The position numbers and the translations under genes are program-made. Below are positions 1 to 64,000 of a DNA stretch of 64,000 bases, piece by piece (within the stretch, counting starts at the first letter, position 1; every line of letters begins with the position of its first letter). Where the stretch lies: contig DYJC01000003.1 of the NCBI GenBank assembly GCA_020723305.1, forward strand, positions 186,584 to 250,583. Reading direction: 5' to 3'. Origin of the DNA: Desulfosudis oleivorans. Lineage in GTDB: Bacteria; Desulfobacterota; Desulfobacteria; Desulfobacterales; SURF-7. The notes under the pieces are model-generated. The model saw nothing but the letters and a program-made list of their open reading frames with translations. It was not told the DNA's origin and ran no database searches.

Positions 1-46
1 AAGTAAAGAATAGACGATTTAATCTTTCCTCAGTTTCATCCACAAT

Positions 47-247
47 TCACCCATCCGGAAATATCTTGTCACGATCCGTCAGATTCTTCCCAAGACCATG
101 GAGTATCTTTCGCATGGTTTCCAGTCTGCAGGGCATCCCATCTTCGATACGACCAATTGTAATCGACGAAACTTTGGCCTTACGTGCAAGCTCAGCCTTA
201 CTCAGCATGATTTCTTCCCTGAATTTTTTCAAATTATTTTTACCCAT
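47..247 (-). CDS. XRE-family helix-turn-helix regulator, 66 aa
   Basis: A small DNA-binding protein that is essentially one Cro/C1-type helix-turn-helix. The HTH core reads 'LSKAELARKAKVSSITIGRIE' at about residues 14-34, with the recognition helix around SSITIGRIE and a following 'ETMRKILHGLG' helix typical of the XRE fold. I start it at the ATG whose first codon ends at 247, because GGAG lies six bases upstream; the frame stays open farther up but without a ribosome site. It has no sensory domain, so it is either a stand-alone repressor or the antitoxin half of a system whose partner lies outside the window. The next gene on this strand is not visible. The family call is confident; its target is unknown. 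Confidence 0.8.
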   Translation of the reverse strand: MGKNNLKKFREEIMLSKAELARKAKVSSITIGRIEDGMPCRLETMRKILHGLGKNLTDRDKIFPDG

Positions 248-481
248 TTTATCTCCGGAAAAAGATTTGAAGATAACTATCCAATATTTCTTGACAAAAT
301 TCAAGCAATAAAATAACCTCGGTCAAAAATTATTTCGAATAAACAACTCTTTATAAAACAGTATGGTTCATATACTGGACGGAATTCGAAAACCGGAGAG
401 AAGGTTATAATTGCTCCGAAAAAATTGTCGTTTTTCAAATGTGGGAAAGAGTTGAAAGTGCGGGCGGATAAGGGGTAATAA

Positions 482-760
482 GAATTCCCTGTTGAACAAA
501 TCACTTCCCTCCGTCCCATTTTGTTTATCCTGACGCTGCCCATAACGATTGTAACCTTGGGCCTTTTCACATTCATTCTGAATGCCATAATGCTGTTGAT
601 GGTTTCCGGTATGGTATCAGGTTTTCAAGTTGATGGTTTATGGTCTGCTGTCTGGGGTTCTCTTTTTATCAGCATCGTGAGCTGGTTGCTGACTTCCTTC
701 ATCAGCGAAAAAGGACGGGTTGAATATATTCATTTGAAACAAGTTGACTTCTTGAAATAA
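482..760 (+). pseudogene. Remnant of a phage-holin-family (YvlD-like) membrane protein, 5' truncated
   Basis: The frame is open from a stop at 479-481 to the stop ending at 760. It encodes the C-terminal two thirds of the small four-helix YvlD / 'phage holin family IV' type: RPILFILTLPITIVTLGLF, then a hydrophobic helix, GFQVDGLWSAVWGSLF and a final helix. Intact members are about 110-120 residues and begin with another helix pair before the 'RP-ILxLTLP' motif. Here that first part is missing and there is no ATG or ribosome site; the only start candidate is TTG at 521. I read it as a decayed gene left by a deletion upstream. A short functional variant from TTG is possible but unlikely. Confidence 0.6.
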
Positions 761-800
761 AATTGTTTATTCTGAACACAACGGCAAAGGAGGGCCGGAT

Positions 801-1142
801 ATGGAAATTACAGTTAATTTTAAAAATATTAAATCATCCGATAGCTTAAAAGATTATGTTGAAAAGAAACTAAGCAAGATCGACAAGTTGTTCGATAAAC
901 CCACAGAAGCACGCGTGGTTTTTTCCAAAGAAAAAGAGATCCGCATTGTTGAAATGAATCTGATTGGCAGCAAACTGAATATTCATGTAAAAGAGACCGG
1001 GGATAATATGCAGCCGGCAATTGATCTGGCCGTGGATAAATTAAAAAATCAGTTAAAAAAATCCAGGGAAAAGATAACCAGCCATCGGACACAGCGGAAA
1101 CCACGGGGAGAAGCGGTTGAGAATGGAATTATCGAGGAGTAG
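801..1142 (+). CDS. hpf: Ribosome hibernation promoting factor (short HPF/RaiA type)
   Basis: Binds the decoding and mRNA channel of the 30S subunit in starved cells and silences ribosomes. The 113 residues match the short HPF/YfiA form: a beta-alpha-beta-beta-beta-alpha fold beginning MEITVNFKNIKSSDSLKDYV, a 'KLNIHVKETGDNMQPAIDLA' stretch, and a basic helix KLKNQLKKSREKI. It lacks the C-terminal dimerisation domain of long HPF. A good ribosome site (AAAGGAGG) lies just upstream of the ATG. Its 3' end overlaps the next gene by 20 bases, suggesting co-translation. In many proteobacteria hpf follows rpoN; that neighbour is absent here. Confidence 0.9.
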   Translation: MEITVNFKNIKSSDSLKDYVEKKLSKIDKLFDKPTEARVVFSKEKEIRIVEMNLIGSKLNIHVKETGDNMQPAIDLAVDKLKNQLKKSREKITSHRTQRKPRGEAVENGIIEE

Positions 1143-1779
1143 ACAACAGCTTGCCCATCAGGAAATAGTTGCGGCATTTGAAGCCGATACATTGGAGTAT
1201 AAGTCAGGTGTTGCATGCAAAAAAGGATGCGTGTTTTGCTGCACGGATGCAGGGGCCATTGATATCACAACCCTGGAAGGAGTGATCATCAGGAGCAGAA
1301 TCGAGAGCCTGCCGCGTCCCCGGAAGGTGGCATTGATTAAAGCCCTGGCAAAAGATAGGAGCAGAAGGGAGAAGGGGCAGGTTATGACCTGCCCCTTTTT
1401 ACTGAAAAATAAATCCTGCATGATCTATGATATCCGTCCATTCTCCTGCCGGCGGATATATTCTCTCAACACCTGCGACCGGAATAGCCCGCCGACTTTG
1501 AACCGGAATTACATGGCAAAAGCAGGGCAGACCATAGCTGACTTTCAGAAATTGGATGATAACGGATACTCCGGCCACATCTCCTATATCCTGCACATGC
1601 TGGAGGCGCCAAAATTTCTATCAATTTATCTTGCCGGAGAATTCAAGCCGGAAGAGATCGCCGCCTTTGGGAAAAGTCATAAGATCGCCATTCATCGTTT
1701 TATCCACACTTCTAAAAAACAGAATTCAGGGTCATCAGACAATTCGAATATTTTCGAAAGTGAAAATCAATGTAAATGA
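1123..1779 (+). CDS. YkgJ-type cysteine-cluster protein (putative Zn/Fe chelator)
   Basis: 218 residues from the ATG at 1123; an in-frame TTG at 1117 is an alternative. It belongs to the YkgJ/CxxCxxCC family, whose members carry a metal-binding cysteine cluster of undetermined function. The cluster is visible as CKKGCVFCC near residues 29-37, followed by CPFLLKNKSC and IRPFSCR (the 'CxxY..RPxxCR' half of the motif), then a C-terminal alpha-helical region. The start lies inside the end of hpf, so the two are probably one transcript. Convergent with glpR, separated by a small hairpin. The family is well supported; the biochemical role is not known. Confidence 0.75.
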   Translation: MELSRSRQQLAHQEIVAAFEADTLEYKSGVACKKGCVFCCTDAGAIDITTLEGVIIRSRIESLPRPRKVALIKALAKDRSRREKGQVMTCPFLLKNKSCMIYDIRPFSCRRIYSLNTCDRNSPPTLNRNYMAKAGQTIADFQKLDDNGYSGHISYILHMLEAPKFLSIYLAGEFKPEEIAAFGKSHKIAIHRFIHTSKKQNSGSSDNSNIFESENQCK

Positions 1780-1799
1780 TGTTGATTCATGAAAGCCAT

Positions 1800-1830
1800 T
1801 CTGCAAGCCGGAAGGAAGGCTGAATGCAGA
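1800..1830. terminator. Hairpin between convergent genes
   Basis: TCTGCA-AGCC pairs with GGCT-TGCAGA around an 8-base loop, with a three-base bulge. It sits in the 54-base gap between the ends of the YkgJ-type gene and glpR, where a bidirectional terminator is expected. It has no clear T-tract, so termination is an inference. Confidence 0.3.
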
Positions 1831-1833
1831 TGG

Positions 1834-2673
1834 TTATTCCAAATCCGCTTTGTCATCTGCCACATACAGTTCTGTATTGGCCAGGGAAAGCAGTTCGGTC
1901 ATGGCGGCGGAAGGCTGCTGATCGGTAAAAAGAGCATCAATGTCATGGATACTGCCCAGACGGACCATGGCGTTACGGCCGAATTTGGTATGATCGGCTG
2001 CTAGAAATACTTTCCGGGAGTTTGCCACAATCGCTTTGGCCACATTGACCTCCCGATAATCAAAATCCAGAAGGGTGCCGTCCTCATCAATCCCGCTGAT
2101 GCCGATGATTCCATAGTCCACTTTGAACTGACGGATGAAGTCAATGGTCGCTTCCCCGATTATGCCTCCATCCCGGCTCCGCACAAGACCGCCGGTGACG
2201 ATGACTTCAAAGTTCCGGTTATTGCAGAGGATGGAGGCGACATTCAGGTTGTTTGTGATGACGCGCAGCCGGTCATGATTGTATAACGCTCTTGCAACCG
2301 CTTCATTGGTGGTCCCGATATTGATAAACAGGGAAGCCTGATTCGGAATGTGTCCGGCAACCATGTTCGCAATGCGCTGCTTTTCGGAAAAACACAAGGT
2401 CTGCCGTCGGGAGTAATCCACATTCTCCGTGCTGGAGGATAGACCGGCTCCGCCATGGTACCGGTGAAGAAGGCCTTTTTTGCTGAGTGTGTTGATGTCG
2501 CGCCGGATGGTTTGAGGGGTGACGTTAAACTGCCGGGCAAAGGTTTCGATGGTGACAAAACCCTGCTCACGGACCAGGTTGATAATCTGTTCATGACGGC
2601 GTCTGATGGTTTCCGCTTTTCCGTCTTCCATAAGGCTCTTTGTCTCTTTGGAACGGTTTGTTTTTTGGGTCAT
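1834..2673 (-). CDS. glpR: DeoR/GlpR-family repressor, probable glycerol-3-phosphate regulon regulator
   Basis: 279 residues. The N-terminal DeoR-type winged helix-turn-helix covers about residues 25-80 (LVREQGFVTIETFARQFNVT then PQTIRRDINTLSKKGLLHRYH). It is followed by a DeoRC sugar-phosphate sensor domain with the 'INIGTTNEAVARAL' and 'VFLAADHTKFGRNAM' signatures. In GlpR, glycerol-3-phosphate binds this C-terminal domain and releases DNA. The start at 2673 is favoured by AGGAG upstream; residue 15 is another Met. It is divergent from glpA, and the intervening 242 bases hold candidate operators. The neighbouring glp operon makes the GlpR assignment firm, although related DeoR paralogues look similar. 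Confidence 0.88.
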   Translation of the reverse strand: MTQKTNRSKETKSLMEDGKAETIRRRHEQIINLVREQGFVTIETFARQFNVTPQTIRRDINTLSKKGLLHRYHGGAGLSSSTENVDYSRRQTLCFSEKQRIANMVAGHIPNQASLFINIGTTNEAVARALYNHDRLRVITNNLNVASILCNNRNFEVIVTGGLVRSRDGGIIGEATIDFIRQFKVDYGIIGISGIDEDGTLLDFDYREVNVAKAIVANSRKVFLAADHTKFGRNAMVRLGSIHDIDALFTDQQPSAAMTELLSLANTELYVADDKADLE

Positions 2674-2743
2674 AGACCTTTACTCCTGGTTTCCATCCTG
2701 ATTTTTCCGGACACCCCATGTGATATCTGAGCTGGGTACCAAT

Positions 2744-2763
2744 TATTTTCGTTTTTGAAAATA
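2744..2763. promoter_or_regulatory. Candidate GlpR operator upstream of glpA
   Basis: TATTTTC and GAAAATA are 7-base inverted repeats around GTTTTT. The half-sites resemble the TTTTCG-type arms bound by DeoR/GlpR proteins. A weaker related sequence, ACGAAAAATAATTTTCT, lies at 2864-2880. Both lie in the glpR-glpA divergent region. The assignment is inferred. Confidence 0.45.
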
Positions 2764-2819
2764 TAATATTAATATTTTGTTTTTTGAAAAATCAGATGAC
2801 ATTCAGGATTTTTCATGTT

Positions 2820-2849
2820 ATATGAGTTTTTACAATAATAAACTCATAT
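2820..2849. promoter_or_regulatory. Perfect 10-bp inverted repeat in the glpR-glpA intergenic region
   Basis: ATATGAGTTT and AAACTCATAT are separated by 10 bases, giving arms about two helical turns apart centre to centre. This is typical of a dimeric repressor or activator site. It lies 67-96 bases upstream of glpA, so it could be a second operator for GlpR or a site for another regulator. It has no T-tract and no gene end next to it, so I do not call it a terminator. Confidence 0.45.
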
Positions 2850-2915
2850 TTTTGAATATAGCAACGAAAAATAATTTTCTCAAGTGAATTTTTTTTATCG
2901 AATAATTGTTGGAAT

Positions 2916-4499
2916 ATGAAAATGAAAAATCAAACACAATCCACCCGGGTTTTGATCATCGGCGGAGGTGCAACCGGAACCGGACTGGCTCGGGATCTGG
3001 CATTGCGGGGTATTTTGTGCATCCTTGTCGAAAAGCAGGATATCAATGCCGGAGCATCGGGTGGAAATCACGGCCTTTTACACAGCGGTGCACGCTATGT
3101 GGCTTCCGATACCGAGGCTGCAAAGGAATGCAGGGTTGAAAGCGAAATCCTGAAAAAACTGGCTCCCCACTGCATTGAAGATTCAGGAGGGTTGTTTGTT
3201 GCTGTTTCCGGAGACAATGAGAACTATATTGCCGATTTTCCAAATTATTGTTCAAAATGCGGGATTTCAGCCACTTCCCTGGACATCAGGATGGCAAGGG
3301 AAATGGAACCGACTCTTTCGGACAAAATCATCGCAGCTTATCAGGTGCAGGATGCGTCCATCGATCCATTTCGGCTTTCTCTTGAAAACATATCCCATGC
3401 CCAGCGTCTTGGCTGTACATTTTTCAAAAATACGGAAGTAATTGATTTTCATATTCATGACGGCAGAATTCGGGCAACGGCTTTGCGCAATCCATTCACG
3501 GGTGAAGAATTCTTGATTGAGGCGGAACAGGTTGTCAGCGCTAGCGGCGCATGGGCGCAGAAAATCGGAAAACTGGCAGGGGTTCCCGTTGGTATGATCT
3601 ATTCCAAAGGAACCCTGCTCGTTACTCCAAACCGGATTGCCCGCCGGGTGATCAATCGGTTACGACCTGCAACAGATGGTGATATTCTCGTTCCCGGCGG
3701 AACAGTATCGATTCTGGGAACCACATCGGTTCGCACTGAATCACCGGATATCGTCACACCTACGGTTGAAGAAGTGGATCGGATCATTGATGAGGGCGCA
3801 GCCATGGTTCCGGTGCTGGCCCATTCACGATACATCCGGTCATACTCCGGAATACGGCCGCTTTTGCAGCCGGCTTCGGCTGAAAATGACCGGCAGGTAA
3901 GCCGCGGGTTCGCGTTGATCGATCACCAGGAAGACGGCCTGGACAATTTTATCACCATTACCGGCGGCAAACTGACGACTTTCAGGTTGATGGCGGAAAA
4001 AACAGCCGATCTGCTCTGCCGGAAACTGCATGTTCCGGTTCCGTGCAAAACCGGAGTTGAACCGTTGCCGGCAACCCAAAGAGGAAAATGGACGGAGCCG
4101 GGGATTTCTCCCAGGCTGTGGATGGAAAAACAGGATCCAAAAGATTCTTTGCTTTGTGAATGTGAGATGGTGCCGGCCAGTGTGGTGGAAAAACTTCATA
4201 CATCCATATTGGATGAAGGGTTGACCCCGGATATCCATGCAATTACCCTGCGAAGCCGCATAGGAAAAGGCCCATGCCAGGGCGCTTTTTGCAGCGTCCG
4301 GGTGGCTGCCCATTTATATAATCTTGGAAAACTGAACGCTGATGAAGGAATCAGGCAATTGAAACATTTTCTCTCTGAAAGATGGCGGGGACAGCAGCCC
4401 CTTCTGTGGGATATGGCTCTTGCCCAGTCGGAGCTGCTGGAGGCAATCCATTGCGGAACATTCTGTCTTGAACAATCGGAAAAGGAGGAAATTTTTTGA
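2916..4499 (+). CDS. glpA: Anaerobic glycerol-3-phosphate dehydrogenase, subunit A
   Basis: 527 residues (E. coli GlpA is 542). The catalytic FAD flavoprotein of the GlpABC complex oxidises sn-glycerol-3-phosphate to dihydroxyacetone phosphate on the cytoplasmic side. Visible parts: the dinucleotide-binding loop LIIGGGATGTGLARDLALRG at about residues 13-33; a DAO-type FAD-binding domain with SGGNHGLLHSGARY; and a C-terminal BFD-like [2Fe-2S] domain with CECEMV and a later GKGPCQGAFC supplying the four cysteines. First gene of a tightly packed operon; its stop overlaps the glpB start (TTGA). The upstream ribosome site is weak and a second ATG lies two codons in. Probably controlled by the divergent glpR. 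Confidence 0.93.
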   Translation: MKMKNQTQSTRVLIIGGGATGTGLARDLALRGILCILVEKQDINAGASGGNHGLLHSGARYVASDTEAAKECRVESEILKKLAPHCIEDSGGLFVAVSGDNENYIADFPNYCSKCGISATSLDIRMAREMEPTLSDKIIAAYQVQDASIDPFRLSLENISHAQRLGCTFFKNTEVIDFHIHDGRIRATALRNPFTGEEFLIEAEQVVSASGAWAQKIGKLAGVPVGMIYSKGTLLVTPNRIARRVINRLRPATDGDILVPGGTVSILGTTSVRTESPDIVTPTVEEVDRIIDEGAAMVPVLAHSRYIRSYSGIRPLLQPASAENDRQVSRGFALIDHQEDGLDNFITITGGKLTTFRLMAEKTADLLCRKLHVPVPCKTGVEPLPATQRGKWTEPGISPRLWMEKQDPKDSLLCECEMVPASVVEKLHTSILDEGLTPDIHAITLRSRIGKGPCQGAFCSVRVAAHLYNLGKLNADEGIRQLKHFLSERWRGQQPLLWDMALAQSELLEAIHCGTFCLEQSEKEEIF

Positions 4500-5788
4500 T
4501 TGCTGCAGAAAAAAGATGTGATCTGATGGTGATCGGGAGCGGCATGGCAGGCATGGCAGCTTCTTTGTTTGCATCCAGACGAGGAATTTCCACAATCGTG
4601 ATCGGCCATACCGGTAGTATCCGTTTTTTCAGCGGGCTGATCGATCTGATGTCGGTGTATCCCATATCAACGGGAAAGACCTGGGAAAATCCATGGGAAG
4701 CGATTCGAATTCTCTCAACAGACCAAGAGCATCCACATCCTTATTCACGTATCCAGCGGTACAGGATCGTAAAAGCCATGGATGAATTTTTGTCTTTTCT
4801 TTCAGAATCCGGTCTTCCCTATTATCGGGATTCAAACCGGAACCACGCTGTGATCACTTCCCAGGGAACCCTGAAGCAGACATTTGCCGTTCCGCACACT
4901 ATGGTGGCAGGGGTTGAGGCATTTCATCAAAAAGAACCCTGTCTGCTGATACGGTTTCCGGAGTTAAAAGGGTTCAGCTCCCGGCAGATTCAGGAAACGA
5001 TGAACGGAATATGGCCGTCAGTGCGATCCATTGATCTTCCTTTTCCCAATCATTTTCATGAGCTTTTTCCAGAGCAGATGGCAAGGGAGCTGGAGATCCC
5101 GTCGTGCCGGGAAGAGCTTGTCCGATCCATTCTGCCTCATCTGAAGGATGCAGCAGCGGTTGGTTTTCCGGCTGTCCTTGGGATTGAAAAAAGCATGGAA
5201 GTTCATGCAGATCTTGAAAAAAGGCTGGGTGTGAGGGTTTTTGAAATTCCATGCCTGCCTCCTTCCATACCAGGACTTCGCTTGCAGACAATTTTTCAAC
5301 ATCAACTGGTGCAACTGGGTGTTCAGACATATTTTCAACAACAGGTGGATAAGGTGACGGCGCTGGATACCGGAGGATTTTTGCTTTATGTCGGGGAAGG
5401 CTTGGATCAGATCCGGATTCATGCCAGAGGAGTGATACTGGCTACCGGACGCTTTTTCAGCAAAGGTCTGGCTGCGGAAAGAACCGGAATCCGGGAAACG
5501 GTTTTTAACCTCCCGGTTCATCAGCCTGAAAATCGGGCATACTGGCATAATCCGGATTTTCTGGCACGATCCGGGCACGCCATTAATACCGCCGGCCTTT
5601 CGATTGATGATTCCTTTCGTCCTCTGGATCAAAGCGGACAGCCGGCCTTTCCAACTCTTTTTGCAGCCGGATCGATTCTGGCCCATCAGGACTGGATACG
5701 GATGAAATGCGGCGCAGGACTTTCCATTGCGACTGCGTATGCGGCAGTAGAAGCTTTTGAGAAACAGGTGCATGGCCATGGTATATAA
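4496..5788 (+). CDS. glpB: Anaerobic glycerol-3-phosphate dehydrogenase, subunit B
   Basis: 430 residues (E. coli 419). The second flavoprotein subunit of GlpABC. It begins with a Rossmann loop DLMVIGSGMAGMAASLFASR near residues 10-29 and ends with the FAD-closing 'FAAGSILAHQDWIRMKCGAG' region seen in GlpB. Translation starts at a TTG overlapping the glpA stop, with AAAGGAGG eleven bases upstream, so the two are translationally coupled. It lacks Fe-S motifs, as expected, and passes electrons between GlpA and the membrane subunit. The following gene begins inside its last six codons. Confidence 0.9.
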   Translation: MIAAEKRCDLMVIGSGMAGMAASLFASRRGISTIVIGHTGSIRFFSGLIDLMSVYPISTGKTWENPWEAIRILSTDQEHPHPYSRIQRYRIVKAMDEFLSFLSESGLPYYRDSNRNHAVITSQGTLKQTFAVPHTMVAGVEAFHQKEPCLLIRFPELKGFSSRQIQETMNGIWPSVRSIDLPFPNHFHELFPEQMARELEIPSCREELVRSILPHLKDAAAVGFPAVLGIEKSMEVHADLEKRLGVRVFEIPCLPPSIPGLRLQTIFQHQLVQLGVQTYFQQQVDKVTALDTGGFLLYVGEGLDQIRIHARGVILATGRFFSKGLAAERTGIRETVFNLPVHQPENRAYWHNPDFLARSGHAINTAGLSIDDSFRPLDQSGQPAFPTLFAAGSILAHQDWIRMKCGAGLSIATAYAAVEAFEKQVHGHGI

Positions 5789-7505
5789 CATCACCTTATA
5801 TCTGTCCCTTTCCATCTGCGTCTTCGGGTTGATGTATCGGATTTTTCGATGGTTCAGCTTGTCCATCGGTCCGGATGTTGAAGGCGAATCCGCAGCCGGC
5901 CGGATGAGAACTGCCTGTAAAACCATGCTCCGATTTTTTTTCAGCCGAAGGATTCTGAATTTTCTTAAAATCTTTTTTGTGGATAGTCTGTTTCAAACGC
6001 GGCTTTTTCAAACCAGCAAAGCCAGATGGCTGTTTCATATCCTCCTTTTCCATGCGTTTGTCCTTCTGGTTTTCATGCATGCCATGGATGACCAGATTAC
6101 ACGGGTGTTGTTTTCCGAATATGAGTCTACCTTGAATCCGTTCATGTTTCTGCGGAACCTCTTTGGGATTCTGGTGCTTTTAGGGGTAGTGTTTTTTATC
6201 CTTCGCAGGATCCGGCAAAAACCGTTTCAGAAAGCCACCAACCGGACCGACCTTGCAGCAATTTTGATTCTGTCTTCCATTCTGCTTTCCGGATTTCTTC
6301 TGGAAGCGGTTCAGATTTTTTCTTCTCCCATTTTTGACGAGATGGTTCTGGAATATATGAGAACCGATGATCCGGAAGAAACGGCTCCACTTGAATCCTA
6401 CTGGGCAAAGGAGTATGGAGTGGTTTTCCCGAAAGCGGTCGACATAGGGCAGCCTGAACGGATTTCAGCCGGGCAGATGATTCATGAGGAGAATTGCGCG
6501 TCCTGTCATTCCAGGCCGGAATCCGCTTTTGTATCCTATCCGCTATCCATTCATATGCGATCCTTTGCAAGGGCGCTCAATTCAATACGGGCGGACATCT
6601 GGTTGCACTATTTTCATTTTATCATCTGTTTTATCGGCCTTGCCTATCTCCCGTTCAGCAAATTCTTTCACATGATTTCCATACCGCTCAACCTGATGAT
6701 CCGGAACGGAGAATCTCGGCCTGAAGAAGATGACCCGAACAACGCCGTGAAACGATCCATCGGCATGGATGCATGCACCCATTGCGGGGTTTGCAGCCTT
6801 CATTGCAGTGTCATGCCGATCTATCGTGTAACCGGGAATCCCAATGTCCTGCCGTCTGAAAAACTGCTTTCCGTAAAGAAAATCGCCTCCGGAAAACCGC
6901 CGGACAAAACCGGATGGACAGCTGTTTCAGATGGCAACTTCGCCTGCACGGATTGTTTCCGGTGTACAAAGGTCTGTCCTTCCGGAATTCATCTTCATGA
7001 TCTGTGGCAGGCTTCGAAAAAGGAACTGGAAAGGCGGGATCATGGGAAATCCGATCAGTTAATACGGAAACGTTCCGCCAGTCAGTGGGAGGGGCTTTTT
7101 GAAAAATATGATATTCCGGGTAGTCCTGATCCGGATGATCTACTGCTGCGGAATATGGCTCCGGAAACCTTTTCAGCCTGTGTTCAGTGCACGGTTTGCT
7201 CAAACGTATGTCCGGTGGTTTCCCTGCCGGTTTCATTGTCCTCCCCGGAAATAACTCCGCAACAGGTCATGAATCTTCTCCGGCTGGACATGAAGGAACT
7301 GGCCATGGGAAGCCGCATGGTATGGGATTGTATGACCTGTTACATGTGTCAGGAACACTGTCCGCAGGGAATTCGGGTAGCGGATATTTTATATGAATTG
7401 AGGAATATGGGGGCAGACCGGCTGCAGAAAGTCCGGCTGATGGAATCCGTTTCGTCGGAAAAGAAGGCAGATTCGGATAGCGCCTCTGAGAGGAATAAGA
7501 AATGA
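5772..7505 (+). CDS. Membrane electron-transfer subunit: cytochrome-like helices, one CxxCH, four [4Fe-4S] motifs (GlpC position)
   Basis: 577 residues from the ATG at 5772; an in-frame ATG at 5778 and TTG at 5757 are alternatives. The N-terminal half has about five hydrophobic helices, like NarI/HdrE-type quinone or heme-b anchors. Between the last two lies a single c-type heme motif, CASCH, at about residue 242. The C-terminal half carries four CxxCxxCxxxC clusters at about 335, 392, 470 and 520 (CTHCGVCSLHC, CTDCFRCTKVC, CVQCTVCSNVC, CMTCYMCQEHC), like two tandem HdrC/GlpC dicluster domains. Ordinary GlpC is about 400 residues with two clusters and CCG domains and no long membrane part. 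Here the CCG part is the next gene. The likely job is passing electrons from GlpAB to menaquinone or a periplasmic cytochrome. Exact partners are inferred. Confidence 0.8.
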   Translation: MAMVYNITLYLSLSICVFGLMYRIFRWFSLSIGPDVEGESAAGRMRTACKTMLRFFFSRRILNFLKIFFVDSLFQTRLFQTSKARWLFHILLFHAFVLLVFMHAMDDQITRVLFSEYESTLNPFMFLRNLFGILVLLGVVFFILRRIRQKPFQKATNRTDLAAILILSSILLSGFLLEAVQIFSSPIFDEMVLEYMRTDDPEETAPLESYWAKEYGVVFPKAVDIGQPERISAGQMIHEENCASCHSRPESAFVSYPLSIHMRSFARALNSIRADIWLHYFHFIICFIGLAYLPFSKFFHMISIPLNLMIRNGESRPEEDDPNNAVKRSIGMDACTHCGVCSLHCSVMPIYRVTGNPNVLPSEKLLSVKKIASGKPPDKTGWTAVSDGNFACTDCFRCTKVCPSGIHLHDLWQASKKELERRDHGKSDQLIRKRSASQWEGLFEKYDIPGSPDPDDLLLRNMAPETFSACVQCTVCSNVCPVVSLPVSLSSPEITPQQVMNLLRLDMKELAMGSRMVWDCMTCYMCQEHCPQGIRVADILYELRNMGADRLQKVRLMESVSSEKKADSDSASERNKK

Positions 7506-8413
7506 AATTTTTATTCTTTGCCGGATGCAAGATCGAGAATTATCTGAAGCAATATGAAACCTCATCCCGTGCCGTACTCAACGAGCTGGGGGTTGAGCTG
7601 ATCGATATGGAATTGAATTGCTGCGGGTATCCCATCCGCCATCAGAATATGGTGGCTTCCATATTGTCTGCGGCCCGGAATCTGGCAGTTGCTTCCAAAC
7701 TTCATCTGGATATCCTGACTCCGTGCAAATGCTGTTTCGGGAATCTGAAATACGCGATATCGAGGCTTCGGGAAGATGCGGAAGTAAGAAAAAAAATCAA
7801 TCTGTTTCTGGAGAAAGAGGGGCTTTTCTGGGAAGAAGGAGTCCAGGTCAAGCATCTTTTATCGGTTCTGTACCATGATATTGGGCTGAATGCCATCAGA
7901 ACAAGGATAAAAAATCCAATTCAGGGTCTGAAAATCGCACCGCATTACGGGTGTCATGCCTTGCGGCCCAGCCGGGTGGTTCAATTTGACAATCCGCTTG
8001 CTCCCACTTTGTTTGAAGAATTGGTGGAAGTAACGGGTGCGGAAACCGTTTCGTGGTCAAGAAGACTGGAGTGCTGCGGGAATCCGTTGTGGGAGAGGAA
8101 CAATTCCCTGTCGCTTTACATGATGCAGAAAAAACTGGAAAATGCACAGGATGCCGGGGCGGATTTTATCTGTGTTGCTTGCACCTATTGCCAGATCCAG
8201 TTTGATCAGGTTCGTGCAAGTCAACCACAGAATACCCATTATGGACTTCCTTCCATCCTGTATCCTCAATTGCTGGGCCTCAGCATGGGGCTGGAAAGAG
8301 ATGTTCTCATGATTGAAAAGAATGTCATTGACAGTCAACACCTGACCCGCTATTGCCGGTCGTATCATCAAGGCGTGAATGAGCAACGATCAAAAGGAGG
8401 AAAAAATGGCTGA
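7502..8413 (+). CDS. HdrB-like CCG-domain protein (C-terminal half of GlpC equivalent)
   Basis: 303 residues with two CCG domains. The first has NCCGYP at about 39-44 and CKCCFGN at about 76-82. The second has [19 protein letters not shown] and CVACTYCQ. This is the pattern of heterodisulfide reductase subunit B and of the C-terminal half of GlpC/DsrK/TmcB-type proteins, which bind a non-cubane [4Fe-4S] cluster. Its ATG overlaps the preceding stop (ATGA), so the two subunits are made together and likely form an HdrCB-like unit. Whether it reduces a disulfide or simply relays electrons from GlpAB cannot be told from sequence. Confidence 0.8.
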
Positions 8414-9917
8414 TTATATCGGTGCTGTTGATCTTGGAACCACAAGCAATCGTTTTATCATTTTTGATCAAAAAGGAGAGATTGTCGGTCTCAGCCAGAA
8501 AGAGCATCGGCAGATATTCCCGAAACCCGGCTGGGTGGAACATGATCCCATGGAGATCTGGCTGAACACGCAGGAAGTGATGAAAGAAGCACTGGTCAGG
8601 GCAAAGGTTTCCGGAAATGAGATCGCGGCCATCGGCATTACCAATCAGCGTGAAACCACCGTGGTGTGGGACAGGAATACGGGAAAACCCTATCATCAAG
8701 CCATTGTGTGGCAGTGCACCCGGACAGATAAAATATGCAAGGAACTGGAAAGTCATGAAGGGCAGAACCGTTTCCGGGAAAAAACAGGGCTTCCCATTGC
8801 CACCTATTTTTCCGGGCCAAAGGTACGCTGGATACTCGCGAATGTTCCGGAAGCCCGAAAAGCCGCGGAATCAGGAGATGCTCTGTTCGGGACCATTGAA
8901 ACCTGGATTATCTGGTGGCTCACCGGCGGACCGGATGGCGGCGCCCATGTGACCGATGTGACCAATGCCAGCCGGACCATGATGATGGATCTGCACACAT
9001 TGAACTGGGATGAGGATATCCTCCGAACCCTGGGTGTTCCTGCACGGATTCTTCCCCGGATTGTTCCGTCCATTGACCGGGATGTCTGGGGATATACACG
9101 GGAAAACGGCCCGCTCAAGGCCAGGATACCGGTTTGCGGTGCGCTTGGGGATCAGCAGGCTGCTCTGGTGGGTCAGACCTGTTTTTCCATGGGGGAGGCA
9201 AAAAATACGTATGGAACAGGCTGCTTTCTGTTATTGAACACGGGCACCACGCCGGTACATTCCCATCATGGACTGCTGACAACCGTGGGCTATCAGGTAC
9301 GGGGAGAAAAACCCGTGTATTGTCTGGAAGGCTCCATCGCCATTGCCGGAGCCCTGGTGCAGTGGCTTCGCGATAATCTGGGACTGATCCGGGAAGCAAG
9401 GGATGTTGAAGCTCTGGCAAAAACCGTTGATGATGCAGGCGGGATGTATATTGTCCCCGCTTTTTCCGGATTGTTTGCGCCATACTGGCGTTCCGATGCA
9501 CGGGGCGTTATGGTCGGGCTGACACGGTATGTGAACAAGGGGCATATCGCAAGAGCGGTTCTGGAAGCCAACGCTTACCAGACAAGGGATATCGTCAATG
9601 CCATGAGTAAGGATTCCGGCGTGATGCTGAAGAACCTCAAGGTCGATGGGGGTATGGTGGCCAATGAACTGCTCATGCAGTTTCAATCCGATATTCTGGA
9701 TGTCCCGGTGATCCGGCCAAAGATCACGGAAACCACTGCGCAGGGAGCTGCCTATGCAGCCGGTCTAGCAATAGGATTCTGGCCCAGTCTGGACAAGCTT
9801 CGTGAAAACTGGTCCATTGATAAAACATGGGAACCGAAAATGGGATCAAAACAGCGGGACCAGGGCTATCGAGGCTGGAAAAAAGCTGTGGAAAAATCGT
9901 TCGGCTGGATCGAATAG
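8406..9917 (+). CDS. glpK: Glycerol kinase
   Basis: 503 residues, the family's usual length. An FGGY-family kinase that phosphorylates glycerol to sn-glycerol-3-phosphate, feeding the upstream dehydrogenase. Motifs: [13 protein letters not shown] (phosphate-binding loop; most homologues read GTTSSR), [23 protein letters not shown], the [11 protein letters not shown] active-site Asp loop, and [20 protein letters not shown]. The start at 8406 is chosen because AGGAGG sits just upstream; the frame opens at 8379. It overlaps the previous gene by 8 bases. No glycerol facilitator (glpF) is present in the operon. Confidence 0.93.
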
Positions 9918-9918
9918 G

Positions 9919-11676
9919 TTATGGTATAAGTAATTCATTTATCTTATTTACATACTCTAAATTCGTGACTGGTTTTGATAAATGCCCAAGGTTCGGGTCT
10001 TTTTCCGTCAGTGCTTTCATCGACTCTAAGAACTCTATATTTCCTGAGATGAACATTACCGGGATATCTTTATCCTTTTCCCTGATATGGTTATAAACGT
10101 CTAAACCATTAATCTCTCCGGGAAGCATATAATCAAGGCTGACAATATCAAATTTGTTTCTGTCAAAAATATCAACTGCAATTTGCCCATTCGCAGCAAT
10201 GGACACAATATGGTTAAAGGGTTCCTGGGTTAATATCTGATACTGCACATCCGCTATTGCAGGTTCATCTTCAACCAGCAGGACCCTTCTCTTGTCATGG
10301 ATTTGACTTTTCACGGCCTCTTTTTTCTCATCTGAAGACAGGTGATCTTTGATTATTTGCAAAGCAATCGTAATCCGGGTGCCTTTCCCGACTTCACTTT
10401 CAAGGGAAATTTCTCCCTTATGTTTATCCACAATATATTTTTTTACATTTGACATGCCAAACCCTGTTCCTTTAATGTCCGATTTGTAAGATCCTGTTTT
10501 ATCATGGCTGCCTTTTAATGTAAAAGATGGTGTATAAATTGATGCCTGATGTGCTTTTGGAATACCACAACCATTATCCTCAATCTCACAATAAATCTTG
10601 TCATCTTGAGAATATGCTTTCAAAGTTAATGTGGGATTTTCGACTTTGCTCATGGCATGGATTGAATTCAGTACAAGATTTACCAATACATCCTGGATCA
10701 TTCCCGGATCAGCTAATAGCTTGGGTATTCCGGGTTTGTAATTTCTGCTTACCTGAATGCCGGTCAACTCTTTTTCCAACATTTTTAAGGCCAATTCCAT
10801 TTTGTCTTCGATCTTGAAGTAGGTTTGTTTGGGCTCCTGATCTTTGGAAAAAGAGATTAAGGTATTTGTTATGTCTCTTCCTCTTTCAGCGAATTCATCA
10901 ATACGTTCCAATTTTTTTTTGGTTTTTATATTATCGCAATCCATAATGGCAAGCTGTGCATTCCCCATTATTCCCATTAGCACATTATTAAAATCATGCG
11001 CCATCTTTCCTGCTACTTGTCCGATCAATGAGTGTTTGCTCTGTTCTGCAGCAAACTCCAATGCTTTTCTTTTTTCCTCTTCCGCCTGCTTACGGTTGGT
11101 GATATCCAGAGCGGTGAAGGTAACCCCTTTTGAGAGATCGTTTAAGTCCAAGGGCGTGGAGCTGAGCAGTATGTCCACAATATTCCCGTCCTTATGCTTC
11201 CAGCGTGTTTCTACTGTGCCGGTGCCGTAATTGCGGATCTGTTTGTACTTCTCGCAACCCACATACTCATAGTCCTCATTGCTCGGGTATAGAATTCTGG
11301 CGCTCTGACCGGTCAGTTCCTCTTCTGAGTAACCCGTCATCTCGCACAATCGAGCGTTGACCTTTGTAAATATACGGTCGATGACCACTCCGATACCGAT
11401 TGGGGCTGCCCGGAACACGCTCAACAACTCCCCCTCACTTTCCCGCAACGCCTTCTCCGCCATCTTCCTTTGGGAAATATCCTGTACGTGAGAGATGAAG
11501 CATAAAGGATCTCCTTTTTCATCACAGACACCATCATTGGCATTTTCAAAAGCAAGACGGAACCGTTCTTCGCTCTCCTTCGGGTCTTCTTCGGCTTGTT
11601 TGAGTTTCGTGACTTCTTGCTCTAACTCTTTAACCCTTTTTTCCAATTCCTCATAGGTTGGTTTGCCGGTCATCAT
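9919..11676 (-). CDS. PAS hybrid sensor histidine kinase/response regulator with an internally deleted PAS domain
   Basis: 585 residues, no membrane helix, so cytoplasmic. Order: N-terminal coiled coil (YEELEKRVKELEQEVTKLK), a collapsed PAS (about 35-75), an intact PAS (80-195), a histidine kinase with MAHDFNN (His at about 227), an ATPase with NLVLNSIHAM, DNGCGIP and GTGFGMSN, and a C-terminal receiver whose phospho-acceptor Asp is about 515 (SLDYMLPG). The first PAS jumps from 'FENANDGVC' straight to 'DEKGDPLCFISHVQD', the start and end of a normal PAS with about 80 residues missing. AGGGAG precedes the ATG. A 48-aa ORF lies 9 bases upstream. Stimulus and target are unknown; the receiver may relay to another phosphotransfer protein. 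Confidence 0.88.
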   Translation of the reverse strand: MMTGKPTYEELEKRVKELEQEVTKLKQAEEDPKESEERFRLAFENANDGVCDEKGDPLCFISHVQDISQRKMAEKALRESEGELLSVFRAAPIGIGVVIDRIFTKVNARLCEMTGYSEEELTGQSARILYPSNEDYEYVGCEKYKQIRNYGTGTVETRWKHKDGNIVDILLSSTPLDLNDLSKGVTFTALDITNRKQAEEEKRKALEFAAEQSKHSLIGQVAGKMAHDFNNVLMGIMGNAQLAIMDCDNIKTKKKLERIDEFAERGRDITNTLISFSKDQEPKQTYFKIEDKMELALKMLEKELTGIQVSRNYKPGIPKLLADPGMIQDVLVNLVLNSIHAMSKVENPTLTLKAYSQDDKIYCEIEDNGCGIPKAHQASIYTPSFTLKGSHDKTGSYKSDIKGTGFGMSNVKKYIVDKHKGEISLESEVGKGTRITIALQIIKDHLSSDEKKEAVKSQIHDKRRVLLVEDEPAIADVQYQILTQEPFNHIVSIAANGQIAVDIFDRNKFDIVSLDYMLPGEINGLDVYNHIREKDKDIPVMFISGNIEFLESMKALTEKDPNLGHLSKPVTNLEYVNKINELLIP

Positions 11677-11685
11677 AAACTCCCT

Positions 11686-11832
11686 TTAAGCAATGGTGGT
11701 TCCGTCGGTATATGCCGGATGGGCCAGGTCTTTATAGACGTCGATTGCAACTTCCGAATGATGGATTGGTCTGTCCGGATAATTCAAATTTTTCGGCCAC
11801 TGTTTTGGCCGGCTTGAAAAATTTTTCGCCAT
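11686..11832 (-). CDS. Small conserved-looking protein of unknown function, 48 aa
   Basis: Starts at an ATG preceded by a strong GAGGAGGG ribosome site five bases away; the open frame runs farther up to 11922 but without such a site. The protein is rich in Pro, Asp and His (SRPKQWPKNLNYPDRPIHHS, then VAIDVYKDLAHPAYTDG), with no hydrophobic helix and no signal peptide. It is followed after 9 bases by the hybrid kinase and is probably co-transcribed with it. I do not recognise the family. The ribosome site and spacing support it being real. Confidence 0.5.
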   Translation of the reverse strand: MAKNFSSRPKQWPKNLNYPDRPIHHSEVAIDVYKDLAHPAYTDGTTIA

Positions 11833-12183
11833 CCCAACCCTCCTCTCTCTTTGTAATTTGTTTTTCAGGAATTCTTCAGGTGTGAACGTATGATCGACTA
11901 TTATCACTGATCTCACTATCAAACAATAAAAATTGACCGAATCGCTCCAAGGTAAAACGGATGTAGATATACAAGTATTTGTAAAATCGGAATAATTTCA
12001 GATAGTGTCCATTGCTGTATCCACAAATTTATTGACATATCAGCGTTCTTGGCATATGGTTGTTTTGAAAAAAATAAGTTTTTATTTCCCACATGCTTTT
12101 TTCGGTAGCATGGCAACATCTAATCCCGTTCAGATTCATCAGTTCAATATAAACCTCGTAAAATGACATGGAGATAACAAACA
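11833..12183. other. Non-coding stretch between divergent genes
   Basis: About 350 AT-rich bases between the 48-aa ORF and metF. It must hold the promoters of the kinase unit and of metF. I see no inverted repeat or consensus promoter clear enough to place. Confidence 0.4.
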
Positions 12184-13041
12184 GTGGATTGGTTACATAA
12201 ATTCAGACAGCAATACATCATCACTACAGAGTTGGGGCCGGTCAAGGGTGCTTTGTTTGAAGAAGCCCTTGACAAGGCCGGGATATACCTTACGTTGGAC
12301 GGCATCAATATCCATGATTGTCCCATGGGAAATCTGCGAATCAATTCCATTGCCATGGCCGGTCTGATTCAATCCAGATTGAATATCACGGCGATTCCCC
12401 ACTATACCTGCCGTGACCGCAGCCTGCTGGGCACCCAGGCTGATTTGCTGGGAGCGCATGCCTTGGGTATCCGGGCGCTTCTGGTAACCACGGGGGATCC
12501 TCCCAAGCATGGCCCATACCTGTCTAAACCGGTTTATGATTACAACACCTTTGATCTGATCCGGCTGATCAAAAAAATGAATAAAGGTCTGGATGTCAAT
12601 GATAAGGAATTCGGCGGCAATACGGACTTCACCGTTGCCTGCACTGCCATGCCCACGGCCCGCGATCTTGACCGCGAATTGGAACGAATGCAGAGAAAAA
12701 TTGATGCCGGCGCTGATTTTTTTCAGACCCAGGTAGTCTATGATGTGGAAAAGGCGATTCGTTTTGCCGAGGCTGCCCGCAAACTCGGCAAGCCGATTCT
12801 GATGGGCATTATGCCCTTGAAAAGCGTTAAAATGGCGCGATACATGCAGGAAAAGGTCGAAGGCATCGATGTGCCGGATGATATCATTGAGAGTATGGAA
12901 AAGCACGGTCAAACCGGTGTGGATATCACGTGCAGGATCATCCGCGAAATCCGTCCTTATGTGGAAGGCATTCACATCATGGCCCTGGGAGATGTAAAAG
13001 GAACCAATCAGATCATCGAATTCACGCGTGCTCTCCCGTGA
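12184..13041 (+). CDS. metF: Methylenetetrahydrofolate reductase (MetF family)
   Basis: 285 residues. A TIM-barrel flavoprotein that interconverts 5,10-methylene-THF and 5-methyl-THF. Motifs: ITTELGPVKGA near the N-terminus, HYTCRDRSLLG, 'ALLVTTGDPPKHG' (the L[A/V]-x-x-GDPP folate/FAD signature), and GADFFQTQVVYD with a family-typical Gln. A GTG start with GGAG about ten bases upstream fits best; the nearby ATG at 12168 is out of frame. In sulfate reducers MetF serves the Wood-Ljungdahl branch, normally with MetV and Hdr/Mvh partners. None are adjacent here, so it is stand-alone and could serve methionine synthesis instead. Confidence 0.87.
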   Translation: MDWLHKFRQQYIITTELGPVKGALFEEALDKAGIYLTLDGINIHDCPMGNLRINSIAMAGLIQSRLNITAIPHYTCRDRSLLGTQADLLGAHALGIRALLVTTGDPPKHGPYLSKPVYDYNTFDLIRLIKKMNKGLDVNDKEFGGNTDFTVACTAMPTARDLDRELERMQRKIDAGADFFQTQVVYDVEKAIRFAEAARKLGKPILMGIMPLKSVKMARYMQEKVEGIDVPDDIIESMEKHGQTGVDITCRIIREIRPYVEGIHIMALGDVKGTNQIIEFTRALP

Positions 13042-13113
13042 GGATAATGGATGGGAAAACCGTCAAACAATCAAAGCCTATATTTTACCGTATAAATGTC
13101 GTATACAATGTCG

Positions 13114-13142
13114 TTGACACATAAACGGATTTTATATATACT
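13114..13142 (+). promoter_or_regulatory. Sigma-70-type promoter for the binding protein / chemoreceptor operon
   Basis: TTGACA, 17-base spacer, TATACT: a near-perfect sigma-70 promoter with start expected near 13149, about 90 bases before the first gene at 13241. GTATAAATGTCGTATAC just upstream is palindromic at its ends and may be a regulator site. Confidence 0.7.
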
Positions 13143-13240
13143 CTTTTTCAAAAAAAGCGCGATCCTATCTTCGATTTTTTACCATCTCCAAACAATAAGC
13201 GGTATTCTTTCCTGAAAATTAAAAAAGCGAATGGAGGTCA

Positions 13241-14245
13241 TTGTTGATATCCAAAAAACTGTTTTATTTATCCATTCTGATTGCCCTTATGTTGTCATTG
13301 CATGTTGGAAATGTTTTCTGTACGGAAAAAACAATTCTTGTCATCGAAAGCTATCATGCTGAGTATCCCTGGGACGCCAGTTACAAAAGCGGCTTGGAAG
13401 AAGCTTTAGTCAAGAAATACAAACTGGTCTATTTCGAGATGGACACCAAGAGATTGCCGAAAGATCAGCATCAGAAGATGGCGGATCAGGCTTGGGAAAA
13501 ATATCTTTCGGAAAAACCCGTTCTGGTCATTATCGGTGATGATGCCGGGTTGAAAATGCTGGGTCCCAAATTCGCAGAAACAAGCACACCGGTTGTTTAT
13601 CTTGGAATCAACAATAACCCGAGAAATTATTTTTCCTTGCTGCCGACCAATATAACCGGAGTGCTTGAAAGGCCTTTATTAAAAAGATCTATTGCCGATA
13701 TTCAAAAAATTCTCCCGGATACAAAGAGTGTACTGGTTCTTTTTGATTCGGACATTACCGCGCAAATTACAAAAAAAGAGGTTTTTGAAGATAAAGACAG
13801 TCAAAATATAAAAGATATCAAGATAGAAATTAAATTGATCGGCGATTTACAAACCTGGCAAAATACAATCCTATCTTCAAAAGGAAAATATGACGCCTGT
13901 GTGATTGGCTTATATCAATCCGTAAAGGATGTGGACGGCAAACCGGTCAATGCAGAGGATCTCATCACCTGGACGTCAAATAATACCCCTATTCCTCCTT
14001 TTGCCTTTTGGGATTTTGCAATCGGTGGGAATAAAACCATTGGCGGCTTGGTTCTGCATGGAAAGGAGATGGGTGTTTTGGCAAGCGGTTTGGTGCTAAA
14101 AATTCTTGAACAAGGCAAAACCCCAAAAGAGCTGTTTCCGATCACGAATGATCAGGGAATTTTGTTGTTCAGCAAATCACAACTGACGAAATGGGGTATC
14201 AAATTGCCGGAAAATATGGCTTCAACCGCTGGTTTTGTCGATTAA
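13241..14245 (+). CDS. Periplasmic ABC-type substrate-binding protein (ABC_sub_bind family), orphan
   Basis: 334 residues with a signal peptide (MLISKKLFYLSILIALMLSL, cleavage near residue 26). The mature part resembles the uncharacterised ABC transporter substrate-binding family (Pfam ABC_sub_bind): VIESYHAEYPWDASYKSGLE, VIIGDDAGLKMLGPKF, PVVYLGINNNPRN, with a second lobe near SVLVLFDSD. It starts at TTG; AATGGAGG lies 5 bases before it. No ATP-binding or permease gene follows; instead a chemoreceptor and another binding protein do. It likely presents a ligand to the chemoreceptor. The ligand is unknown. Confidence 0.8.
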   Translation: MLISKKLFYLSILIALMLSLHVGNVFCTEKTILVIESYHAEYPWDASYKSGLEEALVKKYKLVYFEMDTKRLPKDQHQKMADQAWEKYLSEKPVLVIIGDDAGLKMLGPKFAETSTPVVYLGINNNPRNYFSLLPTNITGVLERPLLKRSIADIQKILPDTKSVLVLFDSDITAQITKKEVFEDKDSQNIKDIKIEIKLIGDLQTWQNTILSSKGKYDACVIGLYQSVKDVDGKPVNAEDLITWTSNNTPIPPFAFWDFAIGGNKTIGGLVLHGKEMGVLASGLVLKILEQGKTPKELFPITNDQGILLFSKSQLTKWGIKLPENMASTAGFVD

Positions 14246-14342
14246 TGAATAGTAAAAAGTACTCTAGATCAGATTCCGAAGGACCATGGATTTTAGGAGC
14301 ATCCGCAAATAGAAACAAAAAGGGCAGATGGGAGCACATGCT

Positions 14343-16265
14343 ATGAAAACAAGAAGAATCGGAATTGCCATTAAAATCGTTTTGGCTGCGGGAACCGCGA
14401 TTTTACTTCTACTTTCCATCAATGGGGTAATTTTTCTCAATATGGAATCAAACCTTGTGGATAGTATCCTGGAAGAATATGTGAAAAAAGTGAATGGGGA
14501 AATTGAGGAACAAGGGAAAAATCAAACCAAAACACTTCAGGAGAATGTATCCATCCATGCAAAGGTTCTGGGAAATGCGGCCGCTACTTTTTTATATAAC
14601 CTGGATAAGGCCTCCATGGAACGTATGCTGGATGCCTATATCCGGCTGCCGGAATTGAAAGCGGTCAAAGTGATTGATGAGGAAGGGGCAACATTCTTTT
14701 CCATCTGGAAAAATCCGGATGTTCAGGTGGGTAAGGAGATTCCCGGCAATGTTGTTCTGGATGAAAAACTGTCCGGCAAGGCAGATGCATTTGTCAAAGA
14801 GGAGAGAGTCGGCAAATTGTACATCTATTTTACGGATGAGATCATAAAGGCCCGGATGGATCGAAGTAAACAGAAAGCCAAGACCGACCTTGCGTCCTTT
14901 CAGTCGAGGATTGATGATGAATTCAATCGATCCATATGGATCCAGGCAGGTGTGATATTCGGGGTTGTGCTGATTCTTGCATTGGTGATTGTTTTTACAA
15001 TGAAAACCATTGCGATTAAACCGATTCAGCTTGTTGCAGAAGGGGCAAGACGGTTTGCACTGGGAGATATTGCCCTGGAAGGAATGAATTGGAATGAGAT
15101 CGAAAAGATCAATAAGCGTGGCGATGAACTGGGAGATACGGTAAGGGCGTTTTCTTCACTCACAAAATATATGCAGGAAAAGGTAAAGGCCGCCGGTGAG
15201 ATCGCCAAGGGAAATCTTGGTATTGATGTGGATATGAAATCCAAAGAAGATCAGCTTGGGAAAGCACTGGTACAGATGCTGGAAAGCCTGAACCAGGTAG
15301 TGGGAGATCTGTATTCAGCGGCGGAGAAGGTGGATAGAGGATCCAGACAGGTTTCGGATTCCAGTCAGTCTCTTTCTCAGGGGGCTACGGAACAGGCAGC
15401 ATCTCTCGAACAGATCACCAGCTCCATGGCGGAAATCAACAAGCAGACAAAAACCAATGCGGAGAATGCAACCCAGGCCAACAATCTGTCTGCATCTGCC
15501 CAGGCTGCCGGCAAGAGCGGTGTGGAAAAAATGGAAACCATGATGGCGGCCATTGGAAGCATCAGTGCTTCCGGTAAAGAGATTGAAAAAATCATTAAAG
15601 TGATCGATGATATTGCTTTTCAGACCAATCTACTGGCCTTGAATGCAGCGGTTGAGGCTGCCCGTGCAGGTAAACATGGAAAAGGGTTTGCGGTGGTTGC
15701 CCAGGAGGTTCGGTCTCTTGCAGCGCGGAGTGCAAAAGCAGCTCAGGAAACAGCCGTTATGATCGAGGGGTCTGTCCGGAAGGTTGAGGAAGGCAGCCGG
15801 ATCGCAAAAGAGACATCACAGGCACTGAATGAGATTTCGGAAAGCATCACAAAAGCAACCGACCTGGTCGGAGAGATCGCTGCGGCATCCAATGAGCAGG
15901 CGCAAGGCATATCCCAGATCAATCAGGGATTGGCACAGATTGACGGCGTCACCCAGCAAAACACGGCCAATGCAGAGGAGACATCTTCCGCTGCTGAAGA
16001 ACTGACGGCTCTGTCTGCGGAAGTTCGAACCCTGCTTTCCCGATTTCAATTAAAAGGAAGGGTTTTACACAGAGATCTTCCAGGCCCCAAAAAACCTTCT
16101 TCATCCGTTCCGGTCCGGGAAAAAGAGAAAATAGTAAAACCGATGCGCAAACCAGTTGAAATTCCCTGGGGGCAACAGCCTGAATCCACCGGATATGGTG
16201 AGGTGAAGCAGATTGAGCCTTCAAAGGTAATTGCATTAGACGACCATGAATTCGGGAAATATTAA
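14343..16265 (+). CDS. Methyl-accepting chemotaxis protein with periplasmic sensor region
   Basis: About 640 residues from the ATG at 14343; the frame also opens at 14328. One N-terminal helix ([20 protein letters not shown]), a periplasmic region of about 165 residues, a second helix near 200-222, a HAMP domain ([20 protein letters not shown]) and a long signalling coiled coil. The hairpin tip reads [20 protein letters not shown] then [15 protein letters not shown], diagnostic for MCPs that dock CheA/CheW. The tail ends VIALDDHEF and lacks a CheR-tethering pentapeptide. Flanked on both sides by binding-protein genes, which probably supply its stimuli. Confidence 0.92.
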
Positions 16266-16286
16266 AAAACGAACAAGTGGGGCAAA

Positions 16287-17042
16287 ATGATTAAAAATGC
16301 TCTTACCACAGTATTCGTAATTGCACTTGTAATTAGCTTCAGATCCTGGTCATTTTCCGATGAATGTACGAAAGTTACTATCCATTATAATGAAAGACCT
16401 CCATATCAGATAACATCAGGCAATCAGGTCACTGGCATTACAATTGATCCTATTGCAAAAGCCTTTCAAAAGACGGGAATCCCCTTTCAATGGACTGTAA
16501 CTCCAAGCAAACGCCAGATGGTTCTGTTTGAGGCAAATATAGGGTGTGACTGTGGAGTTGGCTGGTTTAAAAATCCTGACCGTGAAAAATTTGCTCTTTT
16601 TACTACCGTGATCTATAAAGATAAACCTCAGGTTGCCATTGTAAGAAGCAATGATATGCGGCTAAAAAACGGAACAACCATTGATGCCGCTTTTGCAAAT
16701 AAAGAGCTGCATCTACTGGTTAAAGACGGTTATTCATATGGGGCATCACTTGATGAAAAAATAGCCAAAGGTAATCCACCCCTCATAAAAACCACTGTTG
16801 AAAATGTCAATATGATCTATATGCTTAAAAATGAGCGCGCAGATTACTATATCCTTGCTCCTGAAGAAGCCGAAAGCCTAGTCACATCAGCGGGCCTGAA
16901 AATGAACGAATTCAGACTGGTATCCTTTTCCGATATGCCTCCTGGAAATGAACGCTATTTGATGTGCAGCAAAAATGTTGGTGAAAATATTATTAAAAAA
17001 ATCTCGGCGGCATTATCAGAAATCGTACACGTGTCAGAATAG
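16287..17042 (+). CDS. Periplasmic solute-binding protein, SBP_bac_3 family, orphan
   Basis: 251 residues with a signal peptide (MIKNALTTVFVIALVISFRS, cleavage near 'FSD'). The fold signature is 'VTIHYNERPPYQITSGNQVT' followed by IDPIAKAFQKTGIPFQWTV, as in amino-acid-type PBPb domains. No permease is nearby. It is the third gene of the unit with a binding protein and a chemoreceptor, 21 bases after the latter, and a strong terminator follows 200 bases on. The sensory role is inferred. Confidence 0.8.
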   Translation: MIKNALTTVFVIALVISFRSWSFSDECTKVTIHYNERPPYQITSGNQVTGITIDPIAKAFQKTGIPFQWTVTPSKRQMVLFEANIGCDCGVGWFKNPDREKFALFTTVIYKDKPQVAIVRSNDMRLKNGTTIDAAFANKELHLLVKDGYSYGASLDEKIAKGNPPLIKTTVENVNMIYMLKNERADYYILAPEEAESLVTSAGLKMNEFRLVSFSDMPPGNERYLMCSKNVGENIIKKISAALSEIVHVSE

Positions 17043-17088
17043 CTATTTTTCATTTAGTTCAACAGATGTTGCATCGACAGTTTTTTAT

Positions 17089-17233
17089 ACAAGCTATCTC
17101 AAAAAAAAGATTTTGGTTCAAAATCAAGGCGGATTCAGATTTCGAACCGCAGGCATACACGGAGTATGTCGAGGATTTGAAATATGAATCCAACGCAGAG
17201 TTTGGGCCAATAGACTTTTTTGAGATAGCTTGT
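17089..17233. repeat. 145-bp element with perfect 18-bp terminal inverted repeats (MITE/REP-like)
   Basis: Ends are ACAAGCTATCTCAAAAAA and its exact complement. The similarity continues imperfectly inward (GATTTTGGTTC against GTCTATTGGCC). The core contains GGCATACACGGAGTATGTCG. There is no ORF with coding character. It lies between a stop codon and that operon's terminator, as if inserted there. I found no second copy in this window. Confidence 0.65.
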
Positions 17234-17241
17234 AGTAACAG

Positions 17242-17270
17242 GCCCTGCTCACATGAGCAGGGCTTTTTTT
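17242..17270 (+). terminator. Strong rho-independent terminator
   Basis: GCCCTGCTC, loop ACAT, GAGCAGGGC, then seven T. It ends the operon beginning at 13241 and is displaced about 200 bases from the last stop by the inverted-repeat element. Confidence 0.9.
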
Positions 17271-17428
17271 GTCGATTTTTTTCATAATCAAATATTTTTT
17301 TAAAATGAATCCAATCTGGTTTGAAAAATAATTGACATCCATCATATTTTATGAACATTAATTTTTAATTATCTGTTAATATATATAATATAATTTATCT
17401 TTTGTTCAGTTATCAACGGTATGGCGTC

Positions 17429-18061
17429 ATGGAAAACAGAGAAAAGAAAACAAGGAAGAATGCCGGAATTCAAAAACCCAGGATCATCAGAAGCTTCTAT
17501 GAGACGATACTGGAAGAAGGGTTTGAGGGTGCATCCATAGCAAAAGTATCAAAGCGGCTGGATATTCAGTCAACGCTGATCATCCATTATTTCGGCAACA
17601 AGGAGAATATGACGCTGGCTCTTGTGGATTATGTGGTTGAAGAGTATTCGAAAATTTTTAAAAAGATTCGAGCCCAGAGAAAAGAGAGTGATCCGAAAGA
17701 GAGGATGCAGTCTTTTTTCAACACCATCTGGAGCAAACCGTATTATGAAGCGATTCATATCGCAGCATCTTTATCGGTGATCAGCGTCAGCTTTCGAAAC
17801 CATCGGGTCCGGAAAAAGATTGAGTGGCTGTATCAGCAGTTTAAAACACTGCTGATTCAGGAATTGGAAGCGTTTTTTGATCAAAAAGGGATGGAAACAC
17901 AAAATGTCGAACGCACGGCAAATGTTCTGATTTCAATGGTGGAAGGTTCAAGGCATTTCCGACATTTTTTTATAAAGACCAAAGATATCAACCAATATAA
18001 CCGGGATATGATGATGGCAGCGATCCGTATCGTTCATAACCAATCATGGCAGGAGGAATAA
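17429..18061 (+). CDS. TetR/AcrR-family regulator
   Basis: 210 residues from the ATG at 17429; the frame opens at a TTG at 17402. The N-terminal TetR HTH is visible as IIRSFYETILEEGFEGASIA then KVSKRLDIQSTLIIHYFGNK, with the family's 'HYF-xxKExM' ending. The C-terminal ligand domain, about 150 residues, is helical and not assignable to a ligand class. It ends 5 bases before the QueG-like gene and is presumably in one operon with it, perhaps autoregulating. TTGACA occurs at 17332-17337, but I cannot place a convincing -10. Confidence 0.82.
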   Translation: MENREKKTRKNAGIQKPRIIRSFYETILEEGFEGASIAKVSKRLDIQSTLIIHYFGNKENMTLALVDYVVEEYSKIFKKIRAQRKESDPKERMQSFFNTIWSKPYYEAIHIAASLSVISVSFRNHRVRKKIEWLYQQFKTLLIQELEAFFDQKGMETQNVERTANVLISMVEGSRHFRHFFIKTKDINQYNRDMMMAAIRIVHNQSWQEE

Positions 18062-18066
18062 TTGTA

Positions 18067-19179
18067 ATGATTACCAAACAGGATATGATAGAATTGGCCG
18101 GCAAATACGGCTTTGAAGATATCGGGTTTACTACAGCCGAGCCGTTTTCGTCTCATAAAGCTTTTCTGGAAACCCGGCAGAAAGAATACGGCTGGGCGGA
18201 AACCATTGGGCTGGCATTGATGGATGGAACCGATCCAAAAACCATTCTGCCGGAAGCAAAAACGATTGTTGTTCTGATGGAGGTTTATTTCCGGCAATCC
18301 TATCCCCGGTACATGGAAGGCCATTTCGGCCGATGCTATCTGGATGATGACCGGGTGACCAAGGATGGCCTGGCTAGAAGAATAAAGGGTTTCAGGGGTG
18401 AATTACAGGAGCACGGCATAGCGTCAAAGGTTCCTTTCAATCTTCCCCATCGTGTTGCAGCAGCCAGGGCAGGTATGGGGACATTCGGGAAAAATTGCTT
18501 GTTTTATTCCAGCAGGGTTGCACGGAAAAGTTCATGGGTTCTGCCCATCGCGGTTGTGATCGACCATGAAATCGAGCCCGGTGAACCGACCATTGAAATG
18601 GGATGTCCGGACTGGTGCAGAAACGCCTGTATTGCTGCCTGTCCGACCCGGGCATTAAAAGGAAACGGAAAAATAGATCCCCAGCAGTGTATCTCCTATC
18701 TTTCTTATTTTGGTCAGGGATTGACGCCCGAACATATGCGGGAACCGATGGGACTGTATATATATGGATGTGACCGGTGCCAGAATGTCTGCCCACGAAA
18801 TGCAGCATGGCTGGCAAAGGATCTTTCACCAAATCTGAAAGTAGCCGTCAAAGAAAAGGTTTTTCAACTTTCCAATCTGCTTCATATGGATGAGGTTTAT
18901 TTTGAACAAAAGATCTGGCCCCATATGTTCTATATGTCATCTCAGGATATCTGGCGGTGGAAGATGAATGTCGCACGGGTTATGGGAAACACCAATGACC
19001 GTGAGCATGTGCCGGTTCTGATCAGGGCGTTTGAAGCAAATCAGGATTACCGGGTCAGGAGCATGATTGTCTGGGCACTGGGAAAGCTGGGAGGGGAAAA
19101 AGCCGGACAGGCACTGGAGCAGTTCCTGGTAAAAAGTGAGGGAATCGTACTTGAGGAAGTCCGCAGGGCGCTGGCGTGA
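18067..19179 (+). CDS. QueG-like [4Fe-4S] double-cluster reductase with C-terminal HEAT repeats
   Basis: 370 residues; the ATG at 18067 is chosen because AGGAGG precedes it by 10 bases. It resembles epoxyqueuosine reductase: an N-terminal domain with AARAGMGTFGKNCLFYS (QueG: 'R-A-GLG-GKN'), two ferredoxin-like clusters, and C-terminal PBS/HEAT-like repeats (VRSMIVWALGKLGGEKAGQA). The second cluster YGCDRCQNVCPRN is canonical. The first is GCPDWCRNACIAACP, whose cysteines are spaced x3-x3-x3 rather than the usual x2-x2-x3. True QueG uses cobalamin in tRNA queuosine synthesis. The altered motif and the TetR partner suggest a paralogue with another substrate. Confidence 0.7.
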   Translation: MITKQDMIELAGKYGFEDIGFTTAEPFSSHKAFLETRQKEYGWAETIGLALMDGTDPKTILPEAKTIVVLMEVYFRQSYPRYMEGHFGRCYLDDDRVTKDGLARRIKGFRGELQEHGIASKVPFNLPHRVAAARAGMGTFGKNCLFYSSRVARKSSWVLPIAVVIDHEIEPGEPTIEMGCPDWCRNACIAACPTRALKGNGKIDPQQCISYLSYFGQGLTPEHMREPMGLYIYGCDRCQNVCPRNAAWLAKDLSPNLKVAVKEKVFQLSNLLHMDEVYFEQKIWPHMFYMSSQDIWRWKMNVARVMGNTNDREHVPVLIRAFEANQDYRVRSMIVWALGKLGGEKAGQALEQFLVKSEGIVLEEVRRALA

Positions 19180-19256
19180 TTCCAGAAGATGGTTTTTAAA
19201 AATCAATAGGCTGGTCGGAAACGAAAAACGATCCAACAGAACAAGGAAGAAAAAAT

Positions 19257-19658
19257 ATGAAATCCATACATCCGACAGAGCAGCAGATCAGGGAATTTCT
19301 GGCCAAACCGGAGAGCGGTCCGATCGTCATGATCAATCTGCTGAAGTTTAAAAAAGAGATTGATTCTGATGGACAAACTGGTGAGGACCGATACGACCGC
19401 TACATGATCCGTGTCGCGTCGCTGCTGAAAAACCTGGGAGGTCGCCTGCTGTGGATGGGATCGGTCGATCAGGTGTTTATCGGGTCGGAAGAAGAAGACA
19501 AATGGGATCGGGTTCTTCTGGTGGAATATCCTTCGCGATCCAGTTTTTTCCAGATGATTTCCGATCCGGCCTATCTGGAGATACATAAGGATCGGGAGAT
19601 CGCACTGGAGAGGTCTGCACTGCTTCCCAGTAAAACGATTATGAGTATGATTTCATGA
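19257..19658 (+). CDS. DUF1330-family protein
   Basis: 133 residues. A small ferredoxin-like alpha/beta barrel of the DUF1330 type: GPIVMINLLKFK near residues 21-32, YDRYMIRVASLLKNLGGRLL, 'VLLVEYPSRSSFFQMISDPA' and YLEIHKDREIALERS, which is the characteristic 'FPS-xxAFxxmxxDPxYxxxxxxR' region. A good ribosome site (AAGGAAG) precedes the ATG. It lies 77 bases after the QueG-like gene and may share its transcript. Function is unknown. Confidence 0.8.
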   Translation: MKSIHPTEQQIREFLAKPESGPIVMINLLKFKKEIDSDGQTGEDRYDRYMIRVASLLKNLGGRLLWMGSVDQVFIGSEEEDKWDRVLLVEYPSRSSFFQMISDPAYLEIHKDREIALERSALLPSKTIMSMIS

Positions 19659-19687
19659 AAGGGACTTATCCGCATCGGGATCAAAAT

Positions 19688-21238
19688 CTACTGCACCAGT
19701 CGCTTGTTGCCCTCCCACATCTTGGCTGCCTTGGGTGTGACCGTGAGATACCGGAGCCATGGATGGCTGTTGACATGTTCCGGATCCATCTGTAGTTCCC
19801 GGCTGTGTTTTAGAATGGGAGGCACCAACTTCTTAATGTCTCCGTCAAGGTCTTTGGCAATGGCAAAGGACGCGGCCCGGACGGCGGTGTCCACCGCATT
19901 CCGGCTGTACTCCTTTGACTTGGCCAGGGTATGCAGGGCTTTTGTCGGATTGTGGAAGCCCACACTGTTTTCCGCGGAAACATAATCCCAGAAAAACTGC
20001 CCTTTGCGGCACCATTCCCGTGCCTCTATTATCATGTTCTCATAATCCACCGGTTTTTCTCCCTGGTATTCGGATGCCAGCCGGATGGCTTCGTGCGCTC
20101 TGACCGAGATTTCCTGGGCCGTCAGCAACTGCTCCCAAACCTTGTGCTGGGTGAAGAGCACCCGCTCTTTGAGAAAATCAGGCGTTTTATCCGTATGACA
20201 CTGACGGCAAGCCTTGAGATCCGGATCCTTGAGCGGTGAGGTCCAGTGGTGGGTGGATATCTTTTTCTTCCCATCCAGCCGGATGTAACTCATATGACAA
20301 TCGGCGCAGGTGACACCGGCAGCCCCATGTACACCATTAGACCACATTTCATATTCCGGATGCTGCGCTTTGAGCATAGGGGTCTTGGACACTGGATGGG
20401 TCCAATCCACGAAGTTACCCTCAAAACCTTTTGTGGCGTTATCGCCGTGGGTTTTGTAATAGGTGTAGATCTCTTCCGGATCAAGCCCCTTGGCCCATGG
20501 AAAGACCGGTTTTTTGGCCGGGCCGAAGCTCTTATCCTGGAAATAATATTCCACATGGCACTGTCCGCAAACCAGGGCACGCTGTTCATTGCGCTGCATG
20601 TTCTTGAAATCCTTGCCCTGCCCGGCCAGGTAGTCCTTCAACGGCGCGCTGTACAGTCGCAACTCCATATTCCGGGGATCGTGGCAATTGGCACACCCGA
20701 TGGTGTCTTCATCCAGATCGACTTTCTCCCGGAACAGGTTGAAATCCTTTGCCCAGAAAGCATCCCCGTCATTTTTCAGGAACACGTTCATTCTGGCGGT
20801 TTTACAGTTCATGCAGGTGGCGGGGAGTCCCGCCTTCTCGTCATACCGGTTCAAACGGTCAATGTGCAGGATATCCTTCATTGCATAAGTATGTCCCCGC
20901 GCAGCCCGGTATTCGTAGCTGAAGGGATACCCCAACCAGAGATTTTTCAGATAAGGTTGTGCATGCTTATACCCTTCCGGAAGGGGATTGACATTGTCAT
21001 GCTTGTTGTAAGCCACGGATCCGTTGTACTCGGTCATGATCTCCGATTCATTGTTCCGCTTATAGGTCTCGTAATGCAGGGGAAATTGTGATTGAAAGGC
21101 TGAGTTTCGGACCTCTTCTTCGGGCAGACCGGTCTGATATATCGGCGGTGTCGGTTCGGAAACATCCGAACATCCGGTAAACAGCGGAATGCATGCAAGG
21201 ATCAGTACAAGAACGAATGAGTTTGCTGATTTATACAT
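19688..21238 (-). CDS. nrfA: Ammonia-forming cytochrome c nitrite reductase
   Basis: 516 residues. Periplasmic pentaheme enzyme that reduces nitrite to ammonium with six electrons. The catalytic heme has the NrfA-specific CMNCK motif; four CxxCH hemes follow (CANCH, CGQCH, CADCH, CRQCH). 'GVTCADCHM' and 'THHWTSPLKD' bracket the active-site region. The signal peptide ends in a lipobox, LFTGC with Cys23, so it is probably lipid-anchored, as in Desulfovibrio-type NrfHA. It overlaps nrfH by 8 bases. A sulfate reducer uses it for nitrite detoxification or respiration. Confidence 0.95.
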   Translation of the reverse strand: MYKSANSFVLVLILACIPLFTGCSDVSEPTPPIYQTGLPEEEVRNSAFQSQFPLHYETYKRNNESEIMTEYNGSVAYNKHDNVNPLPEGYKHAQPYLKNLWLGYPFSYEYRAARGHTYAMKDILHIDRLNRYDEKAGLPATCMNCKTARMNVFLKNDGDAFWAKDFNLFREKVDLDEDTIGCANCHDPRNMELRLYSAPLKDYLAGQGKDFKNMQRNEQRALVCGQCHVEYYFQDKSFGPAKKPVFPWAKGLDPEEIYTYYKTHGDNATKGFEGNFVDWTHPVSKTPMLKAQHPEYEMWSNGVHGAAGVTCADCHMSYIRLDGKKKISTHHWTSPLKDPDLKACRQCHTDKTPDFLKERVLFTQHKVWEQLLTAQEISVRAHEAIRLASEYQGEKPVDYENMIIEAREWCRKGQFFWDYVSAENSVGFHNPTKALHTLAKSKEYSRNAVDTAVRAASFAIAKDLDGDIKKLVPPILKHSRELQMDPEHVNSHPWLRYLTVTPKAAKMWEGNKRLVQ

Positions 21239-21704
21239 CTGCGGCGCTCCTTTTGGCTATGGAAATTTTCGGAGTATGGGGAACATGGCGGTGGCAGTCC
21301 GTGCAATGGGCCTTGGCGGTCATGTTTACACTTTCGATGACGGCGCCATGGCATCGCAGGCAGTTTGTCTGAACAACCTCTCGTGTTTCAGCACCGGCGT
21401 GAATCAGGTCCGGGATGTTTCCGGATACCGTTGAAAAAACATCACGAATACCTTCCTTGGTTTTAAACGGTATTTTGGCCTGCAGGGCATAGGGTGCGTG
21501 GCATTCATTGCAGGCCAGCTTGGCATGAAGCGATCTTGCATGAGTCAGGGCCGCCTCGGACATGGAATGGCATCGGCCGCAGAACCCGACCCTATCTGTT
21601 GCGGTCATGGCAAGGGATGACCCGATGGTGATTCCTGCACCGACGATCACTGCCAGGATGACAATAGGCAGAATTCCATTCCCTGGTTTTCCCTGTACAA
21701 CCAT
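21231..21704 (-). CDS. nrfH: NapC/NirT-type tetraheme menaquinol dehydrogenase of the nitrite reductase
   Basis: 157 residues from the ATG at 21704, chosen for AGGAG upstream; the frame opens at 21725. One membrane anchor (ILPIVILAVIVGAGITIGSS), then four CxxCH motifs: CGRCH, CNECH, CLRCH, CTDCH. It takes electrons from menaquinol and delivers them to NrfA, whose gene starts inside its last codons. Promoter and operator candidates lie about 140-180 bases upstream. Confidence 0.93.
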   Translation of the reverse strand: MVVQGKPGNGILPIVILAVIVGAGITIGSSLAMTATDRVGFCGRCHSMSEAALTHARSLHAKLACNECHAPYALQAKIPFKTKEGIRDVFSTVSGNIPDLIHAGAETREVVQTNCLRCHGAVIESVNMTAKAHCTDCHRHVPHTPKISIAKRSAADV

Positions 21705-21838
21705 AGCCTCTCCTTTTGTTTTCATTAGGCTTTTGCACTGCCGTCTCAGCTGGAATTGCTTCTGCTTTCAGACAACCGGCCGATTTCCAATGAATGGCCT
21801 TGGTTCATTACCGGTTTTACCTGAAAAACTTTGCATAA

Positions 21839-21867
21839 CTCATACTCAAATACGATTTTCGTGTCAA
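21839..21867 (-). promoter_or_regulatory. Sigma-70-type promoter for nrfHA
   Basis: Read on the minus strand: TTGACA (21867-21862), 17-base spacer, TATGAG (21844-21839). The predicted start is near 21832, leaving about 128 bases of leader before nrfH. Confidence 0.55.
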
Positions 21868-21871
21868 GAAG

Positions 21872-21885
21872 ATTGTGAATACAAT
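21872..21885. promoter_or_regulatory. Candidate CRP/FNR-family operator for nrfHA
   Basis: ATTGT-GAAT-ACAAT is an inverted repeat centred about 46 bases upstream of the predicted nrfHA start, the usual place for an activator of the CRP/FNR superfamily. HcpR, a member of that family, controls nitrogen-oxide genes in Deltaproteobacteria; assigning this site to it is inference. Confidence 0.35.
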
Positions 21886-21969
21886 ATCTTAAACTTGTTT
21901 CCAGCGCCATAGACCGTTTTTCATGGCTTTGATAACCTCATTTTTTTTGTTGTAAATTATATTATAAAA

Positions 21970-21982
21970 TGATACCGTATCA
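21970..21982. promoter_or_regulatory. 13-bp palindrome in the nrfH-glgP divergent region
   Basis: TGATAC-C-GTATCA, perfect around a single central base, about 130 bases before glgP. No regulator can be named. The rest of the 410-base intergenic region is AT-rich without other clear features. Confidence 0.35.
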
Positions 21983-22114
21983 AATATCTTTTGTCAGATA
22001 AAATCTTCATTTCATGAACATATCTTAATTAATTTCTATCCAACAGAAATGGTCTGAGAACCAAAAGGCTGTAGAGTTGTTTTTATTCTACATTGTAATC
22101 CGGAGGGTGATATT

Positions 22115-24610
22115 TTGGAAAATAAATCAATTTTTAAAAACTGGGGGACATTTAAGAAAGGCGTAGATGCCCAGAGCATTCAACTCTCTTTTGCCAATCA
22201 TCTTGAGTATTCGTTGTCTAAGGATAAATATACGGCAACATTGCGGGATCTATATCAGGCCATTGCACTGACAGTTCGGGACCGGATGATTGAGCGGTGG
22301 ATCAAAACCCAGCAGATGTACCATGAGCATGATGTGAAACGGATTTATTATCTTTCTGCAGAATATCTGATGGGACGGGTATTGATCAACAATCTGATCA
22401 ATTCGGGCATGTATGGAGAAAGCTGGAAAGCCATGGCTGAGCTTGGCATCGACATGACCCAGCTTGCGGAAATGGAGCCGGACATGGGTTTGGGAAATGG
22501 CGGCCTGGGAAGGCTTGCCGCCTGTTTTCTGGATTCTCTTGCCACGATGGAACTGCCCAGTCATGGGTACGGCATCCGTTACGAATTTGGTATTTTTGAT
22601 CAAGTTATCCGGGACCTGGGCCAGACGGAACTTCCTGAAAACTGGCTCAAGTATAACAATCCATGGGAAGTTCCCAGACCGGAGTACAGTTTTACCGTAC
22701 ATTTCTACGGCTGGGTAAAGCAGACCCACATGCTGGACGGACGACTCAAGTCTGAGTGGACAGACACCAGCAACGTGATTGGTGTTGCCTATGACATCCC
22801 GATTGCCGGCTACAACAACCAGACAGTCAACACGCTCAGACTCTGGTCTGCAAGAGCATCCAACGAGTTTGAACTGAAGTATTTCCAGCATGGCGACTAT
22901 CTGCGGGCCGTGGAGGAAAAAAACATTTCCGAAAATATTTCCAAAGTTTTGTACCCCAATGATGAAATTTATGAAGGGCGAGAACTCCGGCTCAAGCAGC
23001 AGTTCTTTTTTGTGTCCTGCTCTATTCAGGATATTATTCGTAGGTATTTTGCCGAGCATGACACCTTTGATGCATTTTCCGATAAGGTCGCCATCCAGAT
23101 GAATGATACACATCCATCCCTTGCCGTGGTTGAGTTGATGAGGCTCCTTCTGGATATCTATGATTTGAATTGGGAGCGGGCATGGGAGATTACCACAAAA
23201 AGTTGTGCTTATACCAATCATACCCTTCTTGCCGAAGCAATGGAGAAATGGCCGATTTCTCTTTTCGGCAAATTGCTTCCCCGTCACCTGCAGATCATTT
23301 TTGAAATCAACCGGCGTTTTTTACGCGATGTCGCAACGATCTATATCGGTGACAAGGAACGTATCCGCCGTATGTCGATTGTTGAAGAGGAAGGTGAAAA
23401 AAAGATACGTATGGCCCATCTGGCAATTGTTGGCTCCCATGCAGTCAATGGAGTGGCGGCGCTGCATACAAGGCTCTTGAAGGAACGGGAACTTCGGGAT
23501 TTTGATCAGATGTATCCGGGGAAAATTACAAATAAAACAAACGGAGTAACCCCGAGGCGCTGGCTTCTGTCCATTAATCCCGGACTATCCGACCTGATCA
23601 GCCAACATATCGGAAGCGAGTGGGTGAAGAATCTGGACCTGTTGCGCCAGTTGGAACCGTTGGCCGGGGACGCAGCCTTTCAGAAGGTTTTTCAGGAAGT
23701 GAAGCGTAACAATAAAATCAAATTGGCTGATTTGACCCTGAATTTGACGGGTATCAAGGTTGATCCGTTATCGATTTTTGATTTTCAGGTGAAACGCATC
23801 CATGAGTATAAACGGCAGTTGATGAACATTCTCCATGTGATTTATTGCTGGCTGAAACTGAAGACGGTGCCTGATTTTAACCCGGCCCCCCGGACTTTTT
23901 TCTTCGGGGGAAAAGCAGCTCCGGGATATTTGACAGCCAAGAGGATAATCAAACTTATCTGTCATGTCGCTGAAATGGTCAATCGTGATCCCTTTACCAG
24001 CCAGAAACTCAAGGTTGTATTTCTGCCCAATTATCGGGTATCCCTTGCTGAAAAAATTTTCCCGGCAGCCGATGTTTCCGAACAGATTTCGACCGCCGGC
24101 TTTGAGGCTTCCGGAACTTCCAACATGAAGTTTGCCTTGAACGGCGCGCTGACCATCGGCACCCTGGATGGTGCGAACATTGAAATCATGGAAGAAGTTG
24201 GAGCTGAAAACATCTTTATTTTCGGGTTGAACACGGAAGAGGTCGATGCGGTTCGCAACCAATACGATCCATATTCCTACTATCAGCGTGACCCGATTCT
24301 CAAAGAGACGATCGATCTGATCCAGAGCGGATTCTTCAATCCTGAGGAACGGGAACTTTTTCATCCATTGGTGGATCAGTTGATTCATCAGGATCATTAT
24401 CTGATCCTGGCGGATTTTGAATCCTACCATCAAGGCCAGATGAAGATCAGTCAGCTCTATAATGATCCCGGCAATTGGACACATAAAGCCATTTTAAATA
24501 TGATCCGTATGGGCAAGTTCTGCTCGGATCGAACCATCGCCGAATACAATCGGGATATCTGGCACGCCAAACCCCTGACCATCCTTCCAACCCGGATCGC
24601 AGAGGGATAG
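22115..24610 (+). CDS. glgP: Glycogen/starch/alpha-glucan phosphorylase
   Basis: 831 residues, typical length. Releases glucose-1-phosphate from storage glucan using pyridoxal phosphate. Signatures: EPDMGLGNGGLGRLAACFLD, the 'DTHPSLAVVELMR' region, KRIHEYKRQLMN, and the PLP-lysine motif EASGTSNMKFALNGALTIGT. It starts at TTG with GGAGGG about ten bases upstream. It is monocistronic here, divergent from nrfHA, with no other glycogen genes in the window. It implies the organism stores polyglucose. Confidence 0.95.
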   Translation: MENKSIFKNWGTFKKGVDAQSIQLSFANHLEYSLSKDKYTATLRDLYQAIALTVRDRMIERWIKTQQMYHEHDVKRIYYLSAEYLMGRVLINNLINSGMYGESWKAMAELGIDMTQLAEMEPDMGLGNGGLGRLAACFLDSLATMELPSHGYGIRYEFGIFDQVIRDLGQTELPENWLKYNNPWEVPRPEYSFTVHFYGWVKQTHMLDGRLKSEWTDTSNVIGVAYDIPIAGYNNQTVNTLRLWSARASNEFELKYFQHGDYLRAVEEKNISENISKVLYPNDEIYEGRELRLKQQFFFVSCSIQDIIRRYFAEHDTFDAFSDKVAIQMNDTHPSLAVVELMRLLLDIYDLNWERAWEITTKSCAYTNHTLLAEAMEKWPISLFGKLLPRHLQIIFEINRRFLRDVATIYIGDKERIRRMSIVEEEGEKKIRMAHLAIVGSHAVNGVAALHTRLLKERELRDFDQMYPGKITNKTNGVTPRRWLLSINPGLSDLISQHIGSEWVKNLDLLRQLEPLAGDAAFQKVFQEVKRNNKIKLADLTLNLTGIKVDPLSIFDFQVKRIHEYKRQLMNILHVIYCWLKLKTVPDFNPAPRTFFFGGKAAPGYLTAKRIIKLICHVAEMVNRDPFTSQKLKVVFLPNYRVSLAEKIFPAADVSEQISTAGFEASGTSNMKFALNGALTIGTLDGANIEIMEEVGAENIFIFGLNTEEVDAVRNQYDPYSYYQRDPILKETIDLIQSGFFNPEERELFHPLVDQLIHQDHYLILADFESYHQGQMKISQLYNDPGNWTHKAILNMIRMGKFCSDRTIAEYNRDIWHAKPLTILPTRIAEG

Positions 24611-24791
24611 ATGATCGGGTAAGGGATAGGAGTCTTTTATTGCAGCCTCTTATAGAAACAGCCTTCCTTCTTCAAGTCTGTTGTCTTTGAGGATATAAAC
24701 TTTACTGCTTCTGGTGTTATTTGCTTTGAAAGCGGTTTGAAAAAACTCAAGCACGATTCAGTTAAAAATCATTTCAAAAGGAGGCGACACA

Positions 24792-26093
24792 ATGAAGGTA
24801 CAATTTTTCGCTTGGTTTCAGAAAAGATGTTTTGGTATCATAATGATGGCTGTACTCCTTGGTGTATTATCAGTGCATGGTGCAAATGCGGAGATCGCAA
24901 AAATCGGATTGAACTATCCGAAAACCGGGCCTTACTCGGTTGAGGGCCTGGATCAACTCCGCGCTGCGGAACTGGCTACCGAGGAGATCAATGCAGCCGG
25001 GGGAATTCTCGGACAAAAAATTGAGATTGTAGTTCGCGATTCCCAGTCCAAACCGGATGTGACGACGGTCAATGTAACCGAGCTGATCGACAAGGAAGGC
25101 GTCAAGATGGTTTTTGGCGGATCGGCCAGCAGTGTTGCCATTGCCGCCGGCAAGGTTTGTAAGGAAAAAGGTCGAATTTTTTTCGGGACCCTTACCTATT
25201 CCACGGAAACCACCGGCGAAGAGGGCCACCGGTATATTTTTAGGGAGTGCTACGATGCCTGGATGGGTGCCAAGGTACTCTCTTCCTATATGAAGGAGAA
25301 GTTTGCAGGTAAGAAGTATTTATATATAACAGCGGATTACACCTGGGGAAGGACCACCGAGGCTTCAGTGCGGAAATTCAGCGGTACTGAGGATAAATCC
25401 ATGCATAAAGGGATGCTGACGCCGTTTCCTGCTGCCACGGAAGAAGATTTTAAAAAGGCCATCAGTTTCGCAAAAGTGGTTAAGCCGGATGTGCTGGTGC
25501 TGGTTCTTTTTGGAAAGGACATGACCACGGCGGTGAGAATCGCGACAACCATGGGATTGAAAAAGGATATGCAGATCATCGTACCGAATATCACCCTCGG
25601 GATGGCCGAAGGGGGAGGTGCCAAGGTGATGGAGGGCGTTATCGGTGCTCTGCCCTGGGATTGGAAGATTCCGTATAAATACAATTACGCCGGCGGCATT
25701 CAATTTGTTGAGAAATTCGCCGCCAAATACAACCGCTATCCCAGCACTTCCGGTGCTTCAGCATATGCCATCCTTTACGAATACAAGGCTGCTGTTGAAA
25801 GAGCCGGAACTTTTGACACACCGGCCGTGATCAAGGCACTGGAAGGGCATGAATATACCTTGCTGAAAGACAAGCAGATCTGGCGGGACTTTGATCATCA
25901 GTCCGTCCAGACGGTATATGCTGTCCGCTGCAACCCGGAAGAGGTTGTCAATAAGGATAAATACAAACTGGATTATTTTGAAGTTCTCAGTTCCATGCCA
26001 GGAGCGGAAGCTGTAAAGACCCGTGAAGAATGGAATGAGGCGCGCAAAGCAGCCGGTAAACCGATCGAGCTCGAAAAATTGCCGGGCGAATAA
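24792..26093 (+). CDS. LivJ-type periplasmic binding protein, orphan
   Basis: 433 residues with a signal peptide cleaved near 'HGANA-E'. Type I periplasmic fold of the branched-chain amino acid/amide class: KIGLNYPKTGPYSVEGLDQL, NAAGGILGQKIEIVVRDSQS, VFGGSASSVAIAAGKVCKEK, 'FRECYDAWMGAKVLSSYMKE'. No LivHMGF genes follow; a chemoreceptor starts 103 bases downstream. AAAGGAGG precedes the ATG. This suggests sensing rather than uptake, though transport genes elsewhere could use it. Confidence 0.85.
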   Translation: MKVQFFAWFQKRCFGIIMMAVLLGVLSVHGANAEIAKIGLNYPKTGPYSVEGLDQLRAAELATEEINAAGGILGQKIEIVVRDSQSKPDVTTVNVTELIDKEGVKMVFGGSASSVAIAAGKVCKEKGRIFFGTLTYSTETTGEEGHRYIFRECYDAWMGAKVLSSYMKEKFAGKKYLYITADYTWGRTTEASVRKFSGTEDKSMHKGMLTPFPAATEEDFKKAISFAKVVKPDVLVLVLFGKDMTTAVRIATTMGLKKDMQIIVPNITLGMAEGGGAKVMEGVIGALPWDWKIPYKYNYAGGIQFVEKFAAKYNRYPSTSGASAYAILYEYKAAVERAGTFDTPAVIKALEGHEYTLLKDKQIWRDFDHQSVQTVYAVRCNPEEVVNKDKYKLDYFEVLSSMPGAEAVKTREEWNEARKAAGKPIELEKLPGE

Positions 26094-26120
26094 CAGGATT
26101 ACCTCAACGATGTTGATTGA

Positions 26121-26162
26121 CCGCTGAGCCGGCCGACATAAAGTTTTCGAACGGCTCGGCGG
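26121..26162. promoter_or_regulatory. GC-rich hairpin between binding protein and chemoreceptor
   Basis: CCGCTGAGCCG pairs with CGGCTCGGCGG (one G-T pair) around a 20-base loop. No T-tract follows. It may attenuate or stabilise the message so the binding protein is made in excess of the receptor, as intercistronic hairpins often do. Confidence 0.4.
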
Positions 26163-26196
26163 TTTGAAACATAAACCGTAAAATGGGAGAAATCCA

Positions 26197-28368
26197 ATGA
26201 ACTGGCTCATCAAATTGATATCCGGCAGTTTAGGGCGGAAAATTCTATCCGGTTTTTTATTGTCTCTACTCCCCATGCTGGCCATTGTCGGGGCGACCTA
26301 CTATCCTGTCCGCGAAAGAACAATCGATAACAACATGCGGATCATGAAACTGATCATCGAAAGCAGTGTTGATGAAATGAATGGATTTATGGGAACGCAG
26401 GAAAGCCAGTTTGTAAAATGGACAGCCGAAGATATCTTCGGGATGGCCATTGAATTCAATACGGTTCAGGAAATCGGCAACCATTTTAAATCCTTGCTGG
26501 ATGGTCAAAACGGCTTTGCGTTGCTGCTGCTGACAGATGCGGCCGGTAAGGTAATCGAAGCAATGGCCGGCGGATCTGCAAAAGGAAAATCAACAGATGC
26601 TTTAAAAGGAAAAACCATTGAGGGTCTCTCCGGGCAGGAAAACATGCCTGATCGAAGTGCCGCGGCAGTAAAAACCGATTTCATGCAGCAGATAGGACAG
26701 AAAACGAATTTTACCTATGCTTTCAGATTTAAAACCAAGGATTCCAGCGGCAAGCCAAATGGCTTTTTCCTGGCTTATCTGGACTGGTCACAGATGCAAT
26801 CTATTATCCATACTATAGAGAAAAAAATTAAAGCCAATGGTTACAATGAAAGCAGAATCGTTATCATGGACATGATTTCCGGAACAGCCGTTGCCCATTC
26901 AAATGAGGAGATGGTCGACAAGCAGTTGACTATTAAGAAGGATCTGGATGAATGGTTGCAAGAAAAAAGTACAGGTGATGTCCGCATATTCGATGAGGGA
27001 GCGGTGAGTGATTTTATCAGTTTTGCCCCACTTAAAAATATAGCCGGCTTTTTTACCGGCAAGATCGATCCCAAGGAACATGCGAAATTGATTTTAGCCA
27101 TTTTCATTCCCACAGGCGAGGTAATGGGAATCATCCAAAAGATACTGTATACTTCGATCGGCATTGCCGTCGGTGGCTGTTTGCTGATTCTGCTGATCGG
27201 ATTTTTCATCGCACGCTCCATCACCAAACCCATCGGCAAAGCTTTGAATCTGGCTAAGGCGATCAGCACCGGCGATCTTTCCTATCGGCTCCGCATGCAA
27301 CAAACAGATGAAATCGGACATCTGGCCGGCGCGTTGGACATTATGGCTGACGGGCTGGAGGAAAAAGCCAAAATGGCGGATAAAATCGCATCCGGAGATC
27401 TTTCAAGCGAGGTGAAGATCCTTTCCGACAAAGATATCCTTGGTAAGGCACTTCAGACCATGGTGCGGAACTTGAGGGAGATTGTCTCGGAACTGCAAGT
27501 CGCCAGTGACCAGGTGGATAGCGGCGCCGGACAAGTGGCTGCTTCCAGTCAATCCCTGTCGCAAGGTGCGACACAACAGGCTTCGGCCATCGAAGAAATT
27601 ACCAGCACCATGACCGAAATCGGCTCCCAAACCAAAACCAATGCAGAAAACGCCACCCAGGCCAATCAGCTTGCTACGGGTGTAAAAAGTGCAGGCAATA
27701 ACGGGGCCGAACAAATGACCGGCATGATCAAGGCCATGGATGCCATCACCGATTCCAGCTCACAAATTTCAAAGATTATAAAAACCATTGATTCCATAGC
27801 ATTCCAGACGAATTTGCTGGCCTTGAATGCAGCTGTTGAGGCGGCGCGTGCCGGTAAGCACGGCAAAGGATTCGCGGTCGTGGCCCAGGAGGTCCGTTCG
27901 CTGGCGTCACGCAGTGCCAAGGCAGCCCAAGAGACAACCGAGTTGATCGAGGGATCCAAGCAAAAGGTTGCAAACGGGAGTGCCATTGCCGAAAAAACGG
28001 CCAAAGCACTCGAAGAAATGAATATCGGCATCGGAAAAGTGGCTGATCTGATCGCAGAGATCTCTTCTGCCAGCAATGAGCAGGCCCAAGGTATTTCCCA
28101 GATTGCCCAGGGACTGAATCAGATTGATGATGTCACCCAGCGAAATACCGCCAATTCGGAAGAGACATCCTCGGCCGCCGAAGAGCTTTCTGCTCAAGCC
28201 AAGTCGGTGCGCAGACTGCTGGTTCGATTTACGCTTAAAGCGGGAACCGATCGTTCAACAGACAGCGAATCCATTCCGCAGACAAGGGCGGAAAGGACTG
28301 GATCAAACACCGGGCAAATATGGGGGTCAACAAAAATGATTGCCATGGATAATATCGAAAACAACTGA
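26197..28368 (+). CDS. Methyl-accepting chemotaxis protein with large periplasmic Cache-like domain
   Basis: 723 residues. First membrane helix near 15-35, a periplasmic region of about 270 residues of Cache type ('[15 protein letters not shown]', '[20 protein letters not shown]'), second helix near 305-330 ([20 protein letters not shown]), HAMP, then the MCP signalling domain with [20 protein letters not shown]. Its cytoplasmic part closely parallels the chemoreceptor at 14343, including a 'MIAMDN' tail resembling that one's 'VIALDD', so the two are paralogues. The preceding binding protein is its likely partner. The stop lies 3 bases from the convergent amidohydrolase. Confidence 0.92.
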
Positions 28369-28371
28369 AAT

Positions 28372-29292
28372 CTAAAGTTTTAACAGCTCTGCTGCATTTT
28401 CAAACAAAAGCCGTTTTTCAAGTCCTTTGTCGCCTTTGCAGGCCTTTTTCACGATCTTGATGGCCGGAATCCGGTTGCCATAGGGCCAATCCGAGGCATA
28501 CATCACCCTCTCCGGACCAAAAGCGGTTATCAGTTCACGGACATGACCAGGAGACTGCACAGAGGTATCCACCATGACATTTTTAAACCGGCTCAGCAAT
28601 TCAATGACATCCCGGTATTTGAACAGGCCGGCATGGCCTGCGATAAAGGTTACATCGGGAAACGCCGCGACAAGATCCCTTGCATAAATAATCTCTCCCA
28701 GTGCTGCATTTTCCAGGTGTTGTTTTTCCGGCGCAAGATAATACGATGAAACCCCGCAATGAAAAAGAACCGGAAGGTGGTGCCCTGAAAACGCCTCGAC
28801 TGCTGAAAACGTCCGCCTGTCGTTTAACGAAACCCGCTGAATAATGGGATGCAGTTTCAGGCCTTTTGCACCCTGTTTCACGTCGTTGTTCAAGCCGGAT
28901 GCGATCATGTCGTCATCCTTTGTATAATCAACGCCGGTAAACGGGATCACCCGGGGTTCCTGTTCATGGGCTTTTTTTAAATCATCAAACGTCAGATAGG
29001 GCGGAATCGGCAAACAAACGTTCATCGAAACTCCTGCCTCATCCATGGACCGGCGCATATTCTCCAGTGTGGCCGTCGCGTTTCTGGCCCTTGAAGCTCG
29101 AGTGACAAGGGAATACAGTTTATAGTAGAACCATTCTTCCGTTCTCCCAGGGAACCCACTGTGCAGCATCAGTTCGGAATGGGAAATCACATCGTAAAAA
29201 ATTTTTTTCCGGACATTTTTTTTATCAATCAGAAGACCACCGTTTGGATGCAGAATATCTCCCAGATGGGTATGGACATCAATAATCATCAT
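28372..29292 (-). CDS. Amidohydrolase family (TIM-barrel metal-dependent hydrolase)
   Basis: About 306 residues from the ATG at 29292; the frame opens at 29310, but the GGGGGA ribosome site lies inside those six codons. Amidohydrolase-2 type: metal motif IIDVHTHLGD at the N-terminus, GAKGLKLHPIIQ, VLFHCGVSS, 'FIAGHAGLFKYRDVIELLSR' and YASDWPYGNRIPA with the catalytic Asp. The family includes decarboxylases and lactone or amide hydrolases, so the reaction is not set. It directly follows the FAD oxidoreductase on the same strand with a 52-base gap, so the two may act in one degradation pathway. Confidence 0.82.
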   Translation of the reverse strand: MMIIDVHTHLGDILHPNGGLLIDKKNVRKKIFYDVISHSELMLHSGFPGRTEEWFYYKLYSLVTRASRARNATATLENMRRSMDEAGVSMNVCLPIPPYLTFDDLKKAHEQEPRVIPFTGVDYTKDDDMIASGLNNDVKQGAKGLKLHPIIQRVSLNDRRTFSAVEAFSGHHLPVLFHCGVSSYYLAPEKQHLENAALGEIIYARDLVAAFPDVTFIAGHAGLFKYRDVIELLSRFKNVMVDTSVQSPGHVRELITAFGPERVMYASDWPYGNRIPAIKIVKKACKGDKGLEKRLLFENAAELLKL

Positions 29293-29344
29293 TCCCCCTT
29301 CATGATTCATTCATGTAATCGATCGGCATGCCGGATATTCCGGC

Positions 29345-30691
29345 TTATTTATAATACAGCATGTCCTCTACCTTCATAAATCCACGGATGGCATGGGAAA
29401 CCCCGTAGGTCAGCAAGTCCGGCGGCCAGGGAAACGTTTTTCTGCCTACAAAAAACATCTCCGTGCGCTGGGTTTTCAAGCCGGTAATCATCTCGGCGAT
29501 AGCGCGTCCGTTGTTGGTTGTCATGGACACGCCATGTCCAACACACCCCATTGAAAAAATACATTTTTTATCCTTACCCAGATAGCCGATGACCGGCGCC
29601 ATATCAATGGTTACAGATACCGGCCCGCCCCACTGGTGGGTAAACCGGATTCCTTTCAACTGGGGAAACACTTCTGTTACATGATGCTCAAGATGTGTAA
29701 AAATTTTCCGGTTCAAGTCCTTGTTCAGATCCGTTCCATACCCGAACGATACATCCCCGCCGCCCATGACGATCCGATTATCACGAGTCAGACGGTAATA
29801 GTGAATCAGATCCCGCGCATCTTCGACACCTGCCCGGCAGCCCCAACCGATGCTTGCCATCTGCTTGTCGGACAGCGGCTCGGTCATGACAATATGGGTG
29901 AATGCGGGCCGCTGGATGGATTTGAGTTCCGGAAAAAGCACGGAATAAGCATTGGTGGCAAACACCAGGTACTCGCTTTGGATATCGCCGGTTTTTGTCC
30001 GGACGGTGAATCCTCCTCCACTGTTTCTGGAAAATCCAATCACCGGCGATTGTTCATAAATGGTCACGCCCTTGGATTCCGCAAAATCTTTCATACCGCG
30101 CGCCAGCCTGGCGGGATTCACAATGCCGCACCGGGGCTCGAACCATCCGAGTTTATAAAAATCCGTCCTGAACTCGGCAGCCAGACGATTTTTATCCCAT
30201 CGCTCGACACCGCCCATGCCCCAGCGCTCCATGATTTCAAAATCGTGCTCAACCCGTTTGATCTGCCCCGGACTGGTGCCCACCAGCAGGTACCCGCTTC
30301 TTTCGTAATCGCAGTCAATTTTATGGGTGGTGATGAAATCATGCAGGTAATCCACCGCCTCTTCCATATACCGATGAGCGGATTTTGCCTTTTCATCGGA
30401 AAACCGGAACTTGGTAATGCCCTTGGTCAGCCCGAACAGGGTCATGGAAAATCCGCCGTTTCTGCCGGACGCCCCGTAACCGCAGATATCGGATTCAATT
30501 ACCCGCACATCCATGCCGGGTTTCATCTGTTTGAGATGCCAGCCTGCGGACAGCCCGGTATACCCGCCGCCGATGATCACAACATCCGCTTTCTGTGCAG
30601 GTGGTAGACCGGGATTCGAGACAATGGTTTCCGGCAGGGATTCAAGCCACCAGCTTTTTGACTGGTAATCCGTTGACTGGTGATGGGTCAT
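29345..30691 (-). CDS. DAO-family FAD-dependent oxidoreductase (PuuB/DadA-like)
   Basis: 448 residues. FAD loop VVIIGGGYTGLSAGWHLKQM at about 37-56, GYGASGRNGGFSMTLFGLTK, a central substrate domain, and a C-terminal 'MGCVGHGVSMTTNNGRAIAE' closing the FAD site. The RNGG motif and W-rich N-terminus (SKSWWLESLPET) resemble gamma-glutamylputrescine oxidase and related amine/imino-acid oxidases. The substrate is likely an amine or N-methyl/amino acid; this is inference. It has its own promoter with an overlapping operator at 30757-30799. Confidence 0.82.
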   Translation of the reverse strand: MTHHQSTDYQSKSWWLESLPETIVSNPGLPPAQKADVVIIGGGYTGLSAGWHLKQMKPGMDVRVIESDICGYGASGRNGGFSMTLFGLTKGITKFRFSDEKAKSAHRYMEEAVDYLHDFITTHKIDCDYERSGYLLVGTSPGQIKRVEHDFEIMERWGMGGVERWDKNRLAAEFRTDFYKLGWFEPRCGIVNPARLARGMKDFAESKGVTIYEQSPVIGFSRNSGGGFTVRTKTGDIQSEYLVFATNAYSVLFPELKSIQRPAFTHIVMTEPLSDKQMASIGWGCRAGVEDARDLIHYYRLTRDNRIVMGGGDVSFGYGTDLNKDLNRKIFTHLEHHVTEVFPQLKGIRFTHQWGGPVSVTIDMAPVIGYLGKDKKCIFSMGCVGHGVSMTTNNGRAIAEMITGLKTQRTEMFFVGRKTFPWPPDLLTYGVSHAIRGFMKVEDMLYYK

Positions 30692-30756
30692 GGGAAATCC
30701 TCCTTACAATAAAAGGTTACAATTGCTGACCGGAAAACCGGGGCATCTTCTTTTAA

Positions 30757-30799
30757 GTTAGTCACCTAACCAAATAAAATTTCAAAGCGGACTTGTCAA
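30757..30799 (-). promoter_or_regulatory. Promoter with overlapping operator for the FAD oxidoreductase
   Basis: On the minus strand TTGACA (30799-30794), 17 bases, TATTTG (30776-30771). Immediately downstream, over the predicted start, is GTTAG-GTGA-CTAAC (30770-30757), a palindrome like many TetR or FadR-type operators. A repressor bound there would block initiation. Confidence 0.5.
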
Positions 30800-30821
30800 G
30801 ATTTAATTTCAGTCAGCTTTA

Positions 30822-30860
30822 TGGGTTTTTAAGGAATGACCCAATAACCCTTAAAACCCA
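30822..30860 (-). terminator. Hairpin after the SBP_bac_3 gene
   Basis: TGGGTTTTTAAGG and CCTTAAAACCCA pair with one bulged base. It lies 7 bases beyond the stop of the gene at 30867. The T-tract is poor, so this is a likely but weak terminator. Confidence 0.4.
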
Positions 30861-30866
30861 GATCAG

Positions 30867-31646
30867 TCATTTTGTCTGCCAGTCGGAAAGACCATATTTG
30901 GCAAGGATATTTTTCAGGATTCCGGATGTTCGAATCTCATCCATTCCTTTGGAAAGAAGGGTTGCGTATTCCTTTGATTTTAAATTTAAAGGCGAAAAAG
31001 CAATATATATTTTATTATCTCTCCCCGGACTGATTTCATCGCCGGCATGGCTGAAAAGATCAGTTTTCCCCATTTCCGAAGCTTTCAGCAGAAAAACATT
31101 TTTGTCCTCAAGGATAGCATCGATTCTTCCAGCTTCGATTTTTTTGAAATTGAGATCAAGAGCATTATCGCCGCTAACAAACTGTACCAGAGGGGTATTG
31201 CTGTTTTTTTTCAGATACTGGTTGATGAATTGACCATAATCATAGTCCTGAATAACCCCGAGTTTGATGCCGGCCAGAGAATCGATACCGGAATATTTCC
31301 ATGTGGCTCCTTTTTTTAAAAAAAATGAACTTATTGTCACTCCCTGTTCTTGATCGGGAAAGATAAAATCAGGCGCGTCTCCCTTCGCAGCACCGACGAT
31401 TGCTGTATATTTTCCCTTGCGTGTTTTATCAATGGCCCGTGACCAGTTTATGGTTTTATAATCCACTGTATGGCCTGATTTCTGAAAGACCGTTACGGCA
31501 ATTTCAATCATATAGCCAGGTTTGTCGCTTTCCGGCACACAGTTATAGGGGCACCATTCATCGGCCACGATACTTATCGTATCTGCTGATGAGGTAACAG
31601 TAAAGAGGAGGATAATTGACAGGATCAGTGCGAATATTTTTTTCAT
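30867..31646 (-). CDS. Periplasmic solute-binding protein, SBP_bac_3 family, orphan
   Basis: 259 residues from the ATG at 31646 with AGGAG upstream; the open frame reaches 31769 without support. Signal peptide MKKIFALILSIILLFTVTSS. Mature start TISIVADEWCPYNCVPESDK then GYMIEIAVTVFQKSGHTVDY is the PBPb pattern, followed by LAGIKLGVIQDYDYGQFINQ. No permease is nearby. It sits upstream of the FAD oxidoreductase and amidohydrolase but is separated by a hairpin and that gene's own promoter. Confidence 0.8.
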   Translation of the reverse strand: MKKIFALILSIILLFTVTSSADTISIVADEWCPYNCVPESDKPGYMIEIAVTVFQKSGHTVDYKTINWSRAIDKTRKGKYTAIVGAAKGDAPDFIFPDQEQGVTISSFFLKKGATWKYSGIDSLAGIKLGVIQDYDYGQFINQYLKKNSNTPLVQFVSGDNALDLNFKKIEAGRIDAILEDKNVFLLKASEMGKTDLFSHAGDEISPGRDNKIYIAFSPLNLKSKEYATLLSKGMDEIRTSGILKNILAKYGLSDWQTK

Positions 31647-31885
31647 GGCTTTTCTCCTATTATTAAATATCCGTTCATTATTCATAGTACGAGTTGATAA
31701 GATCATAATGCCATCCAAGGGTATACAGGTTGTTGGATCAGGTTTGCTTGACATCATCTGCTTTTTCATGCGGAAATTTTTTAATTTTATGTGAGAAATA
31801 AGGGTCTGAAAAATAATGAGATTATAGCAGATACGGCTAAAAATACAATCATTTTTTAATCATTTTTCTGTTTTTTATTCCATTT

Positions 31886-32071
31886 GTGTTTTGTTGTACA
31901 TCATTGCAGTTTCGGAATAGTGGGAAGCCATGGAAAGAGCAGGAGATCTCCGATGCGGTTGGGCAATCCAATAAGAAACGGCTACTCATGGTTCATGGAT
32001 CATGCATGAATGATCTGCAATGGAAACAAAAAGGGCATGATCATGGCAGACCCATGGCCAACGATCTGGAA
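31886..32071 (+). pseudogene. N-terminal fragment of an alpha/beta-hydrolase (lipase-like)
   Basis: The frame carries LLMVHGSCMNDLQWKQKGHD then HGRPMANDLEF, matching the oxyanion-loop region 'VHGLCMNDLQW-GHDHGxxLA-DLG' of PGAP1/lipase-like hydrolases; the preceding 'SDAVGQSNKKR' also fits. The nucleophile elbow and the rest are gone: at 32069-32074 (GAATTC) the sequence switches to the opposite-strand BRO fragment. A broken gene. Confidence 0.55.
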
Positions 32072-32479
32072 TTCCTGCCCCATCATTCTTTGCTGTATCC
32101 ATTTTTCGCTTCGCCCATGCTGCTGCCAGTATTCACGGGCTCGGTCAAGGGAGCGGGCAGGGTCGCTCATATCCTGAAGGCGTTCATAGCCCACCTTGGC
32201 CAGCCATTGCTTTATAGGTTCCGCCTTGGGACTGGGGACTGATTGAATCAGCCGTAACAAGGTTTCCGGATCAGCCGCATCGGTCAGATATTGTTTCCCG
32301 TCAGCGGCTTCCATTTTCAGTCGGTGACAATTTGTCACCGACTCGCTGCCTTCCTTGTTTAGACGGTTTTTCAATACTTTCAAGTAGTTTCTTGCAGCCT
32401 GGTAGTCCGGCTGTTGAATCAGGACGGCTATGATGTCAACTACCGAGAAATACCATGTGTTGGTTTCTTGATTATAATG
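32072..32479 (-). pseudogene. Phage antirepressor / BRO-N family fragment
   Basis: Minus-strand frame with NQETNTWYFSVVDIIAVLIQ, YLKVLKNRLNKEGSE, LKMEAADGKQYLTDAADPET, LIQSVPSPKAEPIKQWLAKV and SEKWIQQRMMGQE. This is the BRO-N antirepressor domain plus the 'IQSIPSPKAE..WLA' segment common to prophage antirepressors. There is no ATG at the N-terminus; the frame is simply open to 32554. It is cut right after MMGQE, where intact proteins continue 'TRNKLTDYW'. So it is truncated at the 3' side and lacks a start: a prophage remnant. Confidence 0.65.
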
Positions 32480-32634
32480 TCTTATGAATGGTTTGAGTGC
32501 ATGACAGGAGATTGATATTCGATTACGTCTCCATACATTAAATGAATCATTGAATCAAGATATTGAGAAATAAAATTAAAAATTTACGCACGCAGAAGAA
32601 TGATTTTATTGAATCGTTTTGATTCGATCCAACC

Positions 32635-32663
32635 TTGACACTACCACATAGTGGCACTATTAT
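32635..32663 (+). promoter_or_regulatory. Sigma-70 promoter with internal palindrome
   Basis: TTGACA, 17-base spacer, TATTAT. The spacer holds CACTA-CCACA-TAGTG, an inverted repeat placed where a repressor would block polymerase. Drives the 58-aa ORF at 32756 and probably the 459-aa protein after it. Confidence 0.65.
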
Positions 32664-32755
32664 CTGGTCATGAACAATCATATACCCTTTTTGCGGTTTG
32701 AACGGTTATCGATGATGATCATACTGCTATAGTCATAAATTATAGGAGGAGAGCC

Positions 32756-32932
32756 ATGAGAAATTCAATACCCATTACATCCAGAAGCTGCTGCAAGCGT
32801 GAGAAGGAGCGTGTTGTGAGTGAAATCCGGTTTTGCGAATTTGTGTCTTCAACGCCGGAACAGCGGTCTGCCTGTTACAGGCAGGTGGCCAAAAGCAGCG
32901 GGAGTCGTGCCAGAGATTGTATGTATCGGTAA
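32756..32932 (+). CDS. Small Cys-rich basic protein, 58 aa, unknown
   Basis: ATG preceded by TAGGAGGAGAGCC, a strong ribosome site, and by the promoter at 32635. The product begins MRNSIPITSRSCCKREKE and contains five cysteines and many Arg/Lys, with no hydrophobic segment. The CC pair and spaced later cysteines could bind a metal. It ends 41 bases before the 459-aa unknown gene and is likely co-transcribed with it. Family unrecognised. The translation signals make it more convincing than its length suggests. Confidence 0.5.
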   Translation: MRNSIPITSRSCCKREKERVVSEIRFCEFVSSTPEQRSACYRQVAKSSGSRARDCMYR

Positions 32933-32973
32933 ACAGGATGATTTGTAAAGCAGAATAACTTTTAATTCGAGCG

Positions 32974-34353
32974 ATGAGCGTAAATGATTCAATGAATCTA
33001 CTGACCCGAAAAAGAGTGAAATTGACCCGTTCTGTTTTGAAAGATTTTTATGAGAACGCGGCAAAAGGCAGTCTGTCTGCGCTTTCAAAACAGACGGGGT
33101 TGGCCTATGGCCTGTTATATAATATCGCGCATCGCCGGGTGAAATCCATATCCATAAGGGATTACAGGAAGATTTTTAACAAAGATCCAATCGTAAAGCT
33201 CCCGGATCGAAAAGACGGCGCTTATTTCCGGGACATGGTTCGTCTCTGGCTGTATTTGAATGTGGGTCAGAGCGAGAACATTCTGTATCAGGAGTTTTTT
33301 CAAGGGAAGAAAGCATTCAAAAAAACAGATTATCGGATTTTTACCGGTGAAATAGATACAATCGAATGCCGGCTTGAGGACCAAATGGAGCAAAAATTTC
33401 TGGGTCTGGGGATTGAACGGCCGGTCATTCAAAGCTGGATCCGGGAGTTCAATGCCCAAAACCGGGGAAAACGGATCCCGTACCGGGAATTGAAACCTGT
33501 TCTTGAATTCATTCAGGATAAGGTTGGTATCCATCCCACGCGATTGCTTAAACAGAGTGTCAAACGATATGAAACAGGAACCCTGCATACAGTATCCAGC
33601 CAGGTGTTTGAGGATGCCATGCAGGTGAAAAAAGAGATTGAGCAGTATCTGGATTCAAATCAGACTATCCATAAGGAAAAACTGCTGGATCGGATATATG
33701 GAAAACGGCCGGGTTTTATTCCATTTTATGAAATAGAAGAGAAGTTGGAATTTCTGAGAGAATATGGCGGACACTATCCGAAAAAATATCTGGGCCGTGG
33801 GATCGGGTATTATCGGAAAAAGAAAATCAAACATATCGCATCATGGCGGGGGATCAGAATTGACCAGGACTGCCGGGATATCATCCGGAAAAAACCGGAT
33901 CTCCGGCTTTCCTCTTTACCAAGAGTATTTCTGTATCAGGAGGTCGGCAAGCTGTTATCGGTCTTAAAAAAAATCTCCATTCAACAGATTTGTCATGATA
34001 ATAATGTTGAATTTGAGGCCGATATCTTACGCCAGGTAACTCTTGATCCGGGACAATATCCAAATCAGGAACAGGTGCTGGTCCGGTTTGATGAGGCTGC
34101 CCGATATCTGAAAATGAAACAGAAAGCATTTGATTATCTTGTCGCCAGTCACAGCAGTCTGTTTAAAAAGATTGCTGTGCGGAAAGAAAACGGCTGGTAT
34201 ATCCCGGACACAAGTCTTGAGATGCTTAAAAAAATTGCCGGGTTTTCATTGATAAAGGGAAAATACGATTTTCTGGCTTCCCGGAAAGATGAGTGTTATG
34301 CATCCTGTTATGGTTCAATGTCCAGGGCAATCGGATCTTCCCGTTCATTGTAA
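32974..34353 (+). CDS. Unrecognised 459-aa protein with HTH-like ends and an internal duplication
   Basis: I do not recognise the family. The N-terminal 65 residues are basic and look like a helix-turn-helix (LSALSKQTGLAYGLLYNIAH). A second HTH-like segment near 371-395 (RFDEAARYLKMKQKAFDYLV) resembles excisionase/MerR helices. Between them is a clear duplication: residues 166-209 (IPYRELKPVLEFIQDKVGIH...) and 247-290 (IPFYEIEEKLEFLREYGGHY...) share 'IP[YF]xE[LI]xxxLEF[IL]xx' and a later 'G-x-[HY]-P-[TK]-[RK]'. No signal peptide or membrane helix, so cytoplasmic; high Lys/Arg suggests nucleic-acid binding. It follows the 58-aa Cys-rich ORF; both may be driven by the promoter at 32635. Confidence 0.7.
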   Translation: MSVNDSMNLLTRKRVKLTRSVLKDFYENAAKGSLSALSKQTGLAYGLLYNIAHRRVKSISIRDYRKIFNKDPIVKLPDRKDGAYFRDMVRLWLYLNVGQSENILYQEFFQGKKAFKKTDYRIFTGEIDTIECRLEDQMEQKFLGLGIERPVIQSWIREFNAQNRGKRIPYRELKPVLEFIQDKVGIHPTRLLKQSVKRYETGTLHTVSSQVFEDAMQVKKEIEQYLDSNQTIHKEKLLDRIYGKRPGFIPFYEIEEKLEFLREYGGHYPKKYLGRGIGYYRKKKIKHIASWRGIRIDQDCRDIIRKKPDLRLSSLPRVFLYQEVGKLLSVLKKISIQQICHDNNVEFEADILRQVTLDPGQYPNQEQVLVRFDEAARYLKMKQKAFDYLVASHSSLFKKIAVRKENGWYIPDTSLEMLKKIAGFSLIKGKYDFLASRKDECYASCYGSMSRAIGSSRSL

Positions 34354-34433
34354 ATACAAATTCATTTTCTTAATGCGATGTCGATTGCTGATAATATAAC
34401 CGATTCATGTTCATTCAGTCTGTTATTCAATCC

Positions 34434-35462
34434 TTAATAGATTTTTAGATTCTTTTTCCCGCCGTAATACCGCATAAATTGAACACGGTCATATACTGCC
34501 GGGTCCGCACTTTTGGCCTGGCTCAGCTTGCCCTTGAAATCAGACAGGCTTTTGTACCCTCTGGCTGTCATCCAGTTTTCCAGACGCTCCAATAATTTCT
34601 CAAGGTGTTCCACTCCGTTTTTGTATAGACATGAAACAACCTGAACTGCATCTGCACCTGCAAGAATTTGTTTGATGACTGCTTCTCCATCATGAACACC
34701 GGTAGAGGCTGCAAGGTCACAACCGACTTTTTTCGCCATAATTGCTATCCATCGTAAAGAAATAGACAGATCAGATGGAGTACTTAAGATGTATGATGGG
34801 ATGATTTCTTGCTTATTAATATCAATGTCCGGGCTGAAAAAACGGTTAAAAAGCACCAGCCCATTAATACCGGTATTAGACAATTTCTGAATCATCAGCG
34901 CAAGATCTGTAAAATAATAACTAATTTTCAATGCAATGGGGATAGTGATATTTTTCCGGATATTATTGACGATCTGAAAATAAACGTTTTCTTTATCCTC
35001 CCGTGTTCGGCTGATATCCGTTGGCGGAAAAAACATGTTTAATTCAAGTGCATCCGCTCCGGCTTGTTCCAGGTTTCTGGCATATGGTATCCACTCAGCA
35101 GAGTCAAAATAGCAATTGATACTGGCTATCACAGGAATTGAAACTTTGCTTTTGCTGTCTTTGATAAGTGCAACGTATTTTTTCAGATTTTCTTCTCGAA
35201 TAACATAATCATAATATTCAATGGGATTCTTTCGCCCCTCATAATCAAAGTATTTATCATTATAATTTGATGTTTCGGTTTTTATAAAATCAGCATACTC
35301 AAGGGCGATCTCTTCTTCAAAGATGGATTTTAATACAACAGCACCCGCACCTTTTTTTTCGAGATCCTGTATTTTCTCGACCGAGTTCGTCAGCCCTGAA
35401 CTGCCAACGATAATTGGGTTTTTTAATGTAATTCCAAGATATTTTGTTGATAGATCCACCAT
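34434..35462 (-). CDS. Dihydroorotate-dehydrogenase-like FMN protein
   Basis: 342 residues. A DHOD-like TIM barrel: MVDLSTKYLGITLKNPIIVG, GAGAVVLKSIFEEE, 'GADALELNMFFPPTDISRTR', IPIALKISYYFTDLALMIQK and GINGLVLFNRFFSPDID. The family occurs beside true PyrD in several anaerobes and is not known to make pyrimidines; the catalytic Cys/Ser loop of PyrD is not obvious. GGGAG precedes the ATG. It follows the hemerythrin fragment by 15 bases on the same strand. The real substrate is unknown. Confidence 0.8.
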   Translation of the reverse strand: MVDLSTKYLGITLKNPIIVGSSGLTNSVEKIQDLEKKGAGAVVLKSIFEEEIALEYADFIKTETSNYNDKYFDYEGRKNPIEYYDYVIREENLKKYVALIKDSKSKVSIPVIASINCYFDSAEWIPYARNLEQAGADALELNMFFPPTDISRTREDKENVYFQIVNNIRKNITIPIALKISYYFTDLALMIQKLSNTGINGLVLFNRFFSPDIDINKQEIIPSYILSTPSDLSISLRWIAIMAKKVGCDLAASTGVHDGEAVIKQILAGADAVQVVSCLYKNGVEHLEKLLERLENWMTARGYKSLSDFKGKLSQAKSADPAVYDRVQFMRYYGGKKNLKIY

Positions 35463-35477
35463 ATTATTTCTCCCATA

Positions 35478-35645
35478 TTAAACATGATATTGTTCTTTCA
35501 GGTTGTGCATTAACCGGTGAAATGCTTCGTGCTTTCCAACCCCGATCCGCTCCTCCTCTATTTTTTCAAATCCTTCATAGAGTTCCTCATCTTTTTGACT
35601 TGAAAACCGCTGGTCACCCATTGGATAGAGGACATTATTTTTCAT
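35478..35645 (-). pseudogene. C-terminal fragment of a hemerythrin-domain protein
   Basis: 55 residues beginning MKNNVLYPMGDQRFSSQKDE then ELYEGFEKIEEERIGVGKHE, the last quarter of a hemerythrin HHE-type domain ('EENVLFPM-xD'). The preceding helices with the other iron ligands are absent, so it cannot bind a di-iron centre alone. Its ATG lies inside the last codons of the DUF6448 gene, whose end coincides with the break. A remnant, possibly still translated by coupling. Confidence 0.5.
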
Positions 35646-36270
35646 GTTTATGATGACCAGCTGCTGCGCCTTTTTGGGGGTGCGCTTCCTGATGATGCCC
35701 GCCGCCTTCGAGTTTGGCAGCATTATAAATCCCTTCCACATAATGTATAAAAATCACATAGGCTTCAATGAACTCACGACCCGCATCAATGCTTTTATCC
35801 GCATCCTTTTTCTTTTCCATGGCATGCTCAAACCGTTTTCGGATGCCGTCGGTGACTTCATTGGATATGTCTTTCACCAGTTCATCCACTGAGCCGGTTT
35901 CAAGGGATTTATCGGCATGGGTAATGGCAGGATCGACTTCTCCTGCGGGCTTAAGCCCTGTATACGGTTGCCCCTCCCCGGCCCGGTGGATTCGCACCAG
36001 AGTTTCAAGAAAATACATATCCGCCATTTCCTTGGCTTCAGGGCTCAATGCTCTTACGGACAGGGTTTTTTTAAACATGTCGCGGATTTGATTTTCATTT
36101 TCCTTTTTGACCCATTTCAGAACCGGAGTGATATCTTTGGTTTCAAGTGCCTTTTTTGCAGTGATCACTACCGGACCGTCCAATGTGTCGCAATGGGAAT
36201 AGGCCAAACCGGAAAAGAAAAGGAAACCTGCCAGGCAAAACGTCACAATGTAAAATAATTTTTTTTTCAT
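35635..36270 (-). CDS. DUF6448 secreted protein with His-rich tail
   Basis: 211 residues. Signal peptide MKKKLFYIVTFCLAGFLFFS, cleaved near 'AYS-H'. The mature N-terminus HCDTLDGPVVITAKKALETK is the family hallmark, followed by VLKWVKKENENQIRDMFKKT, YFLETLVRIHRAGEGQPYTG and a helical end with FIHYVEGIYNAAK. The last 23 residues are His/Gly rich and could bind metal; alternatively they mark where a deletion joined this gene to the hemerythrin remnant. AGAGGTG precedes the ATG. Function unknown. Confidence 0.75.
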   Translation of the reverse strand: MKKKLFYIVTFCLAGFLFFSGLAYSHCDTLDGPVVITAKKALETKDITPVLKWVKKENENQIRDMFKKTLSVRALSPEAKEMADMYFLETLVRIHRAGEGQPYTGLKPAGEVDPAITHADKSLETGSVDELVKDISNEVTDGIRKRFEHAMEKKKDADKSIDAGREFIEAYVIFIHYVEGIYNAAKLEGGGHHQEAHPQKGAAAGHHKHEK

Positions 36271-36395
36271 GTTGCACCTCTTTTTATGCGTGTTAAATGG
36301 TAAATATATATTGCCTCCTTGAAATGATACTAGAAATAAAAAACATTCCTTGATTTAGGTCAAGCCTGTAATCTTTTATTTTAACTGAAATGGAT

Positions 36396-36517
36396 GAGCT
36401 AATTTCAAAAGTCTGTTGTTGTAATTCCGGCGAAAGCTTGAATCCACTATTCTTGGCCTTTTTTTTGGCACCGACTTTCGACAGTGTGACGCTTTTTAAT
36501 AGTTTTGCAATTGGCTC
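36396..36517. repeat. 122-bp GAGCCAATT inverted-repeat element, copy 1
   Basis: Left end GAGCTAATTTCAAAA, right end TTTTGCAATTGGCTC. Relative to the copy at 55101 it lies in the opposite orientation: its left arm matches that copy's complemented right arm (GTCTGTTGTTGT against GTCTCTTGTTGT), and its complemented right arm matches that copy's left arm (AGCGTCACACTGTCGAAAGT against AGCGTCACACCGGCAAAAGT). Both are exactly 122 bp. Non-coding, MITE-like. Confidence 0.7.
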
Positions 36518-36530
36518 GGATAGATAATAA

Positions 36531-36560
36531 TCACTAAATAATTTAGCAAAAATTTAGTGA
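36531..36560. repeat. 9-bp inverted repeat
   Basis: TCACTAAAT and ATTTAGTGA separated by 12 AT-rich bases, just after repeat copy 1. It could be a regulator site or weak terminator; no gene is close enough to decide. Confidence 0.35.
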
Positions 36561-36619
36561 GATTTTATTTCGGTTTTTTATTTATTTCAAGTAATATTTG
36601 AAAACCAGGAGGTGCTGCC

Positions 36620-36637
36620 TTCGAATCCCTCCGGGCG
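36620..36637 (+). other. tRNA-Arg 3'-end-like sequence, possible att remnant
   Basis: TTCGAATCCCTCCGGGCG is the T-loop, T-stem and acceptor 3' strand of a typical bacterial tRNA-Arg, without a tRNA body upstream. An isolated 3' tRNA piece of this size is what integrases leave at the far end of an integrated element. No integrase is visible in the window. Confidence 0.4.
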
Positions 36638-36671
36638 TGTTAAATATCAGTGAGTTAAATGACGGAAATCA

Positions 36672-37688
36672 TCATGCGTTTTTAAGGGACGCAGTCTCGC
36701 CTTGGCAGGATGATCCGGAGCCGGCGACACATCCATAGCAATGGTTGTTGACGACGATTTCACGGTTCTTCAGCCGTTCCATATCAAAATTCATGATATT
36801 GTCCGGAGCGCTGTGATTGACTTTAAGTTTGAGCATCTGGTTGAAGTCACAATCGTAGAGAGATCCGTCCCATCCGACGGAAAGGGTCGTCCGGCACATG
36901 ACATGGGTAAGTGCGGCAGGGTTGAACGCATGGCAAAGCAGGTTGAAATAATCCTCGAAATTATCGGATTGAATCAGATACTCGAGGTAGCGTCCAACCG
37001 GGAGGTTGGTAATGCAAAAAAGATGGTTGAAATGGACGCCGTGTTCAGACAATAGTCGTTTGCGGTACTCATGTTCGAGCGACGCTTGGGAGCCCGGAAG
37101 ATAAGCACCCACGGGATTATGTACAATGTTGATGAATAAATTAGTCCCGCTCATGCCATACCCGCATGCATTGAGTTCCCGCATGACTTCGATTACTTTT
37201 CGAAACACGCCTGTTCCGCGCTGCCGGTCTGACCTGGCCTCCACGAAGTCCGGAAGCGATGTGACAATTTCAACATTTTGTTTTTTGAAAATATCAATAA
37301 AACGCCGGTACGGTTCATCCTGAAGGAGTGTCAGGTTGGAACGGACAATCATACGTTTTTTTAGAGGAGCTGCTTCATGAATGAACCACTCCAGATGAGG
37401 ATTCATTTCCGGCGAGCCGCCGGTAATGTCTATCGTGGAAATCGGGAAATTTTTGAGAATCTCCAGGCACTTTTCCAGAACCATCCTCGGCATGGTTTCA
37501 ATCCGCTTCGGGCCGGCATTGACGTGACAGTGACGGCAGGTCAGATTGCAGATGGTGCCGACGTTGATCTGTAATATTTCAATCCCGCCGGCCCGGAGTG
37601 GATACCAGTCAAGTTCTTGAATTTTTCTGGATAGAGAGGGAAAGCCGGAAAGACTTCCCAGGATGCGAAGCTGTTCGGCGGTGTCCAT
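36672..37688 (-). CDS. arsS: Arsenosugar biosynthesis radical SAM protein ArsS
   Basis: 338 residues. Radical SAM motif CNLTCRHCH near residues 48-56, then ETMPRMVLEKCLEIL, IDITGGSPEMNPHLEWFI, and a C-terminal DUF3641-type domain ending with the auxiliary cysteine cluster CYGCVAGSGSSCQG. This arrangement is specific to ArsS, proposed to attach the 5'-deoxyadenosyl group to arsenic in arsenosugar formation. It shares one base with the next gene upstream, its usual partner. No arsM is in the window, so methylation must be encoded elsewhere. Confidence 0.88.
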   Translation of the reverse strand: MDTAEQLRILGSLSGFPSLSRKIQELDWYPLRAGGIEILQINVGTICNLTCRHCHVNAGPKRIETMPRMVLEKCLEILKNFPISTIDITGGSPEMNPHLEWFIHEAAPLKKRMIVRSNLTLLQDEPYRRFIDIFKKQNVEIVTSLPDFVEARSDRQRGTGVFRKVIEVMRELNACGYGMSGTNLFINIVHNPVGAYLPGSQASLEHEYRKRLLSEHGVHFNHLFCITNLPVGRYLEYLIQSDNFEDYFNLLCHAFNPAALTHVMCRTTLSVGWDGSLYDCDFNQMLKLKVNHSAPDNIMNFDMERLKNREIVVNNHCYGCVAGSGSSCQGETASLKNA

Positions 37689-38017
37689 TACATCTCCTTC
37701 TTTTTGACGATTTTGCGCATTTGTGTGGTATGCGCCAGCGTTACACCGGCCATCATGGCAGCACCGACATGCGCGGCTTCCATCATCTCCTCATTGGAGA
37801 TTCCCAGGGATAGACATTTGATGGTGTAGGCGTCGATGCAGTACGGGCAGTTTTGCGTCATCGCGACTGTCAGGGCAATGAGTGATTTCTCCCGTTCGGT
37901 AAGTTTTCCGGCGTTTGTGGCAGCGCCATAATACTCAAAGAATTTATTGCCCTGATCGGTCGCCCATTCGGCAATATTCGGAAAATCAGCAAGGTCCTTT
38001 GGTTCGTAGTAATTCAT
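37688..38017 (-). CDS. AhpD-like protein associated with arsenosugar biosynthesis
   Basis: 109 residues of the carboxymuconolactone decarboxylase/AhpD fold: LTEREKSLIALTVAMTQNCP then YCIDAYTIKCLSLGISNEEM, with the redox-active CxxC of AhpD (CPYC), and a following HVGAAMMAGVTLAH helix. It resembles the arsenosugar-biosynthesis-associated peroxidase-like family. It precedes and overlaps arsS, which supports the call. Its role may be redox protection or an arsenic-transfer step; this is not established. Confidence 0.85.
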   Translation of the reverse strand: MNYYEPKDLADFPNIAEWATDQGNKFFEYYGAATNAGKLTEREKSLIALTVAMTQNCPYCIDAYTIKCLSLGISNEEMMEAAHVGAAMMAGVTLAHTTQMRKIVKKKEM

Positions 38018-38125
38018 ACCCTCCTCCCTTACAATATTATTTATTATCTAAAACGCTGTAAATGACAATCACCGGTTTTGCGTTGCCGGGAAGAATCTCA
38101 GCGCGGCCCTTGAATTTTACATTGC

Positions 38126-38210
38126 GAGCCAATTTTTAAACGACTGAAAAGTCGTAACACCTGCGAAAGCCGATGTCCAGATAAAAAATTGAAAATACTG
38201 GATAGTGTTA
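38126..38210. repeat. GAGCCAATT element, copy 2 (truncated)
   Basis: Starts GAGCCAATTTTTAAACGACT and follows the left arm of the copy at 55101 through 'GAAAATACTGGAT'. The opposite arm with its terminal repeat is missing. Lies about 110 bases upstream of the AhpD-like gene. Confidence 0.55.
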
Positions 38211-38248
38211 CGCTTTCCTCACAAAAAATCCTTTCATAAATCAACCTC

Positions 38249-38278
38249 CAATTCAAATAGATAATATCAATTGAATTG
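38249..38278. promoter_or_regulatory. Inverted repeat upstream of the Fe-S / alkB pair
   Basis: CAATTCAA and TTGAATTG separated by 14 bases, about 120 bases before the Fe-S protein start. A plausible dimeric regulator site; the protein is unknown. Confidence 0.4.
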
Positions 38279-38396
38279 TATACTTGAATAGAAATTACGT
38301 ATTGGACAGGAGAAATCTCGAAAAAGTATATTGCGATTCGCTTTCATCCTGTTATGGTGGAAAATCATCGGTCATGGCGGGATAAATATCGATCAT

Positions 38397-39617
38397 ATGA
38401 AAGCAGCGGTCGGAAAAGAATTGAAAACCTCGGGAGTTAAGGTGCTTATCCACCAAAAATTGAAGAGCGTTTCTGAAAATTGTAATGAATGCGGCCTTTG
38501 CGTGCAAGAGTGCGCTTTTCTCCAAAGATATGGAATCCCTAAGAAGATTGCAGACGCCTATGATCCCATGAACAGGCATCATCAGACAATGTCGTTTGAA
38601 TGCAGCCTCTGTCAGTTATGCGTTGCAGTTTGTCCTCAAGGGATAAACCCATGTGAAATGTTCATGGAGATGCGGAGAGAGGCTGTTTCAAGAGGCAGCG
38701 GCCATTATCCGGAGCATGCCCCCATTCTCGGATATGAGCGCCGGGGGCACTCCAGGTGTTTTTCCTATTATACGCTTCCTTTTGGTTGTGATACGATATT
38801 TTTTCCCGGATGCACCCTTTGCGGAACGAGGCCGGATAAGGTAAGGAAGCTTTACGAATACTTGAAGACAAGCATCCCGAAAATCGGTATTGTGCTGGAT
38901 TGCTGCATCAAGCCATCTCATGACCTGGGCCGCACAGAACATTTCAACGCTGTGTTCAATGAGATGAGGGATTATCTCCTGCATCACGGTGTTAAAAAAA
39001 TTCTTGTGGCATGCCCCAACTGCCTGAAGATGTTCAAGAGATATGGAGAAGGTTTTTCAGTCAAGACAGTTTATGAAGTGCTTGATGAAATCGGGTTGCC
39101 GGATACGCCGCTTTTGAAGGGATCGGTAACCGTTCATGATCCGTGTCCGTTACGGTTTGAAGGGGCGGTTCATAACGCAATAAGAGGGCTTATTGAAAAA
39201 AAAGGTCTGTGCGTGGAAGAGATGGAGCACAGTAAAACAAAATCCTTGTGCTGCGGTGAAGGCGGAATGGTGGGGTTTGTCTCTCCTGAGCTTTCCAAGG
39301 AATGGGCTGCTCTGAGGGGCCGGGAGGCCGGTGGAAGGAAAATAATCACCTATTGCGCAGGCTGCGCTGATTTACTGAATCAGGTTGCTGCAACGAATCA
39401 TATTCTCGACCTGGTGTTTGAGCCTCACGCCACCATGAAAGGAAAGGTGAAGGTTTCAAAAACGCCGGTAACCTACTGGAACCGGATCAGATTGAAACGC
39501 AGCCTTAAAAATATGGCAGGTACCGGGATTACAAGGGAGAGGACGTTACCATCCGTAACTGGGCAGAAAAAAAGCAGAATGATAAAGTTTATCTTTTCTC
39601 TGTTTTTCAACCCCTAA
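38397..39617 (+). CDS. HdrD/GlpC-like (Fe-S) oxidoreductase
   Basis: 406 residues from the ATG at 38397; the frame opens at TTG 38331 but that extension looks non-native. N-terminal dicluster ferredoxin domain: CNECGLCVQECAF and CSLCQLCVAVCPQG. Then two CCG-type segments: VLDCCIKPSHDLG with CPNCLKMF, and SLCCGEGGMVG with YCAGCADLLNQ. This is the soluble HdrCB/GlpC architecture. It may take electrons from or give them to a ferredoxin or quinone pool. It is 20 bases upstream of the AlkB gene, so a role in supplying its electrons is possible but unproven; AlkB normally uses rubredoxin. Confidence 0.8.
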   Translation: MKAAVGKELKTSGVKVLIHQKLKSVSENCNECGLCVQECAFLQRYGIPKKIADAYDPMNRHHQTMSFECSLCQLCVAVCPQGINPCEMFMEMRREAVSRGSGHYPEHAPILGYERRGHSRCFSYYTLPFGCDTIFFPGCTLCGTRPDKVRKLYEYLKTSIPKIGIVLDCCIKPSHDLGRTEHFNAVFNEMRDYLLHHGVKKILVACPNCLKMFKRYGEGFSVKTVYEVLDEIGLPDTPLLKGSVTVHDPCPLRFEGAVHNAIRGLIEKKGLCVEEMEHSKTKSLCCGEGGMVGFVSPELSKEWAALRGREAGGRKIITYCAGCADLLNQVAATNHILDLVFEPHATMKGKVKVSKTPVTYWNRIRLKRSLKNMAGTGITRERTLPSVTGQKKSRMIKFIFSLFFNP

Positions 39618-39637
39618 ATCAACGATAAGGAGCTGCT

Positions 39638-40681
39638 ATGGATATTTTATCATTCTATCTGGTATTCCTGGTTCCGTTCAGTGTTGTTGCAGGGTATATC
39701 ATGGGGGGTGCGTATACCTTTTTAACACCGGTGTTTGTTTTCCTCATTGTTCCGATTCTGGACATGGTGATCGGGGAAAACACCCGGAACTTTCCGGAAG
39801 AGCAGGCCGGGGATATCGAAAAGATTTTCGGATACCGGCTTGCAACCTGGCTTTGCGCACCCATTCAGATCGGCCTGGTATTCTGGGGTGCCGGTATCAT
39901 CACCCATGAAAAGCTTACTTTAATCGAGTACGCCGGGTTTGCTTTCTCCATGGGTACTTCTTCCGGGGTTCTGGGGATCAATGTAGCTCATGAACTGGCC
40001 CATCGCGTGAATACAAAACTGGAACCGGCCTTTTCCCGGATCATGCTATGGAGCGTGCTGTATATGCATTGGGGATTGGAGCATGTGGTAGGTCATCATC
40101 GCATGGTTGCCACTCCTGAAGATCCGGCCACTGCCAGATACGGGGAATCATTTTACCGTTTTCTGCCAAGGACGGTTCTGGGCGGACTCAACAGCGCCTG
40201 GGCATTTGAGGTCGACCGGCTGAACAGGGAGGGAAAGCCGGCCTGGAGCTCCGGCAACCGGGTTGTTATCGCTCTTCTTGCGCAGATATCTCTGCTGATC
40301 ATGATCGCACTTGTCTTTGGCGGGCATGCGTTGATCTACTGGATTGCACAGGCGTCGATTGCCATTACCCTTTTGGAGATTGTCAATTATATTGAGCATT
40401 ATGGTCTTGCACGGAAAAAAATTTCGGACAGCCGGTATGAACCGGTAAAGCCATGGCATTCCTGGAACTCAAGCAACTGGCTGACCAACCGGTTTCTGTT
40501 CAATCTTCAGCGGCATTCGGATCATCATTACAAACCCGGGCGACGGTATCAGATTCTGAGGCATCATGATGAAAGCCCGCAACTGCCGACCGGTTATGCA
40601 GGAATGATTCTGCTGGCTGCGATTCCTCCTCTGTGGCGATTCATCATGGATCCGAAGGTGGATGCCATAAACAGGAGATGA
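39638..40681 (+). CDS. alkB: AlkB-type alkane 1-monooxygenase (membrane di-iron)
   Basis: 347 residues (typical AlkB about 400). All four hallmark histidine motifs are present: NVAHELAHR, GLEHVVGHHRMV, NYIEHYGL, and LQRHSDHHYKPG. Several hydrophobic helices surround them (SFYLVFLVPFSVVAGYIMGG at the N-terminus). The EHxxGHH, NYxEHYGL and LQRHSDHH combination separates AlkB from ordinary fatty-acid desaturases. It hydroxylates terminal alkyl carbons using O2 and needs reduced rubredoxin. It follows the Hdr-like Fe-S gene by 20 bases with AAGGAGC before the ATG. No rubredoxin gene is adjacent. Finding an O2-dependent enzyme in a presumed anaerobe is unusual. Confidence 0.88.
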   Translation: MDILSFYLVFLVPFSVVAGYIMGGAYTFLTPVFVFLIVPILDMVIGENTRNFPEEQAGDIEKIFGYRLATWLCAPIQIGLVFWGAGIITHEKLTLIEYAGFAFSMGTSSGVLGINVAHELAHRVNTKLEPAFSRIMLWSVLYMHWGLEHVVGHHRMVATPEDPATARYGESFYRFLPRTVLGGLNSAWAFEVDRLNREGKPAWSSGNRVVIALLAQISLLIMIALVFGGHALIYWIAQASIAITLLEIVNYIEHYGLARKKISDSRYEPVKPWHSWNSSNWLTNRFLFNLQRHSDHHYKPGRRYQILRHHDESPQLPTGYAGMILLAAIPPLWRFIMDPKVDAINRR

Positions 40682-40711
40682 CCTGTCGGATCGGCAGGAT
40701 ATGGTGAACCG

Positions 40712-41437
40712 TCAATGGGTTTTGCCATTTTCCCGTATCATGGGAACAAAGAGGACAGGGATCACCTCTTTTTCACGGATGACTCCGTTCTCTTTTACCA
40801 GCAGCACCAGTTTTTGGTCATGGGCCTCTCCTACCGGAATGATCATCTTACCCCCTTCTGCCAACTGCTCCTTCAGGGGTTCAGGGATATGGGAAGGGGC
40901 ACAGGTTACAATGATCGCATCAAAAGGACTGTGTTCCTTCCATCCCTGATATCCGTCTCCGATCTTCACCTGAATATTTTTATATCCCAATTCTGATAAC
41001 AGTTTTTTAGACCGCTTGCCCAGGATATCGATGATTTCGATGGTATACACTTCTTTATACAGTTCCGCCAGAACAGCTGCCTGATATCCGGAGCCGGTCC
41101 CGATTTCAAGAACGGTTTTTCCCGGATTCGGGTTCAGGATTTCCGTCATGAGTGCTACAATATAAGGCTGGGAAATGGTCTGGCCTTCTCCTATGGGAAG
41201 AGGATAATCATTATATGCCTGGGAGCGGTGCTTTTTTGGAACAAATAAATGGCGATGGACCTTTTCCATCGCATCCAATACGCGCTGATCGGTTACACCT
41301 CTTTTCCGGATCTGATACTCAACCATTACACTGCGGAGCAGGGTGTATTCTTTTTCTTCCAGTTCGGATGCGACACAATGGACAGTTAAAAAAGAATAAA
41401 TGCAAAGACAGCAGATAATGTGGAATCGTTTTGTCAT
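40712..41437 (-). CDS. pcm: Protein-L-isoaspartate O-methyltransferase with signal peptide
   Basis: 241 residues from the ATG at 41437, chosen for AGGAG upstream; the frame opens at 41539. A SAM-dependent methyltransferase that repairs isoaspartyl residues: GQTISQPYIVALMTEILNPN, VLEIGTGSGYQAAVLAEL (SAM site), IIVTCAPSHIPEPLKEQLAE. The 35-residue extension before YTLLRSVMVEYQIRKRG is a signal peptide (MTKRFHIICCLCIYSFLTVH), so this copy is likely exported to the periplasm; most Pcm proteins are cytoplasmic. Confidence 0.88.
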   Translation of the reverse strand: MTKRFHIICCLCIYSFLTVHCVASELEEKEYTLLRSVMVEYQIRKRGVTDQRVLDAMEKVHRHLFVPKKHRSQAYNDYPLPIGEGQTISQPYIVALMTEILNPNPGKTVLEIGTGSGYQAAVLAELYKEVYTIEIIDILGKRSKKLLSELGYKNIQVKIGDGYQGWKEHSPFDAIIVTCAPSHIPEPLKEQLAEGGKMIIPVGEAHDQKLVLLVKENGVIREKEVIPVLFVPMIRENGKTH

Positions 41438-41636
41438 TGGATCACTCCTTTTTCTGTCACATTGTTTGTAAAGATTCATTGATGACCGGCGAATATAAAG
41501 ATGAATCCGGCCATCCGGAAGCCATCTTGTCGAGTTCAAATCGGGAATGAGGAAAGTATAGGAGGATCCGGCTGATTTTTCAAGTTATTTAAATATGGGT
41601 GACGATGACCTAATTTTATGGTAACTATTAAAAATA

Positions 41637-43142
41637 ATGAACAATGGATTCCATATGAAATTGCAATCTTTTTTGATGAAAAAACGCATATCCACAAAAC
41701 CGGTTCTGAAATGGTTTGGCATGCTGACAATCATCGGTGCTGTACTGGTAACAGCCGGCTGCATGTCTGTTGGACCGGATTATGTGAAACCGGATACCAA
41801 GGCACCGGACCGATGGCACAGCAAGCTCAAGAACGGCCTGGTGTCCGGCTCAGATTCCCCGCAGGCTTTGACCGCCTGGTGGTCGGAACTGAAAGATCCG
41901 GCACTCACCGGACTTATAAACCGGGCTGTTACAAGCAACCTGGATGTGAAGGAAGCCCGTGCACGGATCCGGGAGGCGAGGGCCAGGAGAAACATCCGTC
42001 AAGCCGGGCAGTATCCTTCTGTCACAGCTGAAGGTTCGGCAATCAAAAGCAGAACCAGTGGGGCCAATGGAACCAGTACGGAAAGCGATCTTTTCTCCGT
42101 GGGCTTTGACGCAGGATGGGAACTGGATCTGTTCGGTGGCGTGCGGCGAAGCATTGAATCGGCAGAGGCGGATATCGATGCTGGCCAAGAATCGCTTCAC
42201 CAGACAATGGTCAGCCTTCTGGCTGAGGTGGCCTTGAATTATGTAGAAGTCCGGACATTTCAGACAAGGATCGATGTGGCAAGGGCCAATCTCCGGTCTC
42301 AGGAGGAGACTTACCAGATCGTCGATTCAAAATACCGGGCCGGCCTCAGCAATGAATTGTCCGTGCAACAGGCGTTATACAATCTTTCCAGCACACAGTC
42401 CCAGATTCCGACCCTGGAAACCGGTCTGGACCAGGCCAAAAATCGTCTGGCTGTGCTTTTGGGCCTGATGCCGGGAAAGCTTCATAAGGAACTGGAATCT
42501 TATGGACAGATCCCGGTCACCCCGGTGACTCTGGCCATTGGAATACCGGCGGATGCGTTGCGTCAGCGGCCGGATGTCCGCCGGGCAGAACGGCTTCTGG
42601 CAGCCCAAACAGCAAGGATCGGGACAGCCAAGGCAGATCTCTATCCGAGAATCAGGCTTGGCGGCAGCATTGGACTGGAGTCCCTGTCTGCAGGCGACCT
42701 GTTCAATGATGCCACGCGTATCTGGCACCTGGGGCCCAGTATCAGTTGGCCGGTATTTGATGCCGGCGCCATCCGCAACAATATCACTGTCCAGACCGAG
42801 CTTCAGGAACAGGCTCTTTATCAATACGAGTCTGCGGTGATGACCGCTCTGGAAGAGGTGGAAAACAATCTGACCGCCTTCGTGAATGAGCAGATCCGGC
42901 GACAGTCTTTGATTGAGGCGGAACAGGCAGCCCGGAAAGCGGTCATGCTGGCGGAGTATCAGTACAAGGCCGGTCTGGTGGATTTCAGCATTGTGCTGGA
43001 AGCCCAGCGCTCCGCAAGTTCCTTTCAGGACAGTCTGGCCCAGAGTGAAGGCGCGGTGATCATCAACCTGATCCGCCTGTATAAATCCATGGGCGGTGGC
43101 TGGACTGCTTTTACCTCGGAAAACACTTCTCATAGCGAGTAA
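41637..43142 (+). CDS. TolC/NodT-type outer-membrane efflux lipoprotein
   Basis: 501 residues. An internal signal sequence (MLTIIGAVLVTAGCMSVGPD) ends in a lipobox TAGC, as in NodT-type outer-membrane factors; upstream Mets at 41637 and nearby leave the exact start open. 'VGPDYVKPDTKAPDRW' is the family N-terminus; two OEP domains follow, the second with PADALRQRPDVRRAERLLAA. It forms the outer channel for the macA-macB-like pump genes that follow by 6 bases. Confidence 0.88.
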   Translation: MNNGFHMKLQSFLMKKRISTKPVLKWFGMLTIIGAVLVTAGCMSVGPDYVKPDTKAPDRWHSKLKNGLVSGSDSPQALTAWWSELKDPALTGLINRAVTSNLDVKEARARIREARARRNIRQAGQYPSVTAEGSAIKSRTSGANGTSTESDLFSVGFDAGWELDLFGGVRRSIESAEADIDAGQESLHQTMVSLLAEVALNYVEVRTFQTRIDVARANLRSQEETYQIVDSKYRAGLSNELSVQQALYNLSSTQSQIPTLETGLDQAKNRLAVLLGLMPGKLHKELESYGQIPVTPVTLAIGIPADALRQRPDVRRAERLLAAQTARIGTAKADLYPRIRLGGSIGLESLSAGDLFNDATRIWHLGPSISWPVFDAGAIRNNITVQTELQEQALYQYESAVMTALEEVENNLTAFVNEQIRRQSLIEAEQAARKAVMLAEYQYKAGLVDFSIVLEAQRSASSFQDSLAQSEGAVIINLIRLYKSMGGGWTAFTSENTSHSE

Positions 43143-43148
43143 TCTGTC

Positions 43149-44438
43149 ATGGAATATCCAAAAATGAATCCAGAAAAAGCCGTACATCAAACCCTGAATA
43201 TTGGAAAAGACAATAGAGTTGGAAAAAAAATCAGAGGCTGGATAGGGGTGGTTTTTCTGATTTTTGTTCTTCTCGCCGGAGCCTACTACTTTCGCTCAAA
43301 ATCCAACGGCAAGGAACCACAGTTTAAAACCCAGGAAGTGACCCAAGGGGACTTGACCGTTACCGTGACAGCTACCGGCAATCTGGCGCCGACTAGTACC
43401 GTAGAGGTAGGCAGTGAGTTGTCCGGCATCATTAAGACAATTACCGTGGATTTCAACGATCAGGTTAAAATCGGCCAGCCCCTGGTATACCTGGATGACA
43501 CCCTGTATCAGGCAGCGGTGAAGGGCGCAAGGGCTGCTCAGGCTTCAGCTGAAGCCAAACTGGCTCAGGCCCGGGCCACAGTGACCCAGAAACATCAGAA
43601 TCTTAAACGATTACGTCAGGCCGGCAGCCTTTCAGGGGGCAAGGCGTTGAGCCCGTATGATCTGGAGGCGGCGGAAGCGGAGCTGGAGAGGGCCAGAGCA
43701 GATGAAGCCAGCGCACAGGCTGCCATTCAACAAGCAAAGGCCAATCTCATGCTGGATGAGGCCAACCTGGCCAAGACGGTGATCTACTCACCGGTGAACG
43801 GAATTGTGCTGGAGCGCAACATGGACCCCGGCCAGACCATGGCAGCTTCCATGCAGGCCCCGATTCTGTTCACCCTGGCAGAGGACCTGACCCAGATGGA
43901 GTTGCAGGTGGATGTGGACGAAGCGGACGTGGGGCAGGTCAGTGAAGGGCAGGATGCCACCTTCACCGTGGATGCTTATCCGGATCGGATCTTCCAGGCA
44001 CGGATTATTCAGGTACGCTATGGAAGCCAGACAACCAATAATGTCGTTACCTATAAAACCCTGCTCAAGGTGGACAACCCCGATCTGGTTTTGCGGCCCG
44101 GAATGACCGCGACGGCGGATATCGTTGTTCAGAAAATCAAAAACGCCGTCCTGGTGCCCAATGCAGCGTTGCGGTACATACCGCCGGTGGCCGGCAAGCC
44201 GGAACAAAAAAGGGGCTTGGTAGGTATGCTTTTACCGCGTTTCCCGGTAAGAGGTTCGAAATCATCCGATACCCCGGATAAAGAAGCCAAGTCCAAAGTC
44301 TGGATATTGCGACAAGGGCAGCCCGCGCCGGTTAATTTGGTCACGGGCGCAACCGACGGGAACAATACGGTTGTTATCAAGGGTGACCTGAAACCCGGCA
44401 CACCACTGGTCGTGGACACCTTGACGGAGGCCAAATGA
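43149..44438 (+). CDS. macA: MacA-like periplasmic adaptor (HlyD/RND membrane-fusion family)
   Basis: 429 residues. One N-terminal membrane helix (GWIGVVFLIFVLLAGAYYFR), then lipoyl halves (VTATGNLAPTSTVEVGSELS; IYSPVNGIVLERNMDPGQTM) flanking a long Ala-rich coiled-coil hairpin (about residues 125-200), and a beta-barrel domain. MacA connects the MacB ATPase-permease with a TolC-type channel. It overlaps the ATPase start by 4 bases. The gene symbol is used by analogy; the exported substrate is unknown. Confidence 0.88.
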   Translation: MEYPKMNPEKAVHQTLNIGKDNRVGKKIRGWIGVVFLIFVLLAGAYYFRSKSNGKEPQFKTQEVTQGDLTVTVTATGNLAPTSTVEVGSELSGIIKTITVDFNDQVKIGQPLVYLDDTLYQAAVKGARAAQASAEAKLAQARATVTQKHQNLKRLRQAGSLSGGKALSPYDLEAAEAELERARADEASAQAAIQQAKANLMLDEANLAKTVIYSPVNGIVLERNMDPGQTMAASMQAPILFTLAEDLTQMELQVDVDEADVGQVSEGQDATFTVDAYPDRIFQARIIQVRYGSQTTNNVVTYKTLLKVDNPDLVLRPGMTATADIVVQKIKNAVLVPNAALRYIPPVAGKPEQKRGLVGMLLPRFPVRGSKSSDTPDKEAKSKVWILRQGQPAPVNLVTGATDGNNTVVIKGDLKPGTPLVVDTLTEAK

Positions 44439-45157
44439 ACCCTCCTGCTGAATTTCAAAACCAGGGAAGGTCCCTGATTCAGCTACGTGAGGTGACCAAA
44501 ATTTATGGTCATGGACAGGCTGCCATGCATGCCCTGGACGGCATTGATCTTGCGATTCAGCGGGGTGAATTCGTTGCGGTAATGGGCCCCAGCGGTTCGG
44601 GCAAGTCTACCTGCATGAACATCATCGGTTGCCTTGATACCCCTACCGATGGTCATTATTACTTTGAAGGAGTGGATGTGGGAAGCCTGTCCCGTGACCA
44701 GCGCGCCCTGCTGCGCCGTCATTATCTGGGATTTGTTTTTCAGGGATTCAACCTTCTCAACCGGACTTCGGCACTGGAAAATGTTGAATTGCCTCTGGTT
44801 TACCGCGGCATGCCTCTGCGAAAGAGACATGCCCGAGCCAGAGAAGCGCTGGATGCGGTGGGATTGTCCGGCTGGGAGAGTCATACCCCGGGGGAACTTT
44901 CCGGCGGCCAGCAGCAGCGGGTTGCCATTGCCCGTGCCATTGTCAGTGATCCTGAACTGCTGCTGGCGGATGAACCCACGGGGAACCTGGATTCAGCCCG
45001 AAGTGTGGAAATCATGGAACTCCTTACGGCCTTGAACCGGGAGCGCAATCTGACCGTTGTCATGGTGACCCATGAGCGGGAAATGGCGGCTTTTGCGGAT
45101 CGTCGAATTCAATTCAGGGACGGTCTTATTGAAAAACCAGCGGATAAACAGCAGTAG
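44435..45157 (+). CDS. MacB/LolD-type ABC transporter ATP-binding protein
   Basis: 240 residues with Walker A GPSGSGKST, Q-loop VFQGFNLLNRTS, signature LSGGQQQRVAIARA, Walker B LLLADEPTGNLDS and H-loop VMVTHE. In E. coli MacB this domain is fused to the permease; here it is a separate polypeptide followed by the permease gene 27 bases on. Begins inside the adaptor gene (ATGA). Confidence 0.92.
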   Translation: MNPPAEFQNQGRSLIQLREVTKIYGHGQAAMHALDGIDLAIQRGEFVAVMGPSGSGKSTCMNIIGCLDTPTDGHYYFEGVDVGSLSRDQRALLRRHYLGFVFQGFNLLNRTSALENVELPLVYRGMPLRKRHARAREALDAVGLSGWESHTPGELSGGQQQRVAIARAIVSDPELLLADEPTGNLDSARSVEIMELLTALNRERNLTVVMVTHEREMAAFADRRIQFRDGLIEKPADKQQ

Positions 45158-45184
45158 TGAAACAAGGGGAAAGAGATATCGATC

Positions 45185-46396
45185 ATGTTACTTGAAACCT
45201 ATTTGCTGGCCCAGCGTGAAATCCGCCGCAATGTGCTGAGATCTTCCCTTACGGTTCTGGGAATCGTCATCGGCGTTGCAGCCGTGATCACCATGGTTAC
45301 CCTGGGAAGCGGTGCAACAGCCCAGGTTACCGGAGATATAAAAAAACTGGGAAGCAATATGCTTTTTGTTTCACCGGGTCAGGGCTTCCGGGGACCTGGC
45401 GGGGCACGATCCGATGCCAGGCCTTTTGAAATTGCAGATGCCGTGGCCATGGAACGGGATCTGGCTGGTGTCAAGGCGATTGCACCTACCGTAAATCAGG
45501 CCACTCAGGTCATCTATGGGAATCGGAACCGTACCACAGGGGTCACCGGAAGCACCAATGGATATATCGAGGTGCGTGACTGGCCTCTGTCTGCCGGACG
45601 GAGGTTTACCAAGGGTGAAGACCGGGCCGGTAAATCCGTATGTATTCTGGGTACCACGGTTCGTGACGATCTGTTCGGAGGTCAGGATCCGATCGGAAAA
45701 AGCATCCGGGTGCATAAAATATCTTTTCGAGTCGTGGGGATTTTATCCAGCAAAGGCCAATCCAATTTCGGAACCGATCAGGATGATATTGTACTGATTC
45801 CTCTTCGGACATTTCAGCGGCGCATTGCAGGCAATACCGATATCAACACCATCATGGTCTCTGCACGGGAAGGTGTTTCCACAGCCAAGGTTCAGAAAGA
45901 TATCGAATTGCTGATGCGGGAGCGCAGGCATATCGCCATTGACAAGGAGGATGATTTTCATGTACGCGACATGAAGGAGATCCTCAATACGCTGACTGCC
46001 ACCACAAGAGTACTCACAGCCCTGTTGGGGGCAGTCGCTGCGGTCAGTCTGCTGGTGGGCGGCATCGGTATTATGAATATCATGCTGGTATCGGTCACGG
46101 AGCGAACGCGGGAGATCGGCACCCGGCTGGCCATCGGCGCCACGGAAAGACAGGTGCTGATGCAGTTTCTGGTGGAAGCGGTAGTACTGGCCGGATTCGG
46201 CGGTTTGTGCGGTATTGTACTCGGTCTGGTTGCAGGCGCACTGGGTTCCCAGGCCTTGCAGGTTCCTTTTGTATTCAATCCGGGCATCGTTGCTTTGGCA
46301 TTTGTTTTTTCAGGAGCCGTAGGAATTGTATTCGGCTATTTTCCAGCCCGGAAGGCCGCTCGTCTGGACCCCATTGAAGCTCTGCGTCATGAATGA
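45185..46396 (+). CDS. MacB-like permease (FtsX family)
   Basis: 403 residues: helix 1 near 20-42 (LTVLGIVIGVAAVITMVTLG), a periplasmic MacB_PCD domain of about 230 residues, then three C-terminal helices (ALLGAVAAVSLLVGGIGIMN, LMQFLVEAVVLAGFGGLCGI, GIVALAFVFSGAVGIVFGYF). The 'GIGIMNIMLVSVTERTREIG' stretch is diagnostic for MacB. It completes a tripartite export system. Substrates in the family include macrolides, siderophores and lipopeptides. Confidence 0.92.
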   Translation: MLLETYLLAQREIRRNVLRSSLTVLGIVIGVAAVITMVTLGSGATAQVTGDIKKLGSNMLFVSPGQGFRGPGGARSDARPFEIADAVAMERDLAGVKAIAPTVNQATQVIYGNRNRTTGVTGSTNGYIEVRDWPLSAGRRFTKGEDRAGKSVCILGTTVRDDLFGGQDPIGKSIRVHKISFRVVGILSSKGQSNFGTDQDDIVLIPLRTFQRRIAGNTDINTIMVSAREGVSTAKVQKDIELLMRERRHIAIDKEDDFHVRDMKEILNTLTATTRVLTALLGAVAAVSLLVGGIGIMNIMLVSVTERTREIGTRLAIGATERQVLMQFLVEAVVLAGFGGLCGIVLGLVAGALGSQALQVPFVFNPGIVALAFVFSGAVGIVFGYFPARKAARLDPIEALRHE

Positions 46397-46486
46397 AACA
46401 CTGCTTTTATGATCGCTGAAAAACGATGGGGTGGTAAGGACATCCTTGATAGTATTTTTGCAGTATCGCAAGAAAGGAAAAAAATT

Positions 46487-47575
46487 ATGATTATGAAAAA
46501 CAATCGGATAGAGAAGGTATTGCTTGGGGCAGTCGGAATGATAATCATTTTAATCCTGATTTTTTTTTTACAACCCGCCAACATTGACCCAGCGGCGTAT
46601 ACCCCTTTGAAACCACTGGAACTATCCGGAGTACTGGCATCAAACAGCCTTTTGCAGAAGGCCGAGCTTTTGGCTGTGGGGAGGATCAATGGTCCGGAAG
46701 AGGTGGCGGTGGACAGGCAGGGTCGTATCTATGGGGGAACACAAGATGGAAAAATAATGCGTCTTTTACCGGATGGGCAGCTGGAAATTTTCGCTGAAAC
46801 CAATGGTCGCCCCTTGGGTATCCAGTTTGATCAGAATGAAAACCTGATTGTCTGTGATGCGTATAAGGGGCTTTTATCCATAAATCCCCAAGGCGAGAGC
46901 AGGGTTCTGACCACCTCAGCGGATGGAGTTCCCTTCAAGTTCACAGATGCTCTGGATATTTCCAGCAATGGTATAATCTATTTTACGGACGCAAGTTCCA
47001 AGTATGGGCAAAAAGAATATCTGTATGATCTTTTAGAATCAAAACCATATGGCAGATTTTTGAGCTACGATCCAGCCACCGGTAAAAGTAAGGTGCTATT
47101 GGATACCCTTTACTTTGCAAATGGTGTGGCGTTATCCAAGCATGAAGATTTTGTTTTGATCAATGAAACTTACCGTTACAGGATCATCCGGTATTGGCTG
47201 AAGGGGCCCAAGGCCGGAACAGATGAGATCTTTATCGATAATCTGCCGGGATTTCCGGATAATATTTCAAGTAACCATAACGGAGTATTCTGGCTGGCTC
47301 TTTTTACGGTTCGTAATGCAGCTGCGGACAAGCTCCATCCCTTTCCTTTTTTAAAAGCGCAACTGTCCAAACTGCCCAAAGCATTATGGCCCAAGCCAAA
47401 ACCATATGGCCTTGTCCTGGCACTGAATGAACAGGGAAAAGTCATCAAAAGCCTGCATGATCCAGACGGAAAACACCTGAAGGAGATCACTTCCGCTCGG
47501 GAACATGACGGTTATCTCTACCTGGGTAGTTTGCATAATGATCGGATCGGAAAATATAAATTGGATTGGAATTGA
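46487..47575 (+). CDS. SMP-30/strictosidine-synthase-like beta-propeller, membrane anchored
   Basis: 362 residues from the ATG at 46487 (AAAGGA upstream). One N-terminal membrane helix (VLLGAVGMIIILILIFFLQP) then a six-bladed propeller: NGPEEVAVDRQGRIYGGTQD, GRPLGIQFDQNENLIVCDAY, 'FTDALDISSNGIIYFTDASS' (strictosidine synthase core), FANGVALSKHEDFVLINETY, GFPDNISSNHNGVFWLALF. Related proteins are lactonases or esterases, such as APMAP. It is 90 bases after the permease and ends before a hairpin terminator, so it may be the last gene of the export operon. Confidence 0.82.
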   Translation: MIMKNNRIEKVLLGAVGMIIILILIFFLQPANIDPAAYTPLKPLELSGVLASNSLLQKAELLAVGRINGPEEVAVDRQGRIYGGTQDGKIMRLLPDGQLEIFAETNGRPLGIQFDQNENLIVCDAYKGLLSINPQGESRVLTTSADGVPFKFTDALDISSNGIIYFTDASSKYGQKEYLYDLLESKPYGRFLSYDPATGKSKVLLDTLYFANGVALSKHEDFVLINETYRYRIIRYWLKGPKAGTDEIFIDNLPGFPDNISSNHNGVFWLALFTVRNAAADKLHPFPFLKAQLSKLPKALWPKPKPYGLVLALNEQGKVIKSLHDPDGKHLKEITSAREHDGYLYLGSLHNDRIGKYKLDWN

Positions 47576-47626
47576 TGTTGAAAGATAATGAAACCGGCTC
47601 CAACATTATTCAAAGGGTATCGCTGC

Positions 47627-47664
47627 ATCAAAGACCCGGCCTTTTTTTAACCGGCCAGGTCTTT
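47627..47664. terminator. Bidirectional hairpin terminator
   Basis: CAAAGACCCGGCC pairs with GGCCAGGTCTTTG (one mismatch) around a T-rich loop. It lies between the convergent SMP-30-like and lipoprotein genes. Confidence 0.65.
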
Positions 47665-47683
47665 GGGAACGAAGATAACCAAA

Positions 47684-48064
47684 CTATTCTTTGTCTTTCA
47701 GACAAGGTGCGATCACATAAGCGCACTGCTCCCCTTGTGAAAAAGGCCCGCCTGTATTACCGGCATAGGTTACTTTTTCCACGATGCTGTTTTTTAGTGT
47801 AAAGGTGACCTCACAGTATCGGCCGCTGTGACAGAAGAATTCTCTGCTATTGCCGGTTGCATAGGTCAGAAATTCAAGATCATCGACTTTTTCCGAACGC
47901 ACAGGCACTCCGGCGCACGATAACAGATCCGTCTTGGTCAGACCCACCAGCTCGGATGGGGCTCTTTCCGCCATTTTGACCCGTTGACGGATCGAACATC
48001 CGGTTGCGGCGATACATAAAGCCAGACCGGCCATCAAAAGTACAATCCATCGGTGTTTTTGCAT
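47684..48064 (-). CDS. Small lipoprotein, unknown
   Basis: 126 residues. Signal peptide with lipobox AATGC (Cys23). The mature part contains SELVGLTKTDLLSCAGVPVR then VDDLEFLTYATGN, loosely like SmpA/OmlA-type outer-membrane lipoproteins, in which a short helix is followed by 'LLGxPxxxxxxxGxxxWxY'. Five further cysteines could form disulfides. Alone on this strand, divergent from a two-component pair. Function unknown. Confidence 0.65.
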   Translation of the reverse strand: MQKHRWIVLLMAGLALCIAATGCSIRQRVKMAERAPSELVGLTKTDLLSCAGVPVRSEKVDDLEFLTYATGNSREFFCHSGRYCEVTFTLKNSIVEKVTYAGNTGGPFSQGEQCAYVIAPCLKDKE

Positions 48065-48302
48065 GGTTCCTCCTTTTTAAGATAATGCAGTTAATTGATC
48101 TATTCCACATATTGTTCTGCACGCATCATATCATTCCATTTTCCTGAATTCATCTCTTACCTGTAACAATTTGTATCAAATTGTAACGATTAATCCATTT
48201 TACAATAAAGGAGGGGTTGTGATAAACAAAAAATTACAATTACCGTTCCGGTTGTTTTTCTATCGCTGGTAAACGGCTTTACAGGATGAAGACACTTTTT
48301 AA

Positions 48303-49001
48303 ATGAAACCAACAATTCTGATCATTGACGATGATGAAAAATTGAATCAGCTGGTTGAACAGTATCTGGCGGATTTCGGCTTTCACACAATATCCGCCAT
48401 CCACCCCAGGGAAGGATTGAAAAAAATGGAACAGGTATCTCCGGATCTGATTATCCTGGATATCATGCTTCCGGAGATGAACGGTTTTGAAGTCTGCAAG
48501 GCGATTCGGAAACAAAGCCGTATTCCCATCATCATGCTTACTGCCAGGGGTGAGTTGATGGATAAGGTGGTTGGATTGGAACTGGGTGCGGATGATTACC
48601 TTCCCAAGCCATTTGAACCCCGGGAACTGGTGGCAAGAATCCAGAGCATCCTGCGCAGGACAATGAGCGAAAAAGCAACAGATGTTTTACAGTTCGGAAA
48701 ACTGTTTATCGATCTGAACCGCCAGTCAGCCAGACTGGATGGGGAACTCCTTCCGCTGACCACCCATGAATTTGCCGCTCTTTCCTTAATGACCCGGAAC
48801 CCCGGCAAGGTGATGGATCGTGATACCATCTTGCAGGAGCTTCGCGGTATTGATTGTGAAGCGTTTAACCGGTCTGTGGATATCACCATGAGCCGGCTTC
48901 GTCAGAAGCTGAAGGATGACCCCAAGACGCCCTCCTTTATCAAAACAGTCTGGGGAACCGGATATGTGTTTATCGGCGGCAAGGAAAAAGATGGAGAATA
49001 A
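48303..49001 (+). CDS. OmpR-family response regulator
   Basis: 232 residues. Receiver domain with IIDDDEKLN, phospho-acceptor Asp53 (LIILDIMLPEMNG) and conserved Lys in LPKPFEPREL; C-terminal winged helix with LTTHEFAALSLMTRNPGKVM, SVDITMSRLRQKL and IKTVWGTGYVF. Closest in style to CpxR/RstA-type regulators. Its last codons overlap the kinase gene, so the two form one operon; the upstream 240 bases contain no obvious direct repeats. Confidence 0.9.
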   Translation: MKPTILIIDDDEKLNQLVEQYLADFGFHTISAIHPREGLKKMEQVSPDLIILDIMLPEMNGFEVCKAIRKQSRIPIIMLTARGELMDKVVGLELGADDYLPKPFEPRELVARIQSILRRTMSEKATDVLQFGKLFIDLNRQSARLDGELLPLTTHEFAALSLMTRNPGKVMDRDTILQELRGIDCEAFNRSVDITMSRLRQKLKDDPKTPSFIKTVWGTGYVFIGGKEKDGE

Positions 49002-50340
49002 GAAGTCTGTCAAATCGATTGGTTCTTTGTTCGGAAAGCTTCTGATCATTATTGTTCTTACCGGTTTCTTTATTAATCTGCTGGTTGCCGGTTTCTTTTT
49101 TCATTTTTTGAAAACCAATTACAGAGATCCTTATATCCGCAACGCAGCCAATTATATCAACTACCTGGTACAGGACATCGGGACGCCTCCCCGTTTTGCG
49201 CGTGCAAAAGAGATTGCAGATTCCTTTCAATTGATCATTGCCTATAAAAACCCCGAACAATCATGGTCAACCTCAAAGTCCTCCATTGGGCTTCAGAATG
49301 ATGATCATTGGCAAACCATTTATGCTGAAAAAGATCTGGTCATAAAAACAATGCATGGCCGAAAGCAGATTCATGTTTATCGCGACTCCGGACAATTCAC
49401 ATTCACGATGGAAAGCGATTATAAACATACGGTTCAAGGTTACATCCGAATGGCAGTTCTGATTATTCTTCTTACTCTTGTTTTATGCCTTTCCTATTTT
49501 TCGATCCGATGGGTGCTGCGGCCTGTGAAGTGGCTGCAGGAAGGAGTGAATCAGGTTGCCAAAGGCAATCTGGATCATGTTGTTCAAGCCGGGAGATCGG
49601 ATGAACTGGGCAGATTGGCGGAAGCATTCAATGCGATGACGGAAAGGATACGAAGCATGCTCAGGGATCGGGATCAGCTGCTTCTGGATGTCAGCCATGA
49701 ACTCCGCACTCCCCTGACACGAATGAAGGTTGCACTTGAATTTCTTCCAAAAGGTCAGGCAGAAAAAAATATCCGGGAAGATGCAGTGGAGATGGAAAGC
49801 ATGATCACTGCAATTCTCGAAGAAGCCAGACTTCGCCATGTTTCGGAAAAACTGCAAAAAAAACAGGTCGACCTGAGGGATCTGATCCTGGATATTCTTC
49901 GGGAATACAGGGATCAACTACCTTCCATCACAGCCGATATCCCGGAAAAAGGAGCTGTTCTGGAAATCGACCCGGATCGGATCAAAATCGCAATTCGAAA
50001 CCTGCTGAACAACGCCATCAAATACTCCGAGCCGGATGGTCCTCCGGTGAAGCTCAGGGTTATTCAAGAGGAAAAACAGGTGATGCTGCAAATTCAGGAT
50101 GGTGGAATCGGAATACCGGCTGAAGATCTTCCCCATATTTTCGAACCTTTTTACAGGGTCGATAAGTCCAGATCCAGACGAACCGGCGGGTATGGCATTG
50201 GATTGAGTTTATGCAAAAGCATCATGGATGCTCATAACGGGAAAATCGAGGTCAAGAGTACATTTCAAAAAGGTTCGACATTCACGATGGTTTTTTATTC
50301 GAAATATTTTAAACCTACAATAAGCACACCGATTGTTTGA
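48991..50340 (+). CDS. HAMP sensor histidine kinase (partner of the OmpR regulator)
   Basis: 449 residues from the ATG at 48991, overlapping the regulator stop. Membrane helix near 13-38, a periplasmic loop of about 120 residues, second helix near 155-175, HAMP (VLRPVKWLQEGVNQVAKGNL), HisKA with DVSHELRTPLTRMKVALEFL, and ATPase boxes NLLNNAIKYS, IQDGGIGIPAEDLPHIFEPF and GGYGIGLSLCKSI. CpxA/RstB-like. The 3' end overlaps a convergent gene by 46 bases. Confidence 0.9.
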   Translation: MENKKSVKSIGSLFGKLLIIIVLTGFFINLLVAGFFFHFLKTNYRDPYIRNAANYINYLVQDIGTPPRFARAKEIADSFQLIIAYKNPEQSWSTSKSSIGLQNDDHWQTIYAEKDLVIKTMHGRKQIHVYRDSGQFTFTMESDYKHTVQGYIRMAVLIILLTLVLCLSYFSIRWVLRPVKWLQEGVNQVAKGNLDHVVQAGRSDELGRLAEAFNAMTERIRSMLRDRDQLLLDVSHELRTPLTRMKVALEFLPKGQAEKNIREDAVEMESMITAILEEARLRHVSEKLQKKQVDLRDLILDILREYRDQLPSITADIPEKGAVLEIDPDRIKIAIRNLLNNAIKYSEPDGPPVKLRVIQEEKQVMLQIQDGGIGIPAEDLPHIFEPFYRVDKSRSRRTGGYGIGLSLCKSIMDAHNGKIEVKSTFQKGSTFTMVFYSKYFKPTISTPIV

Positions 50341-50900
50341 TTGTTTTCCTTAACAGGCATAGAAATTTGAACGGACACTGTTTTGGAACTGGCATCAAAT
50401 TCAATAGGCCCGATCCATTCTTGTCCGTTACCACCATTGTAACTTTTGATAAATTTATCTTCATCGCCTTGCCAATAATCCGACGTCGTTGGATATTCCC
50501 CTACAACCGAGCCTTTGTTGTCACATAAAAAGGCTTCGGTATATAAAATTTTATTGGAAGAAACCTTTTCTTTTAAATATTTCCCAACGTCATTTTGTTG
50601 CAGGCTCAACATCAAATCTGTTTGTTTTCCGCCAACCCATTCTTGATCTATTTTTTGAATTTGTTCCAGGCTGAAATTTTGGTTGTTTTGATTTTTCACC
50701 GATTCAATAACAATGGGATTGTTAGCCCACTCTTGTATCGCTTTTTGATGATTGCGAATAATATGACGCATTCTCTTGGATTGTTCACCCGTTGGTTGCG
50801 CAAACACCGTACAGCAAAAGAAAGTTACATAAAGAGTACAAAAAACCGGCATAATTTTTTTTTTATTGAGGATACAAGGAGCGAACACGGATCTGTTCAT
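50295..50900 (-). CDS. Exported single PDC/Cache-type sensor protein
   Basis: 201 residues. A signal-like N-terminus (KKKIMPVFCTLYVTFFCCTV, cleavage near 'VFAQP'). The rest is a PDC-type ligand domain: YTEAFLCDNKGSVVGEYPTT, SDYWQGDEDKFIKSY, 'VQISMPVKENNQTIGVLIVG'. This is the extracytoplasmic part of many chemoreceptors and kinases, here as a free protein without a signalling domain. AAGGA precedes the ATG. It overlaps the convergent kinase by 46 bases. It could act as a soluble periplasmic sensor or be a detached receptor domain. Confidence 0.7.
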   Translation of the reverse strand: MNRSVFAPCILNKKKIMPVFCTLYVTFFCCTVFAQPTGEQSKRMRHIIRNHQKAIQEWANNPIVIESVKNQNNQNFSLEQIQKIDQEWVGGKQTDLMLSLQQNDVGKYLKEKVSSNKILYTEAFLCDNKGSVVGEYPTTSDYWQGDEDKFIKSYNGGNGQEWIGPIEFDASSKTVSVQISMPVKENNQTIGVLIVGLKYFE

Positions 50901-51237
50901 ATTTCTTTTTCCTTAAAAGTTTTTTCAGATCGGGATAGTGGTGGGTAAGATATTCCTTTTGAAAATAAATATATTGGAAAAGCACTTGTATGTCAACGGA
51001 TTATTGGGATAAATGTTGCATGGATATTGTGGTTGGCAAACAAATACCTTTCTTTTATGTTCAGGATCTGTCTTGCGAAAAATATGGGGACATCTATGAT
51101 TTTATGCGTTTCCTGTCAATGCAGGTTCAATCGATGCTTCTCTTCCAGTTTTTTCCCTTCATGGACATCCGACGGCGCTACTCGACTTCGACAAATGAAT
51201 CGTGTTATCCGGGAAAACGTTTTTCCCCGATCCCTCA
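50901..51237. other. 337-base stretch without a supported gene
   Basis: Upstream of the PDC protein and downstream of the hybrid kinase. Short frames here lack ribosome sites and recognisable protein character. I see no strong hairpin or promoter. Confidence 0.4.
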
Positions 51238-53982
51238 CTACAGGTTGTGAACAGAATCATTCAATGCTTTTTTCACTTTTGTGATCAAGTCGGTTTTTGT
51301 AAACGGCTTCTGGATGAAATGGACTTTTTCATCCATCATACCGTGGGGGGAGATGATGTCGTCCGTATAACCGGACATGAACAGACATTTCAGGTGAGGA
51401 TTCGCTGATTTCAATTTTTTGGACAAATCAAGACCGTTCATATCCGGCATGATCACATCGGTCATGAGAAGATCGATTGTTCCGGCATGTTGCCGGGCTT
51501 TGATGATGGCTTCACCTGGATTCTCTGCGGTGAACACGGTGTATCCATGACTTTTAAGCATGGCCGAAGTCATTTTTAAAAGCTGTGGTTCATCTTCGAC
51601 GACAAGAACGGTTTCAACACCCGGTTTAGTGGCCGGCAAGCTTTCATTTATCGATTTTTTTTCTTCCAAAACTTCACATACGGGAAAATACATCCGGAAT
51701 TCCGTTCCATGACCGATGTCACTCAATACATGAATCAATCCGTTGTTTTGTTTGATAATCCCGTAAACCGTGGATAATCCCAATCCGGTTCCCTTACCCA
51801 CACCCTTTGTTGTGTAAAAGGGTTCAAACAGATGGGCAAGGGTTTCCTCCGTCATTCCGGTTCCGTTGTCTTTCACGGTAAGCTGAACGTAATCTCCTGG
51901 AACAGCCCAGTTGTTTTTCTCACAAAATGAAGGATCTATGGATCTATTTTCCGTTTTGATGCTGATCCGGCCGACTCCGCTGATCGCATCCCTTGCGTTG
52001 ACACAGAGGTTGGCGAGAATCTGGTCAATCTGACTGGAGTCCATCATCACCCCCTTCAGATGGTCGCCTGGAATCCAAACCAGATGGATATCCTCGCCGA
52101 TAATCCGCCGCAGCATTTTGAGCATGCCCTCCACCGTTTGATTGAAATCCAGTATTTGGGGGGCAACGGTCTGCTTACGGGCAAACGCCAGAAGTTGACG
52201 GGTAAGGTCAGCGGACCGCCCGGCTGCTTCGCGTATTTCGCAAAGACCACCGTGGATCGCAGAAGAGGGGGCAACCTTTTCAAGGATCAGTTCAACATTA
52301 CCGAGGATAGCTCCAAGCATATTGTTAAAATCATGAGCAATCCCACCTGCAAGGCGGCCCACGTACTCCATTTTCTGAGCCTGGTTCAACTGCTCGGTCA
52401 GTCTCAAGCGCTCTTCTTCAGCCCGCTTTCGCTCCGTGATATCCTGAACAGTCCCGATCAGGGAAACGACCTCTCCCTTGCCATCGTAATCCGTGCGGCC
52501 CAATCCATAAACCCAGCGGATTTCATTATCGGATTTGCGAATGATCCGGTATTCCTTGTCAAACGGTTTCCGATTCCGGATCACTTCCTCACGAAGAAAA
52601 TGATCGATCATATTCCGGTCATCCGGATGAATGATATCAAGCCATCCATCGATGGACCGGACATACTCCCTGCCGATTCCGAAAATCCTGTCCAATACCT
52701 CGGATGACTCCCAGACTCCCTTGATTAAATCGGCCTTGTAAGAACCGATAAAAGCGGCATTCTGGGATTTCTTGAAAAAAAATTCGCTTTCCCGCAATGC
52801 CGCTTCTGTCAGACTCCGTTGCAGACACACGGAAGCCATGTCACCGATGGCACCAGCAATCCGTGCATCTTCTTCCGTAAAATCGGAAGGTTTATTGGCA
52901 ATGCCGATGAGGCCCACTGCTTCATTGCCGACGATAAGGGGAATGAACAGAACATTCCGGAGGGCCACATGGCCTTTGGGCATGAGATCGACCCAGGGGC
53001 TGTTCATGAAATCATTTTCAAAAACAACACGCTTTTCAGAATAAACAATGGCCCTCAGGCCTTGAATCGGCATGGGCGAAGAGGGATCCACATCACAGGA
53101 AAGTCCTCCGGATTCAAGAAACAGAACCTTGTTGTTGTCCTTGTCAAGAAGAGCCACATATCCGGATACGGCGCCGGTCATACGGCAGCAGGTATCGAAA
53201 AGGCGGCGTGCCACCTCCTTGAATTCACCGTATTCCATTATGGCACGGGCTGCATCCAGAAGATCCCGTGTCTGCTGCTCCCGGTGGCTGATATGATCAA
53301 GGGTCAAATGGAGATTCTGCAAAACAGAATTGAACGAATCAGCCAGAAAATCGATTTCATCCCCTATGTTTTTCTTCATGAGGCCAAGCGGTGTAAATGG
53401 AGCGTCCATGGTTTTTGCGCGCAGGAAATTCGCTATGGTGATGATATGGGATATGGCCCTTCGCCTGAACAGATGGGAAACCATAGCCGCGATGAAAAGA
53501 ATGATACCGGCCAGGAACAAAATGCCTGTTATGATGCTTATCTTCAGCTGATTGATGATCCGGGAGACATCTGCCTGAAGAAACAGCGATCCGACATTTA
53601 CAGTACCATTTGGTGCTTGATAATGAAGCGTGACATTACGTTCGATCGTTTTGCCTTTTGCCCTTATGCCTGCGGATATTACCGTGCTGTTCTTCAGTGT
53701 GATCTCAGTGCAGGAAAAATATCGATTGTGCAATATGCCGGTCGCGAGCGCGGACAACGCCTTCTCATCGAATTGCCACATCGCTGTTGAAATGACATCG
53801 GTCTGGGTACGGATAATGTCATCCATGCTGCGTTCAATTGAGGTCAGCTCTTTCTTGTAATAGACATAGAAAACGAGAATAGACAATAAGGCAGTCATAA
53901 AAAGGCTTGTGAAGAAAACCTGAAGCACCAGATCGCGTCCGATGCTGTTTTTGAACACGGTTTTTGTTCCATTGTACATCAT
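51238..53982 (-). CDS. Membrane hybrid histidine kinase: periplasmic loop, HAMP, GAF, PAS, kinase, receiver
   Basis: About 914 residues from the ATG at 53982; the frame opens at a TTG right after the upstream stop. Helices near 19-41 and 149-171 bracket a periplasmic domain of about 108 residues; then a HAMP-like segment, GAF (about 241-391, VLFIPLIVGNEAVGLIGIAN), PAS (401-521, GTVQDITERKRAEEE), HisKA with GGIAHDFNNMLG (His about 550), ATPase, and a receiver (VLVVEDEPQLLKM ... LLMTDVIMPDMNGL). Its operon partner is the binding protein immediately upstream, which probably docks on the periplasmic loop and sets kinase activity. Confidence 0.9.
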   Translation of the reverse strand: MMYNGTKTVFKNSIGRDLVLQVFFTSLFMTALLSILVFYVYYKKELTSIERSMDDIIRTQTDVISTAMWQFDEKALSALATGILHNRYFSCTEITLKNSTVISAGIRAKGKTIERNVTLHYQAPNGTVNVGSLFLQADVSRIINQLKISIITGILFLAGIILFIAAMVSHLFRRRAISHIITIANFLRAKTMDAPFTPLGLMKKNIGDEIDFLADSFNSVLQNLHLTLDHISHREQQTRDLLDAARAIMEYGEFKEVARRLFDTCCRMTGAVSGYVALLDKDNNKVLFLESGGLSCDVDPSSPMPIQGLRAIVYSEKRVVFENDFMNSPWVDLMPKGHVALRNVLFIPLIVGNEAVGLIGIANKPSDFTEEDARIAGAIGDMASVCLQRSLTEAALRESEFFFKKSQNAAFIGSYKADLIKGVWESSEVLDRIFGIGREYVRSIDGWLDIIHPDDRNMIDHFLREEVIRNRKPFDKEYRIIRKSDNEIRWVYGLGRTDYDGKGEVVSLIGTVQDITERKRAEEERLRLTEQLNQAQKMEYVGRLAGGIAHDFNNMLGAILGNVELILEKVAPSSAIHGGLCEIREAAGRSADLTRQLLAFARKQTVAPQILDFNQTVEGMLKMLRRIIGEDIHLVWIPGDHLKGVMMDSSQIDQILANLCVNARDAISGVGRISIKTENRSIDPSFCEKNNWAVPGDYVQLTVKDNGTGMTEETLAHLFEPFYTTKGVGKGTGLGLSTVYGIIKQNNGLIHVLSDIGHGTEFRMYFPVCEVLEEKKSINESLPATKPGVETVLVVEDEPQLLKMTSAMLKSHGYTVFTAENPGEAIIKARQHAGTIDLLMTDVIMPDMNGLDLSKKLKSANPHLKCLFMSGYTDDIISPHGMMDEKVHFIQKPFTKTDLITKVKKALNDSVHNL

Positions 53983-54039
53983 GAGCAGCTTCCCTTGAGC
54001 GGATTTTATCAACGCGGAACAACCATCGACGGCAACCAA

Positions 54040-54813
54040 TTACTTTCTGTAGACATCAAACTCCTGATCCACTTGCCTGTGATAAAGCTCAATGAGTCCT
54101 TCCTCTTTCATCGCCTTGAGGATGGCGAGCATTCCGGGTGCCAGATCGGCATTCTTTTTGTGGATATATGGATACACAAATGCTGTTTCAAGGACTCCGG
54201 CTATGCGGATCGATTTATTGCTGAATTCAGGCTTTTTCAAAAGGGTGAGTATCCCGGACTCTTCGTCAATATAAATAGCAATGAAATTGACTGACAATTG
54301 CCGGATTCCCTGAATGGGGTCGGTCACCGAAGAGAGCTTGGCGGCTTCCACGACTCTGGGAAGATTGATCTCGCAGATCTTGATGCCGCGGTTGTACGAC
54401 ACATGATATGGCGAGCCCTTGAGGTCATTCCATGAATTGAGCCGGGGAATCGACGGGTTTGCAGCAAAAGCGGTGAAATTGAGAGCAAAAAGGGGTTCAT
54501 CCACGCGGATCAGATTCGGATGAGAATGGATGTATTCCTTAATCCGGCCCGGCTCACCGTCCACTCGTCCCTCGTTGATTTCGGCAGCAGCTCTTTTCGA
54601 CGGGTAATCCCTGAATTCCACTTTTACTCCGAGGCGCCGGAACATCTCGGTGTAAATCAGACGCCACCACTTCCCGAGATAATCATTTTCCGGTCTTATC
54701 ATGGCCATGACAAAGAAGGGGGATGAACGGTCAGGGGTGGGTTTGTCATTGCAGTATCCGTACGAATTCAAAATCACGATTGCAAGTGTCATGAAAATGA
54801 AAATTTTCCTCAT
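54040..54813 (-). CDS. Periplasmic binding protein (SBP_bac_3-like) paired with the hybrid kinase
   Basis: 257 residues. Signal peptide MRKIFIFMTLAIVILNSYGY. Binding-protein features: WWRLIYTEMFRRLGVKVEFR then DYPSKRAAAEINEGRVDGEP, PLFALNFTAFAANPSIPRLN and SPYHVSYNRGIKICEINLPR. AAAGGAGG precedes the ATG. It ends next to the kinase gene on the same strand, with no transporter genes. The pair looks like a binding-protein-dependent two-component input. Confidence 0.78.
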   Translation of the reverse strand: MRKIFIFMTLAIVILNSYGYCNDKPTPDRSSPFFVMAMIRPENDYLGKWWRLIYTEMFRRLGVKVEFRDYPSKRAAAEINEGRVDGEPGRIKEYIHSHPNLIRVDEPLFALNFTAFAANPSIPRLNSWNDLKGSPYHVSYNRGIKICEINLPRVVEAAKLSSVTDPIQGIRQLSVNFIAIYIDEESGILTLLKKPEFSNKSIRIAGVLETAFVYPYIHKKNADLAPGMLAILKAMKEEGLIELYHRQVDQEFDVYRK

Positions 54814-55100
54814 GAAAAGGCCTCCTTTACGTGATTTTCGCTGATTTCAAAAACATATACATCTGTTTGTAAGAATGGCCGGTTTGATGTAACGAACGGC
54901 ATGAAAAAGATAAAAACAGTTACAAAATCCGGGGAAATAGAAAGCCAAATGTCTTTGGCCTGCCTGCAATGTGTTTGTCAAACTGAATTCGTTTATGGAT
55001 CATTTTCAGCTGTTTGGAAGTTTCATTTTTCATTATTATTGCAGAATAAAAGATAGATAACAATCGAATTTTTCAATTGCGCCGAATTTTTCAAAATTTT
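54814..55100. other. Non-coding upstream region
   Basis: AT-rich sequence upstream of the binding protein/kinase operon and before repeat copy 3. No coding signal and no consensus promoter that I can place. Confidence 0.4.
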
Positions 55101-55222
55101 GAGCCAATTTCAAAACGATTATAAAGCGTCACACCGGCAAAAGTCAGTGCTCAGACAAGAGCCGAAAATACCGGATTTTAGTTTTCGCCGAAACGACAAC
55201 AAGAGACTTTTGAAATTGGCTC
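55101..55222. repeat. 122-bp GAGCCAATT inverted-repeat element, copy 3 (best conserved)
   Basis: Terminal repeats GAGCCAATTTCAAAA and TTTTGAAATTGGCTC are perfect. The inner arms differ: left ACGATTATAAAGCGTCACAC, right (complement) GTCTCTTGTTGTCGTTTCGG. Same length as copy 1. No ORF. Confidence 0.75.
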
Positions 55223-55272
55223 GATGAAAAACCGTCTCACCGGCGAAAGGCGGACACGCAGTGAAACCAATT

Positions 55273-55307
55273 GCTATCCAGTGGCTTTGATGGATCACCT
55301 GGATAGC
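55273..55307. repeat. Inverted repeat downstream of the GNAT gene
   Basis: GCTATCCAG and CTGGATAGC separated by 17 bases, perfect. It lies 56-90 bases beyond the GNAT stop and may act in termination, or be another small dispersed repeat; no T-tract. Confidence 0.45.
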
Positions 55308-55362
55308 GCTGATGCTTCATTGCTTGTCCGGGTCACTGTTTCGCTCCGCTGAATGACGGGGT

Positions 55363-56145
55363 TTATTCTTTCAGCCCTTCTTCGGTGGATTTTGCGTTGA
55401 TCTTTTCCAGGCAATCCCACAACTCCTTGACTTCGGGTATCAGACTCCATTCTTCCGGCTGGTTGGTATACCGTATCCCGTCGTTAATCAACCGGTAAAA
55501 ATGGATGGTGCATCCCCGGTATTCATTGTTGCCGCCTGCCCATCGGGTAAAATTTCCCGGAAAGATGCCTGCAATCTTCCATCCCAGCCTTTTGAACCAG
55601 ATGTATTGCGTTATGTTATGCCAGGTTTCGCAAAATACAGTAACATACTCGGCACCGGATTCCTCCAGCCACTTATAAAAGGAGGCCAGATTGGACCAGA
55701 TGCTGGAAGCAATCTTCCCCTTCCTGGCATCCGGATGAATGGCAATAAAGCTGGCTTCCACATGAAGATTCCGATTCCATTTGGTATAGATGCTTGACAT
55801 TACGATTTTCCCGGCTTGAAGGTCTTCTCCCACAAACATTGCATTGGGCCGCGTTACAGAATGTTCTTTCCAGTTTTCGGCAAATGCGACACGCTTTTCA
55901 TATTCTTGCGGATCTAAAATCCATTCATGGACCGATCCGTATACCTCCGGGTAGGAAGCCCGCCACAGTTCGGCAACCTCTTCCAAATCATTTCGGGTAA
56001 CGGTCCGCAGCCTGAAGTTCGGATTATTGGGGTCGATTTGATTGATCAACGGCCAGATGACCCTTTTCTCCTTGATTTCCCGCAACTCACAAGACAGCCC
56101 CATTTTTCGGTATGGCTGATACGGATTCATGTCGATGTTTTTCAT
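55363..56145 (-). CDS. GNAT-family N-acetyltransferase
   Basis: 260 residues, with AAAGGAGC before the ATG. GNAT fold in the middle: LRTVTRNDLEEVAELWRASY, VEASFIAIHPDARKGKIASS (the acetyl-CoA loop, slightly degenerate 'RKGKIAS'), LEESGAEYVTVFCETWHNIT, QYIWFKRLGWKIAGIFPG. The N-terminal 45 residues and the C-terminal tail are extra to a minimal GNAT. The substrate is unknown. The first gene 5' on this strand is only the SDR remnant. Confidence 0.78.
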   Translation of the reverse strand: MKNIDMNPYQPYRKMGLSCELREIKEKRVIWPLINQIDPNNPNFRLRTVTRNDLEEVAELWRASYPEVYGSVHEWILDPQEYEKRVAFAENWKEHSVTRPNAMFVGEDLQAGKIVMSSIYTKWNRNLHVEASFIAIHPDARKGKIASSIWSNLASFYKWLEESGAEYVTVFCETWHNITQYIWFKRLGWKIAGIFPGNFTRWAGGNNEYRGCTIHFYRLINDGIRYTNQPEEWSLIPEVKELWDCLEKINAKSTEEGLKE

Positions 56146-56237
56146 TGACGGGCTCCTTTCAATTCAAGTGATATACTATACTCTCTTTGTGAAAATCCAT
56201 CTGTGTCATATTGTTTTCATGGTTCTTGCCTGCTGAC

Positions 56238-56552
56238 CTACAGAGGTGTTTGGGGGATGATTTTTTTGACAATGGATCGGTCAAAGTCCATTTCCTGAAA
56301 ATCGCCGTTCTCATCCGGCCAGATTTTATAGATATAGTTGAATACCTGTGTAACCAGTTTCGGCGTAAAATAGGTGAAGGTTTCCATCATTTTCCCAGTG
56401 CCGGTCATCTGCTTGCGGGGTTTGTTCAGGACCGCGTCCACGAACATCTGCGCTGCAAATTCAGGACTGGCAGCGGGTGCGTCATCATACTCTTTTGTCG
56501 GAGCGATCATCCCTGTCTTGACAAGCGGGAATTTAATCGATGAAAAATGAAT
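56238..56552 (-). pseudogene. C-terminal fragment of a short-chain dehydrogenase
   Basis: The frame reads HFSSIKFPLVKTGMIAPTKE then YDDAPAASPEFAAQMFVDAV and ends at 56238; a stop lies at 56553-56555. 'PLVxTxMIAPTKxYD' followed by 'EDAAxM..AIxxxP' is the end of acyl/polyketide-type SDR domains. The Rossmann part and the YxxxK active site are missing. A deletion remnant. Confidence 0.55.
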
Positions 56553-56619
56553 CTATTTTTCTGATGGTAATGCAATTTTGCAATTGAGACAATAGGTAAA
56601 TGATACATGGATATTGCCG

Positions 56620-56648
56620 TTGACACACAAGTGTCTTTCCTTTATGGT
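56620..56648 (+). promoter_or_regulatory. Sigma-70-type promoter for the nucleotidase gene
   Basis: TTGACA, 17 bases, TATGGT, about 34 bases before the start codon. GACAC-ACAA-GTGTC overlaps the -35 end and may be an operator. Confidence 0.5.
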
Positions 56649-56681
56649 CGCGCTATAACTTGAATAATGTAAGGAGATCTC

Positions 56682-58238
56682 ATGCCATTACACCTTGTGA
56701 TGAAGCGGTTCCGGTTTTTCATGGTTGCCGTATTGCTGACCTGTCTATTTGCATGTGCCGGCACACTTCCGACGGAAAAGCAACCAAATCCGATATCTCT
56801 GACAATTCTTTTTTTTAATGACCTGCATGGCCATCTGATGCCTTTTGAAATCAAGGGTGAAAAAGGGGTGAAGGAGGAGGTGGGCGGAATCGCCCGCGTG
56901 GCCACCCTGATCCGTCAAATCCGGGAAGAAAACAACCGCGAACAGGTGCATACGCTTGTGCTGGTGGCCGGCGATATCCTCCAGGGCACTCCCATGTCCA
57001 CGGTATTCAAAGGCGATCCTGACATCCGATGCCTCAATGCCATGAGAGTGGATGCCATGACAGTCGGCAATCACGAATTCGATTTCGGTCTGGATAACTT
57101 CCTGAAGCTCAAGGAGCAAGCGGCATTTCCTTTTCTCAGCGCCAATATCGTCCTGAAAGATAGCAGACGGTTGTTATGCCGGCCTTCATTGGCGGTGCCA
57201 GTAGAGCAGGGCGTGATCCTCACCATCATCGGCGCTACCACCCAGGAGTTGCTTACGACCACTCAGGCTGAAAATGTAACCACACTGGATGTGATCGATT
57301 CCGTATCAGCCGTTAGACAAATTTATGCCAAGGCCATTGAACATGGGCCGGTGCTGCTGCTCTCCCACAGTCGCCAGGAGACCGACCGCCGAATCGCCAG
57401 AGAACTTCCGGATCTGACTGCCGTCATTGGCGGCCACGACCAGGTACTCTTGTCACCCTATGGTATAGAGGGCAGCGTTCCAATATTGCAGGCCTTTGAA
57501 AAAGGACGCTACCTGGGCCGCCTCGACCTGCGCATTGATCCGGTTTCCAGGCAGGCGAAACTGATCAATGCCGGCTACATCAAAGTAACCGCCGACATCG
57601 CAATGGACCCGGAGGTCGCCGCCATCGTGAGTGGCTACCATGAGCAGCTTGGAGAGCAATTTAAAGAAGTAATCGGCCGCAGCGATTCCTTCCTGGACGG
57701 AGAACGCGGGCACATCCGCTACCAGGAGACCAATTTAGGCGATTTCATCACCGATATCATGCGCGCCCACACCGGCGCCCAAATCGCCATGATCAACGCA
57801 GGGGCCTTGCGGGCGAGCATCAAGGAAGGCACTGTGACCGTGGAAGATGTTTTCAGGGCCATGCCCTATGACAACGAACTGGTGCGCATGGAACTGACCG
57901 GCGCTGAAATCCATCAGGCACTTCAACGGAGTGTCCGCGGCGCACGGGAAGAAGAAGACGGAGGTTTTCTGCATGTATCCGGCATTACCTTTGATGTACG
58001 CGGCCGAACAGCGGAAAATATCCGGGTAGGGGCGGAACAACAGCTCATAGAACCCGCTGCAATCTATTCCGTAGTGGTTCCGGATTTTCTTGCCTCAGGG
58101 GGCGATACCCATGTGGTTTTCAAGGGCAGACCGCAAATCAAGACCGGATCACCGCTGCGAGAACTGATCGTCGATACCATCCGGCAGAAAAAGGTTATCT
58201 CAGCCAAGACAGAGGGACGGATTCGCCGTATAGAATAA
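56682..58238 (+). CDS. UshA-like 5'-nucleotidase / 2',3'-cyclic phosphodiesterase lipoprotein
   Basis: 518 residues; TAAGGAG precedes the ATG. Signal peptide with lipobox LFAC (Cys25). The metallophosphatase domain has the di-metal motifs FFNDLHGHLMPF, VAGDILQGTP, VGNHEFDFG, LLSHSRQETDRRIA and IGGHDQ (UshA also has H-x-Q here). The C-terminal 5'-nucleotidase domain has ETNLGDFITDIMRAHTGAQI, INAGALRASIKEG and YDNELVRMELTGAEI. It hydrolyses nucleotides outside the inner membrane to recover phosphate and nucleoside. Monocistronic with its own promoter. Confidence 0.88.
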   Translation: MPLHLVMKRFRFFMVAVLLTCLFACAGTLPTEKQPNPISLTILFFNDLHGHLMPFEIKGEKGVKEEVGGIARVATLIRQIREENNREQVHTLVLVAGDILQGTPMSTVFKGDPDIRCLNAMRVDAMTVGNHEFDFGLDNFLKLKEQAAFPFLSANIVLKDSRRLLCRPSLAVPVEQGVILTIIGATTQELLTTTQAENVTTLDVIDSVSAVRQIYAKAIEHGPVLLLSHSRQETDRRIARELPDLTAVIGGHDQVLLSPYGIEGSVPILQAFEKGRYLGRLDLRIDPVSRQAKLINAGYIKVTADIAMDPEVAAIVSGYHEQLGEQFKEVIGRSDSFLDGERGHIRYQETNLGDFITDIMRAHTGAQIAMINAGALRASIKEGTVTVEDVFRAMPYDNELVRMELTGAEIHQALQRSVRGAREEEDGGFLHVSGITFDVRGRTAENIRVGAEQQLIEPAAIYSVVVPDFLASGGDTHVVFKGRPQIKTGSPLRELIVDTIRQKKVISAKTEGRIRRIE

Positions 58239-58399
58239 CGGCTTTCATCAAACGGAACGCCCGAAGATCTGTAGTCTCCAAGACGATCATATTTTTTTTT
58301 CAATTCCTTTTGAAATCATTGGAAACGGTTCTTTCCCAAGATTTCACCAGGAAGGACTGAAAAGCTCGCGCTTTTAAAACGGGTATATTCAAATATAAA

Positions 58400-58625
58400 G
58401 CCTCATTTATCATTTTTGAGTTGCAGCCGTTTTTCGGAAATATCAACAAGCGGGTAATCAAGTCTCCTAAGATTTATTTCACTGATACTGGATTGGTATC
58501 TCATCTTCTGGGGATTGAAAACCCTGACCACGCCAAGCGTGATCCGCTCAGGGGAGGACTGTACGAAAAACTTTGTGATCCTCGAAATACTGAAATCCCG
58601 ATACAAACAGCGGCTACCCGATTAG
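58400..58625 (+). pseudogene. DUF4143 (AAA+ ATPase family) C-terminal fragment with frameshift
   Basis: ASFIIFELQPFFGNINKRVI then KSPKIYFTDTGLVSHLLGI matches the DUF4143 end of AAA_14-type ATPases. After GGLYE, a five-A run (58566-58570) shifts the frame; skipping one A restores 'NFVILEILKSRYKQRLPD', the expected continuation, with a stop at 58623-58625. The ATPase half is absent. A double-damaged remnant next to a toxin-antitoxin locus. Confidence 0.65.
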
Positions 58626-58627
58626 CC

Positions 58628-59029
58628 CTAAACTGTATATAACTTGATGGGTATTACCTTCTGATAATGTTTAAAATCATAATCAGTTGTAAAAATTGGA
58701 ATGTCGATTCTGTTCGCAATAGCACAAATTAAAAAATCAATATGTGAGCCTTGAATTCCCTTTTTCCGACACTTGTTGCTAAACTCTGCGGCGAGTTCAT
58801 AATCGGCGTCTAAGATAGGCGTGTTTTCAAAATAAGATAGTTTGTCTTTTATTATTCTATACTTGCGCATGTCACTATAGCCAGATAATATTTCTTGCCT
58901 AATGGGGCCAATTATTATGGCTTTCTGATCCCGTATAAGAGAGGTAAGTGCATCGATCTCAGGTTGATATTTTTTATCCTGCGAACGTAGTGCATAAGAC
59001 CATATTGGTGTATCAACAAGGACTTTCAA
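58628..59029 (-). CDS. vapC: VapC-type PIN-domain toxin
   Basis: 133 residues. PIN ribonuclease: KVLVDTPIWSYALRS (first acidic residue), IGPIRQEILSGYSD (Glu), GSHIDFLICAIANR (Asp) and IFTTDYDFKHYQKV (last Asp). These four acidic residues bind Mg. VapC toxins cleave specific tRNAs or rRNA. It overlaps the antitoxin stop (ATGA), the usual type II layout. Confidence 0.9.
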   Translation of the reverse strand: MKVLVDTPIWSYALRSQDKKYQPEIDALTSLIRDQKAIIIGPIRQEILSGYSDMRKYRIIKDKLSYFENTPILDADYELAAEFSNKCRKKGIQGSHIDFLICAIANRIDIPIFTTDYDFKHYQKVIPIKLYTV

Positions 59030-59223
59030 CGGGTTCTCCCCCTTTTATAGTCATAATCGGGATCAGGGTCCATTTTGCCAAAAATATTTATAATTTCCAA
59101 CTGTTTTCGTCTATCTACAAACTCCTTGAGTGCAAGGTTGACTGTGTCCTTTTTTGTTTTTAGTCCGCTAATTTCTAGAGCTTCGTGTAATAAACTATCA
59201 TCGATTGCCAAATTTGTAGCCAT
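59026..59223 (-). CDS. vapB: VapB-type antitoxin
   Basis: 65 residues from the ATG at 59223 preceded by AAAGGAGG. MATNLAIDDSLLHEALEISG then LKTKKDTVNLALKEFV is the ribbon-helix-helix VapB/DUF2191 type; the C-terminal acidic/basic tail (DPDPDYDYKRGR) would wrap the toxin. The promoter carries a palindrome for autoregulation. Confidence 0.88.
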   Translation of the reverse strand: MATNLAIDDSLLHEALEISGLKTKKDTVNLALKEFVDRRKQLEIINIFGKMDPDPDYDYKRGRTR

Positions 59224-59245
59224 GAAGCACCTCCTTTTTTTACAC

Positions 59246-59274
59246 ATAATCGCACACAATTGAATGTGTGTCAA
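59246..59274 (-). promoter_or_regulatory. vapBC promoter with central operator
   Basis: On the minus strand TTGACA (59274-59269), 17 bases, GATTAT (59251-59246). The spacer contains CACACA-TTCAAT-TGTGTG, a palindrome exactly between -35 and -10, as expected for VapBC autorepression. Confidence 0.65.
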
Positions 59275-59350
59275 CATGTGGGCTAGGCTAACACAAAGTT
59301 CACCGGACGCGTTAGCGATCCGGTGGAACGACACGTTGGGATTAATGCAT

Positions 59351-59871
59351 TCAGTTGTTACCTTTACCGATTACTGTATCGCATTCAACCAAACCACCAA
59401 AATCAATACAGAAAGATGTTTCGCCGTGAACAGATGGTGAAGATAACGAATCGTTGGGGCCATACCACATGACACCCGCTCGTATGAATCCTTCTTCTAT
59501 CTTTTTTATAGTAATTTCTCTGAAACCCCGTCCGCCGATCCTAAGCAACCCCACTTTTTTCAATTTACTACGTTTTAAAACAAGCAAATAATGATAATGG
59601 GCATTTCCTGCACCTGCACCAATCGTAAATTGTACAACTATGTGCGGTTTCCCGTTAAGATCACCTATCAAATATATATTCTATCGCCTTCCTCTGAAAC
59701 GTTATCACCTTGGTGTCGTGGATCGAATTGGAGCATACTTTTAATAATTTTGTTTATATTGGAGTATTCCTTATGAGATAAGTGCACATCGGCTGTGGCA
59801 CTCATTGCAGAAGTCGGCAACGTAAATAACAAGCCAAAAGAGATTATGTAATTAATAAAAATCTTCATCAT
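59351..59871 (-). pseudogene. Secreted protein of unknown family, split by a dinucleotide-repeat frameshift
   Basis: Two overlapping frames look like one protein. The first (59871-59668, 67 aa) has a signal peptide MMKIFINYIISFGLLFTLPT and ends 'EEGDRIYI' at a stop. The second (59671-59351, 106 aa) starts LIGDLNGKPHIVVQFTIGAG. Between them is ATATATAT at 59672-59679. Removing one AT joins them as 'GDRIY-LIGDLNGKPHIV', a natural beta strand. The joined product is about 172 residues with HYHYLLVLKRSKLKKVGLLR and a C-terminal 'SFCIDFGGLVECD'. Family unknown. It may be phase-variable rather than dead. Confidence 0.5.
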
Positions 59872-60148
59872 GTTATCCCAACATTATTATTATACAGAAA
59901 TTCTCGATTACACTCCAATTCTTCAACTTTTCATATAATATTAAATATGACGAAATAAACAACACTTAAATATTTTATATAATAACATATAGTTATAGAA
60001 ATATCATAATTTTAACATCGTTAAAAGACTCGATTGCACGCTAAATATACCGCTTTAAGAGAAAAACTCGTTAATTTCAGAAAAAAATAATCACTCCTGA
60101 TTTATATCTGTTTTTAGGCTGAAGGTTGGAAAAATAATTTTTCCAAAT
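59872..60148. other. AT-rich non-coding stretch
   Basis: About 275 very AT-rich bases without a gene. A perfect hairpin, TTGGAAAAA-TAA-TTTTTCCAA, lies at 60126-60146. Confidence 0.4.
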
Positions 60149-60184
60149 AAAAAAGGATCGGCCGATTAAAGCCAACCCTTTTTT
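60149..60184 (-). terminator. Terminator after the tRNA genes
   Basis: On the minus strand AAAAAAGG-GTT-GGC, loop, GCC-GAT-CCTTTTTT. A stem with a T-run, 43 bases past the tRNA-Glu end. The region 60201-60218 holds another small hairpin, CAAGGCA-TTGC-TGCCTTG. Confidence 0.6.
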
Positions 60185-60226
60185 ATTAACTATATATTTT
60201 CAAGGCATTGCTGCCTTGTTTCCAAC

Positions 60227-60304
60227 TGGCGTCCCCAAGGGGATTCGAACCCCTGTTGCCGGCGTGAAAGGCCGGTGTCCTGGACCGGGCTAGACGATGG
60301 GGAC
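60227..60304 (-). tRNA. tRNA-Glu (anticodon TTC)
   Basis: A 78-base cloverleaf including an encoded CCA end. Acceptor GTCCCCA pairs with TGGGGAC; the anticodon stem CCGGC/GCCGG encloses CTTTCAC with anticodon TTC; the T-arm has GGTTCGAATCC. Transcribed together with tRNA-Lys just upstream. Confidence 0.95.
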
Positions 60305-60322
60305 AAAGAACTGTCTCGTACG

Positions 60323-60398
60323 TGGTGGGCCGTGCGCGACTCGAACGCGCGACTCTCTGCTTAAAAGGCAGATACTCTACCGACTGAGTTAACGGCCC
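60323..60398 (-). tRNA. tRNA-Lys (anticodon TTT)
   Basis: A 76-base cloverleaf with encoded CCA. Acceptor GGGCCGT pairs with ACGGCCC; anticodon stem TCTGC/GCAGA around CTTTTAA, anticodon TTT; T-arm CGCGC-GTTCGAGTC-GCGCG. First gene of a two-tRNA unit, 18 bases before tRNA-Glu. Confidence 0.95.
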
Positions 60399-60411
60399 TA
60401 TAAACAAAAGG

Positions 60412-60440
60412 CTTTTAGCGGTTTATTCCCCCCTTGTCAA
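60412..60440 (-). promoter_or_regulatory. Promoter of the tRNA-Lys/tRNA-Glu unit
   Basis: On the minus strand TTGACA (60440-60435), 17 bases, TAAAAG (60417-60412), start expected about 7 bases before the tRNA-Lys 5' end. The spacer begins with a run of G (AGGGGGG). Confidence 0.65.
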
Positions 60441-60564
60441 CCGAAAAAGGGTCGCGGTTTTAATTTTTTAAAAACAGTTTTTTAACCGGTTGAAATACCA
60501 AAACAAGTTGTTAAAAAAAATGCAGATTGTTCTTTTCTCCGGCCAGTCTACTGTGGTTGAATTT

Positions 60565-61515
60565 TTATCCATGAAAGCAATCCCCATAGATTACCTCTTT
60601 CAATGATCCATCTCCCTGCTCCAGAATCAGTGCGCCGTTTTCGTTGACATCCCGTGCAACACCTTCATAACTCTCCTTGATGGTAACAATTTTCACATGC
60701 CGCCCTATGGTCATGGTGTAGTGTTTCCATTGTGGAATGATATTTTCCAGAGTCGATCCGGACATTACGGCTTGAAAATCGTCCAGAAAGGAAGACAGCA
60801 GTTTTCGGCGATCAATACGGGTTCCGAGCAGTTTCTTCAGTGAAATTGCATTCGGCTCTTTTCCCATCGGGTCATTGTTCACATTAATGCCGATGCCGAT
60901 ATTCACGTATGATAGCTTATTTGCTTCAATCCCCATTTCAGACAGCATTCCGGACAGTTTCAGGTTATTCACCAGGATATCATTCGGCCATTTTACCTTT
61001 GCATCCAGATGGAACATCTGTTGCAGAACCTTTGCCAGAACAAGGGAAGCGGCAAAGTTGATGCGATGGCTATGCGCCGGAGCCAACCTGGGGCGCAGAA
61101 CAATGGTAAAATAAAGACCGCCTGCATCTGAATGCCATGTGCGCTGCAAACGGCCACGCCCGGTGCTTTGAAATTCTGAAATAATAACCGTAAAGTCAGG
61201 GCATTCCTTCCTTGCCATTTCCCGGGCAAGATCCATCGTGGATGATAATTCCTTGAAATAATGAATGGTGGATTCCCGGCCTGGAAATTCCCAGGGGTAA
61301 GGATTATCCGGTTCATGGATGAGCTGTAGTCCGTTGCCGGCTGTCTGGATTTCATAACCGGATTCCCGAAGCTCAAGAATCTGATTCCGGATCAATTCAA
61401 GATCCATTTGCAATTCCTGGCAGATAAAAGTTTCTGTCGCGGCATTTGGATTCTGTCTGAGAATCTGGAGAATATTTCTCTTTATCTTATGGTTTGATAT
61501 TTCAGTAATGCTCAT
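60565..61515 (-). CDS. birA: Bifunctional biotin-[acetyl-CoA-carboxylase] ligase / repressor
   Basis: About 316 residues from the ATG at 61515 (E. coli BirA 321); the frame opens at 61557 and neither start has a strong ribosome site. N-terminal winged HTH (IKRNILQILRQNPNAATETF ...), then the ligase domain with IISEFQSTGRGRLQRTWHSD (biotinyl-adenylate loop; the usual 'GRGRxGRxW' is GRGRLQRTW here), VKWPNDILVNNLKLSGMLSE, and a C-terminal SH3-like domain. It biotinylates carboxylase carriers and may repress biotin genes. The LQ-for-RG change in the loop is a mild oddity. Confidence 0.9.
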   Translation of the reverse strand: MSITEISNHKIKRNILQILRQNPNAATETFICQELQMDLELIRNQILELRESGYEIQTAGNGLQLIHEPDNPYPWEFPGRESTIHYFKELSSTMDLAREMARKECPDFTVIISEFQSTGRGRLQRTWHSDAGGLYFTIVLRPRLAPAHSHRINFAASLVLAKVLQQMFHLDAKVKWPNDILVNNLKLSGMLSEMGIEANKLSYVNIGIGINVNNDPMGKEPNAISLKKLLGTRIDRRKLLSSFLDDFQAVMSGSTLENIIPQWKHYTMTIGRHVKIVTIKESYEGVARDVNENGALILEQGDGSLKEVIYGDCFHG

Positions 61516-61675
61516 CGTCCGTTCATCTGTTTGAGAAATATAAAAAAACAACTCCATACAGAAGTTGTCTGTTCAGTCACCAGGATGAAAGATTTTTTTC
61601 AGGTCAACCTGTTTTTGCAGTATACCGGGTTTCTGTTTGTACAGCTACTTATTTTTTGTCTGGTTCCAGTAATAA

Positions 61676-61835
61676 GGGTGTAATCAAAACTGTTGAATAA
61701 TCGAATTATGTGGGAGCGGTTTCCAGCCGCGATATGGCTTTGTTTAAGTAAGATATCAATCAAGAAATTACTGTCGCGGCAAGATGCCGCTCCCACAATG
61801 GATGTAATCAAAACCCAACAGTTTTGATTACACCC
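61676..61835. repeat. 160-bp inverted-repeat element containing a REP pair (BIME)
   Basis: Perfect 20-bp ends, GGGTGTAATCAAAACTGTTG and its complement. Inside are two head-to-head REP-like hairpins at 61709-61733 (TGTGGGAGCGG...CCGCGAT) and 61773-61797 (the complement of TGTGGGAGCGGCATCTTGCC...), the form associated with REP transposases. A third partial arm, TGTAATCAAAAC, is at 61803-61814. No transposase is present here. Confidence 0.75.
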
Positions 61836-61858
61836 CAGGGGTCAAGCAGAGAGAGCTT

Positions 61859-62752
61859 CTAGAAACGACGTTTTCTCAGGTTCCCTTCATTTTCCGGTTT
61901 TGGGGTTGCTTTCTCATTTTCAAGGTTGAACTGTTTCCGGATTCTTTCCAGAGAAACCAGCCGGCCTTGTCTGGAAGAGGGGGTAAGAAAGGATTTCAAT
62001 TTTTGCTCCAGTATTCTCGGGTGCTGCTCATTGCTGATGGCAACCACACCTTCAATGATAATTTTGCCTAGAACCAGTTCGTGGTTGGTTCTTTCCTGGA
62101 TATTGGCGGCAAAAGGAAGAAAGAAAAAGTTTGCAAGCACAGCCCCGTAAAGTGTGGATGTGAGCGCTACCGTAACTGTTTTCAAGATCACGGACGGATC
62201 ATCAATACCGCCCAGCATCGCAATCAGACCGACAACGCTTCCAATCACGCCAAAGGAAGGACAGATTTCCGCCAGGATTCGCAATACACGTTCAATATCA
62301 TCTCTTCGCAGTTTGAAAAAATTGATCTCCGTATTCAAGAGATCCCTGATCTGGTCTGCAGAATATCCATCCACCAGATATCCCAGCGCTCTTCGCAGCA
62401 GAAGCATGGATGCCTGCTGTTCATCTTCTTCAAGGGAAAGCAATCCTTTTAGTTTTCGTTTTACAGCCAGGTCAACCAGGATTTCGATGATCTCGCTCTC
62501 TTTTTTTAAGGGGCGATTGTAAGATCCGGATAAAACCTTATAAACCATTACAATCTTTTCCATCCGAAAACTGACCAGGGCAGCGCCGAAGGTTCCGCCC
62601 AATACAATCGCCATCCCGGAGAGGTTGAAAAACAGAGCTGTATTTCCATTCAGCAGAAAACCAAAGAGGAAAAGCGCAACACAGATTGCAAATCCTGTAA
62701 GGTTTCGGTGCGTCATTATCAGATCAAAATATTCGTTTCTTTTTCGTTTCAT
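61859..62752 (-). CDS. motA: MotA/TolQ/ExbB-type motor stator subunit
   Basis: 297 residues. Four membrane helices as in MotA/PomA: LTGFAICVALFLFGFLLNGN, FNLSGMAIVLGGTFGAALVS, FGVIGSVVGLIAMLGGIDDP and VALTSTLYGAVLANFFFLPF with the conserved proline. The cytoplasmic loop between helices 2 and 3 is long, as in flagellar MotA. It forms an ion channel with the MotB-like protein encoded just upstream. AGGG precedes the ATG. The order motB then motA is the reverse of most operons. Confidence 0.85.
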   Translation of the reverse strand: MKRKRNEYFDLIMTHRNLTGFAICVALFLFGFLLNGNTALFFNLSGMAIVLGGTFGAALVSFRMEKIVMVYKVLSGSYNRPLKKESEIIEILVDLAVKRKLKGLLSLEEDEQQASMLLLRRALGYLVDGYSADQIRDLLNTEINFFKLRRDDIERVLRILAEICPSFGVIGSVVGLIAMLGGIDDPSVILKTVTVALTSTLYGAVLANFFFLPFAANIQERTNHELVLGKIIIEGVVAISNEQHPRILEQKLKSFLTPSSRQGRLVSLERIRKQFNLENEKATPKPENEGNLRKRRF

Positions 62753-62775
62753 TTTGGGTTACCCTGTTTGTAAGA

Positions 62776-63582
62776 TCAATATAAAGATGGCCCGGAATCC
62801 GCGGTTTGAGAAGATTCAAACGGTTCGGTCAATTGCCATTGCGTGACCTTTGGCAGTTCTTTGGTAATGACGATTTCAACTCTTCTGTTTCTGGATTTTC
62901 CTTCTAAAGTGCTGTTGTCCGCTATCGGCAGGTAGGAAGCATGCCCTGAGATGTAAAAACGATTGCCGGGAATCTTCATCTCTTCGATGAGGAAACGGGC
63001 GATTATACTGGCCCTGGCTACGGATAATTCCCAGTTTGTGGCATATATTTTTGAACGAATCGGATCATTATCCGTATGGCCGATGACATTCACGATGTAC
63101 GGTGTTTTTTGAATGATATCCGCAATTTTTTCCAGAGATTGTTTTGCCGAGGGTTTGATCTCCGCCATTCCTTTGTCAAACAGCAGATCTCCCGGAAGGA
63201 TGATCCGGACAGCCTGGTCAGATACAAGATCGATATTGTCGATATCCGTCAAAGATCCAGCCTTTAACATGATGCTTTTTTCGATATGTTTGATAACTTC
63301 CTGATTTTTTTCTACAAGGGTAGGGGAAGGAACAGGAATTGTCTGTATCTCTTTTGTTGTGGATTTACCTTTTACCAGAGGTGTTTCTGTCTTGGCAGAA
63401 TAAAAAACATATAAGACCAGAAAGACAACGAACATGGTCATCATCAGATCCGACCAGACAATAGACCAATGGATGGTTTTGGGTTTATGGGATCGGGAAA
63501 AAAGATCCATGGAACCTTCGTTTGTATCAAAGGAGAAGGGTTTCTGATCAAATAGGATTTCATTGTTTTGATTATTTTTCAT
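62776..63582 (-). CDS. motB: MotB-like stator protein with OmpA peptidoglycan-binding domain
   Basis: 268 residues. One membrane helix near 39-60 (IVWSDLMMTMFVVFLVLYVF) with the essential Asp; a linker; and a C-terminal OmpA domain with VNVIGHTDNDPIRSKIYATN and ELSVARASIIARFLIEEMKI, ending at RNRRVEIVI. It anchors the stator to peptidoglycan. The N-terminal extension before the helix (about 38 residues) is longer than usual. No flagellar genes are in view, so gliding or another machine is not excluded. Confidence 0.85.
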   Translation of the reverse strand: MKNNQNNEILFDQKPFSFDTNEGSMDLFSRSHKPKTIHWSIVWSDLMMTMFVVFLVLYVFYSAKTETPLVKGKSTTKEIQTIPVPSPTLVEKNQEVIKHIEKSIMLKAGSLTDIDNIDLVSDQAVRIILPGDLLFDKGMAEIKPSAKQSLEKIADIIQKTPYIVNVIGHTDNDPIRSKIYATNWELSVARASIIARFLIEEMKIPGNRFYISGHASYLPIADNSTLEGKSRNRRVEIVITKELPKVTQWQLTEPFESSQTADSGPSLY

Positions 63583-63717
63583 AATAAAATTGGGATGCAG
63601 TTTGATTCATTGTTTTGTTTTTTTGCCCTTTACTAATATCGGATTCAGAACCGATATCTTTATATTTCTCTTTGAAAAAGAATGTACTTTGGAATGGTAG
63701 CGAAAAATATGCCAAGT

Positions 63718-63766
63718 GTGTAATCAAAACTGTTGGGCTTTGATTGCCTGACAGTTTTGATTACAC
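63718..63766. repeat. Short copy of the GTGTAATCAAAACTGT inverted repeat
   Basis: 16-bp perfect arms around a 17-base loop; the same arm sequence as the element at 61676-61835 but without the REP pair. It lies between motB and the gene that ends at 63888 and could also act as that gene's terminator. Confidence 0.7.
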
Positions 63767-63887
63767 CCGATTTGATTCGGTGACTGGTTTTCGGACACGG
63801 TGAAGAACCCGGAAGATTTTTCCCACAATAGAAAAATTTTCTCTGCATCCGGCGTCTTTTTTTTGGAAAAAAGAAAGAACGGACAGA

Positions 63888-64000
63888 TCAATCCTGCGGG
63901 GTGATTTCAGGAGCGGTTTTGTTCCGCAAATCATTTATGATTTCCAGAATTTCATCCTTATGCTCTGCGGGGGCACATACCTCACCCCAGCCTTTTTGAA
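63888..64000 (-). CDS. C-terminal end of an unidentified protein (continues past the window)
   Basis: The frame is open from the window edge to TGA at 63890-63888 and ends KGWGEVCAPAEHKDEILEII then NDLRNKTAPEITPQD. Acidic and helical; too short to classify. It is upstream of motB on the same strand, 300 bases away. Confidence 0.45.
   Translation of the reverse strand, partial: QKGWGEVCAPAEHKDEILEIINDLRNKTAPEITPQD

Follow-up and report, generated by a model that had tools for sequence, protein, structure and literature searches.

What does an alkane monooxygenase do in a sulfate-reducing bacterium, and from which protein does it draw electrons? In the window, by which we mean the whole 64,000-nucleotide stretch of Desulfosudis oleivorans DNA analysed here, an AlkB-type gene starts exactly 20 bases after the end of a gene for an Hdr/GlpC-like Fe-S protein, with AAGGAG in the gap before the ATG (Table 1). 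A sequence-only reading had located both genes and their spacing correctly, and had gone on to couple the two proteins, with the Fe-S protein in the place of rubredoxin. We favour another account, to which we give a probability of about 0.62: the gene product is a functional membrane hydroxylase with a di-iron centre, retained by an alkane-living sulfate reducer, its electron donor is unlinked, and the Fe-S neighbour is not a dedicated donor.

Table 1. Features of the AlkB locus, in window coordinates
Feature	Coordinates	Strand	Details
459-aa protein	32974..34353	+	No Pfam match for the window gene or its G305 homologue
Dihydroorotate-dehydrogenase-like protein	34434..35462	-	NF005741 above cut-off; in a variable block that separates AlkB from the 459-aa gene
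DUF6448 protein	35635..36270	-	PF20046; in the same variable block
ArsS, arsenosugar-biosynthesis radical SAM protein	36672..37688	-	TIGR04167 above cut-off
Arsenosugar-biosynthesis-associated AhpD-like protein	37688..38017	-	TIGR04169 above cut-off; divergent from the Fe-S gene
4Fe-4S dicluster/CCG (Hdr/GlpC-like) protein	38397..39617	+	406 aa; Pfam Fer4_17, Fer4_8 and CCG above cut-offs
AAGGAG, ribosome-binding-site-like	39627..39632	+	Precedes AlkB; likewise before AlkB in G307 and G305 (alignments)
AlkB-type alkane 1-monooxygenase	39638..40681	+	347 aa; PDB phmmer, ligand residues, fold, dN/dS
Protein-L-isoaspartate O-methyltransferase (PCMT)	40712..41539	-	PF01135; convergent with AlkB

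By phmmer against the PDB, the window AlkB matched 8f6t (E=3.8e-85) and 8sbb (E=7.6e-73), both of the Fontimonas AlkB-AlkG-AlkT system, to which it is 44% and 43% identical. The iron ligands of the Fontimonas enzyme are given as nine histidines and one glutamate (PMC10113152); all ten are kept (HHHHHEHHHH at the 8f6t ligand sites), and the claim of intact histidine motifs therefore holds. An AlphaFold2 model (pLDDT 84.1) has the AlkB fold, with predicted membrane helices and a cytosolic catalytic cap, and its sole Foldseek matches at E<=0.001 were 8f6t, the AlkB-AlkG complex (TMq 0.90), and 8sbb (0.88). The substrate-vestibule leucines 264, 305 and 308 of FtAlkB (8f6t numbering) are all retained, and V replaces I at the chain-length site I54; across the 32 rows of the branch described below, site 264 is V in 6 and site 308 is I in 8. 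The gene is under purifying selection, with pairwise dN/dS of 0.144 and 0.132 against two genus mates. A pseudogene is ruled out by the open frame and a dN/dS of about 0.13, and contamination or misassembly is rejected because three of the four genus genomes carry AlkB in shared synteny. On its sequence and model, the gene is a true AlkB, predicted to need O2.

With six long or odd rows left out, the protein tree placed the window AlkB in a branch of 32 rows, 31 from its own phylum and one from SAR324 (support 99/94); all 55 rows gave nearly the same split (89/87), in which a single desaturase row was misplaced. By this sequence tree the branch stands apart from the rubredoxin-linked AlkBs. 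A position among non-AlkB hydroxylases was not seen, and the 44% identity to 8f6t compares with 27% to XylM; XylM-type rows were long-branched and not firmly placed. Of 389 genomes from the window's order, 31 carry a member of the branch; phylum-wide the count is 8 of 297, two of the eight being distant. Partial AlkB pieces in G517, G614 and G627 count among the 31 AlkB-positive genomes and were kept out of trees or neighbourhoods, as was the broken copy L016; L077 duplicates L005. Searches of open-access full text gave us no paper describing this branch.

If the branch is AlkB, is its donor a rubredoxin? No rubredoxin motif was found near AlkB in the window or in 32 branch loci (31 distinct); the pattern used picked out the motif at 4 of 5 loci of rubredoxin-linked AlkBs, and at 29 of 31 where a rubredoxin was known to lie. 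The description of the Fe-S gene as sitting there instead of rubredoxin is thus right for the AlkB neighbourhood but not for the genome, which has two rubredoxin genes elsewhere; rubredoxin was present in all 30 genomes searched (29 with AlkB, plus G306). The two rubredoxins of the window's own genome carry CPVCG where four AlkB-linked rubredoxins carry CPDCG, and so may not serve AlkB. At the AlkG-docking arginine sites (143, 148, 169, 215, 284 and 287 in 8f6t) the window AlkB has N, P, V, R, R and P, four of the six being replaced (site 143 reads V instead of N in a pairwise alignment). At least five basic residues at these sites occurred in 0 of 32 branch members and in 7 of 7 controls. This six-site count suggested that positive charge had been lost where rubredoxin binds, but the net charge of four interface segments (3 to 8 in rubredoxin-linked AlkBs, -3 to 9 in the branch) shows no difference, and a switch to another donor does not follow from the count.

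Among known systems, then, the window AlkB shares ligands, vestibule and fold with AlkB-AlkG-AlkT, and differs in its separate branch, its sulfate-reducing host and the lack of any rubredoxin found linked to it; the rubredoxin-linked comparators were AlkBs with an annotated rubredoxin nearby (L096, L098, L099, L101 and L103). The ferredoxin/ferredoxin-reductase-fused AlkB of Polaromonas (L102, 31% identical) and XylM of pWW0 (L100) belong to the same superfamily, and their docking arginine sites also depart, with one and three basic residues of six; the window AlkB, in contrast, has no fused domains, and where a 2Fe-2S reductase follows xylM, it is flanked by the Fer4/CCG protein and PCMT. Bacteroidota proteins named 'alkane 1-monooxygenase' (L008-L015, L017, L097 and L104) likewise have intact ligands; between 2 and 5 of their docking sites are basic, and a scan of their 11 loci found no rubredoxin motif. 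They are 35-44% identical to the window AlkB and lie apart from it in the tree.

We wondered whether the Fe-S gene and AlkB form a real pair. The coupling is not supported, because the pair is not conserved in relatives: among the 32 distinct loci with AlkB, the window's own is the single one where it is intact, and within the genus each gene occurs without the other. G306 has the Fe-S gene (dN/dS 0.25) but lacks AlkB, as we read directly from the junction, and the AhpD-like gene stays with the Fe-S gene there. In G307 an open, conserved AlkB lies next to what is left of the Fe-S gene, namely 82 codons (residues 325-406) and a trace of 18 residues; the Fer4 part is gone, and no second copy was found at E<=1e-20 in this 85% complete genome. 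At the AlkB locus of G305 there is no Fe-S gene, and a homologue 48-50% identical lies on another contig. Short spacing is itself common: of the neighbouring pairs, 19 of 52 within the window (ORFs of at least 100 aa) and 124 of 526 in other loci (ORFs of at least 150 aa, crude ORF calls) have same-strand gaps of at most 30 bp, overlaps included. The Fe-S gene is probably a chance neighbour rather than a partner of AlkB.

Nor did a conserved neighbour emerge that would name the partner. Among clustered genes within 6.5 kb of AlkB at 33 loci (32 distinct), no family was common to more than five. The recurring ones, by distinct loci, were sensor kinases or response regulators (5), AMP-binding, acyl-CoA-ligase-type genes (4 of 32), Pyr_redox_2 proteins (3), PF10118 metal-dependent hydrolases (3) and a second Fer4 family (3: L005, L074 and L085), along with ABC-type ATPases and a cluster in which GGDEF proteins stood together with others; these counts leave out the distant AlkB homologues G018 and G092. 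Two more, the 459-aa protein and PCMT, recur at 3 loci each in the genus or close to it, one of the PCMT loci being in SAR324; AlkB-PCMT adjacency is common to the window and G305 and absent in G307. In each of the four genus genomes the 459-aa gene shares a contig with AlkB or the Fe-S gene, and in G305 it lies 110 bp upstream of AlkB; it is therefore probably the older neighbour of AlkB in the genus. We also considered its product as a possible partner: AlkB is present in 7 of 25 genomes with this gene against 24 of 364 without (p=0.002), and by genus in 3 of 13 against 14 of 137 (p=0.17). The 459-aa protein had no phage match.

The host genome was described as otherwise anaerobic, and dsrA is indeed present; a cytochrome bd oxidase and a rubredoxin plus flavodiiron-type gene pair are there too, so the host is equipped to meet some O2. 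An O2-requiring di-iron enzyme in a sulfate reducer is supported as an expectation. The genome also has its own MasD/AssA-type alkylsuccinate synthase (1276 bits to PDB 9o8u), and micro-oxic hydrocarbon activation, which had been offered as one role for AlkB, appears to us the best reading. Alkylsuccinate synthase was counted at 60% identity or more (G338, G350, G426 and G449, at 43-45%, were dropped, reducing 31 to 27); ignoring kinship, it occurs in 12 of 31 AlkB-positive and 15 of 358 AlkB-negative genomes, and the corresponding genus counts, again with kinship ignored, are 10 of 17 and 9 of 133. The AMP-binding genes near AlkB at 4 of 32 loci also speak for life on alkanes. The Fe-S family, counted in 85 genomes at E<=1e-50 (the G307 remnant falls below), co-occurs with AlkB about as strongly, in 20 of 31 against 65 of 358 genomes (raw counts, kinship ignored). 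The AlkB-alkylsuccinate synthase link appears mainly in genomes with the Fe-S family (11 of 20 against 5 of 65); those lacking it give 1 of 11 against 10 of 293 (p=0.34), kinship being ignored in both. In the window's genus, G306 has alkylsuccinate synthase without AlkB, and G305 and G307 (85% complete) have AlkB without alkylsuccinate synthase.

How, then, might AlkB be reduced, and for what purpose? The Hdr-like Fe-S protein could be its dedicated donor, taking the part of rubredoxin and handing the di-iron centre electrons from the cell's low-potential pool. The 20-base spacing on one strand, the co-occurrence of the two families by genome, the lack of any rubredoxin found linked to AlkB and the four replaced docking arginines all point that way, as does L005, where a distant Fer4/CCG protein is encoded 237 bp before AlkB. 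We nevertheless judge this donor improbable, given the single intact pair, the loss of the Fer4 part beside a conserved AlkB in G307, and the selection on the Fe-S gene of G306 where there is no AlkB; in the other 19 AlkB-positive genomes with the family (E<=1e-50), moreover, the two genes lie on different contigs. The family elsewhere is often VTT-fused (3 of 4 relatives scanned by Pfam), and several of its loci hold sulfur- or selenium-handling genes (rhodanese, TusA/DsrE, SelD and YdjY). The Fer4 dicluster and CCG domain are HdrD/GlpC-like features, and all equivalog models listed for the gene scored far below their cut-offs; against NCBIfam NF045663, a dicluster protein near Sec genes, it aligns to the Fer4-CCG part (positions 310-664 of 759) at 233 bits, the cut-off being 530, and it lacks the N-terminal pyridine-nucleotide oxidoreductase part, so that by sequence it is not a member. 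A FAD/pyridine-nucleotide oxidoreductase, linked or unlinked and often VTT-fused, might instead reduce AlkB across the branch, directly or through an anaerobe-type rubredoxin: upstream of AlkB there is a Pyr_redox_2 gene at 20 bp in L084 and at 61 bp in L082, each encoding a VTT domain as well, and another at 66 bp in L029. This is unlikely, since such genes were seen at just 3 of 32 loci, of which two belong to a single genus, and none adjoins the window AlkB.

A different doubt concerns function. AlkB could act chiefly as an O2 scavenger or as a modifier of endogenous lipids or hydrocarbons, growth on alkanes being incidental, and a sulfate-reducing host with O2-handling genes, the 19 of 31 AlkB-positive genomes without alkylsuccinate synthase at 60% identity or more, and variable neighbours that are mostly not recognisable alkane-pathway genes are all consistent with this. 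The retained vestibule leucines and the co-occurrence with alkylsuccinate synthase argue against it, and AlkB is not known to serve for substrate-free O2 removal; on balance it seems rather unlikely. Broader in scope is the tentative idea, possible though in our view doubtful, that sulfate-reducing alkane degraders hold a separate AlkB branch that AlkG-type rubredoxin does not serve and whose docking site is rewired for another low-potential donor, giving a second, O2-using alkane route beside alkylsuccinate synthase at oxic-anoxic boundaries. The candidate donors would then be an anaerobe-type rubredoxin, a VTT-flavoprotein or an unlinked Fer4-CCG protein.

In our preferred reading, of an AlkB with an unlinked donor, alkylsuccinate synthase would activate alkanes without O2, and at trace O2 the membrane-embedded AlkB would hydroxylate the terminal carbon of alkanes at the cost of O2 and two electrons; its turnover would use up some of the trace O2, and the alcohol product would pass to beta-oxidation. 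AlkB would be reduced by the product of an unlinked gene, the simplest candidate being either of the two rubredoxins, itself reduced by a flavoprotein that takes electrons from NAD(P)H. As for the Hdr-like Fe-S gene, it would form part of a variable block, together with ArsS and AhpD, that separates AlkB from its older neighbour. The sequences show the nature of AlkB, the selection on it, its branch, the genes that accompany it in the genome and the lack of a conserved pair; the substrate, the donor, the micro-oxic role and the growth of the host on alkanes are our inference.

AlkB is used to trace aerobic alkane degradation. One of its branches resides in an order of sulfate reducers, partly together with alkylsuccinate synthase, and alkB reads from anoxic sediments therefore need not mean aerobes or sampling artefacts. 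The locus raises a testable question, namely which donor serves an AlkB whose docking site is altered and whose locus lacks a rubredoxin gene, and it suggests that one cell may hold both O2-using and O2-free entry routes for alkanes.

The gene lying 20 bases 3' of the window's Hdr/GlpC-like Fe-S gene, on the same strand, encodes AlkB, as the sequence-only reading had held: phmmer matched its product to the Fontimonas AlkB-AlkG structure 8f6t (E=3.8e-85) and to a second solved AlkB, 8sbb (7.6e-73), and the fold predicted by AlphaFold2 (14 rows in the alignment, pLDDT 84.1) matched only these two structures at E<=0.001, with TM scores of 0.90 and 0.88, respectively. All ten iron ligands named by Chai et al. 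2023 (PMC10113152) are kept, as are all three vestibule leucines described by Guo et al. 2023 (PMC10110569), which were located using the offset of ten between the papers' numbering implied by their glutamate numbers. Pairwise dN/dS against two genus mates is 0.13-0.14; the gene is therefore under purifying selection. The AlkB call is well-founded, and its host is unusual.

Features of the window, its genome and other AlkB loci
Feature	Location	Strand	Basis
4Fe-4S/CCG (Fe-S) protein, 406 aa	38397-39617	+	
AlkB, 347 aa	39638-40681	+	phmmer, fold, iron ligands
459-aa protein	32974-34353		
ArsS and AhpD-like companion	36672-38017		
Apparent remnant of PGAP1-like lipase/esterase gene	31886-32383		likeness by eye
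Whole PGAP1-like gene, genus mate G305	L004:1105-2304		
MasD/AssA-type alpha subunit (L190/L191)	G000:C31:10934-13441		
AlkB with corrinoid-related neighbours	L093:5420-9582		
Broken second AlkB copy and preceding transposase gene, genome G297	L016:6883-8713		
Intact AlkB copy and preceding transposase gene, genome G297	L048:5765-8676		
PF10118 protein 3' of AlkB	L084:6025-6990, L085:8098-8955, L094:6139-6990		

The window's own genome (5.40 Mb, 47 contigs; tool-estimated completeness 97.87%, contamination 3.65%) has as nearest named relatives two MAGs, one titled Desulfocicer vacuolatum (L003, 93%) and the other from Desulfobacteraceae (L004, 80%), from which its order is deduced. It carries dsrA, scoring over the cut-off, a cytochrome bd oxidase and seven PFL-like glycyl radical enzymes. 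An NCBIfam scan of six of the seven named none as alkylsuccinate synthase; two were compared with PDB sequences, and one, L190, scored 1276 bits against 1-methyl alkyl succinate synthase MasD (9o8u) and 481 bits against benzylsuccinate synthase, so that the cell is probably an anaerobic alkane degrader.

The proposed coupling of AlkB to its Fe-S neighbour is not supported. Within the phylum, 8 of 297 genomes carry AlkB, two of the eight as distant homologues, and within the order 31 of 389; among 32 distinct AlkB loci, drawn from 28 of those 31 order genomes, three phylum members and SAR324, the window alone has an intact Fe-S gene match, and one other locus, in genus mate G307, has a remnant. 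At locus L005, which L077 duplicates, the gene 237 bp 5' of AlkB encodes a distant Fer4/CCG protein (24.6% identity) and is itself downstream of an NrfD gene; another Fer4 protein family is found within 6.5 kb of AlkB, 0.6 to 4.1 kb off, at three distinct loci (L005, L074, L085). The 20-base gap is itself unremarkable, because by a crude ORF caller 19 of the window's 52 neighbouring pairs (ORFs >=100 aa) share a strand and lie <=30 bp apart, as do 124 of 526 at other loci (ORFs >=150 aa).

Comparison of four genomes of the genus shows each gene without the other. The window's order is the 459-aa gene, DHO-like, DUF6448, ArsS, AhpD-like, Fe-S, AlkB, PCMT and NodT; on one contig of G306 it is ArsS, AhpD-like, YdjY, Fe-S (91%), PCMT and NodT, and the junction, read directly, holds no gene between Fe-S and PCMT, nor did a search of this whole genome (89% complete) find AlkB. 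In G307 the Fe-S gene before AlkB (93%) is reduced to its final 82 codons, an ABC-transporter block occupying the place of the rest; beyond these codons only an 18-residue match is left, the Fer4 part is gone, and PCMT is also missing. In G305, AlkB (80%) lies 110 bp 3' of the 459-aa gene and adjoins PCMT at a locus with no Fe-S gene, the homologue (48-50%) being on a different contig. On the simplest history, the AlkB-PCMT arrangement is ancestral within the genus and the Fe-S gene is part of a variable block; each of the two genes then remains intact where the other is absent.

Evidence the other way comes from the genome-level co-occurrence of AlkB and the Fe-S family, two families that favour the same lineages. 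Uncorrected for kinship, the family is found in 20 of 31 AlkB-positive against 65 of 358 AlkB-negative genomes (p ~1e-7; by genus, 13/17 against 23/133), about as strong an association as that of AlkB with alkylsuccinate synthase (12/31 against 15/358, p=5.6e-8; by genus, 10/17 against 9/133; likewise uncorrected). Of the 20 genomes with both, however, only the window's has them on one contig. Alkylsuccinate synthase also tracks the Fe-S family (16/85 genomes with it, 11/304 without; uncorrected for kinship), and its link to AlkB is strong in genomes with the family (11/20 AlkB-positive against 5/65 AlkB-negative) and not significant in those lacking it (1/11 against 10/293). The 459-aa protein, a control family, showed no association with the synthase (3/25 genomes with the protein, 24/364 without).

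At E<=1e-50, 85 of the order's 389 genomes carry the Fe-S family. A Pfam scan of four relatives showed a VTT domain in three, and many of the others have open frames of at least 600 aa. Its surroundings were read at 15 loci, some of which have rhodanese, TusA/DsrE, SelD and YdjY genes nearby, pointing to a role in sulfur, selenium or arsenic handling. The window's ArsS and AhpD-like companion (arsenosugar biosynthesis) are divergent from the Fe-S gene, and this three-gene set is shared with G306. The 459-aa protein has no Pfam match and is present in 25 of the 389 genomes; Pfam on 31886-32242, part of the PGAP1-like remnant, also gave none.

Phylogenetically, the window's AlkB groups with 31 others. 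After removal of six long or odd rows, a branch with 99/94 support separates 31 phylum sequences and one from SAR324 from the seven rubredoxin-linked AlkBs (100/99) and from ten Bacteroidota AlkBs that do not form one group; keeping all 55 rows gives almost this split at 89/87 support, one long-branched desaturase row falling on the wrong side and the long-branched XylM and Polaromonas fusion not firmly placed. Such grouping is favoured by the choice of sequences, which were collected for their similarity to the window's AlkB. Eight related members of the 32 (L078-L082, L084, L085, L094) have valine for the Fe2-binding glutamate of 8f6t and keep all nine histidines. At three loci of one family a predicted metal-dependent hydrolase (PF10118) directly follows AlkB; at L093, a RACo-type corrinoid activator is encoded on one side of AlkB and proteins that bind pterin and B12 on the other, all on one strand. 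Both AlkB copies of G297 lie 3' of similar Y1-type transposase genes (that at L048 confirmed by Pfam), hinting at movement.

A scan of 415 kb, covering the window and the other branch loci (one duplicate included), found no rubredoxin motif, using a pattern that caught one in 4 of 5 rubredoxin-linked control loci and in 29 of 31 loci around known rubredoxins; the reading of AlkB as lacking a linked rubredoxin stands for the window, while elsewhere its genome has two, one immediately 5' of a flavodiiron-type gene (ODP and flavodoxin domains). Each of the 30 genomes searched, 29 AlkB-positive ones and G306, has a rubredoxin. The best-scoring one per genome, read in 29 of the 30, has CPVCG, CPICG, CPLCG or CPTCG, and the second of the window's genome also has CPVCG; the four AlkB-linked rubredoxins caught by the pattern have CPDCG at this site. 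In 8f6t, six AlkB arginines oppose acidic residues of the rubredoxin AlkG (PMC10113152); the corresponding residues of the window's AlkB are N, P, V, R, R and P. At least five basic residues occupy these sites in none of the 32 branch members, in contrast to 7/7 rubredoxin-linked AlkBs (the fusion 8f6t; 8sbb, which was assayed together with AlkG in PMC10110569; and five with an annotated rubredoxin next to them or nearby) and 1/11 Bacteroidota AlkBs, although the four segments holding the sites do not differ from controls in net charge. The most economical guess is that the cell's general rubredoxin is the donor; another candidate is the Pyr_redox_2 protein directly 5' of AlkB at three loci (L029, L082, L084). 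We regard this AlkB branch, its hosts and the question of its donor as of moderate interest.
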